64,000 bases of DNA from Cellulophaga sp. Hel_I_12. Lineage in GTDB: Bacteria; Bacteroidota; Bacteroidia; Flavobacteriales; Flavobacteriaceae. The position numbers and the translations under genes were made by a program. The notes beneath the pieces were generated by a model. The model saw nothing but the letters and a program-made list of their open reading frames with translations, was not told the DNA's origin and made no database searches. Below, in pieces: positions 1 through 64,000 of the stretch. Where the stretch lies: NCBI RefSeq assembly GCF_000799565.1, contig NZ_JUHB01000001.1, forward strand, positions 558,001 to 622,000, in the 5' to 3' direction. Within the stretch, counting starts at the first letter, position 1; every line of letters starts with the position of its first letter.

Positions 1-42
1 TATCATAAGGTAAAACATTTAGAAGATTTGGGAATGTCTTAG
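1..42 (+). CDS. Possible 3' end of a gene entering from the left
   Basis: Frame 1 is open from the first base for 13 codons (YHKVKHLEDLGMS) and then ends in TAG. The peptide looks protein-like, with alternating charged and hydrophobic residues, and it is followed by a long non-coding AT-rich gap, as expected at a gene end. It is too short to assign to any family. Confidence 0.3.
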   Translation, partial: YHKVKHLEDLGMS

Positions 43-244
43 TTTTGTATATACTTTTTAGGAAGTCTTTTTATTTTTATTAACATTGAAAAGCGCCATG
101 GTCTTCTTTGGGATTTATTTTTAACTTAAAATGTAAAAAGAAACGGATTTGTGTTAGCCATTTAATCTTCCAATATTACCAAAAAAAATTAAGGACCATT
201 TTGTTTGCTAGGATACTTAAGGGATAAAAAAAATAGACCATTTC

Positions 245-256
245 CTTTGATCAAAG
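245..256. promoter_or_regulatory. 12-bp perfect palindrome upstream of arsC, possible operator
   Basis: The palindrome CTTTGATCAAAG sits 11 bases before a TTTG that could serve as a -33 box. Its position suits a repressor site for the arsenic operon, but ArsR operators are usually longer and the site could be chance in AT-rich DNA. Confidence 0.25.
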
Positions 257-266
257 TTGAAATAAA

Positions 267-297
267 TTTGTTGATATGGATATTAATCGTAATATTG
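267..297 (+). promoter_or_regulatory. Candidate Bacteroidota promoter for the arsenic operon
   Basis: TTTG (267-270), a 19-base spacer and TAATATTG (290-297) approximate the Bacteroidota pattern TTTG-N19-TANNTTTG with one mismatch in the -7 box. It implies an untranslated leader of about 210 bases, long compared with other genes here, so this is a weak call. Confidence 0.3.
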
Positions 298-515
298 CAA
301 TGAATTAATATAACAAATAAAACAGGACTAGAAATATGCTTAGTTTTTATAGTATTGAATCGTAAATAATTGAAGTAAAGAATGATTTTTTAGTTAAGTA
401 TCAAAAAAATATCGTTTTATCAATAGCTTAAGATTTCAGTTTCATGTCTTTATGAACTATTTTGATGAGATAAGGTTTTTTAAAAAATAATAATTTGATA
501 AATTAAATTCGTAAA

Positions 516-1148
516 ATGACCATAAATAGTGCAGTGTTATTTCCAGAAATCGAAAATTTAATTAAAACTTTAAACCCTCAATACATACCAGAAGAACGGA
601 AAGTCATTTTAAATCCCTTGATAGCCGTCCTACAAGAAAAAGTTTCGAACGGACAAGAGATTAAAATTAATTTTATTTGTACGCATAATTCGAGACGAAG
701 TCATTTGTCGCAAATATGGGCGCAAACCATGGCGAGCTATTTTAATATCAAGGGTGTATTTTCTTATTCAGGGGGCACAGAAGCCACAGCACTTTTTCCT
801 ATGGTTATTGAAACATTGAAAAATTCAGGCTTTCAAATTCATGTGCTTTCTGAAAGTAAAAACCCCATTTACAGCATTAAATATGCAAAAAATGAACATC
901 CAATTATTGGTTTTTCTAAAAAGTTAGATGATGATTTTAACCCAAAGACTAATTTTGTGGCCATTATGACTTGTGATTCAGCGAATGAAGCCTGTCCCAT
1001 GGTTTTAGGTGCTGAAAAACGCATACCCATTACTTTTGAAGATCCAAAAGTATTTGACAACACACCGCAACAAGCTCAAAAGTATGCGGAAAGAAGTCTT
1101 CAAATTGCCACTGAACTGTGTTATGTATTCTCTCAAATTAAATCTTAA
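516..1148 (+). CDS. arsC: Arsenate reductase, low-molecular-weight phosphatase fold, thioredoxin-coupled type
   Basis: It should reduce arsenate to arsenite in the cytoplasm. The phosphatase loop CX5R is visible as CTHNSRR (C55 to R61), and the general-acid DP pair is at D176-P177. Two further cysteines, C153 and C160, are spaced CX6C, the same spacing as the redox pair of thioredoxin-dependent ArsC, so the full three-cysteine relay appears present. The protein is about 70 residues longer than classical ArsC, mainly through an N-terminal extension of about 50 residues; this longer form is common in Bacteroidota. The acr3 exporter starts two bases downstream, so the pair is surely co-transcribed. 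A plain tyrosine phosphatase is the alternative, but the redox cysteines and the exporter argue against it. Confidence 0.87.
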
Positions 1149-1150
1149 AA

Positions 1151-2185
1151 ATGACATCAAAAAAATTAAGTTTCCTAGATAAAAATTTAACACTTTGGAT
1201 TTTTGCCGCCATGGCTATCGGGGTAGGTTTGGGGTACTTAATGCCTACATTTCCTGATTTCATAAATTCTTTCAATAGTGGTTCAACCAACATACCTATT
1301 GCTATTGGTTTAATTTTAATGATGTATCCACCATTGGCAAAAGTGAATTTTAAACTTTTACCGAAGGTCTTTAGAAACACAAAGATTCTTACGATCTCGT
1401 TAGTACTTAACTGGATTGTTGGTCCTATTTTAATGTTTATCTTGGCCATAACCTTTTTACGGGACTACCCAGAGTATATGGTCGGGCTTATTTTAATTGG
1501 TTTAGCGCGCTGTATTGCTATGGTGTTGGTATGGAACGACCTTGCCGAAGGCAATAGCGAATATGGAGCAGGTTTAGTAGCCTTAAATAGTATTTTTCAA
1601 GTTTTTGCTTACAGCTTTTATGCATGGATATTTATAACGGTGCTACCTCCTTATTTTGGTTTTGAAGGTGCCATCGTTGATATTTCAATCGGAACGATTG
1701 CAGAAAGTGTTGCCATTTATTTAGGAATTCCTTTTGTGATGGGAATTTTAAGCCGACTCATTTTAGTTCAAATAAAAGGAGAAGAATGGTACCAGAAAAA
1801 ATTCATTCCGACTATTTCGCCCATAACCTTGATCGCTCTTTTGTTTACGATTGTAGTCATGTTTTCATTGAAAGGGGAATTAATTGTAAAAATCCCAATG
1901 GATGTACTCATTATTGCTGTGCCCCTCCTGATTTATTTTACTTTAATGTTTATCATTGGCTTTTTTGTCACTAAAGCAATGGGCGCAGAATATGACAAGA
2001 CTGCGGCAGTTGCATTTACGGCAGCAGGTAATAATTTTGAATTGGCAATAGCGGTAGCCATTGCGGTCTTTGGACTTAATTCTGGTCAGGCGTTTGCAGG
2101 AGTAATTGGCCCATTAGTGGAAGTTCCTGCATTGATTTTATTAGTTCGAGTTTCATTTTGGCTAAAGAAAAAATATTATTCGTAA
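1151..2185 (+). CDS. acr3: ACR3-family arsenite efflux transporter
   Basis: This is an inner-membrane exporter of arsenite, the product of the preceding reductase. The 344 residues match the usual length of the family and contain about ten hydrophobic segments. The family signature with a conserved cysteine is visible as [14 protein letters not shown] (C121), and the second signature region with the [18 protein letters not shown] stretch lies near residues 290-310. Only two bases separate it from arsC. The regulator expected in such an operon is broken and lies downstream. Confidence 0.92.
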
Positions 2186-2283
2186 CAAGTAAACAACAGC
2201 TGATAAAAGTCATTAATTGTTTAGAAGGGCAGCTGTACATTTGTGAATAGGACTACAAAATATAAACGAGTTTAGAACGAATA

Positions 2284-2508
2284 GCATACAAGGAAGGCTT
2301 AGAAGCTTTGGCCAGATTTGCTAAAGCTTTAGAACACCCCACACATATGGTTATTTTAATTATTTTTAAGATCAAAGTTGCGGTTTTATAGGTAATTGGG
2401 CGAGGTTTTTTTTTGGCGAAATCTACAGTTTCCCAACATCTAGTAGCACTAAAAATGCTGGCCTTACAGCGTTCTTTAAAAGAGGACGTACGGGCACTTT
2501 TAAACTAA
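2284..2508 (+). pseudogene. arsR: Degenerate ArsR-family repressor
   Basis: One reading frame encodes an ArsR-like dimer helix (LEALARFAKALEHPTHMVIL) and then, after an in-frame TAG at 2389-2391, an ArsR DNA-recognition helix (AKSTVSQHLVALKMLAL). It ends in TAA. There is no good start codon, and the metal-binding and wing regions do not match. Both halves are in the same frame, so the main visible lesion is the nonsense codon together with lost segments. Its position directly after acr3 fits a former ars operon regulator. I infer that it is non-functional; if so, the operon is either constitutive or controlled by a regulator elsewhere. Confidence 0.75.
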
Positions 2509-2522
2509 ATGAAACAAACACT

Positions 2523-2930
2523 ATGAATTATCAAATCAAAGCTTCATCCACTTCAAATCAGGATGCTATTATTCACATAAAGCAATCGGATATCGATTTT
2601 GGAACCACCACAAAAACGGCCGAAATTTTACCAAATCCTGCCGAATTGTTTTTGGGTTCATTTGCGGCCTGTATGTTAAAAAATGTAGAGCGTTTTTCCG
2701 GTATGATGAAATTTACCTATACCAAAGCTGCGCTTGAGGTCCAGGCTACTCGTCTTGAAAATCCGCCGAGAATGAACAACATCATGTACAATTTGATCAT
2801 ATACAGTAATGAAAAGGAGATCAATACTACACTTCTTAAAAAGAACATTGAAAAGTTTGGCACCATTTACAATACTGTAAAATTATCTTGTAGTATTTCA
2901 GGAACAATTAGCACAATTGAGCAGGTTTAA
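2523..2930 (+). CDS. OsmC family protein
   Basis: This is a small cytoplasmic OsmC/Ohr-fold protein. The family core NPAELFLGSFAACMLKNVE is clear, with C50 at the position of the reactive cysteine and C123 (LSCSISG) as the possible resolving partner. The family reduces organic or lipid hydroperoxides. At 135 residues it has the normal length. The gene follows the broken arsR by 14 bases and probably reads from the ars operon promoter. A second, different OsmC gene lies near 58.5 kb. The exact substrate is not deducible. Confidence 0.85.
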   Translation: MNYQIKASSTSNQDAIIHIKQSDIDFGTTTKTAEILPNPAELFLGSFAACMLKNVERFSGMMKFTYTKAALEVQATRLENPPRMNNIMYNLIIYSNEKEINTTLLKKNIEKFGTIYNTVKLSCSISGTISTIEQV

Positions 2931-2990
2931 TTGGGCCTAGATCAATATTATTGTTTATTTTTAGACTAGCTTATTCTAAATTTTAAAACC

Positions 2991-3704
2991 ATGAAAATTA
3001 GCACACTTTTTTTAGTATTTCTCTTTGGATGTTTAAGCATCACTGCTCAATCTATTATCGGAGCTTGGGAACACGACTATGCGAGTGAAAACGGAGACGC
3101 CTTGAAAACTACTATTATTTTTTCGGATGGACACCAAGTTTCAACAACCTATGACGCTAAAACAGGTGAATTTATAAATACAACAGGCGGCAGCTATGCG
3201 TTATCTGGTGATACCCTTAATGAACTAATAGAATTTGATACAGAAAACGCTGAACGAGTTGGTACAGAAGTCGCACATAAAGTAGCTCTAAATGATAAAA
3301 TGATGACATTTACAGGTACTGGTGAGCAGTTTACAAGAATAGACGATGGTAGCCCGGGAAAATTACAAGGAGCATGGCTGATGTCAGGGAGGGTTGTTGA
3401 TGGAAAAAAGCAACAGAGAGCGACCGATGGGCCAAGAAAAACGATGAAAATACTATCTGGCACCCGCTTTCAATGGATTGCTTATAATACTGAAACCAAA
3501 CAGTTTATGGGAACAGGTGGTGGAACCTATACCACTATAGATGGTGTTTATGTTGAAAACATTGGGTTCTTTTCAAGAGATAACAGTAGAGTAGGAGCTT
3601 CCTTAGATTTTAAATTTGAATTAAAAGATGGAGACTGGCACCATTCTGGTTTATCGAGCAAGGGGGATCCTATTAATGAAATATGGAGTTTGAGAGCAGA
3701 CTAA
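2991..3704 (+). CDS. Secreted protein with two lipocalin-like repeats
   Basis: It has an N-terminal signal peptide of about 19 residues ending near SITAQS. The mature part contains two related halves of about 105 residues. Each begins with a GAW motif (GAWEHDY and GAWLMSG), passes through a TGGSY or TGGGTY element and ends in a FTRID or WSLRAD strand. The pattern suggests two small beta-barrel modules of lipocalin type made by duplication. No catalytic residues are recognisable. It is probably exported to the periplasm or beyond. Function unknown. Confidence 0.6.
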   Translation: MKISTLFLVFLFGCLSITAQSIIGAWEHDYASENGDALKTTIIFSDGHQVSTTYDAKTGEFINTTGGSYALSGDTLNELIEFDTENAERVGTEVAHKVALNDKMMTFTGTGEQFTRIDDGSPGKLQGAWLMSGRVVDGKKQQRATDGPRKTMKILSGTRFQWIAYNTETKQFMGTGGGTYTTIDGVYVENIGFFSRDNSRVGASLDFKFELKDGDWHHSGLSSKGDPINEIWSLRAD

Positions 3705-3720
3705 ATAAATATGTTCAAAA

Positions 3721-4146
3721 ATGGAAATAGCCTTATTACAGAAGAACCATGTTACCCCGGAATTTCAAAATCAAATACGGGCCTTATTCCAGCAACTAGC
3801 CCCTACTAAAAAACAACTACAGCTACTCGACATTTTTAATGATAAAAACAACATCACTCTGGTTTACGGTATCAAGGATGGTGAGATTTTAGGCATGGCC
3901 TCCATGTGTGTTTATACTGTTATTTCAGGAAAAAAAGCTTGGATCGAAGACGTAGTTGTTCATGAAAATGAACGCGGTAAAGGATTGGGAAGAAAACTGA
4001 TGCAAAAACTATTAGAAGTCGCTAAGAAAAAAGGGGTTACAGAACTACTACTTTTTAGCGCGGAACATCGCGTAGCTGCTAAACAATTATACGAAGATTT
4101 AGGTTTTAAAATGAGCGCCAGTAAGCTTTATAAGCTACAAGTTTAA
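3721..4146 (+). CDS. GNAT family N-acetyltransferase
   Basis: This is a cytoplasmic acetyl-CoA-dependent acyltransferase of 141 residues. The acetyl-CoA pyrophosphate loop is visible as ERGKGLGRKLMQKLLEVA (motif A, R-x-x-G-x-G type), preceded by the strand IEDVVVHENE and followed by a motif-B region LFSAEHRVAAKQLYEDLGFK. The substrate cannot be inferred. It begins 16 bases after the previous gene and may share its transcript. Confidence 0.87.
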   Translation: MEIALLQKNHVTPEFQNQIRALFQQLAPTKKQLQLLDIFNDKNNITLVYGIKDGEILGMASMCVYTVISGKKAWIEDVVVHENERGKGLGRKLMQKLLEVAKKKGVTELLLFSAEHRVAAKQLYEDLGFKMSASKLYKLQV

Positions 4147-4280
4147 AGGTGAATTTTGAAGCCAATAGCTGCACGTCTACTAATTTTTAAATGGCTTAAA
4201 AAATGATCTTAAAAAAATAGGCCTCTTTTGTAATTTCAAACGATTCTTCGAATACATTAGCACCAACTTATTTTTATATT

Positions 4281-5582
4281 ATGGCTAAAGTTGCGTTGCA
4301 CTGGAAAATTCTAATAGGCATGCTATTGGGATTGATTTTTGGATACCTCATGCTTCAAATTAATGGAGGTGGAGAATTCATAAAAAATTGGATAAATCCC
4401 TTAGGTATTATCTTTATCAATCTCCTAAAATTGATTGCGATTCCTTTAATTTTAGCTTCCTTAATCAAAGGGATTTCCGATTTAAAAGATATTTCGAAAT
4501 TCAGAAATATTGGGGTACGCACAATGCTTATTTTTATCGTAACGACTATTATAGCCATCACCATTGGCTTGGTAAGTGTCAATATTTTTAACCCAGGCCT
4601 TGGTATATCCCCTGAAACAATTGAAAAATTAACAAGTACCTATGCTAACGATAGTGGGGTAACCGCAAAAATAGCAGAAGCTTCCGCCCAACAAAATACA
4701 GCGCCTTTACAGTTTCTTGTAGATATGGTGCCAGATAATATTTTTACGGCTTTGAGTAACAATAAATTAATGCTTCAAGTAATTTTCTTTACAGTGTTTT
4801 TGGGTATTTCATTACTATTAATAGGTGAAGAAAAAGCAAGGCCTTTAAAAAACATCTTTGATTCTCTAAATGATGCCATTTTAAAAATGGTAGATTTAAT
4901 CATGAAAAGTGCCCCCATTGCCGTTTTTGCTTTATTAGCAAATGTGGTTGTAAGTTCTGGTGATCCTGACTTATTATATGCACTTTTAAAATATGCTGGC
5001 GTTGTCGTATTCGGCCTATTTTTAATGATGATTTTTTATTGTTTGGTGCTTTATTTTAGCACAAGAATTAATCCGTTTTGGTTTCTAAAAAAAATGATTC
5101 CCGCACACGTTTTAGCATTTTCTACGAGCAGTAGTGCCGCTACTTTACCGGTGACCATGAAAATTGTAGAAGAAGACTTAGGAGTTGACCAAGAAGTTTC
5201 TAGTTTTGTACTGCCTGTTGGGGCCACAGTAAATATGGATGGCACTAGCTTGTATCAAGGCGTTGCCGCTGTTTTTATTGCACAGGCCTTAGGGTTTCCC
5301 TTAGAGTTTTCCGATCAAATAATGATTGTTTTAACAGCCTTATTGGCATCTATTGGCTCTGCGGCGGTTCCAGGCGCAGGCATGGTAATGCTTGTTATTG
5401 TCTTAGAATCTATTGGATTCCCGGCAGATAAATTAGCTATTGGTTTAGCACTTATCTTTGCAGTCGATAGGCCTTTAGATATGTGCAGAACAATCATCAA
5501 TGTAACTGGTGATGCTATGGTAAGTATCGTAGTAGCAAAATCGGTTCATAAAATAGATTTTAATAAAACAAAAAGAATATAA
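4281..5582 (+). CDS. Dicarboxylate/amino acid:cation symporter (DAACS, SLC1 family)
   Basis: This is an inner-membrane symporter of the GltP/DctA type that imports dicarboxylates or acidic amino acids with protons or sodium. The serine-rich hairpin is seen as AFSTSSSAATLPVT. The substrate and cation signature NMDGTSLYQGVAAVFIAQ and the second hairpin GSAAVPGAGMVMLVIVLES follow in the correct order. Length 433 is typical. Glutamate, aspartate or succinate cannot be separated by eye. The downstream peptidase frame is open across the junction, see findings. Confidence 0.92.
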   Translation: MAKVALHWKILIGMLLGLIFGYLMLQINGGGEFIKNWINPLGIIFINLLKLIAIPLILASLIKGISDLKDISKFRNIGVRTMLIFIVTTIIAITIGLVSVNIFNPGLGISPETIEKLTSTYANDSGVTAKIAEASAQQNTAPLQFLVDMVPDNIFTALSNNKLMLQVIFFTVFLGISLLLIGEEKARPLKNIFDSLNDAILKMVDLIMKSAPIAVFALLANVVVSSGDPDLLYALLKYAGVVVFGLFLMMIFYCLVLYFSTRINPFWFLKKMIPAHVLAFSTSSSAATLPVTMKIVEEDLGVDQEVSSFVLPVGATVNMDGTSLYQGVAAVFIAQALGFPLEFSDQIMIVLTALLASIGSAAVPGAGMVMLVIVLESIGFPADKLAIGLALIFAVDRPLDMCRTIINVTGDAMVSIVVAKSVHKIDFNKTKRI

Positions 5583-5640
5583 ACCCTTATGGTGGCCTCG
5601 TGATAAATGCCCTGTACCAACAGTACTAGAAGTACCGCAT

Positions 5641-6810
5641 ATGAACAAGAAAGAGAGTATGGCAATACAAGAAGAATACGCCGATTTAATTGATATTGAT
5701 AACAATTTAGACCGTCTTGTTAAAAAGATAGAATTATTAAGTTATTTAAACCCCTTAAATACGGAGAAGGAAAAACAGCGCTTTTATGCTTCAAAGTTTA
5801 CTGAAAACCCGATACTAAAATACCCTAAAATAAAATTTCATCCCTACAAATTGCACCGGATGTTCTTTTCACAGCGATTAGAACGGATTACCGATCAGCA
5901 AGTTCAAAAATTATATCAGGATATCATTTATTATTATTCTAATATGGTACAATGCATTCAAACTATCGGCGAACCCAAGAAATTTTATTATAATTCGCTG
6001 CGCGTTTATGGTACTCCAACGGAGAAGGATGTACAAAATGCCGAGTTTATCTTACATCATTCCGATCAAGCCTCAAGTTCAGATATGGAGAAAGTGTATA
6101 GCCCATCGGATGCAAAAGACTATTTTGATGAATTTTCAAAAAACTATAATTTTCCTTTGAATATCAAGTTATCCACGGCCATTGCCGCTGATGCCATGGT
6201 TAGTAATACAACGCAAACCTTATTTCTTAAAAAAAACACCAAGTTCAGCAAAAACCAATTGCTCACCCTGGCTCATCATGAAATTGGGGTACATTTAGTA
6301 ACGACCTATAATGGTCTCGAGCAACCTTTAAAAATATTTTCTAACGGATTTCCTCGTAACGTTGAAACTCAAGAGGGTTTAGCCGTTTTTAGTGAATATA
6401 TGAGCGGTGCATTGACCCTGAATCGACTTAAAACACTTGCCTACCGTGTTTTAGCTTCTGATAGTTTAATTAAAGGCTATAGTTTTTCAGATACTTTTGA
6501 TATGATTCACGGCAAGTATAAATTGAATCGTGATGATGCTTTTGCCATTACCATGCGCGTACACAGAGGTGGAGGCTTTACAAAAGACAGACTCTATTTA
6601 AGCGGTTTAAAGAAGATTTATAAGCGTTACCGCCGCGATGAAGCTATGGATAATTTGTTAACTGGAAAAGTTACGATGGATTATGAAGCCGATATTGAAC
6701 ATTTACAAAAATTAGGACTTGCCCACCCCATTACACATCGCAATATAGCATTTGCTAAAAATGAAAATGAGAATAAAACCTTAGATTTTATTCTCAATCA
6801 TTTAAAATAA
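5641..6810 (+). CDS. DUF1704 metallopeptidase-like protein (QEGLA motif family)
   Basis: It belongs to DUF1704, often labelled flavohemoglobin-modulating QEGLA protein and related to the MATCAP/KIAA0895 tyrosine carboxypeptidases. The zinc motif HExxxH is H213-E214-I-G-V-H218, and the family signature QEGLA begins at Q244. The catalytic domain spans about residues 60-390. The native substrate in bacteria is not known. A downstream ATG at 5659 is an alternative start. The frame is open upstream to 5557 without an ATG, so the true N-terminus is uncertain. Confidence 0.82.
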   Translation: MNKKESMAIQEEYADLIDIDNNLDRLVKKIELLSYLNPLNTEKEKQRFYASKFTENPILKYPKIKFHPYKLHRMFFSQRLERITDQQVQKLYQDIIYYYSNMVQCIQTIGEPKKFYYNSLRVYGTPTEKDVQNAEFILHHSDQASSSDMEKVYSPSDAKDYFDEFSKNYNFPLNIKLSTAIAADAMVSNTTQTLFLKKNTKFSKNQLLTLAHHEIGVHLVTTYNGLEQPLKIFSNGFPRNVETQEGLAVFSEYMSGALTLNRLKTLAYRVLASDSLIKGYSFSDTFDMIHGKYKLNRDDAFAITMRVHRGGGFTKDRLYLSGLKKIYKRYRRDEAMDNLLTGKVTMDYEADIEHLQKLGLAHPITHRNIAFAKNENENKTLDFILNHLK

Positions 6811-6832
6811 TATTTTTTATCGAGACGCTAGT

Positions 6833-7213
6833 TTATGCGTGTTCTGGACAGTTTTCACAGCTACAGGCATCGCCTTCACAGGTGCAATTACCATCTTCGT
6901 GCATCGCACAGGCTACTTTTTCTCCATTTTCAGAGGAATGGTGTTTTCCTTGTTGCTCTTTATTACAGTCACATTCACCATCTTTATGCATTTTACAAGA
7001 CATAGCGGTTTCGCCACCGACAGCCTTCAAATCCATTTTGCAAACAGGGCAGGTACCAGGTTCATCATAGGTTTTACCTAACTCACAGTCCATCGGGCAT
7101 TGATACACCATAGCTGTTTCTTGATTTTCTTCTTTGGTGCTTTCTGTTTTAGCCTCTTTACAAGAAGTCATAAAAAGTATTGAAAAAACGAATAATGTAA
7201 TTATTTTTTTCAT
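6833..7213 (-). CDS. Cysteine-rich heavy-metal-binding lipoprotein
   Basis: The signal peptide ends in a lipobox (LFMTSC), so the protein is lipid-anchored, probably to the outer membrane. Residues about 37-62 form a heavy-metal-binding (YHS-like) domain with YQCPMDCELG and the later CPVCKMDL, as found in the tips of CusB-type efflux proteins. The C-terminal half is unusual, with two copies of a CxMHxDGxCxC motif (around SCKMHKDGECDC and ACAMHEDGNCTC) and a final cluster of cysteines. In all there are 14 cysteines in 126 residues. It is likely a metal buffer or chaperone at the cell surface for copper or another soft metal. No efflux genes are adjacent. Confidence 0.8.
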   Translation of the reverse strand: MKKIITLFVFSILFMTSCKEAKTESTKEENQETAMVYQCPMDCELGKTYDEPGTCPVCKMDLKAVGGETAMSCKMHKDGECDCNKEQQGKHHSSENGEKVACAMHEDGNCTCEGDACSCENCPEHA

Positions 7214-7235
7214 GAGTGTATTGTTTTATTTTAAA

Positions 7236-7243
7236 CAAATATA
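7236..7243 (-). promoter_or_regulatory. -7 box of the metal-binding lipoprotein gene
   Basis: Read on the minus strand this is TATATTTG, a full match to TANNTTTG. It predicts a transcript start near 7231 and an 18-base leader. No clear -33 box is visible at 19-20 bases, which may mean that an activator is needed. Confidence 0.4.
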
Positions 7244-7293
7244 AATAGTTTTGTGATCTAATTTTTAAAAACGGTTAAAAATAATAGGGTTCC

Positions 7294-9336
7294 TTATAGG
7301 GTGATATTTCTACCCCTCGGATATTTTATTTGAAATGAAAAGGTTTCCGAAGTTTCTTCATTTTTATCCAAACTTAATTTCCATGTGAGTAAGCCCTTTT
7401 CTTGATCATAAAGGGCATTGTTTGTACTAATATCGCTTACTTTAATTTCTTTATTTTCAGAAATGGGAATTCTATCCATAACCACCAGGTCAATAGCCAT
7501 TGGTTTGTTATTTTTAATGTCTATTTGATAGGTTCGATCTAAAATTCTAGTGTTTCCAGTAAAAGACTTACTTTTAAAATTCTTGTCTTGTTTTCTCATG
7601 ACTGTAATAGCCTTATCAATACCTAAAGAAACAGTCATTTCTTTTTTAACCGTATACGGATCAATAGTGGTTTTACCCGCATAGGTGCCACTAAAGTAAA
7701 TGTTTGCTTCGCCGGGCAATAAGTTTAGCTTTTCCCAATCTTTAAACGATGCCGTTAAAAATACATGTTCATTGATAATTGGTGCGGCAAAAAATTCGTA
7801 AGTGGCGTCTAAGGTGTAGGTGTTAATTTCTATAGCACTAATATCACCATTGGCACTAATAGAATAGGGCTTTTTAATCTCAAATTTAGTCTGTATTGCT
7901 TCTTCAACAGTGCTACTTTTTTTAGTGCTAATCACAATAATTCCGTTAGCCGCTCGGCTCCCATAAATAGCTTCGGATGATGAATAGTTTAAAACCTCGA
8001 TATGCTGAATTTCATCAGCATCTAAATCGCCTTCCATAAAATCATCGACCGGAACACCATCTATAATATATAATGGTTGTACCTCTTCTTCCATATAAAT
8101 CGATGATACACCTCTAATTTGAACGCCAGTTGCTCTTCCCTGCAACGAGCGAGAAATAGCATCATCTTGAGTCCCATAACCCATAACAACAACTTCATTT
8201 AATGCCTGCGCATCTTCTTCTAACCTTACATTTATCAGAGAAGCATAAATAGGAATTTCGTTTGTTTTGAATCCTACATACGAAAAAACCAACTCTTGTC
8301 CATTAGCAACGTTTAAGCTATACTTACCATCAAAATCCGAGCTAGTCCCTTGTGTAGTCCCTTTAACCAATACACTGCAACCAGGTAAGGGCTGACCTGA
8401 TGCATCGGTTACCATACCCGTAACCGTTTTTATACTAGGGTTATAGGCAAATTTTCTTTTTTCTATTTCAGAGCGATAGTTTTTTGATTGTCCGAAATTT
8501 AAATAATGACTTGCTAAACTAGGTTTTACGGCGTTATAATTAGGATTTCCTGTGGCAAGGGTTAAGGCCACATTGTCCCAGTTCTCTCCCGTTTTTTGAT
8601 ACACATGGGCTTTATAAGTTAAAGCTATGGCATGGTTTATTTTATTAGATTTTATATCGTAATTAGGAATCCAGCCAGCATCTTGTACATTATAGGTGAT
8701 GCCTAAATAAAGTGAAGTCGCTATAGGTGCATCAAACTTTATAGTGATTTCTCCCTTTGGTTCAGAAGGGATATTTTGCAGTGTTGAAAGCTGTTTCTGT
8801 AGGTTTACAGTATCTTCATTAAGAAGGTTTATTTTAAGGTTTAGGCTGAAAATTTCGTTTTTAATCTCCGTTATCCTATTTCGATAATACTGACTAATAG
8901 CTTTAATTTTATCTAAATCTAAAGCTTGTGTTTCAGAACTTACTAAGCGATTGGTATTCAACACCTTTTCTTCTTCATTTAAACCAAAGATGTCATTTTT
9001 TAATCGGCTAATATCTAAGCCTATTGCTTCAATTTGTTTTGTAAAAACCAGCGCTTCTGGACCTAAGCTAATGTTTTCTAAATAATTTAAGGAATACGAA
9101 ATGGCTTGAATAGAAACGCCATTTAAGCCCGAAATTTGAATACTACTTTCATCAATTTTAGGCGATAAAGCAGTTAGGGTAATTACCGAAGTACCTTGTG
9201 CTAGTTTTAAATGGGCCACTCTTGAAATATCAGCACTGTTCGCATAAAGCGTAACCGATTTTATTTTAGAGGGTATTTTATTTGCTGCAAAAAATAAGTT
9301 AGGTGTAAAAACAAGTAAGAATAAGAGCTTTTTCAT
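7294..9336 (-). CDS. MuiA/DUF4139-like exported protein with inserted CarboxypepD_reg and TonB-plug domains
   Basis: After a signal peptide of about 17 residues comes a DUF4140-like domain (about 25-120), a coiled coil (about 90-190) and then a DUF4139-type domain whose two parts (about 195-290 and 480-680) are separated by an insert. The insert starts at VTGMVTDASGQPLPG (about residue 304) as a CarboxypepD_reg-like fold and continues as a TonB-receptor plug (NEVVVMGYGTQ, then IDGVPVDD and NGIIVIST) to about residue 472. These two modules normally open SusC-type receptors. No receptor barrel follows. The DUF4139 family is called mucoidy inhibitor A, but its mechanism is unknown. It is probably periplasmic or attached to the outer membrane. 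Confidence 0.82.
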   Translation of the reverse strand: MKKLLFLLVFTPNLFFAANKIPSKIKSVTLYANSADISRVAHLKLAQGTSVITLTALSPKIDESSIQISGLNGVSIQAISYSLNYLENISLGPEALVFTKQIEAIGLDISRLKNDIFGLNEEEKVLNTNRLVSSETQALDLDKIKAISQYYRNRITEIKNEIFSLNLKINLLNEDTVNLQKQLSTLQNIPSEPKGEITIKFDAPIATSLYLGITYNVQDAGWIPNYDIKSNKINHAIALTYKAHVYQKTGENWDNVALTLATGNPNYNAVKPSLASHYLNFGQSKNYRSEIEKRKFAYNPSIKTVTGMVTDASGQPLPGCSVLVKGTTQGTSSDFDGKYSLNVANGQELVFSYVGFKTNEIPIYASLINVRLEEDAQALNEVVVMGYGTQDDAISRSLQGRATGVQIRGVSSIYMEEEVQPLYIIDGVPVDDFMEGDLDADEIQHIEVLNYSSSEAIYGSRAANGIIVISTKKSSTVEEAIQTKFEIKKPYSISANGDISAIEINTYTLDATYEFFAAPIINEHVFLTASFKDWEKLNLLPGEANIYFSGTYAGKTTIDPYTVKKEMTVSLGIDKAITVMRKQDKNFKSKSFTGNTRILDRTYQIDIKNNKPMAIDLVVMDRIPISENKEIKVSDISTNNALYDQEKGLLTWKLSLDKNEETSETFSFQIKYPRGRNITL

Positions 9337-9338
9337 GA

Positions 9339-9397
9339 TTGTTGGTTTTAAAGTTATGCTAAAGCTACTTAAGCTTTAAAAAACTTAAAACCAACAA
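9339..9397. repeat. Nested inverted repeat directly in front of the MuiA-like gene
   Basis: An outer arm TTGTTGGTTTTAAAGTT (9339-9355) pairs with 9382-9397 (AACTTAAAACCAACAA) with a single bulged base. An inner arm AAAGCT (9361-9366) pairs with AGCTTT (9372-9377). The structure ends two bases before the start codon at 9336. It has no T-tract in the direction of transcription, so it does not look like an ordinary terminator for the gene upstream. It could be a translational control hairpin or a protein-binding site. Confidence 0.7.
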
Positions 9398-9455
9398 TTC
9401 GTAAACGAGCCTGTTGCCTTAGGGAAGTAGTTCGTTGAACTCGTGTTCTTTATTT

Positions 9456-9860
9456 TTATAAAAATTTTGATTTTAATTCTGGAGTAGGAATCATACAAGC
9501 GTCTTTTTTACCATACCATGAATAGCGATTTTTCGCAATGTAATCATAAATGCTATTTCGAATTTTCTCAGGTATCCACTCAAAAACAGCTAAAACTGAC
9601 CAAAAACCTCCAAAAGATCTGCCTATTTTTAAGGCAGCAGTAGATTGTGTATAGTATGCCACGCCAGGTTCAATTAAAATAATGGAATCTAACTGCGCTG
9701 TATCAATATGGCGTTCTGCAATCATTTTTTGACCTATTTCACTTTGTAAGGCTGCAAAACGATAGCGATCAGTTGTATCGCGTTTAATAATAAATTGGAC
9801 AGCGTTATTGCAAAGATTGCAAACCCCATCGAATAAAATAATTTTTTTAGTTGCTGTCAT
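9456..9860 (-). CDS. DCC-family thiol-disulfide oxidoreductase (DUF393)
   Basis: The family signature is at the N-terminus, LFDGVCNLCNN, giving a CxxC pair at C14 and C17 after the DG that names the DxxCxxC family. The rest of the 134 residues matches the family in length and hydrophobic pattern, including FAALQSEIG. It probably acts in cytoplasmic or membrane-proximal thiol exchange; no substrate is known. It is 30 bases downstream of the MutS2-like gene on the same strand and likely co-transcribed with it. Confidence 0.88.
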   Translation of the reverse strand: MTATKKIILFDGVCNLCNNAVQFIIKRDTTDRYRFAALQSEIGQKMIAERHIDTAQLDSIILIEPGVAYYTQSTAALKIGRSFGGFWSVLAVFEWIPEKIRNSIYDYIAKNRYSWYGKKDACMIPTPELKSKFL

Positions 9861-9890
9861 ATTGGGTACCCTATTAAATGCTTATTAGGC

Positions 9891-12062
9891 CTATTTTTTC
9901 GCCTCTACCAATTCTAACTGATGGATGCTCACATTGGTCGTAAAAACACCATAATTCACTATGGCCTTGTTTTTTTCTAACTTATCAATACTACCTACCG
10001 CTTTACCATCAAGCATTCGAACTCGGTCACCGAGTTTAAAGGTAGGTTTAGGTTTGTTTTTTTCAACAAAGGCTTTTACCTTTTTTTCTTTTTTCTTTTC
10101 CTCTCGAATTACGTCTACCTTTTGAATAACTTCTTTTTCAACGGCAACTTTTTTCTGCTTTTCTATTTTTACCTGTTGCACCGATTTTTTTTGACGTTTG
10201 CTGTTTTCAGTCTCCACAATACGCAATAATTCAGAAACTAAAGGGCGTTTCTTTTTATCTTGAAAATACTTCAACGCCACATCATTCACCTTATTCCCCA
10301 AATAAATCATTCGTTGATTGGCATCATACAATTCCTGATAATTTTCTAATTTAACTTTTGTTCTTGCATTTAATTCTTCCAAACGCTGGGCTTCACTTCT
10401 TGCTTTTGACTCTTCCTCTTTTAATTTTGAGCCGGTTTTTTCCATAGAACTCCGCTCTTTTTGTAGTTTGGCAATAGTCGCATCAAAACGCACTTTACCC
10501 TTCTCAATTTTCTTTTTAGCACGGTTAATTAAACTAAACGGAATTCCGTTCTTTTGTGCTACTTCAAATGTAAAAGAACTTCCTGCTTGACCCAAAACCA
10601 ATTGGTAGGTTGGTTCTAATGTTTTGTCATCAAATAACATATTAGCATTGGTGGCGTTAGGCAATTCATTGGCTAATAATTTTAAGTTAGAGTAGTGGGT
10701 AGTGATGATCCCATAAGAACCTCTTTCGTAAAAAACTTCTAAAAAAATCTCCGCCAATGCACCTCCTAATTCAGGGTCGCTACCCGTGCCAAATTCATCG
10801 ATCAAAAAAAGTGTTTTATCATCGCATTTACGCAAAAAATAATTCATGTTCTTCAAGCGATAGCTATAGGTACTTAAATGATTTTCAATAGATTGATTAT
10901 CACCAATATCGGTTAAGATTCTATCAAACAAGCATACTTTACTACGTTCGTGAACAGGAATTAACAAACCACTTTGAAGCATCAACTGCAAAATACCCAA
11001 TGTTTTTAAGGTAATACTTTTACCACCTGCATTAGGTCCTGAGATGACAATTATTCTATTTTCTGGATGCAAGTACAAGGTCTGTGGAAACGTTTTTTCT
11101 TTTTTTCGCTTGTTCGTCAAATACAACAGCGGATGATAGGCATCACGAAGAAATAATTCGTTCTTATCGCTAATTTCTGGCATAATGGCCTCCATTTCAC
11201 CAGCGTATTTTGCCTTTGCCGCGGTAATATCTAAGTGTGCTAAAAATTCTTGATATAATGCTAATTCTGGGGTAAAAGGTTTAATATGTAAGGTTAATTC
11301 CCTTAAAATACGTTGAATTTCTTCTCGCTCATCAAACTCTAAATTATTTAATTGCCGACTGTATTGTAAAGATGCCTCTGGCTCAATATAAACAATACTA
11401 CCCGTTTTTGAAGTACCCATTACAGCTCCTTTCACCTTTTTGCGGTACATGGCTTTAACTGCTAGAACACGACGGTTATCCACCACAGATTCGCGAATTT
11501 CGTCTAGAAATTCTGAGGCTTGATACAGCGATAAAGCGCGACTAAAACTTTGATTTATTTTACCTTTAACAATATTTATTTCTTGTCTTATAATTCGTAA
11601 ATCGTTAGAAGCTGTATCTTTTATTTCTCCGAATCGGTCAATTACGGCATCGATATGCATTGGGATAGCCAAATTTAATTCTACCGCTTCCGAAGCTTCA
11701 AAAAGTAAAGGATAATAATCTTTAAATTTTTTTAAAAACTTTTTTTGTGTATTGACTGTGGTACAAAGACTCCCAATTTTTTTGAATCCACTTAATTCTA
11801 TCGTTGCATTATCTATTTTTAATAGTTTTAATTCTTGATGAATAGCATCAAAACCATGGTTGGGCACCCGGTTGTCATTCGTATAAGAAGCCACATATTC
11901 TGAAGTTTGTCCCAAATGAATCAAAATTTGCTCCTTTGATCTTAAAGGTCTTATTTCTAGGGCTTGTTCTTTCCCCAATTCTGTAGTACATCTGGCAGAA
12001 ATTTGATTTAAAACCGTGTAAAATTCTAAATCTTTTAATGTTTTTTCGTTAATCTTATTCAT
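9891..12062 (-). CDS. MutS2-like DNA-binding ATPase lacking the Smr domain
   Basis: This is a cytoplasmic MutS-family ATPase. The Walker A loop GPNAGGKSITLKT lies near residue 345, and the Walker B region LFLIDEFGTGSDPELGGALAE and later the ITTHYSNLK switch are in place. After a long charged coiled coil it ends with a KOW-like segment (FKLGDRVRMLDGKAVGSI). MutS2 of other phyla ends in a nuclease Smr domain, which is absent here. MutS2 homologues act on recombination intermediates or collided ribosomes. I place the start at the second in-frame ATG (MNKINEKTLKD), because a perfect -7 box TATCTTTG lies inside the 12-codon extension that the first ATG would add. Confidence 0.9.
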   Translation of the reverse strand: MNKINEKTLKDLEFYTVLNQISARCTTELGKEQALEIRPLRSKEQILIHLGQTSEYVASYTNDNRVPNHGFDAIHQELKLLKIDNATIELSGFKKIGSLCTTVNTQKKFLKKFKDYYPLLFEASEAVELNLAIPMHIDAVIDRFGEIKDTASNDLRIIRQEINIVKGKINQSFSRALSLYQASEFLDEIRESVVDNRRVLAVKAMYRKKVKGAVMGTSKTGSIVYIEPEASLQYSRQLNNLEFDEREEIQRILRELTLHIKPFTPELALYQEFLAHLDITAAKAKYAGEMEAIMPEISDKNELFLRDAYHPLLYLTNKRKKEKTFPQTLYLHPENRIIVISGPNAGGKSITLKTLGILQLMLQSGLLIPVHERSKVCLFDRILTDIGDNQSIENHLSTYSYRLKNMNYFLRKCDDKTLFLIDEFGTGSDPELGGALAEIFLEVFYERGSYGIITTHYSNLKLLANELPNATNANMLFDDKTLEPTYQLVLGQAGSSFTFEVAQKNGIPFSLINRAKKKIEKGKVRFDATIAKLQKERSSMEKTGSKLKEEESKARSEAQRLEELNARTKVKLENYQELYDANQRMIYLGNKVNDVALKYFQDKKKRPLVSELLRIVETENSKRQKKSVQQVKIEKQKKVAVEKEVIQKVDVIREEKKKEKKVKAFVEKNKPKPTFKLGDRVRMLDGKAVGSIDKLEKNKAIVNYGVFTTNVSIHQLELVEAKK

Positions 12063-12081
12063 TCCAATTTTTATAGCCGTA

Positions 12082-12089
12082 CAAAGATA
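12082..12089 (-). promoter_or_regulatory. -7 box of the MutS2-like gene
   Basis: On the minus strand this reads TATCTTTG, a full match to the Bacteroidota -7 box. A transcript would begin near 12077, 15 bases before the ATG at 12062 and after the alternative ATG at 12098, so it decides the start codon. The -33 box is weak. Confidence 0.5.
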
Positions 12090-12252
12090 GCTATTCATAC
12101 GGAGTTTTTAGCGAAAGCTAGTATCCCTTTAATACGTCCCGTTAATTTTAATTATGTAGGCCTTTAAGTATACTTTTAAAACAATAAAAAATCTTTTTTG
12201 GGGTTTATAAGTAGGCTATAAGCCATTGTAAACCATAATATTAATAACCAAA

Positions 12253-13296
12253 ATGAAAATAAAAATACTATTTTATCTAGGAATCACTTCGCTTTTAGTC
12301 GCCTGCGGTTCCACCAGAAAAATGACCATGGGCATCACTGAACCTGCTATAGTAAGTATATCAGATGATGTTAGAAGTATTGGTATAATAAACAGAAGTG
12401 CCCCGTCTAAAGGCAATAGTGCCTTGGATAAAATAGATCAAATTTTATCTGCAGAAGGTCTTAATTTAGATAAAAAAGGAGCTGAAGCTGCTATTGCCTC
12501 GTTCGCTTCGGAAGTTGGAATGCTCAAAAATTTTGATGAAATTAAAATTATCGAAGCAAATGAAGACATAAAAAGCGGATTGGGTGTTTTACCAGCTATT
12601 TTATCGTGGGACATCATAGCACAAATTTGTGAAGAAAATAACGTAGATCTCATTTTCTCGTTAGCCTACTTTGATACCGATACAAAAGCAACACTCGCTG
12701 TAGCTACAATGCCCTTAAAAAATAACTTGGGAGTAAAAGTAAATGTACCCGCTCAAAAACTAAGCTTGAACACCCTGATAAACTGTGGTTGGCGAATCTA
12801 TGATCCGCAAACGAAATTAGTTATTGATGAACGTTTTTACACTAAAAATATGGCCTTTATGGGTCAAGGTATCAATCCTGTAAAAGCATTGGAGACTATA
12901 CAAAATAGAAATGAAACCATTGAACAGTACAGCAAAAATGTAGGTATAGCGTATGCCAAAAGATTGGTCCCCAATAAGGTGCGAATTTCTAGGGATTATT
13001 TCGTGAGCGGAACCAATAATTTTAAAGTAGCACAACGAAGAGCGCTTACTGGCGATTGGAGCGGAGCAGCCGAACTGTGGGAGCTAGAGTTAATGAGTAG
13101 CAATCGTAAAATTCTTGGACGAGCAAATTACAACATGGCTATAAGTAGCGAAATTGATGGAAATTTAGATTTGGCCATCGAATATGCCTCAAAAGCCTTT
13201 ACTGATTATAAAAATAGATTGGCATTGTCGTATGTGAATAAGCTAAACTATAGGGTAGCTCAAAACAATTTGCTAGAACAACAAGCTTCTAAGTAA
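12253..13296 (+). CDS. DUF6340-family lipoprotein
   Basis: The signal sequence ends in a lipobox (SLLVACGS), which predicts a lipid-anchored periplasmic or outer-membrane protein. The rest matches the Bacteroidota-specific DUF6340 pattern: an N-terminal domain with RSIGIINRS, a central strand-rich region and a C-terminal pair of TPR-like helices (about residues 255-335, with AAELWELELMSSNRKILGRA). No function is known for the family. It stands alone between divergent and downstream genes. Confidence 0.75.
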   Translation: MKIKILFYLGITSLLVACGSTRKMTMGITEPAIVSISDDVRSIGIINRSAPSKGNSALDKIDQILSAEGLNLDKKGAEAAIASFASEVGMLKNFDEIKIIEANEDIKSGLGVLPAILSWDIIAQICEENNVDLIFSLAYFDTDTKATLAVATMPLKNNLGVKVNVPAQKLSLNTLINCGWRIYDPQTKLVIDERFYTKNMAFMGQGINPVKALETIQNRNETIEQYSKNVGIAYAKRLVPNKVRISRDYFVSGTNNFKVAQRRALTGDWSGAAELWELELMSSNRKILGRANYNMAISSEIDGNLDLAIEYASKAFTDYKNRLALSYVNKLNYRVAQNNLLEQQASK

Positions 13297-13297
13297 A

Positions 13298-13327
13298 TTG
13301 AATAGCTTTCAAAATTGTTTATTTTTG
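13298..13327 (+). promoter_or_regulatory. Promoter of ung
   Basis: TTG (13298-13300), exactly 19 bases, then TATTTTTG (13320-13327) match the Bacteroidota consensus well. The transcript would start near 13332, about 16 bases before the ung ATG. Confidence 0.6.
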
Positions 13328-13347
13328 AAGCTGAAAAGCCCTAAAAT

Positions 13348-14019
13348 ATGCAGCTAGCCATTAACGACAGTTGGAAACAGCAACTAAAGGAAGAGTTTAC
13401 AAAACCATATTTCGAAGCCTTAGTAGCTTTTGTAAAAAAGGAATATGCAAGCTTTGTTTGTTATCCTAAAGCCACTGATATTTTTGCGGCTTTTAACTAT
13501 TGTACTTTTGAGGCCACTAAAGTAGTCATCATTGGGCAAGACCCTTATCACGGGCCAAACCAAGCAAATGGACTCTGTTTTTCCGTAAAAGATGGCATAC
13601 CTCATCCACCATCCTTGCAAAATATTTTTAAAGAAATAGCGACGGATATCGGTACGGCTTATCCTAAAAGTGGAAACTTAGAGGCTTGGGCAAAACAGGG
13701 CGTTTTATTATTAAATGCCACTTTAACCGTTCGTTCAAGTGAAGCTGGAAGTCATCAAAAAAAAGGCTGGGAAGTTTTTACCGATGCTGTTATAAAGCAT
13801 TTGTCTAACGAAAAGCAAGACCTTATATTTTTACTTTGGGGTGGATTTGCGAAGAATAAAATAAAATTAATTGACACCAATAAACATAAGGTTTTTGTTT
13901 CTGGGCACCCTTCTCCTCTCAGCGCTAATAGAGGCTACTGGTTTGGAAATAAGCACTTTAGTAAAACAAACGAGCAATTAAGGGAGTTAGGCAGGTCTGA
14001 AATCATGTGGGCATCCTAA
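13348..14019 (+). CDS. ung: Uracil-DNA glycosylase
   Basis: This is a cytoplasmic base-excision repair enzyme that removes uracil from DNA. The water-activating loop GQDPYHGPNQANGL (D65) and the minor-groove loop GHPSPLSANRGYWF (H187) are both intact, as is the PPSLQNIFKE segment. Length 223 is standard for family-1 UDG. It has its own promoter and stands as a single gene. Confidence 0.97.
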   Translation: MQLAINDSWKQQLKEEFTKPYFEALVAFVKKEYASFVCYPKATDIFAAFNYCTFEATKVVIIGQDPYHGPNQANGLCFSVKDGIPHPPSLQNIFKEIATDIGTAYPKSGNLEAWAKQGVLLLNATLTVRSSEAGSHQKKGWEVFTDAVIKHLSNEKQDLIFLLWGGFAKNKIKLIDTNKHKVFVSGHPSPLSANRGYWFGNKHFSKTNEQLRELGRSEIMWAS

Positions 14020-14159
14020 CTAAAACCTCCTATATTATAAATTTTCCACGAAAAATGTAGGTAGTATACTTGCCGAATTAGCTATATTTCTTATTTTAGC
14101 CAAAGACACCAAACCAAAAAATACAAATTTACAGTCGAACTAACTAAGCCTGGTTGCCC

Positions 14160-14561
14160 ATGAGTGTTAAATCTATATTATTAGTGGATGATGATGAATC
14201 AACCAACTTTATCAACAGTATTTTTATAAAAAAATTAGATATTGATGTCCATGTTTATAAAACCTTAAATGGGGCTGAAGCGCTAGAAGTGATTAATACT
14301 TCGAATACTAAAAATGGTTTTTTTCCTTGCTTAATTATACTAGACATCAACATGCCTGTCATGAGTGGATGGTCGTTTTTAGAACACTTTAAAAACCTGC
14401 CTCAACCCATCAAAGAGCAGTGTTTTGTGGTGATGACTACAGTAAGTGAAGATGAAAAAGACATCATAAAAGCTAGTAAAAATGAAGATGTGAAAAAATT
14501 CTATCAGAAACCAATGTCTGATGAAAAGTTTAGTCAATTAATTAGCGAATATTTTTTCTAA
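14160..14561 (+). CDS. Single-domain response regulator (CheY-like receiver)
   Basis: The whole protein is one receiver domain. The acidic pocket is LLVDDDES, the phospho-acceptor aspartate is in LIILDINMPVMSGW, and the conserved lysine is in YQKPMSDEKF. There is no output domain, so it must act through protein contact or phosphotransfer. I use the ATG at 14160; the only earlier in-frame start is a TTG two codons upstream. No histidine kinase is adjacent. Its stop overlaps by four bases the stop of the convergent gene. Confidence 0.9.
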   Translation: MSVKSILLVDDDESTNFINSIFIKKLDIDVHVYKTLNGAEALEVINTSNTKNGFFPCLIILDINMPVMSGWSFLEHFKNLPQPIKEQCFVVMTTVSEDEKDIIKASKNEDVKKFYQKPMSDEKFSQLISEYFF

Positions 14562-15403
14562 ATAAGAACAGCATCTGGAGGTAGTTTTTTAGCTATTAAT
14601 TTTAAATCTACTAAAGTATTTTGAACAGCCTCTAGGGTCTCTTTGGATAGTTTAGATTGACTCCATTGGGTGATAGACATCCATTGTTTGATATCTTCTA
14701 GTTTTTGTTCGTAAGTATTGGCTAAAGTTCTATCGATACTGGGAATATTTTTAAACTCTGCCGTATACCCGTTAATAACTTCTAAAATATGCCCTAAAAC
14801 CCTAGCCTGTTCGCTACTAAATTTATTAGTAGCAGCAAGCACGAAACAAGGCCATGGCGTAGGGCAGTCTGCTAAACGTCTAAAAACGCCTTTATCTACC
14901 AAGGGTTTGGTAGTAAAACGCTCCCACATAAAAAAATCGGCTTTCCTTTGAGTTAATGCGCTTACCGCACCCTCTAAGTGATCAATTATTTCGAATTGTA
15001 ATTTTTCTAAATCCCATTGTTCATTTTTGCCTAAAACATAGGCCATTAAATGACTCCCGCTTCCTAATCGGCTAATGGCAGCCTTGGCGTTTTTTAAGTC
15101 ACTTACTGTTTTATAATCACTAGTTGCAGCCACATGTATTCCCCAAAGTAGGGGTGAGGCGATATATTCTTGAACTATTTTTGAGGGGTTTCCTTCAACA
15201 ATACTTTTTACAATACCCTCCGTTAATATAATTGCTAAATCAGTTTCTTCGTTTGCCAGCATCTGGCTCATTTTACCAGTTCCTTCTGGAATATTTGTCC
15301 ATTCCAAATTAATGCCCCGCGCTTCAAAAGCACCTTCTTCAATAGCCATCTGCCATGGAAAATTAAAATGCTCAGGTACCCCTACAATACGGACTGTTTT
15401 CAT
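14558..15403 (-). CDS. Periplasmic-binding-fold protein without signal peptide (Ca3427-like)
   Basis: The sequence has the fold of type-2 substrate-binding proteins of the NMT1/THI5 group (VGVPEHFNFPWQMAIEEG, then DLAIILTEGIV). It lacks any signal peptide and there are no permease or ATPase genes nearby, so it is probably cytoplasmic and enzymatic or sensory rather than part of a transporter. It overlaps the phosphorylase gene upstream by four bases, which suggests translational coupling. Ligand unknown. Confidence 0.72.
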   Translation of the reverse strand: MKTVRIVGVPEHFNFPWQMAIEEGAFEARGINLEWTNIPEGTGKMSQMLANEETDLAIILTEGIVKSIVEGNPSKIVQEYIASPLLWGIHVAATSDYKTVSDLKNAKAAISRLGSGSHLMAYVLGKNEQWDLEKLQFEIIDHLEGAVSALTQRKADFFMWERFTTKPLVDKGVFRRLADCPTPWPCFVLAATNKFSSEQARVLGHILEVINGYTAEFKNIPSIDRTLANTYEQKLEDIKQWMSITQWSQSKLSKETLEAVQNTLVDLKLIAKKLPPDAVLI

Positions 15404-16272
15404 ACTTTGGTAAGCGCTTTTAAAGTTTTTTGTATTAATTTATCTATTAATTCAGCGGGGTTTTCTGAAAATTCGCCAGTACTTCTATTGGCAATGATAG
15501 CGTTTAATGAAATTGCTCGATGTCCCAATAATTTTGAAAGGCCATAGATACCAGAAGTCTCCATTTCAAGATTGGTAATTTTTAAACCATTAAAACTAAA
15601 GGAAGCTAATTTATCATTGAGCCCATCATCTTCTGTTTTTAACCGTAGAACTCTTCCTTGGGGACCATAAAAGCCAACATTGGTCGCTGTAAAACCCTTG
15701 TAGAACTGTAAACCTTCAAATTTTGAGGCCAATTGTTGATCATAAGAAACAATGTATGGCGTTGATTTGTACTTCGACCAATTGGTGTGTGTTATAAATT
15801 CAGCTTCCATTTCGGAATGCATGACCTGTTTTGCATCGTAAAAACGCAACAAACTGTCAAGGCCAATAGCGTATTCACTGATAATTACAGAATTAATAGG
15901 AATCTCAGGCTGAATAGAACCAGAGGTACCAATTCTTATAATTTCTAGTTGCTTTTTTTCTTTGTGGATTGTTCTATTGTTGAAATTTATATTCACAAGA
16001 GCATCTAACTCGTTAAGTACTATATCAATATTATCAGTACCTATTCCGGTAGAAATAACAGATATTCGCTTTCCATGAAGCATCCCGGTATGGGTTATAA
16101 ACTCCCGTTTCCCCTTTTTAACTTCAATGGTATCAAAATAATTTGAAACAAGGGCAACACGATCAGGATCACCAACAGTAATCACGGTATCTGCAAGATC
16201 TTGGGGTAGTAAATTAAGGTGGTAAATGCTTTGGTCTGCATTTAAAATAAGCTCTGAAGGCTTTAATTGCAT
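15400..16272 (-). CDS. Nucleoside phosphorylase (uridine-phosphorylase-like)
   Basis: The protein belongs to the PNP/UDP phosphorylase superfamily and should split a nucleoside with phosphate in the cytoplasm. Visible family features are TVGDPDRVALVSNYF, the phosphate-site strand with SVISTGIGTDNIDIVLNEL, IRIGTSGSIQ, and near the C-terminus NLEMETSGIYGLSKLLGH (the E-M-E ribose-binding element). Uridine or purine preference is not certain. It starts two bases after the DUF1835 gene ends and runs into the binding-protein gene. Confidence 0.88.
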   Translation of the reverse strand: MQLKPSELILNADQSIYHLNLLPQDLADTVITVGDPDRVALVSNYFDTIEVKKGKREFITHTGMLHGKRISVISTGIGTDNIDIVLNELDALVNINFNNRTIHKEKKQLEIIRIGTSGSIQPEIPINSVIISEYAIGLDSLLRFYDAKQVMHSEMEAEFITHTNWSKYKSTPYIVSYDQQLASKFEGLQFYKGFTATNVGFYGPQGRVLRLKTEDDGLNDKLASFSFNGLKITNLEMETSGIYGLSKLLGHRAISLNAIIANRSTGEFSENPAELIDKLIQKTLKALTKV

Positions 16273-16273
16273 G

Positions 16274-17206
16274 CTATAATTTTAAAATTCTTTGAGATTC
16301 TGTATTAAAAAGAAAATTATATTTAAGGGCACCCCCTAAATACACATCATTTTCTTGCATACACGAATAATAACTTGTTTCGCCTTTTAAGATCGCTTTG
16401 CCAGTTTGTGTTAAGCGTACGGGATTAAAGGAAGAAAATAAAGGTTTCAATCGGTTTATGGCATTATGAAATTGATTGTCACTAAACCCTAAAACTCCTT
16501 GGTTTTTTAACAATACACTTAAAAATTGACCTTTGGAGCCTGGTTTTTTATCCATAGCTAACTGCAAAATATTAGTTTCCATCTCATTTAATCCGTTTTT
16601 AATAGAAGGAAAACGGTGCAGGTGAGCTTGAATCGTACTCTCTAAATAGTTAAAATTAAAATTTTTAAAATCTGAAAGATTTTCTAATCGAATCGGGTTG
16701 TCACTGCAATACAATTGCCAAACATAATCAGCATATTCAATATCGTCTTGAGTCAAAAGCGTTTTAGTCTCGTAGAGTTTTAGTACATGTTCGTCACTTA
16801 ATTCATTAAGTCCGTACAATACATCAGTATCATCTTCTTTTCCGCTGCATACCAAATATATTTGGGCGTATTTGCGGTGTATTTTTAACCAACTGATTAC
16901 CGCTAGAAGGTTCACTTGGCAAAATAAATCATACTCAAACCACAAAACTATTTGATCTTGTTGTTTATGGTTGCATAAAGAGCGGTACTCTTTTAAGGTT
17001 TTTTCAATAAAACTGGCCTTTGAGACTTTATAATTTTTGTTCAGAAATTCGAATCGCGTTTTCCAGAAAGATTCACTTCCTACATTTGTTTCTGTTTTTC
17101 CTTCACACAACATTTCTCTCCAAGTGATAATATCACCTGTAAGCTTTAGTTTTTTTAATTTTGATGTAAACGCATCACCGTTTGTTATGTGAAGTAGGGA
17201 ACTCAT
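16274..17206 (-). CDS. DUF1835 domain protein
   Basis: The N-terminus LHITNGDAFTSKLKKL with WREMLCEGK matches DUF1835 proteins, which are found across Bacteroidota and Firmicutes and have no proven activity. The first 120 residues form this domain; the rest is mostly helical with a predicted winged-helix-like tail (about 225-290, MDKKPGSKGQFLSVLLKN). It is in a tight run with a nucleoside phosphorylase, so a link to nucleotide metabolism is possible but is only inferred from context. Confidence 0.75.
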   Translation of the reverse strand: MSSLLHITNGDAFTSKLKKLKLTGDIITWREMLCEGKTETNVGSESFWKTRFEFLNKNYKVSKASFIEKTLKEYRSLCNHKQQDQIVLWFEYDLFCQVNLLAVISWLKIHRKYAQIYLVCSGKEDDTDVLYGLNELSDEHVLKLYETKTLLTQDDIEYADYVWQLYCSDNPIRLENLSDFKNFNFNYLESTIQAHLHRFPSIKNGLNEMETNILQLAMDKKPGSKGQFLSVLLKNQGVLGFSDNQFHNAINRLKPLFSSFNPVRLTQTGKAILKGETSYYSCMQENDVYLGGALKYNFLFNTESQRILKL

Positions 17207-17281
17207 AGTGCGTGAAAATTAAAAAATTAGACTATTAAAAATACTATTAAATAAACAACTATAAAAGTTAATTAACAGATT

Positions 17282-17617
17282 TTAGCCACCAACTCGTTTT
17301 ACTTTAAAACCTTTTTCTTTTAAAATTGTCATTATTTTGGCTCTGTAATCGCCTTGAATAATAATCGTATCATCTTTAAAACTACCTCCAACACTCAAGG
17401 TTGTTTTTATTTCTTTCGCTAATTTTTTAAAATCCTCAGTAGCTCCAGTATATCCCTCTAAAATGGTCGTTGGTTTTCCTTTTCGTTTTTCATACTTGCA
17501 AAGTATAGGGTCATCTTGCATCCAAATTTGATTAGTTTCACTACTTTCTGAACTTTCTTCGGTAGTTTCGGATTTGTGTTCTGGAAAAAGATTTTTTAAC
17601 TGGTCTTGTAAGTCCAT
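17282..17617 (-). CDS. SUI1/eIF1-family translation factor (YciH-like)
   Basis: This is a bacterial homologue of eIF1. The acidic N-terminal half is disordered (many E and S), while the C-terminal 60 residues carry the SUI1 fold, including LSVGGSFKDDTIIIQGDYR and LKEKGFKVKRVGG. The family binds the small ribosomal subunit and can influence initiation fidelity. It is 75 bases upstream of the DUF1835 gene on the same strand. Confidence 0.88.
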   Translation of the reverse strand: MDLQDQLKNLFPEHKSETTEESSESSETNQIWMQDDPILCKYEKRKGKPTTILEGYTGATEDFKKLAKEIKTTLSVGGSFKDDTIIIQGDYRAKIMTILKEKGFKVKRVGG

Positions 17618-17681
17618 TATGCGTAATTATTGTTTTATACTAATAGGCAATAAGCAGTAGCCGTTAACAGAAATACAAATC

Positions 17682-17709
17682 ACTGATTACTGAATACTGT
17701 TGACTGTTT
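17682..17709. repeat. Heptamer-periodic tandem array
   Basis: Four consecutive 7-base units follow one another: ACTGATT, ACTGAAT, ACTGTTG, ACTGTTT. The last unit touches the stop codon of the dioxygenase gene. Two other intergenic gaps in this window hold arrays with the same period but different units. Confidence 0.6.
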
Positions 17710-18658
17710 ACTTTTTAATAAGTCCAAGTTCTATCAAACGCTCGTTTAAAAACTCACCAGCCGTGATATCATCGTATAATTTAGGATTCTTATCATCTAC
17801 ACAATTCGCTAAACAATTTAAGGGCATTTCACTTACCGGATGCATAAAAAATGGAACGGAATAGCGCGACGTTCCCCATAATTCTCGCGGCGGATTCACC
17901 ACTTGATGAATCGTTGATTTTAATTTATTGTTCGTTAAACGCGAGAGCATATCACCCACATTAATCATTAACTCGTTAGGTTGAGCAATCGCATCAATCC
18001 ATTCGTCATTATGATTTTTTACTTGTAAACCTTTACCGTGAGCACCCATTAATAACGTTATTAAATTAATATCGCCATGGGCAGCAGCGCGAACTGCGTT
18101 TTTAGGCTCACTCGTAATCGGTGGATAGTGAATAGGTCTTAAAATAGAATTCCCATTTTTAATGTAGTCATCAAAATACGTTTCATCTAAATTTAGATGT
18201 ATGGCCAAAGCTCTCAGCACATACTTCGCTGTTTTTTCGAGCATTTTATAGGTTTCTTCTCCAATAGTATTAAAAGCAGGCAATTCATTCACTTGCACAT
18301 TATCGGGATATTCTTCGGCTAATTTTTCATCGTTTTCTACATATTGTCCAAAATGCCAAAACTCCTTTAAATCGCCTTCTTTTTTGCCTTTAGCATGTTC
18401 TTTGCCAAAAGAGGTATACCCGCGTTGTCCGCCAATACCTTCAATTTCATAACTATCCTTTACGTCTTGAGGCAATTGAAAAAAGTTTTTTATTTCAGCA
18501 TATAAATCATCGACCAACTGCTGGGGTAAAAAATGACCACTTAAGGCTACAAAGCCTATGTCTTCAAAAGCACTGCCAATTTCTTTTATAAATTTTTCTT
18601 TTCTTTTTGGGTCTCCAGAAACAAAATCCTGTAAATCAACACTCGGAACATAACTCAT
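17708..18658 (-). CDS. 2-oxoglutarate/Fe(II) dioxygenase, isopenicillin N synthase family
   Basis: This is a cytoplasmic non-heme iron oxygenase. The iron triad is visible as AAHGDINLITLL (HxD) and the later STIHQVVNPP histidine, with the 2-oxoglutarate-binding RYSVPFFMHP (R-x-S). The N-terminal DIOX_N region (ALSGHFLPQQLVDDLYAE) is complete. Length 316 is usual. I start at MSYVPSVDLQDF because the longer frame begins with TTG inside a perfect -7 box. Substrate unknown; no biosynthetic partners are adjacent. Confidence 0.9.
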   Translation of the reverse strand: MSYVPSVDLQDFVSGDPKRKEKFIKEIGSAFEDIGFVALSGHFLPQQLVDDLYAEIKNFFQLPQDVKDSYEIEGIGGQRGYTSFGKEHAKGKKEGDLKEFWHFGQYVENDEKLAEEYPDNVQVNELPAFNTIGEETYKMLEKTAKYVLRALAIHLNLDETYFDDYIKNGNSILRPIHYPPITSEPKNAVRAAAHGDINLITLLMGAHGKGLQVKNHNDEWIDAIAQPNELMINVGDMLSRLTNNKLKSTIHQVVNPPRELWGTSRYSVPFFMHPVSEMPLNCLANCVDDKNPKLYDDITAGEFLNERLIELGLIKK

Positions 18659-18676
18659 AATCACCAAATTTTGAAT

Positions 18677-18684
18677 CAAATTTA
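18677..18684 (-). promoter_or_regulatory. -7 box of the dioxygenase gene
   Basis: On the minus strand it reads TAAATTTG, matching TANNTTTG. A start near 18672 gives a 14-base leader before the ATG at 18658. Confidence 0.4.
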
Positions 18685-18786
18685 ATTAAAATATAGAAGT
18701 TAAAATAGTATTGTTAAGAATGTTTTCTTTAGGAGGTTTTTTTGTTACATTTATACCAGTATTTAGCGTTTAATTTTTCAATACCT

Positions 18787-20763
18787 ATGGAGTACAAAAG
18801 CTTTGCTGTTACTGACAATCAAAAACTAGCGCTGTACCAACAGCTGCTAAAACCAAGAATGATTGAAGAGAAAATGTTGATACTTCTTCGGCAGGGTAGA
18901 ATATCAAAATGGTTCAGTGGCATAGGGCAAGAGGCTATTTCTGTTGGCGTAACTGCAGCATTGCATAGCTCAGAATATATTTTACCCATGCACCGCAATT
19001 TAGGTGTTTTTACCAGCCGTAATATTCCCTTACACCGCTTATTTTCTCAATGGCAAGGTAAATTAGGTGGCTTTACTAAAGGTAGGGATCGTAGTTTTCA
19101 TTTTGGCACTCAAGAATTTAATATTATCGGCATGATCTCGCATTTAGGCCCGCAATTAGGGGTTGCTGACGGTATAGCCTTGGCTGATAAATTACAGCAG
19201 CGAAAACAGGTAACTGCTGTGTTTACGGGTGAAGGTGCCACCAGTGAGGGTGATTTTCACGAGGCGCTAAACCTTGCTGCTGTATGGAATTTGCCTGTGC
19301 TTTTTTGTATTGAGAACAATGGGTACGGACTTTCTACACCCACCCATGAGCAGTTTAAATGTAAAAATCTAGCGGATAAAGGAATTGGTTACGGGATGGA
19401 ATCGCATATTATTGATGGTAATAATATTTTAGAAGTCTACACTAAAATAAATGCTATTTGCACTGATTTGAGAGAAAATCCTAGGCCTGTGCTGTTAGAA
19501 TTTAAAACCTTTAGGATGCGCGGCCATGAAGAAGCCAGTGGTACAAAATATGTGCCGCAAGAATTGTTAGATACTTGGGAGGAAAAAGATCCTATTCGTA
19601 ATTACGAAGCCTACCTATTAAAAGAAAATCTTATCACTCAAAACGATATAAAAAACTTTAAGGCTGAAATTCAGACCGAAATTGATGCGAATTTACAGCT
19701 AGCCTTTTCTGAAGAAGAAGTTTCTAGTTCCACTGAAATCGAGTTGAACGATGTGTATAAGCCTTTTAACTTTGAAGAAATTTTACCTACTTCAAAGACT
19801 AAAAACATCCGGTTTGTTGATGCCATCTCGGAAGGATTAAAACAGTCGATGGAAAAACATGAAAACCTCGTGTTAATGGGACAAGACATTGCCGATTACG
19901 GCGGTGTTTTCAAGATTACAGAATCCTTTATTCTCGATTTTGGCAAGGAAAGGGTCCGAAATACGCCTATATGCGAATCTGCTATTGTTTCTGCAGCTAT
20001 GGGTTTGTCTATTAATGGGATGAAAGCTATGGTTGAAATGCAATTTGCAGATTTTGTGAGTAGCGGATTTAACCCAATAGTCAATTATTTAGCAAAATCG
20101 CACTACCGATGGAATGAAAATGCCGATGTGGTGGTTCGCATGCCTTGTGGGGCAGGGGTAGGAGCAGGTCCTTTTCACTCGCAAACCAATGAAGCTTGGT
20201 TTACCAAAACACCAGGTTTAAAAGTTGTATATCCTGCATTTCCTTATGATGCCAAGGGACTTTTAATTACGGCTATTAATGATCCCAACCCTGTATTGTT
20301 TTTTGAACACAAAGCCCTTTACCGTAGTTTATATCAAGAGGTCCCAGAGGCCTACTACACCATCCCGTTTGGAAAAGCGGCCAGCCTTAGGGAAGGCGAC
20401 GACATCACTATTGTATCGTATGGAGCAGGCGTTCATTGGGCTTTAGAAGTTTTAGACAAACATCCAACGATTAAAGCAGACCTGCTTGATTTAAGAACCC
20501 TACAACCTTTAGATTTGGAGGCTATCTATAGCTCCGTTAAAAAAACAAATCGATTGCTCATCCTTCAAGAAGACAGTCTTTTTGGTAGTATTGGGAGTGA
20601 TATAGCCGCACTTGTCATGGAAAACTGTTTTGAGTTTTTAGATGCTCCTGTAAAACGCGTAGCCAGTTTAGAAACACCCATTCCGTTTGCTAAAAAATTG
20701 GAAAATAATTACCTGCCCAAAGGCCGCTTTGAAAAAGAACTCCTAGAGCTGTTGGCGTATTAG
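18787..20763 (+). CDS. Fused E1-alpha/E1-beta 2-oxoacid (branched-chain) dehydrogenase
   Basis: This is the ThDP-dependent E1 component that decarboxylates branched-chain 2-oxoacids, here as one polypeptide. The alpha half (about 1-330) has the ThDP loop GEGATSEGDFHEALN ending in the ENN pair, and the phosphorylation-loop RMRGHEEASG. The beta half (about 345-657) has MGQDIADYGGVFKIT, CGAGVGAGPFHSQ and LRTLQPLD. The fusion is common in Bacteroidota. E2 and E3 are not next to it. I use the ATG at 18787; the longer frame starts at TTG in a promoter-like TACATTTA. Confidence 0.92.
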   Translation: MEYKSFAVTDNQKLALYQQLLKPRMIEEKMLILLRQGRISKWFSGIGQEAISVGVTAALHSSEYILPMHRNLGVFTSRNIPLHRLFSQWQGKLGGFTKGRDRSFHFGTQEFNIIGMISHLGPQLGVADGIALADKLQQRKQVTAVFTGEGATSEGDFHEALNLAAVWNLPVLFCIENNGYGLSTPTHEQFKCKNLADKGIGYGMESHIIDGNNILEVYTKINAICTDLRENPRPVLLEFKTFRMRGHEEASGTKYVPQELLDTWEEKDPIRNYEAYLLKENLITQNDIKNFKAEIQTEIDANLQLAFSEEEVSSSTEIELNDVYKPFNFEEILPTSKTKNIRFVDAISEGLKQSMEKHENLVLMGQDIADYGGVFKITESFILDFGKERVRNTPICESAIVSAAMGLSINGMKAMVEMQFADFVSSGFNPIVNYLAKSHYRWNENADVVVRMPCGAGVGAGPFHSQTNEAWFTKTPGLKVVYPAFPYDAKGLLITAINDPNPVLFFEHKALYRSLYQEVPEAYYTIPFGKAASLREGDDITIVSYGAGVHWALEVLDKHPTIKADLLDLRTLQPLDLEAIYSSVKKTNRLLILQEDSLFGSIGSDIAALVMENCFEFLDAPVKRVASLETPIPFAKKLENNYLPKGRFEKELLELLAY

Positions 20764-20907
20764 CAATAGGAGTAAAAATTTACCTTATCAAAGCATAAAG
20801 TCAGCTGCCTTATATTTACCTTGCGCGGTATTAACAGCGTTTTAACATTCGTTTCGTAGTCGAAAGTAAGTTTTGAACGTATATCCAATTAAATAAACAA
20901 CAATCAT

Positions 20908-21387
20908 ATGAAGAAAGTATTAATTTTAAGTGTAGTCGTAGGCCTATTTTTAAGCAGTTGTGGCGCCTCTAAATTGGCGAGAGAACAAGGTAATTTGCTC
21001 AGTGGTACATGGATTTTGAATAATGTAAGTTTCGCCGATCAACCTGGCACATTCAAATCTGTTCTTTTCAATGATGCGCAAGATATCTGTTTCGAAGGCA
21101 GCAATTGGTTTTTTAGAGACAACAACAATACAGGTCGCTATACCATAGCCCCCTCTAGTTTGTGCCAAAGTGGGGATCGATTTATTCGCTGGTCTATTAT
21201 CACCAATGATTATGGTACCAATGAACTTCAATTTAAAATGATTGATGAAAACAGAAAAGATATTTCTGGCGGATTTGGTTATCGGTTAACCATAAATACA
21301 CTGAACGCATCAACTATGGTGTTAGCATCAAAGGTGACTGCGAATGGCGCTCCAGTGTCAGTGATTTATGAATTTTCTAAAAAGTGA
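20908..21387 (+). CDS. Lipocalin-like lipoprotein
   Basis: The signal sequence ends in a lipobox (GLFLSSCGAS). The mature domain has the lipocalin GTW start (LLSGTWILNNVSF) and alternating strands. Such small lipoproteins are abundant in Flavobacteriaceae; no ligand is known. It precedes an OmpA-type lipoprotein by 93 bases on the same strand and both may share a transcript that ends at the terminator at 22200. Confidence 0.8.
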   Translation: MKKVLILSVVVGLFLSSCGASKLAREQGNLLSGTWILNNVSFADQPGTFKSVLFNDAQDICFEGSNWFFRDNNNTGRYTIAPSSLCQSGDRFIRWSIITNDYGTNELQFKMIDENRKDISGGFGYRLTINTLNASTMVLASKVTANGAPVSVIYEFSKK

Positions 21388-21480
21388 TGCTTTTTAAGTA
21401 CAAAAGAAGTAAAAACAAAGGATAAAAATAATAAAAGCCAAAAGCGTAATGCTGGATGCCTAAAATAAATAAAATAAAGG

Positions 21481-22173
21481 ATGAAAAATATAGGAGTAAA
21501 ATTAGCAACAATCATCATGACCTTAAGTCTTGTAGTAGGATGTAACGCTGTAAAAAATGCAAATAACACCCAAAAAGGTGGAGCTATAGGCGCAGGTGGT
21601 GGTGCTGTAATTGGTGGCATTATCGGTAATAATGTAGGAAGTGGAAACAATACAGCTCTGGGCGCGATTATAGGTGCTGTAGTTGGTGGCGCTGCAGGTG
21701 GCTATATTGGCAATCGAATGGATAAACAAGCACAGCGAATAGAGGAAGAAATACCTGGAGCAGAAGTAACTAGAGTTGGTGAAGGGATCAATGTTGTTTT
21801 CAATGAAGATGCTGGGGTGTATTTTGACACCAATAAATCTGATGTAAAAGGTACTTCAGCGAATACTTTAGATCGCTTAATAGGAGTTTTAAATGAATAT
21901 CCAAATACTAATATTTTAGTAGAAGGACATACAGATAGTGCAGGAGCAGATGCCTATAACATGACTTTATCCAAACAAAGAGCAGAATCAGTTACTAATT
22001 ATTTGGTTAAAAACGGAGTTTCTAGCAGTAGATTAACCACAAAGTGGTACGGAGAAGCACAACCAAAATCAGACAATAGTACTGCTGAAGGCAAGGCAAA
22101 AAATCGTAGGGTAGAGATGGTCATTGTTGCCGATGAAAATTTAAAACAAGAGGCGATTCAAAAAACACAATAA
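21481..22173 (+). CDS. OmpA-family lipoprotein with glycine zipper
   Basis: A lipobox (SLVVGCNA) is followed by a glycine-zipper membrane segment (about residues 34-80, GGAIGAGGGAVIGGIIG and similar) and a C-terminal OmpA peptidoglycan-binding domain (about 105-220). That domain carries VEGHTDSAGADAYN and LSKQRAESVTNYLV, with NRRVEM near the end. It should tie the outer membrane to the cell wall. Length 230 is typical. Confidence 0.93.
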   Translation: MKNIGVKLATIIMTLSLVVGCNAVKNANNTQKGGAIGAGGGAVIGGIIGNNVGSGNNTALGAIIGAVVGGAAGGYIGNRMDKQAQRIEEEIPGAEVTRVGEGINVVFNEDAGVYFDTNKSDVKGTSANTLDRLIGVLNEYPNTNILVEGHTDSAGADAYNMTLSKQRAESVTNYLVKNGVSSSRLTTKWYGEAQPKSDNSTAEGKAKNRRVEMVIVADENLKQEAIQKTQ

Positions 22174-22199
22174 TAGAGTACACTCTTAAAAATAAATAC

Positions 22200-22233
22200 A
22201 CAAATCCCAACATTCATGTTGGGATTTGTTTTT
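22200..22233 (+). terminator. Rho-independent terminator after the OmpA gene
   Basis: A perfect 13-bp stem, ACAAATCCCAACA paired with TGTTGGGATTTGT, closes a TTCA loop and is followed by a T run. Confidence 0.93.
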
Positions 22234-22495
22234 ATAAATAGGTATCTTCACTTTAAGAAAAATTTTTCTCAAAAAAATCTTTGACGTATTTTTTATAGGC
22301 TTATTTTGATGGAGTTATTATATGTTGAAGCTAATTAAGACTGAAGTTTATTAAAGCTTTAAAAAAATACTACTTAAAATTTAAGTCCTGAACAAGTATG
22401 TTTTTTGATAGTAGGCAAATTTAATCCCATAGTAGCAACAGCACGGGATCAAGCACAAGAAGCCTAAGTTCTTCAAGGGATAACAATGTTTTAAA
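22234..22495. other. Gap before the polyketide cluster
   Basis: I see no ORF, RNA or clear promoter in this gap. The -7 box of the cluster is not obvious, so its promoter may be atypical or activator-dependent. Confidence 0.4.
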
Positions 22496-23614
22496 ATGAT
22501 GTATGACACAGGTATTATTGGTGGTGGATTAGCCGGACTCACCGCTGCCATTCATTTAACGCAGAAAAATAAACGTGTTATCGTTTTTGAAAAACAGGCC
22601 TATCCACATCACAAAGTTTGTGGAGAGTATGTTTCCAACGAAATTATTCCTTATTTAAAGCGTCTAGATATCGCTATTGAAAACGCCGTTAACATCGACA
22701 CCTTACACTTTTCAACCCAAAAAGGAAATGCTATCGCCACAAAACTGCCTTTAGGCGGATTTGGCATCAGTCGTTTTACTTTGGATGAAATCCTCTATAA
22801 AAAAGCAGTGGATTTAAAGGTCACTTTTGTTTTTGAAGCGGTTAGGTCTGTCGTATTTAAAGAAGATAGCTTTGAAATTGAGACCGATTCCGGCCGCTTG
22901 GTTTATGCTAAAACAGCGATCGGTGCTTACGGAAAACGATCTAATTTAGATAAAAAGCTACAACGTAATTTTATGGCAAAAAAGTCGTCATGGCTAGGCG
23001 TAAAAGCGCATTACCAGCATCCAAATTTTCAGGATAATGTGGTAGCACTTCATAATTTTAAAGGAGGTTATGGGGGTTTATCTAAAACCGAAACTGGGGC
23101 CGTTAATTTCTGTTATTTAGTTCATTATGAAACTTTTAAAGAGCTTAAGGATATTGAAAGGTTTAATCATTCGATAGTTTCAGAAAATCCATTTTTAAAA
23201 AATTTCTTGACAGAAGCTACGCCAATGTTTGAACAACCGTTGAGCATCGCTCAAATATCATTTGAAAAAAAACAAGCCGTCACCAATCATGTATTGATGT
23301 GTGGGGATACTGCAGGTTTAATTCATCCACTTTGCGGCAATGGTATGGCTATGGCCATCCATAGTGCAAAAATAGCTAGTGAATTACTGTGTTCGTATTT
23401 TGAGGATCCCACCATGGATCGTGATGCCTTAGAATTAGCCTATAAAAAACAATGGAAGAATGCCTTTGGTTATCGCTTATGGATCGGCAGAAAACTACAA
23501 TGGATTTTACTCCATGATACCCTTGCCAACCTTGTCATGGGGATTGTTTCTAAATCACCCAACCTACTGCGTTTTTTAATTAAACAAACCCATGGAAAAC
23601 CGATAAAATGCTAA
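22496..23614 (+). CDS. FAD-dependent oxidoreductase (geranylgeranyl-reductase-like) of the type III PKS cluster
   Basis: It has an N-terminal FAD-binding GIIGGGLAGLTAAIHL and a distal flavin motif GDTAGLIHPLCGNGMAMAIHSA, typical of the GR/FixC/aromatic-hydroxylase superfamily. The 372 residues match family length. As the first gene of the cluster it probably hydroxylates or reduces the polyketide product. Its 3' end overlaps the methyltransferase by seven bases. ATG at 22499 is an alternative start one codon later. Confidence 0.85.
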   Translation: MMYDTGIIGGGLAGLTAAIHLTQKNKRVIVFEKQAYPHHKVCGEYVSNEIIPYLKRLDIAIENAVNIDTLHFSTQKGNAIATKLPLGGFGISRFTLDEILYKKAVDLKVTFVFEAVRSVVFKEDSFEIETDSGRLVYAKTAIGAYGKRSNLDKKLQRNFMAKKSSWLGVKAHYQHPNFQDNVVALHNFKGGYGGLSKTETGAVNFCYLVHYETFKELKDIERFNHSIVSENPFLKNFLTEATPMFEQPLSIAQISFEKKQAVTNHVLMCGDTAGLIHPLCGNGMAMAIHSAKIASELLCSYFEDPTMDRDALELAYKKQWKNAFGYRLWIGRKLQWILLHDTLANLVMGIVSKSPNLLRFLIKQTHGKPIKC

Positions 23615-24336
23615 GAGATCTTTCCAAAAGAAGTTACCAGCCAGAATTAATGGATAGTTTTGATGAGCCCATTGCTTCCTTAAAAGCCGTTTTTCAAGAT
23701 ATTAATCGTGTAAATCAACTTTTAGGCGGTAATGCCATTACCATTAATGCTTTAAAAAAGATACTTCAAGACCACCCACAAGAACAATACACTATTGTAG
23801 ATATGGGCTGCGGCGATGGGAATATGCTTCGTGAAGTTGCTGCTTATTTTAGAAGCCAAAAGATCAAAGGAAACTTTATTGGCATCGATTTAAATACAAA
23901 CGCCCTACACATTGCGCAAGAAATGTCAAAAGATTTTCCAGAAATTAGGTATTTAAATCAAGACATTTTAAAAATTGACAGCCATACTTTTCACTGTGAT
24001 ATTTTAATAAATACCCTCACCATGCATCATTTTACAGATGAACAAGTGCTGGTATTTTTAAAAAAGTTTACCCAACTTGCTCGGTATGCCGTCGTTATCA
24101 ATGATTTACAAAGAAGTCGGCTAGCGTACTATCTTTTTCACTTCTTTAGTAGTATTTTTATCAAAACAAAAATTGCAAAAATTGATGGTTTAATTTCTAT
24201 CCGTAGGGCTTTTATTAAAAAAGAACTACAGGGCTATTCCGAAAAAATACAGGGTACCACCCATACCATAGCTTGGAAATGGGCCTTTAGATACGTTTGG
24301 ATTTTAAAACCGAATCTCATAAAAGAAAATGCATGA
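23608..24336 (+). CDS. SAM-dependent methyltransferase of the type III PKS cluster
   Basis: This is a class I methyltransferase with motif I TIVDMGCGDGNMLREVA and a second motif near FIGIDLNTNALHIA, plus LINTLTMHHFTDEQ. It overlaps both neighbours (seven bases upstream, ATGA overlap downstream), so translation is coupled. It most likely O- or C-methylates the resorcinol or pyrone made by the next gene; that role is inferred from context. Confidence 0.85.
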   Translation: MLRDLSKRSYQPELMDSFDEPIASLKAVFQDINRVNQLLGGNAITINALKKILQDHPQEQYTIVDMGCGDGNMLREVAAYFRSQKIKGNFIGIDLNTNALHIAQEMSKDFPEIRYLNQDILKIDSHTFHCDILINTLTMHHFTDEQVLVFLKKFTQLARYAVVINDLQRSRLAYYLFHFFSSIFIKTKIAKIDGLISIRRAFIKKELQGYSEKIQGTTHTIAWKWAFRYVWILKPNLIKENA

Positions 24337-25388
24337 ATGACGTAAAAATTGTAACCGTTGCCAAACAACTGCCTGAATACAGTCGTGAAACAGCAGCTAT
24401 TTTACCCCTAGTCGAATTTTGGCTTCAGAATCAAGACGAGCGATTTCGACGAAAAGTATTAAAAATATTTGAAGGTGCTGCTGTAGATAAGCGATTTAGT
24501 ATTATGAAACCCGAAGAAGTTTTTACGGCAAGCTCTTTCGAGGAAAAGAACGCCATTTATGCGCGCGAAGTTAAAAAGTTAGGCGTTCAGGTTTTAAAAA
24601 ATGCCCTGAAAAAATCGAATTGGAAGGCAGACTCTATAGATTACATCATCACGGTGAGTTGTACAGGAATCATGATTCCGTCTTTAGATGCCTACATCAT
24701 TAATGACTTAGATTTACGAGAGGATATTGTTAGGCTTCCTGTAACAGAGATGGGTTGTGCCGCAGGTGTATCGGGCATCATCTACGCAAAGAATTTTTTA
24801 AAAGCGAATCCCAACAAAAGGGCTGCCGTGATTGCAGTCGAGAGTCCCACTGCCACCTTCCAGTTAGAGGATTACTCCATGGCAAATATGGTAAGTGCTG
24901 CCATTTTCGGTGATGGTGCTGCCTGTGTATTATTATCTTCCGAAGAAGATGCAACGGGCCCTAAAATCATTGGTGAGGGCATGTATCATTTTAAAGACGC
25001 TACTCAAATGATGGGTTTCGATTTAACTAATGAAGGACTAAAAATGATTTTAGATCCTGCCGTACCTGCTACGATAGCGGAGCATTTTCCAAAAATTATA
25101 CACCCTTTTTTAGCAAAACACCACAGCAGTATTGAAAAAGTGGAGCATTTAATTTTTCATCCAGGCGGACGCAAAATTGTACAAACCGTAGAAGAGCTGT
25201 TTGGCGCTTTAGGAAAAAACATCGATGATACCCGAGAGGTACTTCGCTTGTACGGCAATATGAGTAGTGTTACGGTGCTATATGTATTAGAGCGATTTTT
25301 AGATAGAAATCTTGAAAAAGGTGCGCAAGGGATCATGTTAAGTTTTGGACCTGGTTTTTCTGCGCAGCGGGTTTTATTAGAATGGTAG
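24333..25388 (+). CDS. Type III polyketide synthase (chalcone/stilbene synthase family)
   Basis: This is a homodimeric ketosynthase that extends an acyl starter with malonyl units. The catalytic triad is present: C142 (TEMGCAAGVSGI), H276 (IFHPGGRKIVQ) and N309 (YGNMSSVTVLY). The C-terminal SFGPGFSAQRVLLEW fits the GFGPG loop of the family. Length 351 is typical. I start at the ATG that overlaps the previous stop as ATGA; a longer frame begins at TTG inside the methyltransferase. Given the ACP and FAS-like genes downstream, it probably takes a long acyl chain from the ACP to make an alkylresorcinol or alkylpyrone. Confidence 0.92.
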   Translation: MNDVKIVTVAKQLPEYSRETAAILPLVEFWLQNQDERFRRKVLKIFEGAAVDKRFSIMKPEEVFTASSFEEKNAIYAREVKKLGVQVLKNALKKSNWKADSIDYIITVSCTGIMIPSLDAYIINDLDLREDIVRLPVTEMGCAAGVSGIIYAKNFLKANPNKRAAVIAVESPTATFQLEDYSMANMVSAAIFGDGAACVLLSSEEDATGPKIIGEGMYHFKDATQMMGFDLTNEGLKMILDPAVPATIAEHFPKIIHPFLAKHHSSIEKVEHLIFHPGGRKIVQTVEELFGALGKNIDDTREVLRLYGNMSSVTVLYVLERFLDRNLEKGAQGIMLSFGPGFSAQRVLLEW

Positions 25389-25481
25389 TTTTTTTAATGT
25401 TAAAATTGTTTGCCATGAATAATAGGAATAGGCAAACCTCATAAGTATTTGATTTAAAAATTTATAAATTTGGTGTTTTTG

Positions 25482-25527
25482 AACTTGAACTCTCGCACTG
25501 AGCAAAGTCGTAGTGTAAACTTGAACT
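25482..25527. repeat. Small intergenic element with direct repeats
   Basis: Two copies of AACTTGAACT flank a 20-base core CACTGAGCAAAGTCGTAGTG. The core is read as TACGACTTTGCTCAGTG on the other strand, close to the TTCGACTATGCTCAGGAC core of the dispersed repeats at 40-50 kb. It splits the polyketide cluster between the PKS and the reductase genes. Confidence 0.5.
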
Positions 25528-25575
25528 AAATATTGGTATTCATTCTTAATACTTTGTACACAATACGTAAATAAC

Positions 25576-26355
25576 ATGTTAAAAAATAAATGGACTTTAA
25601 TTCTTGGGGGTAGTAGTGGTTTAGGCTTAGCTACTGCTAAGAAATTAGCGCAACATCAATTTAATTGCATCCTTATTCATCGCGATCGGCGCAGTGAATT
25701 AGCTGAGATTGATAAAGCCTTTGAAGCCATAAAAGAAAACGGAGTTCTTTTAAAAAGTTACAATATAGATGCGACCAATGCCGTGAAAAGAGCTGAAATT
25801 ATTAACGATATTAAAACATGGATGGGTACCGATAAGATTGATGTTTTAGTACATAGTATTGCCAAAGGAAACCTAAAACCAATGTTTTCAACTACTGAAA
25901 AAACATTAGCGCATCAAGATTTTCAATTGACCTTAGAAGCTATGGCGATCAGTGTGTACGATTGGACGAACAGCTTAGTGCAGCAAAATTTATTAGCAGA
26001 GGATACGCGGATTATTGCGTTTACAAGCGAAGGAAATACGAAAGCAATTCCGAATTATGCCGCTGTATCAGCTGCAAAAGTCGCCCTAGAAGCGATTATA
26101 AGAAACATGGCTTTAGAATTTGCTCCTATCGGAATAAAAGCCAATTGCATTCAAGCCGGAGTAACAGAAACGGCGTCTTTTAAAATGATTCCTGGAAGTG
26201 AGCTCATCAAGGAAAATGCCATAAAAAGAAATCCGAATAAACGATTAACGCAACCCGAAGATATTGCCAATGTAGTGTATTTGCTTACTAGAGACGAAGC
26301 CAAATGGATTACAGGAACTATTGTAAAAGTAGATGGGGGTGAAAGTTTACGCTAA
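25576..26355 (+). CDS. FabI-like enoyl-ACP reductase (SDR) of the type III PKS cluster
   Basis: This is a short-chain dehydrogenase with nucleotide loop LGGSSGLGLATAKKL. The catalytic tyrosine and lysine are Y161 and K168, spaced Y-x6-K (YAAVSAAK). That spacing is the mark of FabI-type enoyl reductases rather than the Y-x3-K of ketoreductases. It should reduce an enoyl-ACP intermediate, matching the dehydratase that follows directly. No ketoreductase occurs in the cluster. Length 259 is normal for FabI. Confidence 0.83.
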   Translation: MLKNKWTLILGGSSGLGLATAKKLAQHQFNCILIHRDRRSELAEIDKAFEAIKENGVLLKSYNIDATNAVKRAEIINDIKTWMGTDKIDVLVHSIAKGNLKPMFSTTEKTLAHQDFQLTLEAMAISVYDWTNSLVQQNLLAEDTRIIAFTSEGNTKAIPNYAAVSAAKVALEAIIRNMALEFAPIGIKANCIQAGVTETASFKMIPGSELIKENAIKRNPNKRLTQPEDIANVVYLLTRDEAKWITGTIVKVDGGESLR

Positions 26356-26356
26356 T

Positions 26357-26809
26357 ATGAAGTATCTACATATCCTACAACATTTGCCCTATTCTAGTCC
26401 GTTTTTATTTGTAGACCAACTACGTCATGTAGATGAAAATAGCGTTGAAGGTTCTTATACTTTTCTTAAAGATGCCGACTATTACAAAGGCCATTTTAAA
26501 AATTACCCGGTAACACCTGGGGTTTTGTTAACAGAATGTTGTGCTCAAATTGGTTTGGTTTGCTTGGGAATACACTTACTTATTTCAAGTAATACTTTAG
26601 ATAATACAAAAATTAAAATTGCCTTAACAAGCTCAGAAATGGAATTCTATTTACCTGTTTTTCCCAATGAGGAAGTCCGAGTGATTTCAGAGAAAAAATA
26701 TTTCCGTTTTCAAAAATTAAAATGCTTCGTCAAGATGTATAACGCCGAGCATAAGTTAGTATGCAAAGGTACGATATCAGGTATGTTTAAAGCTACAGAA
26801 AATGAATAA
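26357..26809 (+). CDS. FabZ-like 3-hydroxyacyl-ACP dehydratase of the type III PKS cluster
   Basis: It is a hot-dog-fold dehydratase. H46 and E60 are the catalytic pair in KGHFKNYPVTPGVLLTECCAQ. It starts one base after the reductase stop and overlaps the KAS by eight bases. I use the ATG at 26357 rather than the longer frame. Together with its neighbours it completes part of a fatty-acid elongation cycle. Confidence 0.88.
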   Translation: MKYLHILQHLPYSSPFLFVDQLRHVDENSVEGSYTFLKDADYYKGHFKNYPVTPGVLLTECCAQIGLVCLGIHLLISSNTLDNTKIKIALTSSEMEFYLPVFPNEEVRVISEKKYFRFQKLKCFVKMYNAEHKLVCKGTISGMFKATENE

Positions 26810-28076
26810 TCGCGTTGTGATAACCGGATTGGGTATTTGCGCTCCAAATGGGGTAGATATTGCTAGTTTTACTCATGCGTTGAAAAACGGAATCAGTGGC
26901 ATTCGCTTTCATGAAAACTTGGCAGCTTTAGAATTCGGCTGTCAAATAGGAGGGGAGCCTGCAATTACCAAAGAATTATTAGCACACTATTTTACACCCT
27001 TACAATTGCGTGGACTGAAGGCTACAGGCATTATGTATGGCGTTATTGCCGGTGTTGATGCTTGGAAAGATGCGCAGTTACCTATAGAAAATAAAGCACA
27101 ACCCGCATGGGAAAACGGAATTATATTTGGTACCGGAATTTTAGGGGTAGATCAGTTTCGGGAGGCTATACATTTAATTGATGCCAAAAATACACGCCGA
27201 CTAGGAAGTACCTCGGTGATGCAAACCATGGCGAGCGGTATAAGCGCTTATTTGGGGGGTATCTTAGGCTGTGGAAATCAAGTGACGACAAATTCTTCGG
27301 CCTGCACTACAGGTACTGAAGGTATTTTAATGGCTTATGAGCGCATTAAACACGGAAAAGCTACCAGAATATTAACCGGTAGCTGTAGTGACAGTGGTCC
27401 GTATGTATGGGGTGGTTTTGATGCCATGCGCATTTTACCGAGGGCCTATAATGACAATCCCACGCAGGCAAGCAGGCCTATGAGTGCATCTGCTTGTGGC
27501 TTTGTACCGGGAAGTGGAGCTGGAGCTCTGGTCTTAGAATCTTTGCAAAGTGCTTTAGACAGAGGAGCTACCATTTATGCCGAAGTACTGGGCGGTGCTA
27601 TAAATAGTGGAGGTCAACGTGGTGAAGGTACCATGACAGCACCTAATAGTGAAGCTGTGCAACGTTGCATTACCGAGGCCGTCGCAGATGCGCAAATTAC
27701 CAAAAATGATATTGATGTGGTCAACGGACATTTAACGGCCACGAGTAAAGACGGATTAGAAATTGAGAATTGGAGTAAAGCTTTGGAACGCGAACAGCTT
27801 GATTTTCCTTATATGAATTCATTTAAAGGAACAGTCGGACATTGTTTAGCAGCAGCAGGGAGTATTGAAGCGGTAGCCAGTATTCTTCAATTTAAAGAAG
27901 GGCTTGTTTTTAAAAATACGAATTGTGACGATTTAAACCCTGAAATTGAGGCTATCGTGCATCCTACGAAAATACCGAGAGAAACTATAGCCTACCAACC
28001 CAATATCATTGCAAAAGCAAGTTTTGGTTTTGGTGATGTAAATGCTTGCGTTATTTTTAAGCGGTTTGAGTCCTAA
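26802..28076 (+). CDS. Beta-ketoacyl-ACP synthase (FabF-like) of the type III PKS cluster
   Basis: This is a condensing enzyme of the KAS I/II type. The triad is C168 (NSSACTTGTEG), H310 (NGHLTATSKDG) and H347 (GTVGHCLAAAGSIEA). Length 424 and the ending GFGDVNACVIFKR are typical of FabF. It probably elongates the acyl chain on the cluster's ACP before transfer to the type III PKS. Confidence 0.92.
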   Translation: MNNRVVITGLGICAPNGVDIASFTHALKNGISGIRFHENLAALEFGCQIGGEPAITKELLAHYFTPLQLRGLKATGIMYGVIAGVDAWKDAQLPIENKAQPAWENGIIFGTGILGVDQFREAIHLIDAKNTRRLGSTSVMQTMASGISAYLGGILGCGNQVTTNSSACTTGTEGILMAYERIKHGKATRILTGSCSDSGPYVWGGFDAMRILPRAYNDNPTQASRPMSASACGFVPGSGAGALVLESLQSALDRGATIYAEVLGGAINSGGQRGEGTMTAPNSEAVQRCITEAVADAQITKNDIDVVNGHLTATSKDGLEIENWSKALEREQLDFPYMNSFKGTVGHCLAAAGSIEAVASILQFKEGLVFKNTNCDDLNPEIEAIVHPTKIPRETIAYQPNIIAKASFGFGDVNACVIFKRFES

Positions 28077-28114
28077 TGTCGAAAGTCGAAAGAAAAATTG
28101 ATAGGTAGAGGCTC

Positions 28115-28170
28115 GTAAATTTGATGAAATTTACCCGGTACTCATCAGATTGCTTCGCTTTGCAAGCAAT
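28115..28170. repeat. Two short inverted repeats between KAS and ACP genes
   Basis: GTAAATTT and AAATTTAC (28115-28122 and 28127-28134) flank GATG. ATTGCTT and AAGCAAT (28149-28155 and 28164-28170) form a second pair. Neither has a T-tract, so they are not clear terminators. The preceding GTCGAAAG-rich stretch resembles the start of the gap at 62.13 kb. Confidence 0.45.
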
Positions 28171-28199
28171 TAGTGTTAATTAAAAAATGGAATAAAAAA

Positions 28200-28457
28200 A
28201 TGAATACAGAAGAACGTTACCAAAAATTAAAGGCTATCGTAAAAATATACCTACCAGAAGATGTTTCCGTAGATGACATAAGCATCGAAAGTCATTTTAT
28301 CAATGAATTAAATATCAATTCTGCCAATCTCGTCGACATTGTTTTAGATGTTGAAGACGCTTTTGATATTATGCTTGAAAATGCCGATATGGACCAAATG
28401 CAAACGGTTAAGGATGCCTTAGAGATTATTGATACAAAATTAAAAGCTAAGCTTTAA
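28200..28457 (+). CDS. Acyl carrier protein of the type III PKS cluster
   Basis: This is an 85-residue carrier protein with an acidic four-helix pattern. The phosphopantetheine serine is S41 in ELNINSANLVDIVLDVED; the usual DSL tripeptide is replaced by NSA, so it is a divergent, specialised ACP. It is 123 bases after the KAS with two hairpin-like repeats between. I use the ATG at 28200; the longer frame starts at GTG within a hairpin. Its stop directly abuts the convergent terC-like gene. Confidence 0.87.
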   Translation: MNTEERYQKLKAIVKIYLPEDVSVDDISIESHFINELNINSANLVDIVLDVEDAFDIMLENADMDQMQTVKDALEIIDTKLKAKL

Positions 28458-29426
28458 TTATTCTTCCGTGGTATTCTTAGGTTCAGTTTCTTCTTTTTCT
28501 TTAATGAGTACCGAAGCCAATACACCTCCTAATAAGGATGCTGCAATTACGGTCAAGGACAGCCATTCTGGTATTTCAATTTGATGTGAAAATAACATTT
28601 TTAAACCTACGTAGGCCAATATCACCACAAGGCTATAATTGATAAAACGGAATTTCTGTAACATTCTTGAAATCAGGAAATACATAGATCGCAGGCCTAG
28701 AATTGCAAAGATATTAGAGGTAAAAACAATAAAGGGGTCTGCGGTAATGGCTAAAATAGCGGGAATACTGTCTAAAGCGAATAAAATATCGGTCAACTCA
28801 ATCACGACTAAAGCTACAAAAAGTGGTGTAGCCGCATTTAATCCCATCCGTTTTACAAAAAAATCATGTCCGTTTAATTGAGAGGTGATCGGATATATTT
28901 TTTTTATTTGTCTAAAGACAAAAGAATTTTTAGGATCAAACTCGTGATCATCACCCTTAAGCATTTTAAAAGCGGTATATAAAAGAAAAACACCGAAAAC
29001 ATAAATAATCCAATCAAAACGGGTAATTAATGCCACGCCAAAAAATATCATTAATGCACGGAATACAATAGCTCCCAAAATTCCCCAAAATAAAACCCGG
29101 TGTTGGTAAATAGGCGGAATTTTAAAGGTCGAAAATATAACAGCGATCACAAACACATTGTCAATGCTCAAGGATAATTCGATTAAGTATCCCGTAATAT
29201 ATTTTAAAACAGCACTGTCAGGAGTTAAGCCAGTTGAATTAGCTATAAGACCTTCCGTAAACAACCAATAAATAACACCACTAAAACTCAAAGCAACCGT
29301 AACCCAGACTGCCGTCCAGATGCCCGCTTCCTTCGATTTAATGATATGATCTTCTTTATTAAAAACGCCTAGGTCTAGCGCTAGAAAAAAAATAATAAGA
29401 GCCAAAAATAATATCCAAACGATCAT
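28458..29426 (-). CDS. TerC/Alx-family membrane protein
   Basis: This is an inner-membrane protein of about eight to nine hydrophobic spans. The family core with its acidic membrane residues is seen in GYLIELSLSIDNVFVIAVIF and VVIELTDILFALDSIPAILA. TerC/Alx proteins are linked to manganese export and tellurite resistance. Length 322 is typical. No ter genes are adjacent. Confidence 0.92.
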   Translation of the reverse strand: MIVWILFLALIIFFLALDLGVFNKEDHIIKSKEAGIWTAVWVTVALSFSGVIYWLFTEGLIANSTGLTPDSAVLKYITGYLIELSLSIDNVFVIAVIFSTFKIPPIYQHRVLFWGILGAIVFRALMIFFGVALITRFDWIIYVFGVFLLYTAFKMLKGDDHEFDPKNSFVFRQIKKIYPITSQLNGHDFFVKRMGLNAATPLFVALVVIELTDILFALDSIPAILAITADPFIVFTSNIFAILGLRSMYFLISRMLQKFRFINYSLVVILAYVGLKMLFSHQIEIPEWLSLTVIAASLLGGVLASVLIKEKEETEPKNTTEE

Positions 29427-29610
29427 AAGCTACTTTTTAAAGATGTAAATGTACTCATCATTTCAGAATCCATAATAATCAAATGCCATTATTTTTTTAA
29501 AACCTAATCTTCCCTCATTCCCGCCATTATTTAAATAAAATAAGTAGGCTTCAGGATAATTTTAGTACATTTAAAATCAATACATCAATACACCTTAAAA
29601 CAAAAACCAG

Positions 29611-31497
29611 ATGAAAAACAAAACATCACTCTTACTAGTGCTACTTATCTTTTTAGGGAGCCTAGGAACTACACTAAATGCACAATCGGAGATTTTAAAA
29701 AAGCTAGAAGAAATAGCTGTTGTTGATCAAAAAGTAATGATGCCGATGCGCGACGGTGTGCGATTGGCAACCGATATTTATCGTCCTAAAACAGGAGGTC
29801 CAGTACCTATTATTTTTTCGAGAACGCCGTATAATTTTAATACTTGGCAAAACGGTAAGGAAAGTACAAGAACCTTAGAAACAGCCTATAAAATGGTAGA
29901 AAAGGGCTATGCCTATGTGGTTCAAAATGAGCGTGGTCGTTATTTTTCAGAAGGGGAGTGGGATATCCTGGGAACGCCACTCACCGATGGCTATGACGCC
30001 TTTACCTGGATGAAAGAACAAAGTTGGTCTAATGGAAAAATAGGTACCTTAGGCTGCTCTTCAACCGCAGAATGGCAAATGGCAGTGGCTGCCCTTGATC
30101 ACCCCTCGCATGCCGCTATGGTACCACAAGGTTTTGGTGCCGGGGTGGGCACCGTAGGTAAGTTTCAAGAACAAGGAAATTGGTACCGAGGAGGAGCAGA
30201 GCAACTCTTATTTTTCTCTTGGCTGTACGGGGTAGAACACGATAAATTTAAACCGCGAATTCCTGCTGGAGCAACCCAAGAAGATTTAATCCGAATTTCT
30301 AGATTTTATGACCTGGGTCCTGAAAATCCACCTGTAGATATGCTCGAGGCTTTATCGCATTTACCTATTCAAGATATTTTAAAAAACATCAACGGAAAAA
30401 AGGAAATTTTTGATAAAATGGTAACGCGCAAACCAAATGATCCTGCCTGGTTTGAAGGCGGACTCTATCATGATACCATGGATTTTAGCGTACCAAGTTT
30501 TTGGTTTGCTTCGTGGTATGACGTTTCTATTAGTCCTAATATCGCCTTATTCAATCATGTTCGTGAAAATGCGAAAGAAGCGATGATCCGCGATAATCAG
30601 TATTTAGTAATCGCTCCCACCTTACATTGTGCTTATACCAGAGCTACAGAAGATACGGTGGTAGGCGAGCGCAGTGTTGGTGACGCCCGTTTAAATTACG
30701 AAGAGCAAATTATGGCCTGGTTTGATTTATGGTTGAAAGATGCGTCTAACGATTTTAAGGAAAAAACACCCAGAGTACAATACTATACGATGGGGAGCAA
30801 TACTTGGCAATCTTCAGAAGAATGGCCTCCAAAAAATGCTAAAATGACCAGCTATTATTTGTCTAGCGGTGGCAATGCCAATAGCTTAAACGGTGATGGA
30901 GTTTTAAGTACAAAACCACCTAAATCAGATATGCCTGACAGCTTTACCTATGATCCCATGAATCCTGTGATGTCGTACGGCGGTAATGTATGTTGCACGG
31001 GTAATGCTGTTCAAGGAGGTGCCTTTGATCAACAGCAAATGGAACAGAGAGAAGATATTTTGGTATATACCACGGCTCCCTTGAAAGAAGGAGTAGAAGT
31101 TTCAGGCTTTATAGAAACAAAGCTTTTTGTTTCATCGGATGTGAAAGACACGGATTTTACCATTAAATTAATTGATGTATACCCAGACGGTCGTGCCTAT
31201 AATTTAGATGAAACCATACAACGAGTGCGCTATAGAGAAGGCTATGATAAAGAAGTGTTTATGGAAAAAGGTATGGTCTATGAGGTTAATTTAACCCCAA
31301 TGTCTACTAGTAATTACTTTAAAGAAGGGCACAGCATTCGTATTGAAATATCGAGTAGTAACTTTCCAAGATTTGCAAGAAACCTCAATACGGGAGGTGA
31401 TAATTACAATGAGAAAGAGGGTGTCATTGCCCATAATAAAATTCACCATAGTAAAAAGCAAGCCTCAGAAATACGCCTGCCAATTGTAAAAAAATAA
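29611..31497 (+). CDS. CocE/NonD-family hydrolase (X-Pro dipeptidyl-peptidase S15 type)
   Basis: After a signal peptide of about 24 residues comes an alpha/beta hydrolase with nucleophile loop GCSSTAEWQ (S150), preceded by the family N-terminal [21 protein letters not shown]-terminal jelly-roll domain (about 420-620, with [20 protein letters not shown]) completes the CocE/S15 layout. It should cleave esters or acyl-proline peptides in the periplasm. Substrate unknown. A strong terminator follows. Confidence 0.9.
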
Positions 31498-31541
31498 AGC
31501 GAATTAAAACCAAGCGTACAACGCGCTTTCCATGTTCATCT

Positions 31542-31583
31542 AAAAAAAAGCCCAAACTGTGATTACAGCTTGGGCTTTTTTTT
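31542..31583. terminator. Bidirectional terminator between the CocE and HPF genes
   Basis: An A-run plus GCCCAAACTGT pairs with ACAGCTTGGGC plus a T-run, giving a strong stem that works on both strands and serves two convergent genes. Confidence 0.93.
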
Positions 31584-31600
31584 AGAGGTGAATACTAGTA

Positions 31601-31906
31601 TTACTTAACTCTACTTAGCTTGTCTTTACGCTTTTTAAGCTGACGTTCTAAGTCATCAACAGATTGCATGATCGAGGCTTCAAAATTACCATTACTTGAT
31701 TCTGCAAACAAACGAGGTCCAGGAATACTCAAGCGAATATTACAAATCATTCCCGTATCAGGGCTAGAGGTGTTTTCCGTTTTAAAAAATACATCAGCTC
31801 GGATAATGTTATCAAACTTATCAAAAAGCTTGCTCAACTTTTTACCGGTGAAAATTTCTAGACGTTCACTCGCTTTAACATCGTCGTACTCATAATTGAT
31901 ATTCAT
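31601..31906 (-). CDS. hpf: Ribosome hibernation promoting factor (short HPF/RaiA type)
   Basis: This 101-residue protein matches the S30AE family (INYEYDDVKASERLEIFTG at the start, then IRLSIPGPRLFAES, and the ending DDLERQLKKRKDKL). It binds the decoding centre and silences ribosomes in stationary phase. It is the short form, lacking the dimerising C-terminal domain of long HPF. It stands alone and ends at the bidirectional terminator. Confidence 0.92.
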   Translation of the reverse strand: MNINYEYDDVKASERLEIFTGKKLSKLFDKFDNIIRADVFFKTENTSSPDTGMICNIRLSIPGPRLFAESSNGNFEASIMQSVDDLERQLKKRKDKLSRVK

Positions 31907-32071
31907 ATATTATTATTTTAAAAAATGATACTTTGATTACTTCCTTAAAGTAGAAAATTAAATATACCACATTTTTTTGGGAATCTTGACATTAGAAAGC
32001 GTTAAATAGCATGTTAAATTACAGCGAGATTGAAGTAAAATTCGTACCTTAATGGGAGACTTTAAAACCTA

Positions 32072-32422
32072 ATGGATATGGAACATACAGAACAAATTTC
32101 GGGACGTCAAAAACCATTACGAGAAAGCAACGCGTATCTTATTCAGTTAGAACGGTCTACGAACGATCTAATTCAGAGTACCATTCTGCTCAATAGTTAT
32201 TGTTATGAACCAAAAACAAGAGAATTATTTGAGTTGAAAAGTGTACTTAAAGAAAAGTTTAAACAACTATTGCAGGGAAATAGTAGCCTTAAGCAACAGC
32301 TGCATCAAAAACAAACGGATGCTAACGAACTTAGGATGGGTATTAAAGCCCAAATTAAAAGGATAGAGCAACTGCATAAAGAGATTAAAGAATACTGCTG
32401 TTTAAGCCATAGCGATTCGTAA
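32072..32422 (+). CDS. Small helical protein of unknown function
   Basis: The 116 residues are hydrophilic and largely helical, with a likely coiled coil from about 70 to 110 (LKQQLHQKQTDANELR and on). There is no signal peptide or membrane span, and I recognise no family. It is followed after 41 bases by a lipoprotein gene on the same strand. It could be a spurious frame, although its length and helical composition favour a real protein. Confidence 0.5.
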   Translation: MDMEHTEQISGRQKPLRESNAYLIQLERSTNDLIQSTILLNSYCYEPKTRELFELKSVLKEKFKQLLQGNSSLKQQLHQKQTDANELRMGIKAQIKRIEQLHKEIKEYCCLSHSDS

Positions 32423-32463
32423 TTTACGGTATAAATTTTGATACTTATTTAGAAAAAAAATCC

Positions 32464-33012
32464 ATGAAAAACCTTTTTATAGCAAGCTTATTTTTACTTA
32501 TCGCTTGTGGAAGCACCCAAAAGACAATAGCGCCAAGTGCTGAAAGTAGCGCTTTAGACCAATTACTAGCCATTAAAAACTTTAGCATTAGCGCTGACTG
32601 GGCGTACCCAAATGCTACAGCGAGTATGGCAGCCCTTTCGAATACAGGGATATTGGGTGTTGGAAATACGGCCAATGCTATTAATTTAATTGGAAATCCT
32701 AATTTTTTAAAAGTAGAAGGGGACAGCATCTCTGCCTTTTTGCCTTATTATGGAGAACGACAAATGGGCGGTGGGTATGGTTCAGATAATGGTATTGAGT
32801 TTAACGGAATTCCGGAAACCTATAGCCTTAAAAAAGACGAACAAAAGCAGCGCTACAGTATGGAATTTACCATCAGTGGTAATACTACCGAAGTCTTTAA
32901 TGTGAATATAGATTTTTTTCCCAACACTACCGCGCAAATAAATATCTTCAGTTCACAGCGCAGAGGAATTCGATATCAAGGCAATGTAACTGCTCTTAAG
33001 AACGAAAAGTAG
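32464..33012 (+). CDS. DUF4251-type lipoprotein
   Basis: A lipobox (FLLIACGS) is followed by a domain matching Bacteroidota DUF4251 proteins: FSISADWAYPN, then DSISAFLPYYGERQMGGGY and a final strand pattern with INIFSSQRRGIRYQGNV. It is lipid-anchored in the envelope. Function unknown. Confidence 0.8.
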   Translation: MKNLFIASLFLLIACGSTQKTIAPSAESSALDQLLAIKNFSISADWAYPNATASMAALSNTGILGVGNTANAINLIGNPNFLKVEGDSISAFLPYYGERQMGGGYGSDNGIEFNGIPETYSLKKDEQKQRYSMEFTISGNTTEVFNVNIDFFPNTTAQINIFSSQRRGIRYQGNVTALKNEK

Positions 33013-33134
33013 GGCTCATCTTTAAACATCCTCAAGAACTCAAAAAATAGTTATGAGCACTTTGTAGTAAACAGTACTCATGGTGAAAAGTTTTTTTTGA
33101 CAATACTAGGATAAAAAATGCAAACTATTAAAAT

Positions 33135-33599
33135 ATGAAAGAAACAAACGAGTTTTATATGGAAAGAGCTATCGCATTGGCGGCTGAAGGTATGAATGCC
33201 GATGCAGGAAGACCTTTCGGTGCCGTGGTCGTAAAAGATGATGAAATCATTGCAGAAGCCTATAACCAAGTAACTACTATGAATGATCCCACAGCACACG
33301 CAGAAATTGTGGCGATGCGTAAAGCCTGCGAAAAGCTCAATAACTTTGAATTAAGAGATTGTATCATTTATACCTCATGTGAACCTTGCCCCATGTGTTT
33401 GGGAGCCATTTATTGGTCTCAAGCTAAAATGGTTTATTATGGGTGTAGCCGCAAAGACGCTGCTGCCTATAATTTTGACGATCAGTTTATCTATGACGAG
33501 CTAGATAGGGACATGAAAGACCGTAACATTCAATTTGTACAACTCGCTCAAAAGAAAGCGGTAAAAGTGTTTGAGGCTTGGGGACAACGAAATAGCTAA
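33135..33599 (+). CDS. Nucleoside/guanine deaminase (cytidine-deaminase fold)
   Basis: This is a zinc-dependent cytoplasmic deaminase. H55 and E57 (THAEIVAMRKAC region) and C85/C88 (CEPCPMCLG) form the metal site. The ending DDQFIYDEL with KAVKVFEAW resembles guanine deaminase of the GuaD type rather than the tRNA adenosine deaminase TadA. It converts guanine to xanthine if so. Length 154 is right for the family. Confidence 0.88.
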   Translation: MKETNEFYMERAIALAAEGMNADAGRPFGAVVVKDDEIIAEAYNQVTTMNDPTAHAEIVAMRKACEKLNNFELRDCIIYTSCEPCPMCLGAIYWSQAKMVYYGCSRKDAAAYNFDDQFIYDELDRDMKDRNIQFVQLAQKKAVKVFEAWGQRNS

Positions 33600-33606
33600 G
33601 TTACAT

Positions 33607-33634
33607 GTTGTTGGTTGCTAGTTGTTGATTGATG
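33607..33634. repeat. Heptamer-periodic tandem array
   Basis: Four 7-base units (GTTGTTG, GTTGCTA, GTTGTTG, ATTGATG) lie a few bases after the deaminase stop codon. The period matches the arrays at 17.7 and 62.2 kb. Confidence 0.55.
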
Positions 33635-33689
33635 TAAAAGTATAATACCAACAGGACCTTTTCAATAATTCTATTTTACATAATATAAA

Positions 33690-34010
33690 TTATAGAACAA
33701 ATGATAACAATTAGCGAATAGCGCCTTTGGGCGATATTTGATATAATATCAGATATAACAACACGTAAGTGTTTTATATCGGCAGATATTATGTCAAAGG
33801 TAATTATGGCTTCGTTAGAATAATCAGTGAATAATTATCCAACGCTTGCCAACGCCAAAATAAAAGCTAACCTTTTTGCTCTTATTATAAATCTCTTATT
33901 CGGTAAAATGCACGTAACAAAAAATTTTAGACGATTACTCACGTCTTTAATATTGTTTTAGACGAGTTCGTAAATGCGCTACATTTCTCGTGGATTGCCA
34001 CAAGAGCATA
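33690..34010. repeat. Mosaic copy of the dispersed intergenic repeat
   Basis: Bases 33690-33830 share a module with 43750-43850 (AGCGCCTTTGGGCGATATTT against AGCGCTTTTGGGTGATATTT, then the GATATAAT and GCAGATATAAT stretches). Bases 33934-34010 (AATATTGTTTTAGACGAGTT onward) match the left half of the copies at 47.7 and 50.0 kb. No ORF is present. The gap continues to 34248 without other visible content. Confidence 0.6.
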
Positions 34011-34248
34011 AATTTTAATAAATCGACTTTTTAGGAGATTCACAAAAACATTTGAAGTTTCTGCAAATAAATAAAGATGTGAGTAAATATAAATTTCTAA
34101 GCACTTATTATATTTAGAACTTCAATTATACGTAATATTTATAAATGAAATTATGAGTTTTAACTACGGTTATCAAAAAAATCAACAATGTGAAAGGTTC
34201 AGTATTTGGCATAAAACCTATTAAAGCGACCCATAGATAATACTTAAT

Positions 34249-37050
34249 TTATTCTAAATACTCTAAGAGAGCATAAGCGACTTCGTAAGCTACATCATTT
34301 GATAATGGGTTCTCAAATAACGTAGGAATTTGAGCTACATCTTGAATCCAGTCAAATATTTCAACCCCATCTTCTTCGAGAGCATCATCATACCATGTTC
34401 TTAAATCATTTCTCAAAACTGTTCTAACTCTGGTTAATAGATTTCTTGTATTCACTAAATGATATTCTTCTGAAGGAATACTTAAAATAAATTGAACTGG
34501 TTCAAAATTTCTAGGTCCAATTGAGTCTAACTGTCTGATTAAAAATAAGTCCTCCAAAATAGTATAATTTTGTCCATTGATAGTAATAGCCTCTTCAATA
34601 TCGATAAATCTGCTTAAATCTTTAGTCAATTGTGTTAAACCATCTAGATTATGATCTACCCAGTCAGTCCAATTATAACTAGATTTAGATTCGAAAATTG
34701 ATAATATAACGATTCCTGTTCTACCATCTTCCATTTGAAATGTAGAGTATAGTATTCCATCTGTGAGTTGTCTACCATTACCAGAAACTAAATGGGTAAA
34801 TATAGGCTCACTAAGTTCTAATCCTGAATCTGCGATAGCAATATTCACTCTTGCCACTTTAGCAAATGCTGCTCTTCTAACTAGATCAAACCAAGGCATT
34901 TCAGTTCGTAATGCCTCTTGCACATAGCCCTTAATAGAATGTGCTCTATTATTTAAATAGGCAAGCCGCTCAACTCCATCCAACTGTCTCAATGTAGTTA
35001 AAACGTTGTCACTTACAAGCCCAAACAATTCTCGTAATTTCCCCCTTCTAGATGATGATTGGAATAAACGTGTTATAAGATCTGTGAGGTTTTGACTACC
35101 AAATAATGGACTGATTCTTCTAATTATCTCATCATACAATTCTATTTCAATCCTTCTATTTGTTAATCTAGCGATTGGAACGTCAGGTATAGCATTCTGC
35201 AAAACATTTGGATTACTTCTTGAGATGTTAGCGTTTCTTGCAAGTCTTGTTGAAATCCCGAAACCTATTACATGCCCAAATAATATAAATATAGATTGCT
35301 CTCTAAGATCAAATACTTCAGCTATTGCTAATTGCTGATCAATGACAGCAAAACTATTTAATTCATTCCTCTGATTATTTTCTATGAGTAATAAAAGATC
35401 AATTCCTAATGCAATAATGCCCTCTACCAAAATAGCTAAAATTGTAGTGGGAAATACAGTTCCAATGGTAATCCCTATACCTAAAGAAAAGGCGGTTAAT
35501 CGATTTTCATTAGTCCAAAACGGCTCCCTATCTTCAATAAAATACAAACAATATTCGTACAATGGACTGTTCGAATAATTTTCTCCGAGTACAGGCTGAA
35601 GTAGATTTTTCAAAGCAGACTGTGTAACGAAGGAAATTGATTTTAAGTCCCCAATTTCTGCTATACTATTTGGACGCCATATTGAATTCAATTTTTGGCG
35701 AATTAATGCTAATGAATTTCTTAATGGTCTGAACACGTAATTTCTAAGTATAGTTTCCAATTGTCTTTCCGCTTCTTCTGGATTCGATCTTCTAAGTTCT
35801 AGAATTGTTGCAATCTGGCCAAGATTTAATTTTTTTTGTAGAACGAATATTACTGGAAACTTACCATAAACAATTAATTTCAATTCTCTAAATGATACTG
35901 AAGCAGAATCCAAAGCACGCCTTTGTGCTTCATTATTTCTGTTTTGTATCAATCGCATATTGAATCTGGTATGTGAATTATTTTGCCATGGTAGGGAGTT
36001 TGGTCTAAACTTAACAACAGGTCTATCAGGGTCTTGGGGAATATAAGGAGCTACATTAGAGAAAAATGGAAATATGTATGCTAAATTATTTAAAAGTTTC
36101 ATTCTATCAGAACCTACGTAAGACGTAGATACTTGTCGATGAATAGCACGGAGCTGACCAAATACACGATGAGCTTCATCCGAAAGTGCATTGAAAACGA
36201 GTCTCTTTATAGCTTCTTTTTGGGTTCTATTTAATGAATCGTGAAACCCACCAGGTCTAACACTAAATATTAAATAAGGTCCAGCAGATTCTTGTGTATA
36301 GTTAAAACTATTTTGAAGGTGATAGTATTCATCTCTAATTTCTGAAAACCGAGTGTGCGCTAATAATAATAAATCTCGATCCAATCTTTCAGTTCTATTG
36401 TGTCTAGTATCATTTCTTACATTTTCAGCTGCAAAAGTTTCTTGAGTTTCATTAATCGGAGTAGTATTTTCATTTGGTATATTGGTTTCAGATTCTAATG
36501 ATTCCCAATCTTCCGGAATGGAACGGTGCCAAATTGAGTATCCTGTAATAAATCTACTCATGTTTCTTTCTCTTAGTAGCTGTCGGTCACCGGTTGTAGT
36601 TATATGTCGTGGATCTCTAACCCAACTACTAACTATTTGATGAATATCATAAATAAAAGATGTTACTGTTAATAAACCCAATGTACGTTCTCTAACCATT
36701 TGATTAATTAGATAAGGAGAATTTGGATACCTAAATTCTAGATGGTGATGCAGCTTTGATCTAAAAAAGGATTCTATGCTTTGGGCTTCACTTAGATTCC
36801 CATTATCAGCAAGGTGAATTATAATTTCAGAATAGGTATTCCATTGGACTGTAGCTCTGGAAACAACATAAGATCGTGACCATGTTGGGTCTAAATTTAT
36901 CCATTCTCTATCAATTGCTGCTAATGTGACTATCCCACCAAATGGTAACAATAAATAATTAATTCTTTTTCCTGGGAATTGATGTGAAGAAATTTCCTTA
37001 TAAAGAATACCAAGTTGATTTATATAATTTATAAAACTTTGTGTAGCCAT
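34249..37050 (-). CDS. Unrecognised 933-residue protein with hydrophobic core and possible PD-(D/E)XK-like C-terminus
   Basis: I recognise no named family. There is no signal peptide. The N-terminal 500 residues are helical and rich in N and R. Two hydrophobic stretches, about 515-555 (IGITIGTVFPTTILAILVEG) and 583-600 (FILFGHVIGFGI), could enter a membrane. Near the C-terminus D764 (LTDGIL) is followed after two strands by E787-S-K789 (ILSIFESKSS), with an upstream helix containing E-M-P-W. That order resembles the D...ExK active site of PD-(D/E)XK nucleases, but this is by eye only. It starts nine bases after the 858-residue gene and is certainly in the same transcript. Effector toxin and structural partner are both possible. 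Confidence 0.7.
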   Translation of the reverse strand: MATQSFINYINQLGILYKEISSHQFPGKRINYLLLPFGGIVTLAAIDREWINLDPTWSRSYVVSRATVQWNTYSEIIIHLADNGNLSEAQSIESFFRSKLHHHLEFRYPNSPYLINQMVRERTLGLLTVTSFIYDIHQIVSSWVRDPRHITTTGDRQLLRERNMSRFITGYSIWHRSIPEDWESLESETNIPNENTTPINETQETFAAENVRNDTRHNRTERLDRDLLLLAHTRFSEIRDEYYHLQNSFNYTQESAGPYLIFSVRPGGFHDSLNRTQKEAIKRLVFNALSDEAHRVFGQLRAIHRQVSTSYVGSDRMKLLNNLAYIFPFFSNVAPYIPQDPDRPVVKFRPNSLPWQNNSHTRFNMRLIQNRNNEAQRRALDSASVSFRELKLIVYGKFPVIFVLQKKLNLGQIATILELRRSNPEEAERQLETILRNYVFRPLRNSLALIRQKLNSIWRPNSIAEIGDLKSISFVTQSALKNLLQPVLGENYSNSPLYEYCLYFIEDREPFWTNENRLTAFSLGIGITIGTVFPTTILAILVEGIIALGIDLLLLIENNQRNELNSFAVIDQQLAIAEVFDLREQSIFILFGHVIGFGISTRLARNANISRSNPNVLQNAIPDVPIARLTNRRIEIELYDEIIRRISPLFGSQNLTDLITRLFQSSSRRGKLRELFGLVSDNVLTTLRQLDGVERLAYLNNRAHSIKGYVQEALRTEMPWFDLVRRAAFAKVARVNIAIADSGLELSEPIFTHLVSGNGRQLTDGILYSTFQMEDGRTGIVILSIFESKSSYNWTDWVDHNLDGLTQLTKDLSRFIDIEEAITINGQNYTILEDLFLIRQLDSIGPRNFEPVQFILSIPSEEYHLVNTRNLLTRVRTVLRNDLRTWYDDALEEDGVEIFDWIQDVAQIPTLFENPLSNDVAYEVAYALLEYLE

Positions 37051-37059
37051 TTGAAAAGC

Positions 37060-39636
37060 TTAATCTGTAACATCTTTCTCCCAAACCCAACTTCCTACAG
37101 GATTCTCTTTCCACTTAGGCAAACCGTCTTCTTTTTTAAGCTTAATCAAACTAGTAGGTAATCGCACTTCCCAAGGCTTCCCAACTGGAATAGGCTCTTG
37201 TTCAGTATTGCCAGACTGCTCTCTAATTTCATCTACAATGGACAGGTAAAGCGGGTCTTCTATTGACGGAACCCCTTCTCCACCCCAAACATTGCCAGTT
37301 TCCATATAGTGTGCAACTACAGCTTCAAATCCTAATCGTACTGGTAAAACCAAACGTGCGGCACTCGCTTGCAAAAATTGCTGGTATTCATAATTGGGGT
37401 CATCTAATTTAAATTTTTTATCCCAACTTTCCTGTTTAGACCAAAAATAAGGATATAAGGCATATTGCATTTGTGACCATTCAAAAGCCTGCTCAAAAAA
37501 ACGAATGAAATCACCTTGTTTCTTTGCTTTTACTCGATCTATTTTTGGAGGTTTTTCATCCGCATCATCAACAACTATTGGAAAATCTGTATTAAATCTA
37601 GTTGTGTCATTTGAAACATCATCAGGAGAAAACGACAAATTATCTGTAAAAAGCGATATAGCATGTTTTTTAAGCTCTGTTAACATTATTTGTTTTTGTT
37701 TGCTTGGTGGTACTCCATAGTTATTCTTTTCAAAACTTTCTTGTGCTTTTCTATCCGCATTATATTGTGCTAATTTATTTTCATATTCCATTAACCGATC
37801 TTGATAAGCCGCTTGAAGAATATCATAAGTTTCTTGTTGCCAATCTCTAATAATAACTTCAGAAGGCTCGCAGATTATTTCTCCCTTAATTATATGGTTA
37901 TTGGTTTCCCTTGCAAAATAGCCAATTGATAATTTATTGTTTGCATTTGCTATAAAATCATCAGGAAGTTCAATATTTTTGGGTTCATTAAACTTCCCAG
38001 AAAAGGCAACATGGTCTTTATCTTCTGCTGTATAGGTATTTCGAAGGTTTTCAACTCCATTTCCAGAAATCATTTGAAAATATGAAGAGCCAACCAAGAA
38101 ATCAAATTTCAAGCCCTTATGCCTATCAGTGTAGCCAATAACACTTAATTTTATTTTTTTGGGGATATAACCATCTTTAATTTCAATATCAAAACTTTTT
38201 GGAGGTGCCATATAGGTAGCACCTTCCCCGAGAATAGCATCTGGTTCAGAATTTTCTTTAGGTCTTGAATACGAAAAGGAAAAAGTCATAGCCTCTGGTG
38301 GTGATTTGACGCCTTGAGCTTCATATAAGGAAACATAATTTGAGTAATGGTTTTTATCGCCAAATAAAAATGTTTCACCCGTAGCTTGATAATAACCTTG
38401 TTTTAATTTGTATCCGATTTGATAGAAATGAATATCCAATTTTGGCGGTTGGATTAGGCTACTATTGGTAATGTTATCTCCTATATTGTTCAAATACCGC
38501 AAATATGAAGCAGGCTCTGGAATCATCAAATCAAACATTTGTCGCTGACCATAGTTGAATACTTGGGCTTGGTAAATTTTATCTACAAATTGATAGATGC
38601 CGCTAATTTGTTCTAGCTCATTAGTTGCACCTTCAATAAGCACATTAGTAAACGAGTGTAAATCTTTGGTTTCATTTTCCTTAATAATCTTGGTTATTCG
38701 CTCTGTGCGAATACGTTCATTTACCTTTTCCAAGGAACGATCCATAATGTCCTTGGCATATTCAGAAGATGATTTTGTTTCGGTAGTTTCAGAAGTATCC
38801 AAGCTATAAGCCATATTTGCAGCTATCGTTGTTGGACCATATTTTCCTGATACAGACAAATCTGTGCTAAATTTTTGGTCTTCTTGTATTGTTTTTGATG
38901 TTTCACGATTCATTTCAAACCGTTCGGTTGTCTCAGATTCTTTTTCAGTTTCAACACTTTTTTCATTTTCATAGATAAGTGTTTCTTCAAAACGGTCTAA
39001 AAAACGATGTTCCCTACTTCGCGTTTCACCTTTCATTACGTTTTCTATATGAGCAATTTCAGTTTCCTCGTAGCGTAATAGATGCTGTTTTACAACTAAT
39101 AAATCAGCAACACCAACAGATTTGATAAATGGTTCAGTAGCTTTGCTTAAACCTAATAACCTAATATTATGCAAAAGGAACTTTTGAAATAGTTTGTTTA
39201 CCCTAGCTCTTTCAAGAACTTGATACATCACATATAATTGCAAGTTAGTATCGGACAATTTTTCATAAGAACTGTAATTTGAAAAATAAACAAGCTCTGA
39301 GAGCATATTTAAGTCTTTTTCAAAATCTTCTTCCAGATTATTATAATTTGAAGTGAGCATTTGAAAAACAGAATTGTAAAACTGACCAACAGTAGATTTT
39401 GTATTATTACTATAGTTATTTAATGCAGCTCTGACTTCAGTACCTAAACCTAATTTTTTAATAGTAAAATTTAAATTGCTTAAGTATGTATTTGCCAATT
39501 CTATTTTTTCTTCGGTGGTTTTATTCTTAGCAGCCTGAATTGTATCGGTTACCTTTACTGGGTAAGATTTTAAGATATTACCACCTCTTAATTGTACAAA
39601 TCTGAAAATATCGTTTAGTGAGCTTTGATTTTTCAT
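37060..39636 (-). CDS. Unrecognised 858-residue protein of a two-gene unit
   Basis: There is no signal peptide or membrane span. Four parts are visible. A helical N-terminus (1-190). A segment very rich in E, T, S and K (about 192-332, with TERFEMNRETSKTIQEDQ and a small beta insert DLSVSGKYGPTTIAANMAYS) that continues as coiled coil. A motif YGQRQMFDLMIPEPASYLRY at about 360-380, followed by a strand-rich region. A C-terminal aromatic domain (712-845) with EWSQMQYALYPYFWSKQESW and ending GKPWEVRLPTSLIKLK. I have an unverified impression that similar PEPA-motif proteins occur elsewhere in bacteria without known function. It is the first gene of the pair. Confidence 0.75.
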   Translation of the reverse strand: MKNQSSLNDIFRFVQLRGGNILKSYPVKVTDTIQAAKNKTTEEKIELANTYLSNLNFTIKKLGLGTEVRAALNNYSNNTKSTVGQFYNSVFQMLTSNYNNLEEDFEKDLNMLSELVYFSNYSSYEKLSDTNLQLYVMYQVLERARVNKLFQKFLLHNIRLLGLSKATEPFIKSVGVADLLVVKQHLLRYEETEIAHIENVMKGETRSREHRFLDRFEETLIYENEKSVETEKESETTERFEMNRETSKTIQEDQKFSTDLSVSGKYGPTTIAANMAYSLDTSETTETKSSSEYAKDIMDRSLEKVNERIRTERITKIIKENETKDLHSFTNVLIEGATNELEQISGIYQFVDKIYQAQVFNYGQRQMFDLMIPEPASYLRYLNNIGDNITNSSLIQPPKLDIHFYQIGYKLKQGYYQATGETFLFGDKNHYSNYVSLYEAQGVKSPPEAMTFSFSYSRPKENSEPDAILGEGATYMAPPKSFDIEIKDGYIPKKIKLSVIGYTDRHKGLKFDFLVGSSYFQMISGNGVENLRNTYTAEDKDHVAFSGKFNEPKNIELPDDFIANANNKLSIGYFARETNNHIIKGEIICEPSEVIIRDWQQETYDILQAAYQDRLMEYENKLAQYNADRKAQESFEKNNYGVPPSKQKQIMLTELKKHAISLFTDNLSFSPDDVSNDTTRFNTDFPIVVDDADEKPPKIDRVKAKKQGDFIRFFEQAFEWSQMQYALYPYFWSKQESWDKKFKLDDPNYEYQQFLQASAARLVLPVRLGFEAVVAHYMETGNVWGGEGVPSIEDPLYLSIVDEIREQSGNTEQEPIPVGKPWEVRLPTSLIKLKKEDGLPKWKENPVGSWVWEKDVTD

Positions 39637-39796
39637 ATGGTTTATTTTAGAAGAAAATGAATAAATCCTATAATGACTTTTAAAAAAGTATGGTATTGAG
39701 ACTTATGAGTATAAGTTATTACATTTCGTGAAACAGTCAGCCGTTAATGTACTACTAGTAAGAAATAATGTACGATTTGTAGGAAATTACAATCCA

Positions 39797-40340
39797 CATA
39801 TATTTATTCACAAGAATCTTACTGTCATTTGATGGTATTTATGCATCTCATTCGTCGATGTCAATTCCCTCCTATGGTTCGGCTCTGCTTACCACAGGCT
39901 AGTCGCATAAAAAGTGTTTACTCGCAACTCCTATTTGATAAAAAAGAGCTTGTGAACCCTATAGAGTTTATTCGCAAGGGTATTATTGTTATAGTGTATC
40001 TCATAATTTCTACCAAATTCATTAACATGGTAGAAAAAGCTTTTGGTATAATTTTTTCAAGAAGCTGAAGTAACAACTTTGCCGGCGCAGCAACCCGATC
40101 GAAAAACAAAAGGTCTACAAGACCTTTCATTTTTATGCCGTACCCAAAGCTCAAGGTACCCTTCGACTATGCTCAGGACAGGCTCCACGCAGAACATTAT
40201 AGTACATTTTGCATTATTGGTTTAGCCAGTGGCTGAAGCAATAATCAAGAAGGTTGGCGCGCTGGAGAAATTCTACAGAAGTTTAACCTATGTAGCTATA
40301 CTTGCATTATGTAAAATATCCCAGAAACATTGTATTTCAT
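39797..40340. repeat. Dispersed intergenic repeat, copy A (full length)
   Basis: This copy of about 545 bases aligns end to end with 49858-50400. Shared landmarks in order are CCTCCTATGGTTCGGCTCTG, TTCGCAAGGGTATTATTGTT, AACAACTTTGCC, a hairpin, TACCCAAAGCTCAAGGTACC, TTCGACTATGCTCAGGACAG, CCAGTGGCTGAAG and TATCCCAGAAACATT. The hairpin AAAGGTCT-ACA-AGACCTTT is at 40109-40127 with a T-rich tail. No ORF of substance is encoded. Confidence 0.85.
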
Positions 40341-40621
40341 TACAATAATACGAACTTGGGACATTAAACTATTAAGCGGTTTGCTTCGCAGCGTTTTTAA
40401 AAAATAATTATACTATCGCAATACTACAAGAAGCTATTATAATCGGTTTATCAAAATGTTTTTATTAATTTAAGGATCAGTTTTGACCTTTACATTAATT
40501 TCGGATAGAGAATAAACAACTAAAAGCACATGTCTCAAATACTAAATTATCTATTGAAAACCGCTAACCAAGCTGATAAAATTCTTCAGACGTGGAGCTA
40601 CATATAAGTGAAAAATCAAGC

Positions 40622-40788
40622 GAAACCTTAAAATGGGTTCATATTTCAATACCCAATGCAAAGCGAAATTTTGTGAGTGCTTCCCATAAAATCAAAAAAA
40701 ATAGCCTCAATTTTTTGTAAATGAATTTGCCAACAAACGTAACCGAAGATACTTCGGAGTAAAAATATTTGGTAGACTGGGGATATGA
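40622..40788 (+). pseudogene. Remnant of an IS1595-like transposase C-terminus
   Basis: One frame gives LKWVHISIPNAKRNFVSASH and, after a one-base shift near 40716, VNEFANKRNRRYFGVKIFGR. Together these match the end of IS1595/IS1016-type DDE transposases (WVH...NAKR...H...L.EF..K.NRRY.GE.LF.RL). Catalytic regions upstream are missing or unrecognisable and stop codons interrupt the frames. It is a decayed insertion next to repeat copy A. Confidence 0.62.
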
Positions 40789-40900
40789 CTAATTACAAGT
40801 ATACAAAAAACACTATCTTAGTTTTTAAGATTTAGTTCTTAATACTTTATAGAAATAGTATGATGTAGAATTTAACAACCTAACCAATAACTAAAATAAC

Positions 40901-43645
40901 ATGAAACAAAACTTCGTATGTATTAGCATAGTATTTACTGTTTTCTTTAGTACTATAAGTACAGCCCAAGATAAAGTACTCCAATTAGAAGATTATAGCA
41001 AATGGAAACGTATTGTATCATCAAAAATCTCACCTAATGGCGAGTGGTTTACTTATGGTCTTAGACCAAATGGAGGTGATGACACTTTATTTGTTAAAAA
41101 AACAAGTGCAAAAACATCAGATTTTACATATCGTATCCCTCATGCAAGTTCACCCTCATTTTCTAGCAATAGTAAATGGGCAGCATACCTTATTTCGCCA
41201 TCAATAAAAGCCACTAAAGAGCTAAAAAAGTCAAGTAAAAAAGTATTCAGAACAGCTGAGTTAAGAAATCTCATTACTGGTGATTCTATCCATTTTAAAA
41301 GAGCAACGTCGATGACATTTTCTGAAGATGGAAAGTATTTTGCGATATCTCTAGAAAAATCAGAAAGTGATAAATCAGAACACAAAGGGCAAGATTTGAT
41401 AGTCGTAGATTTAACAACGCTAGCTAGCTTAAACTTTGGAAATGTTTACGAATTTGCATTTAATAAAAACTCCAGTCACTTAGCATATACTATTGATGCA
41501 GCTGAAATGGTTGGTAACGGTTTATATGTATACGACCTTAATAAAAATAAACTACAAAATTTAGACAGTGATAGAAAAACATATAGCAGTCTTATTTGGG
41601 ACGACGCTAACATACTAAAGGAAGACTGGGGTAATAAAGGCACTCAAATTGCAGTATTAAAAGGAAAAACAATAGATACGTTAGCGCAAAGAGACAATAT
41701 GCTTTTAACAGTCTCTAACGTGCATCAAAACCCAATTAAAAGAACTTTAAATGTGAATGAAAAAACCAATTTCCCGAATAACTTTGTAATTAGTGAGAAG
41801 GGACGCTTGCAATTTAGTAATGATGGAAGTTTTGTTTTGTTTGGAATTAAAGAGCAAGAGGAAAAAATGAAGATGGATAAGGATACTATTGCCAATCTTG
41901 ATGTTTTTCATTGGAATGATGAAACTATTAATTCTGTACAGAGAAGTAGGGAAAATGACAACCGAGACTTTACATATTGGGCATCATTCCAATTTAATAA
42001 TAATGTATTTACTAGGCTTACAGATGATAGTATGCGTAATTTATTGTTCTCTAGAAACTCAGAGTATTGGGTAGGTAGCGATCCAAAACCTTACATTAAT
42101 GATGTAAACTGGGGTATATCTCCTGAAGATTTGTATCGTGTTAACTTAAAAACTGGAAAAAGAGATCTTATAGTTAAATTAATCAAAAGACCTTTAGGCT
42201 ACTCTCCTGAAGGAAATTACTACGCTGTACAGAAAGACACAGCTATTCATATAATAAACTTAGCAGACAATACACTAACCAATATCTCTAAATCTGCTGA
42301 TGTTAATTTTATGAATTTAGAACATCCCTATCCTCATGAAAAACCACCTTATGGTGTAGCAGGATGGACAAAAGATGGTACTTCTATTATCTTAAATCAT
42401 AAATATGATTTATGGTCATTAAAATTAGATGGCTCAGTTGTTAAGAATATAACACAGGGCTTTGGAGACCAAGAAGAAACAAGATTTAGATACCAAAACC
42501 TAAACCCTAATGCCCCATATATAGACACAAAAGAACCACTACTTTTAAATGCCTATGGAGAATGGACAAAAAAGGCAGGTTTTTATGAATTAAAAATAGG
42601 TGAAAAACCGAAGTCATTACTTTTTGATGACTATGCATTTACAACAATTATGAAAGCAGAAAAGTCTGATAATGTTGTGTTCACTAAAGAATCTTTTGTC
42701 GAGTTCCCAGATTATTATGTTAGCAATACATCTTTTAAAAAACCACAAAAGTTAACTGATGCTAATCCTCAGCAAAAAGAGTATAAATGGGGTTCTAAAG
42801 TATTAATAGATTATACCAACAGTAAAGGAGAAAAATTACAAGGTACACTTACGCTTCCTGCAAATTATGAAAAGGGGAAGAAGTATCCTATGGTTGTGTA
42901 TTTCTACGAGAAAATGTCTGATAGACATCATCGTTATTATATGCCTACTTATGATGACCGTCCACATGGTTCTACTTATGCTAGTAATGGTTATTTATTC
43001 TTTCAACCAGATAATGTTTATGAGGTAGGAAAACCAGGCACAAGTTCTTTAGACTGTATAACATCTGCAACTCAGAAAGTAATTGATTTAGGGTATGCAG
43101 ATCCCAAAAGAATAGGATTACAAGGACACAGTTGGAGTGGTTATCAATCTTCATTTATACTCACACAAACAGATATGTTTGCATGTGTCGTAACTGGTGC
43201 ACCACCTACAGATCTTGAAAGTTTTTACAATAATATTTACGGAAACACAGGAACCAACCATAATGGTATTATGGAAATTGGACAAGTAAGAATGGGAAGA
43301 GGTGTTACACCATGGACACATCGTGAAATCTATCAGCGAGAAAACCCAATGTTTCATGCTAAAAACATTAAAGTACCATTTATGATATTGCATGGAACAG
43401 CTGATGGAGCCGTAGATTGGACGCAAGGACTTGAGTTTTACAACGCAGCAAGAAGACTAGGCAAAGAAGTGATTTTCTTATCTTATCCTGGAGAACCACA
43501 TCATTTAAGTAGAGAAGCCAATCAAAAAGATTTTCAAATTAGAATGAAACAATATTTTGACCATTATTTAATGGATAAAGAAATTCCTAAATGGATGGCA
43601 GATGGTATACCGCACCTTAAAAAGCTTTATGATAAAGCAAAGTAG
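40901..43645 (+). CDS. S9-family peptidase (prolyl oligopeptidase/DPP-like), secreted
   Basis: A signal peptide of about 22 residues (FFSTISTAQD) leads into a beta-propeller domain (about 30-620) and a C-terminal alpha/beta hydrolase (about 640-914). The catalytic triad is S744 (LQGHSWSGYQSS), D835 (ILHGTADGAVDW) and H867 or H868 (GEPHHLSRE). Such enzymes remove dipeptides or cut after proline in periplasmic peptides. Length 914 is at the long end of the family. It lies alone between repeat-filled gaps. Confidence 0.92.
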   Translation: MKQNFVCISIVFTVFFSTISTAQDKVLQLEDYSKWKRIVSSKISPNGEWFTYGLRPNGGDDTLFVKKTSAKTSDFTYRIPHASSPSFSSNSKWAAYLISPSIKATKELKKSSKKVFRTAELRNLITGDSIHFKRATSMTFSEDGKYFAISLEKSESDKSEHKGQDLIVVDLTTLASLNFGNVYEFAFNKNSSHLAYTIDAAEMVGNGLYVYDLNKNKLQNLDSDRKTYSSLIWDDANILKEDWGNKGTQIAVLKGKTIDTLAQRDNMLLTVSNVHQNPIKRTLNVNEKTNFPNNFVISEKGRLQFSNDGSFVLFGIKEQEEKMKMDKDTIANLDVFHWNDETINSVQRSRENDNRDFTYWASFQFNNNVFTRLTDDSMRNLLFSRNSEYWVGSDPKPYINDVNWGISPEDLYRVNLKTGKRDLIVKLIKRPLGYSPEGNYYAVQKDTAIHIINLADNTLTNISKSADVNFMNLEHPYPHEKPPYGVAGWTKDGTSIILNHKYDLWSLKLDGSVVKNITQGFGDQEETRFRYQNLNPNAPYIDTKEPLLLNAYGEWTKKAGFYELKIGEKPKSLLFDDYAFTTIMKAEKSDNVVFTKESFVEFPDYYVSNTSFKKPQKLTDANPQQKEYKWGSKVLIDYTNSKGEKLQGTLTLPANYEKGKKYPMVVYFYEKMSDRHHRYYMPTYDDRPHGSTYASNGYLFFQPDNVYEVGKPGTSSLDCITSATQKVIDLGYADPKRIGLQGHSWSGYQSSFILTQTDMFACVVTGAPPTDLESFYNNIYGNTGTNHNGIMEIGQVRMGRGVTPWTHREIYQRENPMFHAKNIKVPFMILHGTADGAVDWTQGLEFYNAARRLGKEVIFLSYPGEPHHLSREANQKDFQIRMKQYFDHYLMDKEIPKWMADGIPHLKKLYDKAK

Positions 43646-43698
43646 TCTTGAATAAGAACTATGAAAGCTAATAGCAGTTAAAAGCTTTTCCTAAGCAA

Positions 43699-43850
43699 AG
43701 TTACCTTTCGACTATGCTCAGGACAGGCTCCACACGGTACATTATAGGACATTTTACAACAATTAGCGAAATAGCGCTTTTGGGTGATATTTGACATAAT
43801 TGCAGATATAATGGCTGCCAGACCTAAATCGATAGTAATTATGTAAAAGC
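43699..43850. repeat. Truncated and recombined copy of the dispersed repeat
   Basis: The core TTCGACTATGCTCAGGACAG and ACATTATAGGACATTTTAC are retained, but the copy then switches to the AGCGCTTTTGGGTGATATTT module also seen at 33.7 kb. From 43851 to 44274 I see only AT-rich non-coding sequence. Confidence 0.7.
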
Positions 43851-44274
43851 TAATTGTGGTTTCGAAAAATAAATGCTCCTAAGCTCACATCTATTTTCAC
43901 GCGCCTAAAATATGGACGCTCATTTTTCCAATCGTTTTAACCAAATCGACGAAGGAAATTCATGAATTCCTATAAAAAAATGAACCATCCAAGAACTAAA
44001 ATTTTATGAGGCAACAACTTAGGTATGGCATAGATTTATACGGCTTGAACACTGTATATCTTCCTTCTAAGGAGCACGTCTTAAAATTACTTTCCAGATC
44101 AGATTATGGATCTTATCGAATATTTGTATTCGTTTTTTGTCGAATTTTTAACTATGTAACTTTCGTTACTGTAGATAATGCCGTTATAGTTTAATTTTAT
44201 TCAATAATTTAAGACGATACCTGTAATTAGGTCTAATTTATAAAGAAAATTAGTAGTCAAAATAAAAATAAGCT

Positions 44275-44901
44275 ATGATGAAAAGATGTAAAAAAGTAAA
44301 AGCGATTGGTACAATTGTAATAGTAACAAGTATGGTTTTCTTAAGCTCTTGTAGTAATAATGATACCGAACAAGTTATAAATAATACAGCGCTTAATCAA
44401 ACAGATAAAGATGCTCTTTTGTTCATGTTAGAGGAAGAAAAATTAGCGCGCGACACCTATGAATATTTAGATAATTTATGGTCAATAAACCAATTTGGTA
44501 ATATCAAAAACAGTGAGCAATCTCATATGAATGCTGTTGCCAATTTACTGACCCAAAGCAATGTTCCTTATGAGATATTGCCCTATGGTGAATTTATGAA
44601 TACAGAAATACAAAATCTATATGACCAATTTGTAGACGATGGATCAATTAGTATGAATAATGCCCTTACCATAGGCGCTACTATTGAAGATTTGGACATT
44701 CGTGATTTACAAGATTATATTGACCTTACCTCAAATGTTGCTTTACTATCAGTTTTCGAAAACTTACAATGTGGATCGCGCAATCATCTAAGAAGTTTCA
44801 TCTCTGTAATTGAAAATTTAGGAGGAAGTTATGTGCCACAATATATATCGCAAGAACAGTTTGATAATATCATAAACTCTGAAAAGGAACAATGTAATTA
44901 A
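44275..44901 (+). CDS. DUF2202 ferritin-like lipoprotein
   Basis: A lipobox (MVFLSSCSN) predicts lipid anchoring. The mature protein is a DUF2202 domain, a four-helix ferritin-like bundle. The first iron-type helix is LLFMLEEEKLARDTYEYL, the second has NSEQSHMNAVANLL (ExxH), and the later helices have FENLQCGSRNHLRSF. Function is not established; metal binding is plausible because the E and H residues are kept. The propeller gene follows 37 bases later and likely shares the transcript. ATG at 44278 is an alternative start. Confidence 0.85.
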   Translation: MMKRCKKVKAIGTIVIVTSMVFLSSCSNNDTEQVINNTALNQTDKDALLFMLEEEKLARDTYEYLDNLWSINQFGNIKNSEQSHMNAVANLLTQSNVPYEILPYGEFMNTEIQNLYDQFVDDGSISMNNALTIGATIEDLDIRDLQDYIDLTSNVALLSVFENLQCGSRNHLRSFISVIENLGGSYVPQYISQEQFDNIINSEKEQCN

Positions 44902-44938
44902 CCCTAACCTCGTTTAAACATATTTTAAAACCGAATAA

Positions 44939-46267
44939 ATGAAACTAAACATCACTTTTGCTTTCCTTATAACTTTTACTCTATCAAGCTGTAATTCATC
45001 AGCACAAGAACCGTTTACAATAGAAATAGAACCATTTTCAATTAACGAAGCTCCTGGGATTCAATCCTACTCATTGGGAAAAACTAGTGATGGTAAATGG
45101 TTAATACTAGGTGGTCGTATAGATGGCTTGCATAAACGAAGACCGTTTGAAGCTTTTTTAAAAAAAGAAAATAACACCTCAGTATTTGTAATAGATCCTA
45201 TTGGTAATAAAACTTGGGAAACAGATTTAAGTGTTCTACCAACTTCTATTTTTGAACAATTGCAGTCTACCAATCAGGAGTTTCATCAAAGAGCTAACTC
45301 GCTCTATGTGATAGGTGGCTATGGCTATAGTGAAACTAAAGCTAATCATATCACATATCCATATTTAACAGCTATAGATATTGATGGCCTCGTAAAAGCC
45401 ATTATAAACAAATCGAATATTTCTAGTTTCTTTAGGCAGATATCAGACTCAAATATGGCAGTAACAGGTGGACAACTTGGATTATTGAATGACACTTTTT
45501 ACTTGTGTGGCGGTCAATACTTTGAAGGCAGATATAATCCAATGGGACCAAATCACGGTCCTGGGTTTACTCAAGAGTATACCAATGAAATTAGAAAATT
45601 TAAAATAATAGATGATGGTGTTGATTTATCGATCAGTAACTACGCTGCGAAAAAAGACTCTCAAAATCTTCATAGAAGAGATTATAATATGGTACCACAG
45701 ATTTTTCCGGATGCAACACCAGGTTTTACGATGTTTAGCGGAGTTTTTCAATATGACGCTAATGTTCCGTGGCTAAATACTGTAAATGTTACAGAATCTG
45801 GTTTTGAGGTTAATAATGATTTTAATCAATACTTAAGTCAATATCACAGTGCTAAAGTGCCAATTTATAATGCAGAAACCAACAACATGATGACTGTTTT
45901 CTTTGGTGGGTTAAGTCAGTATCAATTCAATGAAGATGGTGAATTGGTTAAAGATGATGAAGTACCTTTTGTAAAAACCATAAGCTTGGTTGTCAGGCAC
46001 AAAGACGGTTCGATGGAAGAAAAGGATCTGGGTGTAAAGATGCCTGCTTTTTTAGGATCTGGAGCTGAATTTATTCCCTTGTCAGACAAAACAATCTATT
46101 TAGAAAATGATATTCTAAATTTTACTGTTTTAAAAGAAGAAAAAACCTTAATTGGTTACATATATGGAGGTATAGAAAGTTCTGAAGAAAACATTTTTTT
46201 TAAAAATAATGGTACTCAAAGCGTTGCAAGTAATCAAGCCTTTAAAGTTTTCATCTTAAAGCATTAG
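44939..46267 (+). CDS. Kelch-like beta-propeller lipoprotein
   Basis: A lipobox (FTLSSCNSS) is followed by a domain with repeated strand-GG elements: LILGGRIDG, YVIGGYGYSE, YLCGGQYFEGRY, VFFGGLSQY, YIYGGIES. The spacing suggests a kelch-type propeller of five or six blades, though no blade is a perfect match. It is probably at the outer membrane and could bind protein or sugar. It pairs with the DUF2202 lipoprotein upstream. Confidence 0.65.
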   Translation: MKLNITFAFLITFTLSSCNSSAQEPFTIEIEPFSINEAPGIQSYSLGKTSDGKWLILGGRIDGLHKRRPFEAFLKKENNTSVFVIDPIGNKTWETDLSVLPTSIFEQLQSTNQEFHQRANSLYVIGGYGYSETKANHITYPYLTAIDIDGLVKAIINKSNISSFFRQISDSNMAVTGGQLGLLNDTFYLCGGQYFEGRYNPMGPNHGPGFTQEYTNEIRKFKIIDDGVDLSISNYAAKKDSQNLHRRDYNMVPQIFPDATPGFTMFSGVFQYDANVPWLNTVNVTESGFEVNNDFNQYLSQYHSAKVPIYNAETNNMMTVFFGGLSQYQFNEDGELVKDDEVPFVKTISLVVRHKDGSMEEKDLGVKMPAFLGSGAEFIPLSDKTIYLENDILNFTVLKEEKTLIGYIYGGIESSEENIFFKNNGTQSVASNQAFKVFILKH

Positions 46268-46599
46268 TCATATTTCTTCAAAAACAAGTGTATAAAAATT
46301 TGTTTGCCGCTTCAAAGAACCATAAAAGAGCGTTTAATAGACAAATAATAAGAAATTATAGTATGATTCTTTTAAGATTCTCAAAGATACAAGCTGACAA
46401 TTTCTGCCAGCGATTTTTGATTGGTTGGTTTGAAAAAACATTCATTTTTTAAAGGGTCTTTTCTATACTCTTTATGCTACACACCCAATACGATAAAAGG
46501 TTTATGATATATATTCACTTCTATTCAAAACATATATTCATGCACTTTTAATAATGGTTAGCAGTTTGGAGTTAGAAAAGAGCAAAGTTGATTTCTTAT
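46268..46599. other. Gap without recognised content
   Basis: AT-rich sequence with no ORF, hairpin or repeat that I can support; it leads into repeat copy B. Confidence 0.5.
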
Positions 46600-46965
46600 C
46601 CATTCCACACACATTGACTCATAAGATTTTTATTGTTTTTAAAAGTGTTTATGAAACTCGCATAAGGGTCGGTTTACTTCACCTTGTGGAAGAAACATTT
46701 TAAAATAAATTTTTTAAAGAAACTTTAGAAACAACTTTGCCCGTGCGTCAACCTGCTCAAAAAAGAAAGATTCTCATCTCTTTTTTATGTCGTACCCAAA
46801 GCTCAATTTACCCTTCGACTATGCTCAGGACAGGCTCCACGCGAAACATTATAGTACATTTTGCATATTGGTTTAGCCAGTGGCTGAAGCAATAATCAAG
46901 AAGGATGGCGCGTTTGCGAAATTCTACAGAAGTTTAATCCAAGTAGCTTTAATGCTCAACTAAAA
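46600..46965. repeat. Dispersed intergenic repeat, copy B (diverged left part)
   Basis: The right half, from AACAACTTTGCC through TTCGACTATGCTCAGGACAG to CCAGTGGCTGAAGCAATAAT, matches copy A closely. The left half is shortened and diverged. The hairpin loop region is changed (AAAGATTCTCATCTCTTTTT) but can still form a weak stem. Confidence 0.75.
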
Positions 46966-47006
46966 GAAAACGACACCAAAACCATTCTCATAATTTTAAT
47001 ATATAG

Positions 47007-47297
47007 TTATAAAGTAGTATCATAGTCCATACTTTGATTCAGTACACGAACAATCAAAATATCAATATCTGTAGCTAAATAAAAAATAGTATGAGATTTA
47101 TAAGAAAACCTTTTTAATGAGAATACAAATTCTGAAGCATCGCGTCCAAGATTGATGTTATCGGATAAAACTTGAAAGATATCGTGTATTCCAAATAAAT
47201 ATTCTTGCGCCTGTTTCAATCCAAACCTTTCAATTCCATATTCGTACATTTTTGTAAGATCACTTTCGGCCTTTCCAGATACTTTATAAACGCCCAT
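47007..47297 (-). CDS. parE: ParE-type toxin (RelE/ParE family)
   Basis: A 96-residue toxin of the ParE fold, with the N-terminal helix KAESDLTKMYEYGIERFG and a C-terminal strand pair (SHTIFYLATDIDILIVRVLN). Family members poison DNA gyrase. Its start overlaps the antitoxin gene by 14 bases, the usual arrangement. It is placed between two copies of the dispersed repeat. Confidence 0.9.
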   Translation of the reverse strand: MGVYKVSGKAESDLTKMYEYGIERFGLKQAQEYLFGIHDIFQVLSDNINLGRDASEFVFSLKRFSYKSHTIFYLATDIDILIVRVLNQSMDYDTTL

Positions 47298-47541
47298 CTG
47301 CTCTCATACGTTCTTCAACTTCTTTCATAATATCTGGAACAGATTTATTGCGAATACCGCTTTCCATACCTTCTGTTATGGCTGCTTTTAGTGCGGAAAA
47401 TTTAGCATTTTTTGCCTGATCCTGTCTTACTAAATCACGAAGATATTCACTATCATTAGTAAATTCACCAATTGTAATTCGTGATTTTATCCATTTATCT
47501 TGTTTTTCAGTAAATGTTATTGTTTTTCTAATGGTAGACAT
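47284..47541 (-). CDS. parD: ParD-type antitoxin
   Basis: An 85-residue antitoxin with the ribbon-helix-helix start MSTIRKTITFTEKQDKWI, followed by GEFTNDSEYLRDLVRQD typical of ParD. The C-terminal part should bind ParE. I start at MSTIRK, since an ATG eight codons earlier would add a short hydrophilic extension before the ribbon strand. As a DNA-binding protein it probably represses the pair. Confidence 0.9.
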   Translation of the reverse strand: MSTIRKTITFTEKQDKWIKSRITIGEFTNDSEYLRDLVRQDQAKNAKFSALKAAITEGMESGIRNKSVPDIMKEVEERMRADGRL

Positions 47542-47640
47542 GCGTATTTTTGTTTTAATAATCATACTATTGGTGCAATTTAATGTATTCGATTGAATAT
47601 TACAAAAAAATAGAGTGCTAATTTCATGTATTTAGTAACT

Positions 47641-47970
47641 ATTCCCATTCCATACACATTCCCACTTCGCTCCTATCGTCATCTCGACTTCACTCGATAC
47701 AGGCTAGCATAAAAAGTATTTATTTACAATGTTAATATTGTTTTAAAGGAGTTCATGCACCTCGCAAACTCGATGTCATTAACATGGCAGAAGAAACTTT
47801 TAGAATAAATATTTTTAAGAAACTTTTGTAACAACTTTGCCAGCGCATCAACCCGCTCAAAAAACTAAAGGTCTACCAGACCTTTCATTGTTATACCACC
47901 CAAAGCTCAAGGTACCCTTCGACTATGCTCAGGACACGCTCCACGCAGAACATTATAGCATAAATGATAA
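47641..47970. repeat. Dispersed intergenic repeat, copy C (right end missing)
   Basis: From GGCTAGCATAAAAAGTATTT to GCTCAAGGTACCCTTCGAC it follows copies A and D. It carries the perfect hairpin AAAGGTCT-ACC-AGACCTTT at 47867-47885. It stops after ACATTATAGCATAAATGATA and lacks the CCAGTGGCTGAAG part. That end resembles the start of the module at 33.69 kb. Confidence 0.75.
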
Positions 47971-48066
47971 CAACTAACAATCCATGAACTAAAATTTTAT
48001 GAGTCCGAATTAAACATCTAGGTTCAATTTTACCTACTAAACTCGCTTTAAAAAAATTTATGAAAC

Positions 48067-48078
48067 TGATAATTATCA
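48067..48078. promoter_or_regulatory. 12-bp palindrome upstream of an outer-membrane protein gene
   Basis: TGATAATTATCA is a perfect palindrome about 60 bases before the ATG of the barrel gene. It resembles but does not equal a Fur box. It is a possible regulator site. Confidence 0.25.
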
Positions 48079-48138
48079 TTCCTACACATATTTTCATGGC
48101 CTAAATTTATAAAGTGTTTAATGCTAAATAGTTAAATC

Positions 48139-48711
48139 ATGAAAAATTCAAAAATTTTAATTTTAACGCTTTTAATGGTATGGATGAGCGGAGTACTGTT
48201 TTCACAGGAAAAATGGTCTCTTGAAGTGCGGCCTGGAGTTAACATACCAACGTCGGATTTTGGGGATTCAAATATCAAAACAGGATTTGGTTTTGAGTCC
48301 GCCATAGGCTACCGCTTTATGGAGCATTTAGGAGCTTATGTAGGTTGGGGTTACAATAACTTTAAACTTGAGGATTCTAATTTTGATTTTGATGAAACAG
48401 GATATACTTTTGGATTTCAGTTCGTACATTCTTTAGGAACTTCTGAAAAACTATCGTATCTAGTAAGAGCTGGTGGAATTTATAATCATATTGAACTCGA
48501 AAACAACGATGGCGACATTGTTGAAGATTCTGGTCATGGTCTTGGTTGGGAACTAGGAGCTGGAATTAATTACGCGCTAGGAAGTAACTGGCATTTAAGA
48601 CCACAAATAGGTTATCGTGCACTTTCCAGAGATCTTGAACTAGGAGAAATTACCTCAAATATTGATGTTAATTACTTTGTATTTGGCGTAGGCATTGCAA
48701 AAACGTTTTAA
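48139..48711 (+). CDS. Outer-membrane beta-barrel protein (porin/opacity-like)
   Basis: A signal peptide (about 23 residues, ending GVLFSQ) is followed by eight or so alternating amphipathic strands (GFGFESAIGYRF, LGAYVGWGYNNF, YTFGFQFVHSL and others) and a terminal aromatic residue (IAKTF), as in OmpW/OmpX-type small barrels. Ligand unknown. A DUF6544-like membrane gene starts nine bases downstream. Confidence 0.85.
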   Translation: MKNSKILILTLLMVWMSGVLFSQEKWSLEVRPGVNIPTSDFGDSNIKTGFGFESAIGYRFMEHLGAYVGWGYNNFKLEDSNFDFDETGYTFGFQFVHSLGTSEKLSYLVRAGGIYNHIELENNDGDIVEDSGHGLGWELGAGINYALGSNWHLRPQIGYRALSRDLELGEITSNIDVNYFVFGVGIAKTF

Positions 48712-48720
48712 AACTGAATA

Positions 48721-49818
48721 ATGAAATTTGCCTTTTCTTTTATCCTATTACTACATGGACTTATCCATCTGATTGGATTTGTAAAAGCATTTCAATTTGC
48801 ATCAATAAATCAATTAACCCAAAGCATTTCAAAACCTATTGGAATACTTTGGTTGTTAACTTTTATTCTATTAGTAGTAGGTGCTATATCGTTTATATTG
48901 AAAAAAGATTGGTGGTTTTTTGTCGTCATTATTGCTGTGGTTCTCTCACAAATAGTAATCGTAATGTCTTGGAAGGATGCAAAATTTGGCACTATGCCTA
49001 ATGTGATTATTCTTTTGGTCAGTATTTCGGCTTTTGGCAATTATCATTTCAATGTAATGATTAAAAAAGAGGTACATGCAGTTATGGCGAACAGTTCAAA
49101 TAATCCGACTATAATTTCCAAAGAAGATTATAATCATTTGCCAGAAATTGTTCAAAAATGGTTGAATACATCCGGAGTTGTTGGAAAACAAAAAGTGGTT
49201 TCTGTGAGATTAAAACAAACCGGAGAAATGCGTACCAAACCAGATGCAAGTTGGATGCCTTTTAAGGCTACACAATATTATAATATTGAACACCCAAGTT
49301 TTATTTGGTGTACCGAAGTAGAGGCGTTTTCAAACATAAAAATGATTGGTCGTGATAAGTTTAATCATGGTAAAGGTTCGATGCTTATAAAATTAGCTTC
49401 TTTAATTCCAGTTGTAGATGAATCCGATAATGAACAAATTAACTCAGGTACCATGCTTCGGTTTTTAGGAGAGGTTTGTTGGTTTCCTTCTGGTGCTTCA
49501 AATGATTATATCACTTGGGAAACCATCGATTCAACATCTGCTAAGGCAACCTTTAAGATGAATCAAAAGAGTGTTTCAGGTGTTTTTAAATTTAATTTAA
49601 ATGGAGATATAGTTTCTTTCGAAGCAGACCGCTATTATGGTGGAGGAAAAAATACTAAACTCGAAAAATGGGTTATTTCTGTTGAAGATTATAAAGTTTT
49701 TGAGGGAATTAAAATCCCTTATAAATGCCGTGTAACATGGAAACTTAAAGAAGGTGATTTTAACTGGCTTAACCTTGAAATTGTTGACATGGAATATAAT
49801 ATTCATGAAATTTATTAA
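48721..49818 (+). CDS. Membrane protein with DUF6544/DUF6920-like C-terminal domain
   Basis: Three to four hydrophobic segments in the first 120 residues (VLLLHGLIHLIGF-like start, WLLTFILLVVGAISFIL, VVIIAVVLSQIVIV) precede a soluble domain of about 240 residues. That domain has LPEIVQKWLNTSGVVGKQ, TGEMRTKPDASWMPFKATQY and WGxxxE-like strands and ends GDFNWLNLEIVDMEYN. The domain matches the DUF6544 pattern, which has no known activity. It is co-transcribed with the barrel gene. Confidence 0.75.
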   Translation: MKFAFSFILLLHGLIHLIGFVKAFQFASINQLTQSISKPIGILWLLTFILLVVGAISFILKKDWWFFVVIIAVVLSQIVIVMSWKDAKFGTMPNVIILLVSISAFGNYHFNVMIKKEVHAVMANSSNNPTIISKEDYNHLPEIVQKWLNTSGVVGKQKVVSVRLKQTGEMRTKPDASWMPFKATQYYNIEHPSFIWCTEVEAFSNIKMIGRDKFNHGKGSMLIKLASLIPVVDESDNEQINSGTMLRFLGEVCWFPSGASNDYITWETIDSTSAKATFKMNQKSVSGVFKFNLNGDIVSFEADRYYGGGKNTKLEKWVISVEDYKVFEGIKIPYKCRVTWKLKEGDFNWLNLEIVDMEYNIHEIY

Positions 49819-49857
49819 CTATTAAAAATTCAACCCACAATAAAATGTGCAAAGCCA

Positions 49858-50400
49858 CACACATTTATTCATATGATTCTAATTGTCTTTTAATGTAATT
49901 TATGTATTTCCTTCGTCGATGTCACTTCCCTCCTATGGTTCGGCTCTGCTTACCACAGGCTAGTTGCAAAAAAAGTGTTTACGCACTCTACTCCTATTTG
50001 ATAATAAGGAGCTCGTGAACCCTAAAGGGTTTAATTCGCAAGGGTATTATTGTTTTAGCGGAGCTCATGATTTCTACGAAATTCATTCGCATTGTAGAAG
50101 AAACTTTTTGCCTAAATTTTTTCAATAAACTGTAGTAACAACTTTGCCAGCGCATCAACCCGCTCAAAAAACTAAAGGTCTACCAGACCTTTCATTGTTA
50201 TACCACCCAAAGCTCAAGGTACCCTTCGACTGCCTCAGGACAGACTCCACATAGAATATTTTAGTGCATTTTGCATTAGTAATTCAGCCAGTGGCTGAAG
50301 AACTGATCAAGAAAGCTGCTGCGCTGGCATAATTCCAACAAAGATTAATCCAAGTAGCTATAATGTAGTGTTAGGCAAAATATCCCAGAAACATTCTTTT
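49858..50400. repeat. Dispersed intergenic repeat, copy D (full length)
   Basis: Full-length partner of copy A, sharing all landmarks. The hairpin AAAGGTCT-ACC-AGACCTTT lies at 50174-50192. The core reads TTCGACTGCCTCAGGACAGA, with a small deletion compared with the other copies. Confidence 0.85.
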
Positions 50401-50485
50401 TAGTAAAATATAGGTAAAAGCTGTTTTAATAGAATGCCTTGCATACTGGTAAACCTATATGCAAGGTATTTTTTAAGGTGATCTG

Positions 50486-52435
50486 TTAGCGCGCCATATA
50501 CGAAGTAAGTGCAGCGTCTCCTGTTTGATAATACACCTGTCCGGTAATATCGTCAACGGCATATAAGGGCTCACGGTCCGTACCAAGATTAATTGTACCC
50601 GCTACTTTACCCGTAGTTTTACTAACTTTTAGCAATACAATGTCTTTTTCTTGTTTTGACATGATGAACATAAAGTCCCTACCTTGTTTAGTGGCTTTGA
50701 GTCGGGCATTCGCCTTTCTAAAGGCAGCACCAGCATAACTTGAAGCGGCATTTCCCAAATCCCCGTAGGCCTTGCCTATTTGAGCTACCAGTTCTCCTGC
50801 TACTTCGTCTTTTTGACGTAGGTCATTTTCGGCTGCGGCCATGGTACCTGCAACATAGTACGAGGCGGCCCCAATATAGGCAGCCCGCACCGATGAAGCA
50901 TACAGCAATGCACGTTTCCAACCAGCTTCTTTCGGTGCGGCATAATATTCTTGATAGACCAGAGCCCCATCAAAATTAAATTTGGCAACATTCTGATCGG
51001 AGTGTATAAAAATACCATCCTCCAAAATTTCCAGATTCGAAGGGGATTCCTTGCCTTCAAATCGAAGTGCTACTTGTGAAAAATCACTGACCTGACCATT
51101 TGACTTATCCACAACTTTTAAAAGTCCGGAACTATAATCAAAAGCATAGATTTTATCTTGATGTGCAGCGGTAAGTCTAGGGCTGGTTTGAATACTTTTT
51201 TCCCACTTTAGCGCACCCGTATTAGGATCTAAAATGTTCATCGATTCGGTCGTAATATAGAGGATTGAATTTGCTAGTGGCACAATCCCAACGACTGTAC
51301 CATCTACTCTAACAGGTTTTTCAAAGGTAATGGCCCCAAGGCTTGGGTCTAAATAATTGAGAAAATCTTTATTGGCAGTTCGTGATACCAGCAAAATACC
51401 ATCACCAGAATCTAAATAATCATACACGCCACCTTTGATGGCGATACCATTGCCCTTTTTCCCCCAAAGTCCTTCACGGGTCTTATAGTCAAATAGGTTT
51501 ATTTTTGTTCTATTCCCGTCATCGGGCAACACAAGCATTCCATTATCTAAAAAATTAACCTGGCTGAGCGCTCCATTTACCGTTAATTCTTCGCTCCATA
51601 CCAAACTTCCGTCATTGATATTATAGGCGTTATAGTGATTGGTATAGTTCATAGTGGTAGTACCAGAGGATGTGGTCATGCCACCTTGTCGTTCTTTCTG
51701 TGACGCCAAATAGAAGACATCACTGCCTTCGGGCTGGTAATAGTTTAGTTGTATATCCATATCTTTAGATACATGCTCTGCAGCCTGCTTTAATAAGGCC
51801 CCAAATTTCCCCATTTTATCGATTTGCTCCGCTTCCCTAGAGTTCGTTTTCTTCCAAAGTACATCTCCGGTATCGGTATTAAGTTTGTAGTTGTTGAACA
51901 AGGTTACGATGAGTAGTTCTTGGTTGTCAAGTTCATTGGCAGCAACGATACGACCAAATTTCTCATTCATAGACCATGACAAACTAGCATCTGACATTCT
52001 TACGGAAACCATGAGCGGTTCTCCCTTGTAATCCGTTCCAGAAACAAGAATGGCATCTGAATTATACAATAAATGATAGCTATCCACCTTTTGAAGTCCG
52101 GCATTTTTAGAATTAAAGACTTCGTTGCCGCTAAACTGATCGATCAGATGTAAGCTTTGGTCTGTGGTTACCGAAAAAAACGGACTATTGGGAAGTTCTT
52201 CGAAAGCAGCTCTCTCCAAATTGCCAAAGGCTCTTTTTCCCCAACTAATATTACCTGTTTCGGTATCGATACCTAGCAATTCTTCTCTTGAACTAACGAT
52301 AAGGTTGCCCAATGAAGTAACTTCTTGCCATAAAATTTTAGTAGGTACCTCTTTATTCCATTTCATTTCTACCTGTGAAAAAGATAGTAATGGAAACACG
52401 ATCAATAATAAAAAAAGTGGTTTTATCTGGCTCAT
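50486..52435 (-). CDS. PQQ-like beta-propeller protein, exported
   Basis: A signal peptide (about 20 residues, LPLLSFSQ) is followed by propeller blades with the tryptophan-docking pattern: LGIDTETGNISWGKR, TDTGDVLWKK, NINDGSLVWSEE, LDPNTGALKWEKS. It has the BamB/quinoprotein-type fold but no quinone-binding residues that I can confirm. An alanine-rich helical segment (about 505-590, with SSVRAAYIGAASYYVAGTMA) interrupts the last blades. Probably a periplasmic scaffold protein. Confidence 0.85.
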   Translation of the reverse strand: MSQIKPLFLLLIVFPLLSFSQVEMKWNKEVPTKILWQEVTSLGNLIVSSREELLGIDTETGNISWGKRAFGNLERAAFEELPNSPFFSVTTDQSLHLIDQFSGNEVFNSKNAGLQKVDSYHLLYNSDAILVSGTDYKGEPLMVSVRMSDASLSWSMNEKFGRIVAANELDNQELLIVTLFNNYKLNTDTGDVLWKKTNSREAEQIDKMGKFGALLKQAAEHVSKDMDIQLNYYQPEGSDVFYLASQKERQGGMTTSSGTTTMNYTNHYNAYNINDGSLVWSEELTVNGALSQVNFLDNGMLVLPDDGNRTKINLFDYKTREGLWGKKGNGIAIKGGVYDYLDSGDGILLVSRTANKDFLNYLDPSLGAITFEKPVRVDGTVVGIVPLANSILYITTESMNILDPNTGALKWEKSIQTSPRLTAAHQDKIYAFDYSSGLLKVVDKSNGQVSDFSQVALRFEGKESPSNLEILEDGIFIHSDQNVAKFNFDGALVYQEYYAAPKEAGWKRALLYASSVRAAYIGAASYYVAGTMAAAENDLRQKDEVAGELVAQIGKAYGDLGNAASSYAGAAFRKANARLKATKQGRDFMFIMSKQEKDIVLLKVSKTTGKVAGTINLGTDREPLYAVDDITGQVYYQTGDAALTSYMAR

Positions 52436-52644
52436 ATTTTGGTTTTTAGTCTTTTTAGAACGTAGTACTTCCCTATTTAGTACAATCTATTCCGTATTAT
52501 CTGAGCCAAGACTCCAATCTTATAGACCTTTATGCCCAGGCCTGCAGCACCTAGCACCCTGTCGCTGTTTAAATTTTGTCATGCTAAAAAAACGTATCTT
52601 ACCCATTGTTCTGCGTGCATCCTAACCGCACCTAAATAACCTAA

Positions 52645-54678
<2,034 letters not shown>

Positions 54679-54854
54679 CGATCACAAAATAAATTTACTT
54701 ATTCATCCGTATAAATTACCATGGCACAACTACCCTGCTCTACTTTGTTCTTTTTTTAAAAGAATGTTTCTTTACAAGATTTTTATTGTTGAAAATAGAA
54801 GATTATGAACTTCGTAACAAGGCTCTGCTTCACGTTACTTTATAGCATTTTTTG

Positions 54855-56207
54855 CTAAGCCATCGCATTATTTTGGCCAAAAGTAAAATAAAACGTAGTA
54901 CCGACCCCCTCTTCACTTTCTAACCAAATAGACCCATGGTAAAATGTGATGATTTTTTTGACAATAGAAAGTCCAACGCCAGAAGACAGTCCTGTACTTT
55001 CTAGTTTAGTAAAAACTTTAAATATTCTTTCAAAATAATCCGATTTAATTCCTATTCCGTTGTCCTTTACAAAAAACTCAAAATGTGCTCCTTTTTTAGT
55101 AGCTCCAATTTCAATGAGTGCTTCTTCCTTGTCATTATAGTGAATGGCATTTTGAATTAAATTTTGAAATACTTGTCGAAACCTCCAAGCATTGCCATAT
55201 ACCGAGGGCAGTGTATTTTGGATGCTTATTTTTACGTGACTCGGCAATAAAATGGTTTGTACCACTTCGTTCACCAGTATATTAAAATCAATGAGGCGAT
55301 CCTCTGATTCTAATTTATCTATGGTAGAATAATCTAAAATTCCCTTGATCAAAAAATCCATTTTTTCTACATTAAACAATACTTGATGTAAAGGTTTTAG
55401 AGCATTTTCATTCAAAGCTGCCTTATGATCCTCCATAAACCAATGTACCAAAGAATGAATATTGATAAGGGGAGCTTTTAAATCGTGAGACACCACGTGG
55501 GCATACTCATTGAGCTCTTCATTTTGGCGGAACAAATTTTTAAGCAATTCTTCTTTTTTCTGTTCTTGTGCCCTAATCTGTTCTTCATTTTCTTTTCGTT
55601 GGATCACATTCACCAGCATGTTGGCAAATACAAAAAGAATATCTTTCTCGTTTTCTTCATACCTATTTATTTTATGTACCGCGTCAAAGCCAATAAAACC
55701 GATTAATTCTTTGTTTTTAATCTTGGGTATGGTAATTAAACTTTTAATGCCTTGTGGTTCTAAAATAGCACGAAGACCTTGCTCACCATCTTCAGGTAAA
55801 AGACTCACGTCTTCTACATAAAAGGCCTGTCCCTGGCGGTGAGCATCGAGCCATGGGCTAATAACATCGGTAGGTATATTCTGTAAGTTGGCTATTTCGG
55901 GTGCAATGTCCTTAGCACACCATTCATAAGTGTTTGAGGTAGTATTGTTTTCAAAATCATAAGAAAAAATGTAACTCCGGTCAGCACCCACAAATTCTCC
56001 AATTTGTTTTAAGGATTTTCCAATCAAGGCATCAATATCGGTTAAATCTGAATTGATATAGGTAGTAGAAATACTTATCAATAAGTCTTGAAAGCGCAGC
56101 TGCCTTTCAATAATTTTATCTTTAACAAAACGTTGATCATCGGTGTTGGTATGGTGCTCTATGTTTTTTAAAGTTGTGCGGCTTTCCTCTTGCTGTTCCT
56201 TTTTCAT
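54855..56207 (-). CDS. GAF-domain sensor histidine kinase
   Basis: An N-terminal helix is followed by a GAF domain (about 45-205, GADRSYIFSYDFENN and LITIPKIKNKELIGFIGFDA), then a HisKA dimer helix with H-box VVSHDLKAPL (H241 counted from this start) and an HATPase domain with FQNLIQNAIHYN and KDNGIGIKSDYFERIF and GVGLSIVKKI. It lacks membrane spans and is cytoplasmic. No response regulator is adjacent, so it is an orphan. The longer frame begins at GTG; I prefer the ATG at 56207. Confidence 0.93.
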   Translation of the reverse strand: MKKEQQEESRTTLKNIEHHTNTDDQRFVKDKIIERQLRFQDLLISISTTYINSDLTDIDALIGKSLKQIGEFVGADRSYIFSYDFENNTTSNTYEWCAKDIAPEIANLQNIPTDVISPWLDAHRQGQAFYVEDVSLLPEDGEQGLRAILEPQGIKSLITIPKIKNKELIGFIGFDAVHKINRYEENEKDILFVFANMLVNVIQRKENEEQIRAQEQKKEELLKNLFRQNEELNEYAHVVSHDLKAPLINIHSLVHWFMEDHKAALNENALKPLHQVLFNVEKMDFLIKGILDYSTIDKLESEDRLIDFNILVNEVVQTILLPSHVKISIQNTLPSVYGNAWRFRQVFQNLIQNAIHYNDKEEALIEIGATKKGAHFEFFVKDNGIGIKSDYFERIFKVFTKLESTGLSSGVGLSIVKKIITFYHGSIWLESEEGVGTTFYFTFGQNNAMA

Positions 56208-56255
56208 TTTAATTTTCACGTTTTGAAATGAAAAAGTAGGCTATTTTTCATTGTC

Positions 56256-56288
56256 CAAAGATACTATTTACAGATTTAACTTACAAAA
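56256..56288 (-). promoter_or_regulatory. Promoter of the histidine kinase gene
   Basis: On the minus strand TTTTG (56288-56284), a 20-base spacer and TATCTTTG (56263-56256) form a near-perfect Bacteroidota promoter. The transcript would start near 56251. Confidence 0.65.
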
Positions 56289-56408
56289 GTTAAAATATAA
56301 TCTGTATTACTTAATTTACTCCGTAAATTTATTCCTTAATCCGGGTATTGGTATTCAAAAGACCGTCATACCATAAGTATTGCTCGTTTAAAACGGCACA
56401 AGCTGTCA

Positions 56409-57188
56409 TTATTCCGATTTCAGCTCAAATACCATACAATGCTGCCAAGGCAAATTATCCTTATTTTCTAAAAGTGTAAAGCCTGCAGTTTTGAACTCTT
56501 TAACCGCTTGTGCCTCTGTCATTTTATGAATTATCTTGATGGGTATGTTGGGGTCTTCGCCGCGGTATTCTATCAAGAAAATTTTACCCTCTGGTTTTAG
56601 TGCTTTTTTTATTGCTAAAAGCATCTCAAGCGGATACTCAAATTCGTGATACACATCTACCATTAGTACTTTATCGATGCTATTTTCCGGTAAGTTCACG
56701 TCTTGTTCGCTTCCTTTTACCAAATAGACATTCGCAATACTGTTACGTTCCTTTTGATAGCTCATTTCGGCCAGCATTTCTTCTTGAATATCTACGGCAT
56801 AAATAGCACCTTCTTGGGTCACAGGTGCCATTTTAAAAACATGATATCCTGATCCCGCCCCTATATCGGCAATAACATCGGTAGCCTGTAGGTCTAAATT
56901 TTTTAATAGGCGAGAAACACTTTCTTCCTGCTCTCGTTCAGGTCTATTGAGCCATTCCATACCTTGAAAACCCATAACATGGGCAATCTCCCTTCCTTGA
57001 TACCACTTTCCTATACCATTGGGGTCATTGCGTTTGTAGGTGTATATTTCACTTGATTCGGAAGCAGGAGTCTCTTTTTGTTGACTCTTACAGCTCTGCA
57101 ATGGTAACATCAGGGTACTAATCATAAGCACTAGAAAAGCCTGTTTTGTCGAAAGTTTTAGCCTATCATTTTTATCTCCTAGTTTCAT
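56409..57188 (-). CDS. SAM methyltransferase-fold protein with a lipoprotein signal
   Basis: The N-terminus has a positively charged stretch, a hydrophobic segment and a lipobox (MLPLQSCKS), which predicts lipid anchoring outside the cytoplasm. The rest is a class I methyltransferase: motif I DVIADIGAGSGYHVFKMA, AVDIQEEMLAEM, and VLMVDVYHEFEYP. SAM is not normally available in the periplasm, so either the protein is retained inside, or it uses the fold for another purpose. Such anchored forms are seen in Bacteroidota. There are no neighbours on the same strand close by. Confidence 0.82.
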   Translation of the reverse strand: MKLGDKNDRLKLSTKQAFLVLMISTLMLPLQSCKSQQKETPASESSEIYTYKRNDPNGIGKWYQGREIAHVMGFQGMEWLNRPEREQEESVSRLLKNLDLQATDVIADIGAGSGYHVFKMAPVTQEGAIYAVDIQEEMLAEMSYQKERNSIANVYLVKGSEQDVNLPENSIDKVLMVDVYHEFEYPLEMLLAIKKALKPEGKIFLIEYRGEDPNIPIKIIHKMTEAQAVKEFKTAGFTLLENKDNLPWQHCMVFELKSE

Positions 57189-57346
57189 TTCAATATATTT
57201 TAATTTATTTTCTTACAGCTTATTTTTGGCGTACACCCAATTAAAACAAAAATACAAAAGCTTCAAGTAGCTTTTATTTTTAGCTGCTTTTTATCTCATC
57301 AAATTTCAAAAATTACCTAAAATCGATTTATTTTTAGAGACCTTGA

Positions 57347-57385
57347 ACAAAAAAAAGCCTCATAACTATTTATGAGGCCTTTTTT
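57347..57385 (-). terminator. Terminator after the alcohol dehydrogenase gene
   Basis: GCCTCATAA (57357-57365) pairs with TTATGAGGC (57370-57378) around a CTAT loop. In the direction of the minus strand it is followed by a U run (A run at 57349-57356). It closes the detoxification operon. Confidence 0.88.
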
Positions 57386-57405
57386 AAAACTTTAGAACTC
57401 GTTTT

Positions 57406-58455
57406 TTATTTTAACGATTTCATATCGATAACAAATCTATACTTTACATCATTACTCGTTACACGCTCGTATGCGGTGTTGATATCTTGCATATTGATGA
57501 GCTCAATATCACTCGTAATATTGTGTTCTCCACAAAAATCTAACATCTCTTGGGTTTCTTTGATACCGCCTATTAAAGAGCCAGCAATACGCTTGCGCCC
57601 CATAATAATGCTACCACCATGAAACGGCTTTAAAGGCTCTACGGCCCCAACTAAAACCATCGTGGCATCAATTTTAAGCAAACCTAGGTAAGGATCCATT
57701 TCATGACCTACTGGAATGGTATTTAATATAAAGTCGAAACTTCCTTGATGCTTTTTCATGTCGTCTTGGTCTTTAGAGACTAAAACTTCATGTGCGCCTA
57801 ATCTTTTGGCGTCTTTTCCTTTTTCAGGTGATGTCGTAATCATGACTACATGGGCGCCTAGTGCATTGGCAAACTTAACACCCATATGCCCTAAACCTCC
57901 TAAGCCGATAACCCCTACTTTATCTCCTTTTTTTACCTTCCAATGGGTTAAGGGAGACCATGTAGTTACTCCAGCACATAATAAAGGAGCCGTTGCTGCT
58001 TCGTCTAAGTTTTCTGGAATACGTAAAACAAATTTTTCATCCACCACCACAGACGTTGAATACCCACCATATGTTTGCTTCCCATCGATATGTGGATCAG
58101 CACTATTATACGTGAACGTAGCTCCTTTTTCACAAAATTGTTCCAAATCTTGTTCACAAGAATTACAAGTCTGGCACGAGTCTACCATACACCCTACACC
58201 TACTAAATCGCCTATCTTGTAATGGCTAACATTTGCCCCTACTTCGGTGACACGGCCAATAATTTCATGCCCTGGTACTACTGGATAGGTAGATCCCTTC
58301 CAATCGTTCCTTACCGTATGAATATCACTATGGCATACCCCACAATAGGTGATGTCAATTTTTACATCGGCTGCTCCTACTGCTCTTCTTTGTATGTCTA
58401 AGGGTTTTAAATCTTCGGTTGATGCCGTGGCACCATATGCTTTTATCGTTGTCAT
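57406..58455 (-). CDS. Zinc-dependent NAD(P) alcohol dehydrogenase (cinnamyl/YahK-like)
   Basis: This is a medium-chain alcohol dehydrogenase. The catalytic zinc ligands are in CGVCHSDIHT and GHEIIGRVTEVG, the structural zinc has four cysteines in CQTCNSCEQDLEQFC, and the cofactor loop is GVIGLGGLGHMGVKFA. The pattern is that of YahK-type aldehyde reductases, which use NADPH on aromatic and aliphatic aldehydes. It is the last gene of a tight run with an OsmC protein, an ene-reductase and a DJ-1 protein. Confidence 0.92.
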   Translation of the reverse strand: MTTIKAYGATASTEDLKPLDIQRRAVGAADVKIDITYCGVCHSDIHTVRNDWKGSTYPVVPGHEIIGRVTEVGANVSHYKIGDLVGVGCMVDSCQTCNSCEQDLEQFCEKGATFTYNSADPHIDGKQTYGGYSTSVVVDEKFVLRIPENLDEAATAPLLCAGVTTWSPLTHWKVKKGDKVGVIGLGGLGHMGVKFANALGAHVVMITTSPEKGKDAKRLGAHEVLVSKDQDDMKKHQGSFDFILNTIPVGHEMDPYLGLLKIDATMVLVGAVEPLKPFHGGSIIMGRKRIAGSLIGGIKETQEMLDFCGEHNITSDIELINMQDINTAYERVTSNDVKYRFVIDMKSLK

Positions 58456-58457
58456 AC

Positions 58458-58883
58458 TTATGCGTTTTTTAAGGTTACTTTTAAAACTATTTCTGTCTGT
58501 AATACTTTAGACACAGGACATACTTCTTTCGCTTTATGCGCTATTTGCTGAAATTGTTCTGCATCTATATTTGGTACATCTCCTTCCAAATTTAAATTGA
58601 TTTTTGTAATTGCCCCGTCTTCAAAACTAACGGTGGCTGCAACATCTAAGCTTGTTGCTGTAAAATCAGCTTCGTTTAGTAAGAAACTTAATTGTATGGC
58701 AAAACAACCCGCGTGTGCTGCTCCTATCAATTCTTCAGGATTCGTTCCTTTTTCTCCATCCTCAAACCGAGTATGGAACGAATAAGCGGTATTATTAAGA
58801 ACTTTACTTGCTGTGCTGAGCTTTCCTTTTCCATCTTTTCCACTGCCTTTCCATTCGGCATTTGCTTTTCTAGTAAATTTCAT
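58458..58883 (-). CDS. osmC: OsmC family peroxidase
   Basis: An OsmC-type protein (141 residues, like E. coli OsmC). The reactive cysteine is in IGAAHAGCFAIQLSFLL and the second in KAKEVCPVSKVLQ. It should detoxify organic hydroperoxides with thiols. The stop is two bases before the dehydrogenase start. It differs clearly from the OsmC-like protein near 2.5 kb, so the two are not recent duplicates. Confidence 0.92.
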   Translation of the reverse strand: MKFTRKANAEWKGSGKDGKGKLSTASKVLNNTAYSFHTRFEDGEKGTNPEELIGAAHAGCFAIQLSFLLNEADFTATSLDVAATVSFEDGAITKINLNLEGDVPNIDAEQFQQIAHKAKEVCPVSKVLQTEIVLKVTLKNA

Positions 58884-58902
58884 TAGTCTTTTATTTTAAT
58901 TG

Positions 58903-60006
58903 TTATACTTTTTGTGCTACTGCCTTCGGATAATCAGTATAGCCCTTAGCTCCTGTGGTGTAAAAGGTTTCTTCATCCCATTCGGCTAGCTCTACATTAT
59001 TTTCAAAGCGCTCCACTAAATCAGGATTAGAAATATACAACTTACCATAGGCTACGAGATCCGCTAAACCTTCCTCGATGATTTTATTCCCTTTTTCTTG
59101 ATCAAAAGCGGTATTGATCATTAAGGTACCTTTGTATAAAGGTCGGAAATGTTTTGCAATTTCTGTTACCGCAAATGGAACATCTGAAACATCTGAAAAA
59201 GGTTCAGATAAATGTACATAGGCCAATGCATAGTCGTTTAATTTTGATATCAGGTATTCAAAAGTGGGGATGGTATCCTTATCCATGGTCATCCCAAATA
59301 AGCCATGTAAGGATGGATTAAAACGCACACCAATTTTTTCTTGAGGAATTACTTCTTTAACGGCCTCTAAAACCTCAAAAAAGAAACGTGTTTTGTTTTC
59401 CATGTTGCCTCCATATTCATCTGTTCTTTTATTAGAAGATCCATTAAAAAACTGATGAAACAAATAGCCGTTTGAAGAGTGTATTTCTACGCCATCAAAA
59501 CCTGCTTTTACGGCATTGGCTGCTGCATTCTGAAAATCTTTGACCGTGGTTTTAATTTCCTCAATGCTCATTCCTTTAGGGGTTACGGTATCTTTAAAAC
59601 CTTCTGGCGTATACGATTTCGCATTTGGATTTAGAGCCGAAGCGGATAAAGGCAATTCGCCATTGTGAAAATCAGGATGCGACATCCGGCCCACGTGCCA
59701 TAATTGAATAAAGATTTTTCCACCTTTATCGTGTACACGTTTTGTTACTTTTTTCCATCCTTCTACTTGGGCTTCTGAATAGATGCCAGGCGTATTGATA
59801 TAGCCTACGGCTTTTTCAGATACTTGTGAACCTTCTGTGATAATTAAGCCTGCTGATGCTCGTTGTTCGTAATACAAGCCGTGTAAGTCGTCTGTGGGCA
59901 CATTACCCTCGTTCGCGGCTCTACTTCTCGTCATCGGTGCCATAACGATTCTGTTCTTAAGGCTTATATTATTCGTATAGGGTGTTAGTAAATTTTGTTT
60001 GCTCAT
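58903..60006 (-). CDS. Old Yellow Enzyme-type alkene reductase (NemA-like)
   Basis: FMN TIM-barrel ene-reductase. Visible signatures are MAPMTRSRAANEG, IQLWHVGRMSHPDFH, the catalytic HSSNGYLFHQFFNGSSNKR, and RFFFEVLEAVKEVI. Length 367 is typical. It reduces alpha,beta-unsaturated carbonyls and nitro compounds, which fits the electrophile theme of the operon. It overlaps neither neighbour but is only two bases from the DJ-1 gene. Confidence 0.93.
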   Translation of the reverse strand: MSKQNLLTPYTNNISLKNRIVMAPMTRSRAANEGNVPTDDLHGLYYEQRASAGLIITEGSQVSEKAVGYINTPGIYSEAQVEGWKKVTKRVHDKGGKIFIQLWHVGRMSHPDFHNGELPLSASALNPNAKSYTPEGFKDTVTPKGMSIEEIKTTVKDFQNAAANAVKAGFDGVEIHSSNGYLFHQFFNGSSNKRTDEYGGNMENKTRFFFEVLEAVKEVIPQEKIGVRFNPSLHGLFGMTMDKDTIPTFEYLISKLNDYALAYVHLSEPFSDVSDVPFAVTEIAKHFRPLYKGTLMINTAFDQEKGNKIIEEGLADLVAYGKLYISNPDLVERFENNVELAEWDEETFYTTGAKGYTDYPKAVAQKV

Positions 60007-60008
60007 GT

Positions 60009-60689
60009 TTATTGTAATTTTTTGGTTAATAATTCGGCTACTTTTTCAGAGGAAGCCGGGTTTTGGCCTGTGATTAATAAGCCGTCTTCAACCGCATAAG
60101 GTTGCCAGTCGCCTATTTTAGAGTAGATACCGCCATTCGTTTTTAGCATATCTTCTAAAAGAAATGGAACCACCTCTGTTAATTGAACCGCCTCTTCTTC
60201 TTCATTGGTAAATCCGGTTACTTTTTTTCCTTTTACCAAGGGTTCCTGAGCACTATTCTTTACATTTTTTAAAACTGCCGGTGCGTGGCACACAAAGGCA
60301 ACAGGTTTATGGTTGTTATAAAATTCTTCTATCAATTTAATAGAGGTTAGGTCTTCTACTAAGTCCCACAATACGCCATGCCCACCAGGATAAAAAACAG
60401 CATCATAATCTTCTTGATTGATGCTTGCTAATTGATGCGTATTGGCTAATTTGTCTTGTGTGGCCTTGTCCTTATCGAACCTTTGCGTTGCCGCTGTAGC
60501 AGCATCTTCTGAAGCACTGCTTGGATCTATGGGTGGGTGGCCACCTTTGGGTGACGCCAAAGTAACCTTGTGTCCTGCATCTGTCAGGGTGTAGTAGGGT
60601 GCCGCAAATTCTTCAATCCAGAATCCAGTTTTTTTTCCTGTGCTCCCTAAAGAGTCATTGCTTGTTAATACAAATAGTATATTTTTCAT
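60009..60689 (-). CDS. DJ-1/PfpI-family glyoxalase-like protein (Hsp31 type)
   Basis: A class I amidotransferase-fold protein. The nucleophilic elbow is VAFVCHAPAVLKN with its cysteine; the acidic partner is in GGHGVLWDLVED. Length 226 resembles Hsp31-like glutathione-independent glyoxalases and deglycases, which remove methylglyoxal. It is the first gene of the operon, 20-odd bases behind a TAACTTTG box. Confidence 0.88.
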   Translation of the reverse strand: MKNILFVLTSNDSLGSTGKKTGFWIEEFAAPYYTLTDAGHKVTLASPKGGHPPIDPSSASEDAATAATQRFDKDKATQDKLANTHQLASINQEDYDAVFYPGGHGVLWDLVEDLTSIKLIEEFYNNHKPVAFVCHAPAVLKNVKNSAQEPLVKGKKVTGFTNEEEEAVQLTEVVPFLLEDMLKTNGGIYSKIGDWQPYAVEDGLLITGQNPASSEKVAELLTKKLQ

Positions 60690-60717
60690 GTCGTACTTTT
60701 AATTTTTTGAATTAATT

Positions 60718-60725
60718 CAAAGTTA
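60718..60725 (-). promoter_or_regulatory. -7 box of the detoxification operon
   Basis: On the minus strand this is TAACTTTG, a full match to TANNTTTG. A start near 60713 gives a 24-base leader. The -33 box is poor, as expected for an activated promoter. Confidence 0.55.
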
Positions 60726-60746
60726 TGACACCAAAACATCAATTTC

Positions 60747-60762
60747 ATTGATCTATATCAAT
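60747..60762. promoter_or_regulatory. Crp/Fnr-type operator
   Basis: ATTGAT-CTAT-ATCAAT is a perfect 6-4-6 inverted repeat with the classical TTGAT-N4-ATCAA core. Its centre is about 41 bases upstream of the predicted start of the DJ-1 operon, the distance used by class II Crp/Fnr activators. It lies 11 bases past the stop codon of an adjacent Crp/Fnr gene. Confidence 0.72.
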
Positions 60763-60772
60763 TAAGAAAGCT

Positions 60773-61348
60773 TTAACTTTTTTGTTTTTTCCTCACCCTA
60801 CTTAGGTTTTCTGGTGTAACACCTAAGTAATTTGCTATATCATAGTTGGGCACTCGGTCTTCTATATGAGGATAAGCGCTACAGAATTCTAGGTACCGTT
60901 CTTGTGTGTTTTTTTCTTGGGTAGATAAAATTCGTTTCCGTTGAGAGACAAAAGCCTTGGTGACTAGTATCCTAAAATAGCGCTCAAAAATTGGGGCTTC
61001 CGTATAAATTTTTTGAAGTTCATCGTAATTAAGGGACAATAATTCCGCATCTTCAATGGCTTCGATATACAAATTTGACGCTATTTGATTGTAAAAGGCA
61101 TCAAAATCACCAATCCACCAATTTTCTATGGCAAATTGAATAATATGACGACCTCCTTTAGCATCTATGTAATACGCTTTTAAGCAGCCTTTTACCACAA
61201 AATATTCATGCTTTACATGGGTGCCTGGTTTTAGTAAAAAATTTCCTTTGGATACGGAGACTTCTGTAAGCACCTCTTGAAATAATTGTAAATCCTTGGC
61301 GGAAGGATGAATATGGCTCTCAATATGTTTTATAATGGACTGATGCAT
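60773..61348 (-). CDS. Crp/Fnr-family transcriptional regulator
   Basis: A cyclic-nucleotide-binding-fold N-terminal domain (LLKPGTHVKHEYFVVKGCLKAY, about 35-120) is followed by a helix-turn-helix at the end (about 165-190, NYDIANYLGVTPENLSRVRK). There is no Fnr-type cysteine cluster. It lies on the same strand immediately upstream of the detoxification operon and is the natural candidate to read the TTGAT-N4-ATCAA site. Its own promoter suggests a near-leaderless transcript. Confidence 0.9.
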   Translation of the reverse strand: MHQSIIKHIESHIHPSAKDLQLFQEVLTEVSVSKGNFLLKPGTHVKHEYFVVKGCLKAYYIDAKGGRHIIQFAIENWWIGDFDAFYNQIASNLYIEAIEDAELLSLNYDELQKIYTEAPIFERYFRILVTKAFVSQRKRILSTQEKNTQERYLEFCSAYPHIEDRVPNYDIANYLGVTPENLSRVRKKQKS

Positions 61349-61352
61349 AGTA

Positions 61353-61383
61353 CAAAGATGCTATTTTGTTTGACTTTTCGCAA
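61353..61383 (-). promoter_or_regulatory. Promoter of the minus-strand Crp/Fnr gene
   Basis: On the minus strand TTG, a 20-base spacer and CATCTTTG (one mismatch to TANNTTTG) lie so close to the ATG that the transcript would begin at or within one or two bases of the start codon. Confidence 0.4.
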
Positions 61384-61549
61384 TAGCACCTAGCCTAATT
61401 TAATGATTAGTTAAAGGCTAGCTATCGGATACGTACTCTTTAATGACAAGTTGCATAAAAAACATGCTAGAATCTCGATCCACATTATTTAATAGGAATG
61501 TTTCTCTATGAATCCTTATCTTTACCCCTTATAGTTTTGATAACAACTA

Positions 61550-62119
61550 GTGCAACAAATAAAAGCCTACTTAGAAAAAATAGCCACCATCTCTGCATCC
61601 GATTGGGACTTTTTTATGTCCAAATTAGAACGACGGGTAATTCCTAAAAAATCGATTTTTCTACACATCAATGAGATTGAAAATCACATTTCCTTTATAG
61701 AATCTGGCGTAGTTCGTTTGTTTATTCCCAAAGAAAATCCGGACAAAGAAATTACTTTTGGTTTTAGTTTTAAAGATCAGTTTATCAGTGCCTATGATTC
61801 ATTTTTAACACGTTCCCCTTCAGCCTACCAATTGCAAGCACTTACCGAAACAACGATTTTAAGCATTACTTATTCCGATTTGCAACTCGTTTATAAAACC
61901 ACCCAATTAGGAAATTTAGTGGGTCGTTTAACCGCTGAGCGACTTTTTTTAATCAAATCAAAACGGGAACAAAACTTATTGAATTTGACTGCAGAACAAC
62001 GCTATGTAAATTTGTTTAAAGAGCGCCCAGAGTTATTAAAAGTAATCCCTCTAAAATATATCAGTTCTTATATTGGTGTGACTTCGCAAGCCTTAAGCAG
62101 AATTCGAAAACGGGTTTAA
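61550..62119 (+). CDS. Crp/Fnr-family transcriptional regulator
   Basis: A second regulator of the same family, transcribed divergently. The effector domain is about 30-125 (FLHINEIENHISFIESGVVR), and the C-terminal helix-turn-helix has YISSYIGVTSQALSRIRKRV. The start is GTG; no ATG is available in the right place. A TAGTTTTG box at 61532-61539 implies a leader of only a few bases. It does not have an obvious partner gene. Confidence 0.88.
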   Translation: MQQIKAYLEKIATISASDWDFFMSKLERRVIPKKSIFLHINEIENHISFIESGVVRLFIPKENPDKEITFGFSFKDQFISAYDSFLTRSPSAYQLQALTETTILSITYSDLQLVYKTTQLGNLVGRLTAERLFLIKSKREQNLLNLTAEQRYVNLFKERPELLKVIPLKYISSYIGVTSQALSRIRKRV

Positions 62120-62177
62120 GAAGCTGTCGAAAGCCGAATGTCAAATATTTTAAGTGTAAAGGCTCATAAATTAGAAC

Positions 62178-62267
62178 CAAGATACAAGACTCAGGATTCA
62201 AGACCCAGGATTCAAGATTCAAGACCCAGGATTCAAGATTCAAGAGCCAAGATACAAGAATCAAGAC
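62178..62267. repeat. 21-bp tandem repeat built of heptamers
   Basis: Four units of 21 bases (62178-62198, 62199-62219, 62220-62240, 62241-62261) and a partial fifth. Each unit is three 7-base words like CAAGACC, CAGGATT, CAAGATT. The second and third units are identical; the first and fourth differ at a few positions. The array is intergenic, with no gene spanning it. Confidence 0.92.
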
Positions 62268-62369
62268 TTCATAGGTGAACCATTTTATGAGCTGTAAAAT
62301 TTAGTCTAGCCTCCTAGTTCTTAGAGCGCAGCAGTCATGAATCTTTCCTAATTAATTGATTTAGGTTCA

Positions 62370-62400
62370 TTGTTTCTCTCCATGCATCAAATTACCTTTG
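62370..62400 (+). promoter_or_regulatory. Promoter of the desaturase gene
   Basis: TTG (62370-62372), a 20-base spacer and TACCTTTG (62393-62400) match the Bacteroidota promoter. The start would be near 62405, eight bases before the ATG. Confidence 0.6.
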
Positions 62401-62412
62401 TAAAAAAAAGCT

Positions 62413-63153
62413 ATGTTGATTATTATATTTGTTGCCGTACTCTGGTATGGCGGTTTGTTTTTCCAGTCCTTTTTTTTACACCGGTATGCGGCGCATCAGG
62501 TATTCACAATGTCTAAAACCATGGAACGCATTACCTTTGTTTTAACTTGGATTTTTCAGGGACCCAGCTACTTAAGCGCCTATGGCTACGGCATCATGCA
62601 TCGCATGCATCACGCGTATACTGATACCGAAAAAGACCCACATTCTCCCTCACACGATGACAACTTATTTGCAATGATGTGGAAAACAAAAACCGTCTAT
62701 CAAGATATCAATACCCAACGTGTAGTCATAGATCAACGGTTTACCAAAAACGTGCCCCAATGGAAAGGCTTTGATGTCTTTGCAAGTTCTCGCTTTTCTA
62801 GACTACTATGGATCACGGCTTATATTTTATTCTTTGTTTTTTTTGCAACGGCTTGGTGGCACTGGTTATTATTACCGGTGACCTTTTTAATGGCACCTAT
62901 TCATGGCGTCATCATTAATTGGTTTGGACATATTTATGGCTATGTCAATTACACGATGAAGAATACTAGTAAAAACCTCTTTCGTTTTGATTTTTTAATG
63001 ATGGGCGAAGGCTATCACAACAACCATCATAGACATGCGAACAGAGCCAATTTTGGCGTAAAATGGTATGAGATTGATGTCACCTATTTAATTATTAGAG
63101 TTTTAGATGGTTTTGGTCTAATTCAATTGAAGCCTGTTAAAGTTAAATCATAG
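62413..63153 (+). CDS. Fatty-acid (acyl-CoA) desaturase
   Basis: This is a membrane di-iron desaturase of the delta-9 type. The three histidine boxes are present: HRYAAH (about residue 23), HRMHHAYTDTEKDPHSP (about 65), and HNNHHRHANRANFG (about 200). There are two or three hydrophobic hairpins. At 246 residues it is a compact form, common in Bacteroidota. It introduces double bonds into membrane acyl chains, likely for fluidity at low temperature. Confidence 0.92.
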   Translation: MLIIIFVAVLWYGGLFFQSFFLHRYAAHQVFTMSKTMERITFVLTWIFQGPSYLSAYGYGIMHRMHHAYTDTEKDPHSPSHDDNLFAMMWKTKTVYQDINTQRVVIDQRFTKNVPQWKGFDVFASSRFSRLLWITAYILFFVFFATAWWHWLLLPVTFLMAPIHGVIINWFGHIYGYVNYTMKNTSKNLFRFDFLMMGEGYHNNHHRHANRANFGVKWYEIDVTYLIIRVLDGFGLIQLKPVKVKS

Positions 63154-63387
63154 GAATCGTTGAAGACACAGAAACCTTCTCCCCTAGGTTTTGGTTTCCT
63201 TTAGGACAGTGAAATTTCACATCTACGGCTGTAATAAACGAAAAGATAAAGGTATACGTGACTTATATTTTGTGTCTTACTAAGCTATTTTTTTAGAAAT
63301 AAAAGTATTGTCTAAGCTTATATATAATCCCGATAAATTAAAACTACGGCTAAGAAAAATTAGGCAATTCATTAGCTCATTAAAAGA

Positions 63388-63415
63388 AAAAAGCGGGATA
63401 AGAATCCCGCTTTTT
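63388..63415. terminator. Terminator between the desaturase and DUF4382 genes
   Basis: AAAAAGCGGGAT pairs perfectly with ATCCCGCTTTTT around an AAGA loop. It works on both strands between two convergent genes. Confidence 0.93.
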
Positions 63416-63433
63416 CATATATGAGACAGAATC

Positions 63434-64000
63434 TTATTCTTCCAGCACCAGTTCAAAGTCTTGAACCGTTTTATTAGCTGCGATTATTTGGATTTCTTCA
63501 ATAGTCTGTGCCTTATATGCTTCTTTTTCAACGGCTACAGTGTAAGACCCCGCATTCAATCCCATAATCATATAACCCCCATCGACACCAGAAAAAGTTG
63601 TTGTGTTTAGTGTATCTGCAATAAAGACCGCCACTTGGGCACCTTCCAATCCAACCAGTACGTCTCCTTTCTTTTCTGTAATTATACCCATAAGTGTTCC
63701 GGCTGTTGATAAATTACTAGCCTTGATAACAGGTTTAAAATTAAAACCATTAATATTTGCTGTCCCCCCTTTTGCGACGAAGGATTTGCTTACATCAAAA
63801 TCAAGTAAAAGATCTGAAGTTAATCCACCGTCAACCACAAGCTCTGGTTGTATAAATATTTTGATTCCTGATTGTGATCCACTTGGAACATTTAAATCAT
63901 AGGAAGTACCATCTTTCAGTACTACATTAATTCCCTTTACATACACTCTAATCAAATCGTAAGACCCAACCGGAACATCTATATCTACCAGTGTTTTTGT
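63434..64000 (-). CDS. DUF4382 protein with carboxypeptidase-regulatory-like domain (5' end missing)
   Basis: The gene runs off the right edge. The visible 3' part has the end of a DUF4382 domain (VPVGSYDLIRVYVKGINVVL, then the SGSQSGIKI motif), then a CarboxypepD_reg-like beta-sandwich (GIITEKKGDVLVGLEGAQVA, GGYMIMGLNAGSYTVAVEK) to the C-terminus. Such proteins are envelope lipoproteins in Bacteroidota. An apparent internal TTG start at 63955 is not the real start because the frame stays open to the edge. Confidence 0.88.
   Translation of the reverse strand, partial: TKTLVDIDVPVGSYDLIRVYVKGINVVLKDGTSYDLNVPSGSQSGIKIFIQPELVVDGGLTSDLLLDFDVSKSFVAKGGTANINGFNFKPVIKASNLSTAGTLMGIITEKKGDVLVGLEGAQVAVFIADTLNTTTFSGVDGGYMIMGLNAGSYTVAVEKEAYKAQTIEEIQIIAANKTVQDFELVLEE

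Follow-up and report, generated by a model that had tools for sequence, protein, structure and literature searches.

A widely spread protein family with changing gene partners suggests a two-gene toxin unit in Cellulophaga sp. Hel_I_12

Polymorphic toxins are as a rule recognised by an N-terminal trafficking domain that forms part of the toxin itself. Binary toxins, such as those represented by anthrax PA and iota Ib, consist of a conserved pore or translocation protein with an alternating hairpin and of separate enzyme partners. The polymorphic toxin systems are described (Zhang et al. 2012, PMC3482391) as variable toxins with exchangeable C-terminal domains that are accompanied by immunity-like ORFs and orphan cassettes. 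TANFOR is an N-terminal toxin domain of Bacteroidetes proteins, most of which have a signal peptide and have been proposed as T9SS substrates, and EndoU and SUKH components are found with it (PMC7073777). The MuF/Bxa toxins are prophage-borne and variable, have small immunity ORFs and carry a conserved MuF domain, for which capsid targeting has been proposed, fused to the toxin (PMC11699363).

In the current analysis we have studied two adjacent genes, referred to as A and B, in a stretch of 64,000 nucleotides from Cellulophaga sp. Hel_I_12 (contig NZ_JUHB01000001.1, positions 558,001 to 622,000), called the window in what follows. The relatives of A share with polymorphic toxin systems the variable toxins and exchangeable C-terminal domains as well as the immunity-like ORFs and orphan cassettes, whereas the conserved part here is a separate gene, A, and not a fused N-terminal trafficking domain. 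EndoU and SUKH components occur in A loci as they do with TANFOR toxins, but A reaches other phyla and has no TANFOR match: the TANFOR domain, which we take to be NCBIfam TIGR02542, is matched by neither A nor B (E<=10) and by none of 35 A members (E<=0.01). The variable make-up and small immunity ORFs of the prophage-borne MuF/Bxa toxins are also reminiscent of A loci; MuF is, however, fused to its toxin and A lies on a gene of its own. The layout of A and B is similar to that of the binary β-pore toxins, to which no sequence similarity was found and among which the fold match to Ib is weak. We give slightly better than even chances to the reading that A and B form a two-gene toxin unit, with a conserved carrier and an interchangeable cargo of polymorphic type. 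A separate and widely transferred A family would mark polymorphic toxins in trans, and unrecognised effectors could be found by looking downstream of A. If the carrier role is true, it would amount to an added delivery route, present in an archaeon and in hosts that either have or lack an outer membrane.

The window is part of a single-contig genome of 4.03 Mb (99.99% complete), in which A is present in single copy. The two large minus-strand ORFs of 858 and 933 residues reported in an earlier note on this DNA are present as described there, A lying 5′ of B with 9 bases between them (Table 1). The same note referred to an accessory-looking stretch with long gene-poor gaps around the pair, and both descriptions are borne out. 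A gap of 649 nt, containing no ORF above 44 residues, separates B from a deaminase-like gene (33135-33599), and another of 1264 nt, in which the longest ORF has 79 residues, separates A from a peptidase-like gene (40901-43645), the names of both genes having been assigned by eye. In six sister genomes, compared over some 10 kb to either side of the deaminase-like gene (ORFs of at least 90 residues, E<=1e-10), window genes are shared only to the left of this gene. A search of 17 further species of the genus found A in 0 of them.

Table 1. Positions in the window of the two genes and of the segments discussed in the text.
Feature	Positions	Strand	Basis and remarks
Gene A, 858 aa	37060..39636	-	ORF; carrier/translocon candidate, undescribed family
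Gene B, 933 aa	34249..37050	-	ORF; private cargo/effector candidate
A 170-226, two long predicted β strands (GVADLLVVKQ...AHIENVM)	38959..39129	-	AlphaFold2, pLDDT 38-80 by ten-residue block; well conserved
A 251-284, low-charge β-alternating loop, pre-stem-like	38785..38886	-	ranks first in window scan; pLDDT <50, shape unpredicted
A 307-373, two more long predicted strands, up to the IPEPA motif	38518..38718	-	AlphaFold2, pLDDT 37-83 by block; conserved
A 448-592, variable β-sandwich, jelly-roll-like	37861..38295	-	
A 701-858, conserved aromatic C-terminal part (RFFEQAFEW, YPYFW, ARLVLPVR)	37063..37536	-	conservation
B 520-557, hydrophobic hairpin candidate	35380..35493	-	pair of adjoining 19-residue segments with Kyte-Doolittle means of 1.62 and 2.2
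B 745-815, PD-(D/E)XK-like pattern	34606..34818	-	by eye; LTDGIL at 762, FESKSS at 786

By sequence comparison A is a member of an undescribed family for which neither Pfam nor NCBIfam has a model. The earlier remark that no named family is recognisable holds for both proteins in Pfam, NCBIfam, PADLOC and PHROGs at E<=10, where A has sub-threshold matches only (in Pfam at E 0.11 and 0.13, and at E 0.02 to a single PHROG of unknown function) and B matches no family and has no recognised toxin domain. The 35 aligned A members have no convincing Pfam or NCBIfam domain, a single chance-level family having been matched in each library by one member each. Against the sequences of the PDB the best match of A has an E-value of 0.27 and a profile search, with 0.16 at best, gave no usable match. 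Among the open-licence PMC papers listed by literature searches, no title or start of an abstract refers to a family such as A.

Relatives of A have been identified in genomes of the phylum Bacteroidota, in records of a plasmid collection, in Neobacillus and in viral contigs. Scanning of genomes with A itself yielded four of them, from Pseudozobellia, a deltaproteobacterial MAG, Neobacillus and a Bacteroidota MAG, and the Pseudozobellia protein is the nearest (58% identical in the alignment). Of 395 genomes of the phylum, 16 have A by a five-sequence profile; one of these is its own genome, which leaves 15 of 394 others. The plasmid collection has 14 records with relatives, and gives the same counts with the Neobacillus A as query; the hosts are Sinorhizobium (4), Ensifer (2), Streptomyces (2), Tsukamurella, Chryseobacterium, Cupriavidus, Nonomuraea, the cyanobacterium Aulosira and the haloarchaeon Natronorubrum. 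Four distinct A loci are encoded in viral contigs. The Nonomuraea record of the plasmid collection, with 11.85 Mb, is of chromosome size. The relatives in this collection are annotated as "hypothetical protein" or are unannotated.

In a tree of the A core, which is midpoint-rooted, has five long branches and a bootstrap that is not fully settled, the window A groups with that of Pseudozobellia and then with that of the alphaproteobacterium Sinorhizobium (support 98/93). The deltaproteobacterial MAG groups with Tsukamurella and one Bacteroidota A with one Streptomyces A (100/100 in both cases). Since A sequences group across phyla with support, these groupings point to horizontal transfer. The tree, the conservation, the β-alternation scan and the counts of downstream ORFs cover the family apart from the A of locus L069, which is split over two ORFs, the truncated first copy of L005, L006, which is apparently the same protein as L002, and L082 and L083, which were found later.

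The gene beside A changes from one relative to another. Among mechanical ORFs, one of at least 250 residues on the same strand, starting -150 to 450 nt from the end of A, was identified downstream in 27 of 34 relatives, and a same-strand ORF of this length upstream in 11 of 34. Within the seven downstream misses, L017 has a gene of 482 residues by the annotation of the record, and in L025, L060 and L068 a gene of 122 residues is followed by a large one. At L015, L055 and L062 no large partner follows A within 450 nt, which counts against a carrier with its cargo, as do the amidase-like partner in L004 and the fibre-like one in L054. Thirty partners including B, chosen by hand (in part of the loci the second or the third gene after A, and with L015, L017, L019, L021, L053, L055 and L062 left out), fall into 15 groups between which no BLAST link exists at 1e-3; one group has 14 members, two have 2 and 12 are singletons. 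The proteins of the group of 14 are alike in their front and middle parts and differ in their C-termini. Strongly hydrophobic segments occur in B and in 14 of 27 partners, a hand-chosen list taken without a background control, and 13 of these 14 belong to one related group. A gene for an impB-type DNA polymerase lies 2.8 kb downstream of A in L062 and, like the SIR2-like and SMC-like genes of L015, is not toxin-like.

Pfam domains over the cut-off in the partners include EndoU (L069), the papain-fold Gln_amidase (L063), Tox-MPTase4 (L065), Patatin (L005, L018) and DUF6402 (L070), and those below it EndoU (L061), Tox-MPTase4 (L068) and Ntox4 (L017); most others of 40 neighbour proteins have no informative Pfam match. 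The family is one in which a single conserved candidate carrier is found with many unrelated partners, not every one of which is a recognised toxin. The earlier note named absence of the pair from all other genomes as a refutation; taken literally this is the case, since B was found nowhere else. A recurs with other partners, for which reason B is read as the variable half. For the A family, this comparative evidence gives good support to a unit of putative carrier and polymorphic cargo, and the reading is carried to the pair of the window by the family membership of A and by its position. The proposal of a carrier or delivery protein with an effector, made in the earlier note, fits the conserved A and the changing partners, several of which carry a recognised toxin domain; B has none.

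Nine small ORFs that follow toxin-like genes of the relatives were compared with Pfam. One of them, in L067, is over the cut-off for the immunity family SUKH-1 and comes after two downstream genes. Two others are Imm35-like (L063) and DUF5412-like (L070) below the cut-off, that of L058 has chance-level matches and five are without a match. The viral contig L083 encodes, in this order, A, a fibre-like protein, a toxin-like protein of 744 residues, a small ORF and then, in a row, short C-termini of toxins. Two of these cassettes start with the linker of the main toxin; the linker is 88% identical between the two and shares 59% and 65% with that of the toxin. Some cassettes are similar to the toxin ends of the A loci L065, L068 and L025. 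The row has the layout of the spare cassettes of polymorphic toxins; such orphan cassettes were seen in this relative only and none in the window.

B has no match among PDB sequences and no relative in the plasmid records, the phage records, the viral contigs or the 394 other genomes of the phylum. It is unrelated to the protein adjoining the Pseudozobellia A (best local E 0.37, from a single comparison). The nuclease-like tail ascribed to B earlier corresponds to a C-terminal pattern, D764...E787-S-K789, of PD-(D/E)XK type that is recognised by eye only, and a single-sequence model (pLDDT 33.7) is too poor to judge it. No ORF of immunity size lies beside B, none being above 44 residues before the next gene; this, together with the lack of a toxin domain or relative of B, speaks against a toxin unit. 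Immunity to B may be encoded elsewhere, or the target may be something that the producer is not. Export of A and B by the T9SS was considered and is thought unlikely, as neither has a strongly hydrophobic N-terminus by crude hydropathy, applied without a positive control.

The AlphaFold2 model of A, built with 25 sequences, is modest (mean pLDDT 60.4, pTM 0.40). It comprises a helical N-terminal part (21-154), long predicted strands at residues 170-198, 203-226, 307-330 and 345-373, and a helix at 593-638. The charged segment, the IPEPASYL motif and the aromatic C-terminal domain singled out in the earlier note are real and conserved, the last being of YPYFW type. The first of these lies at about 220-306, and between the strands the model has a charged insert of low confidence (227-306). 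The motif is kept in the closest relatives, and in 35 A members its IPEPA part shows no variation at P373 and P375 and next to none at E374. A short motif of FRFV type is conserved at the N-terminus. By crude hydropathy no member, with the possible exception of those in L021 and L003, has a strongly signal-peptide-like start.

A low-charge stretch of alternating character is the look of a membrane-inserting β hairpin in β-pore toxins. Residues 254-284 of A, which were picked by eye and tested first, have a mean z of 1.40 for β alternation and are positive in 33 of 35 members. In a scan of residues 161-858 over 19 hand-picked members of the 35, which are related sequences and not independent samples, the two scan windows at the top of 104 are the overlapping 251-278 and 257-284, both with a mean z of 1.61. 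The alternation at 251-284 is positive in 19 of 19 representatives and the stretch is 13-17% charged, with 36-42% in its flanks. Its position between long predicted strands suggests, without showing, that the loop is a membrane-inserting hairpin.

Comparison of the model with known structures, which had been proposed in the earlier note, was carried out for A and gave no reliable fold match to a pore-forming toxin. Foldseek against the PDB found nothing below E 1e-3, the best match being BcsB (1.2e-3), and the iota Ib pore, which comes fifth with E 5.3e-3, has a low probability of 0.28 and an rmsd of 39. A viral structure library gave one match below 1e-3 (probability 0.33). The clearest domain likeness of A is to the common jelly roll, at 448-592, and the VIA re-examination of the A fold covered mainly these residues.

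We infer for the pair a route that comprises delivery of B by A, formation of a pore, release by lysis, a target and an activity of B. A would be the conserved carrier, encoded on its own gene and without a signal peptide, and B the exchangeable cargo. Both proteins would be made in the cytosol and leave it on lysis of the producer, or by another route. A would then bind the target surface, perhaps through the variable β-sandwich, and oligomerise; the loop 251-284 would insert as a β hairpin, and A would form or trigger a pore. B, with its hydrophobic hairpin and C-terminal enzyme, could enter through this pore and act, perhaps as a nuclease. A further-reaching claim, that A is a new class of stand-alone translocon, a β-barrel pore without signal peptide that is released by lysis, occurs in both bacteria and archaea and takes interchangeable polymorphic toxins into other cells with no secretion machine, is tentative and less likely than not.

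Neighbours of phage type are found at several A loci. Related M15 endolysins of phage type (67-88% identical to one another) lie near A in L016, L054, L059 and L083, that of L016 matching a PHROG endolysin (1e-30) and that of L083 the L-alanyl-D-glutamate peptidase 2vo9 (8.4e-24). A related patatin-like gene is near A in L016, L054, L059, L064 and L070, and by eye in L083. In L082, fibre-, holin-, endolysin- and spanin-like genes precede A (by eye), and the endolysin-like protein has no PDB sequence match. The endolysin and fibre-like neighbours suggest release by lysis in those hosts; near the window pair no lysis genes were recognised by eye.

A could instead be part of a phage-tail-like particle (a tailocin or extracellular contractile injection system) or a toxin-loading adaptor of one, in which case stand-alone copies of A would be remnants or partners of a particle encoded elsewhere. 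A tail-sheath gene lies near A in the viral contigs L054 (PHROG tail sheath, 5.5e-41) and L083 (a near-identical protein, by eye), tail-spike-like neighbours are present in L064 and L070, the fibre-like genes before A in L082 would also agree with a particle, and the model Phage_sheath_1C has a match in 9 of the 17 genomes of the phylum that carry A. Eight of these matches are over the cut-off, and the ninth (G115) is inside the TssC gene of its genome. The proximity to contractile-injection genes considered in the earlier note is seen for a tail-sheath gene in L054 and L083; the Cellulophaga genome itself (G000) has no match to VipB, TssC or Phage_sheath_1C. Against a particle, Phage_sheath_1C is missing in this genome and 7 more (8 of 17), although the sheath type of L054 and L083 may escape the model, and no A relative exists among 50,697 phage records searched with three queries. 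We consider this explanation unlikely.

It is less probable still that A is a cytosolic adaptor or chaperone which stabilises toxins and passes them to the secretion system of the host, the T6SS in some. The lack of a strongly signal-peptide-like N-terminus in most members and the short FRFV-type motif would agree with such a role, as would the presence of TssC in 8 of the 17 genomes. TssC is, however, missing in 9 of 17 including the Cellulophaga genome, and the hosts of A include Neobacillus, Streptomyces, Tsukamurella and a haloarchaeon, whose envelopes are unlike; moreover the size, the β-sandwich and the alternating loop would suit an extracellular protein better. As G000, G087, G368, G431 and G072 match none of the three models, neither a T6SS nor a phage-type sheath is required across the A family by these models, and a machine of either kind could serve A in some hosts. 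The VipB model alone is misleading for the T6SS, with matches in 0 of 17 genomes. The two-component defence system put forward in the earlier note, an intracellular anti-phage pair with A as sensor and B as effector, is very unlikely, the least probable of these explanations, and is not supported. The accessory location and the variable effector-like partner would suit it, and SIR2-like and SMC-like genes are encoded downstream of A in L015 and restriction genes near L022; but neither A nor B has a PADLOC match at E<=10, and the relatives are found with immunity-like genes, orphan cassettes, endolysins and fibre-like neighbours. A carrier with an exchangeable cargo continues to be our preferred reading.

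Repeats had been said to surround the pair. A 28-nt repeat with four copies (40159, 43704, 46811 and 47915; shuffle mean 0) is present on one side of it only, and the other repeats within 33000-41500 are short, mostly of two copies and at chance expectation. Rfam has no match within 33000-41500. Promoter-like sites are not above shuffles (31 against 36.3), and terminator-like sites number 8, with 3.8 in shuffles.

The accessory stretch of the window around the carrier candidate A (858 residues) and the cargo candidate B (933 residues) has a dispersed 28-nt repeat. All the four copies, which match with 0-1 mismatch, fall outside the large ORFs; shuffled sequence gives a mean of 0 copies. The same stretch encodes a 914-residue protein named peptidase-like by eye. 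Among 17 sister-species genomes a near-full-length relative is encoded only in G013 (34%), the others having a match to the C-terminal part or none, and a second copy is present in the own genome (31%).

In the A-relative loci L025, L057, L059, L060 and L068, a conserved small gene lies between A and the large downstream partner. Its product of 120-123 residues carries a GS-R...KDWDV pattern and by eye appears nucleotidyltransferase-like; the L025 copy has no Pfam match. The A relative of L069 is broken into two overlapping reading frames, and may be inactive or reflect a sequencing error; its partner has an EndoU domain (Pfam).

Recurring neighbours of A have also revealed a common N-terminal YFENGD-type motif of about 30-50 residues, with PHROG matches to tail spike in two of these proteins and to minor tail protein in one. 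A large two-gene pair near A is common to a deltaproteobacterial MAG and a Bacteroidota MAG (identity 22% and 28%), and its first gene in L003 is the one scored as the partner of A.

Features of the window and of loci with A relatives
Feature	Sequence	Coordinates	Remark
28-nt repeat	window (+)	40159-40186, 43704-43731, 46811-46838, 47915-47942	four copies
Peptidase-like gene	window	40901-43645	
Small gene	L025	10017-10385	A-partner interval
Small gene	L060	8446-8814	A-partner interval
Small gene	L068	11415-11783	A-partner interval
Small gene	L059	7972-8334	A-partner interval
Small gene	L057	7990-8361	A-partner interval
Split A relative	L069	7372-9696, 9633-10847	
YFENGD-type protein	L024	13472-18421	near A
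YFENGD-type protein	L064	5418-7658	near A
YFENGD-type protein	L064	4703-5461	near A
YFENGD-type protein	L070	5998-7584	near A
YFENGD-type protein	L067	15490-16329	near A
YFENGD-type protein	L005	1374-2267	near A
Large gene pair	L003	3656-4717, 4714-6309	function unassigned
Large gene pair	L005	16250-17542, 17555-19051	function unassigned
803-residue protein	L004	6443-8854	upstream of Neobacillus A; Het-C match over cut-off
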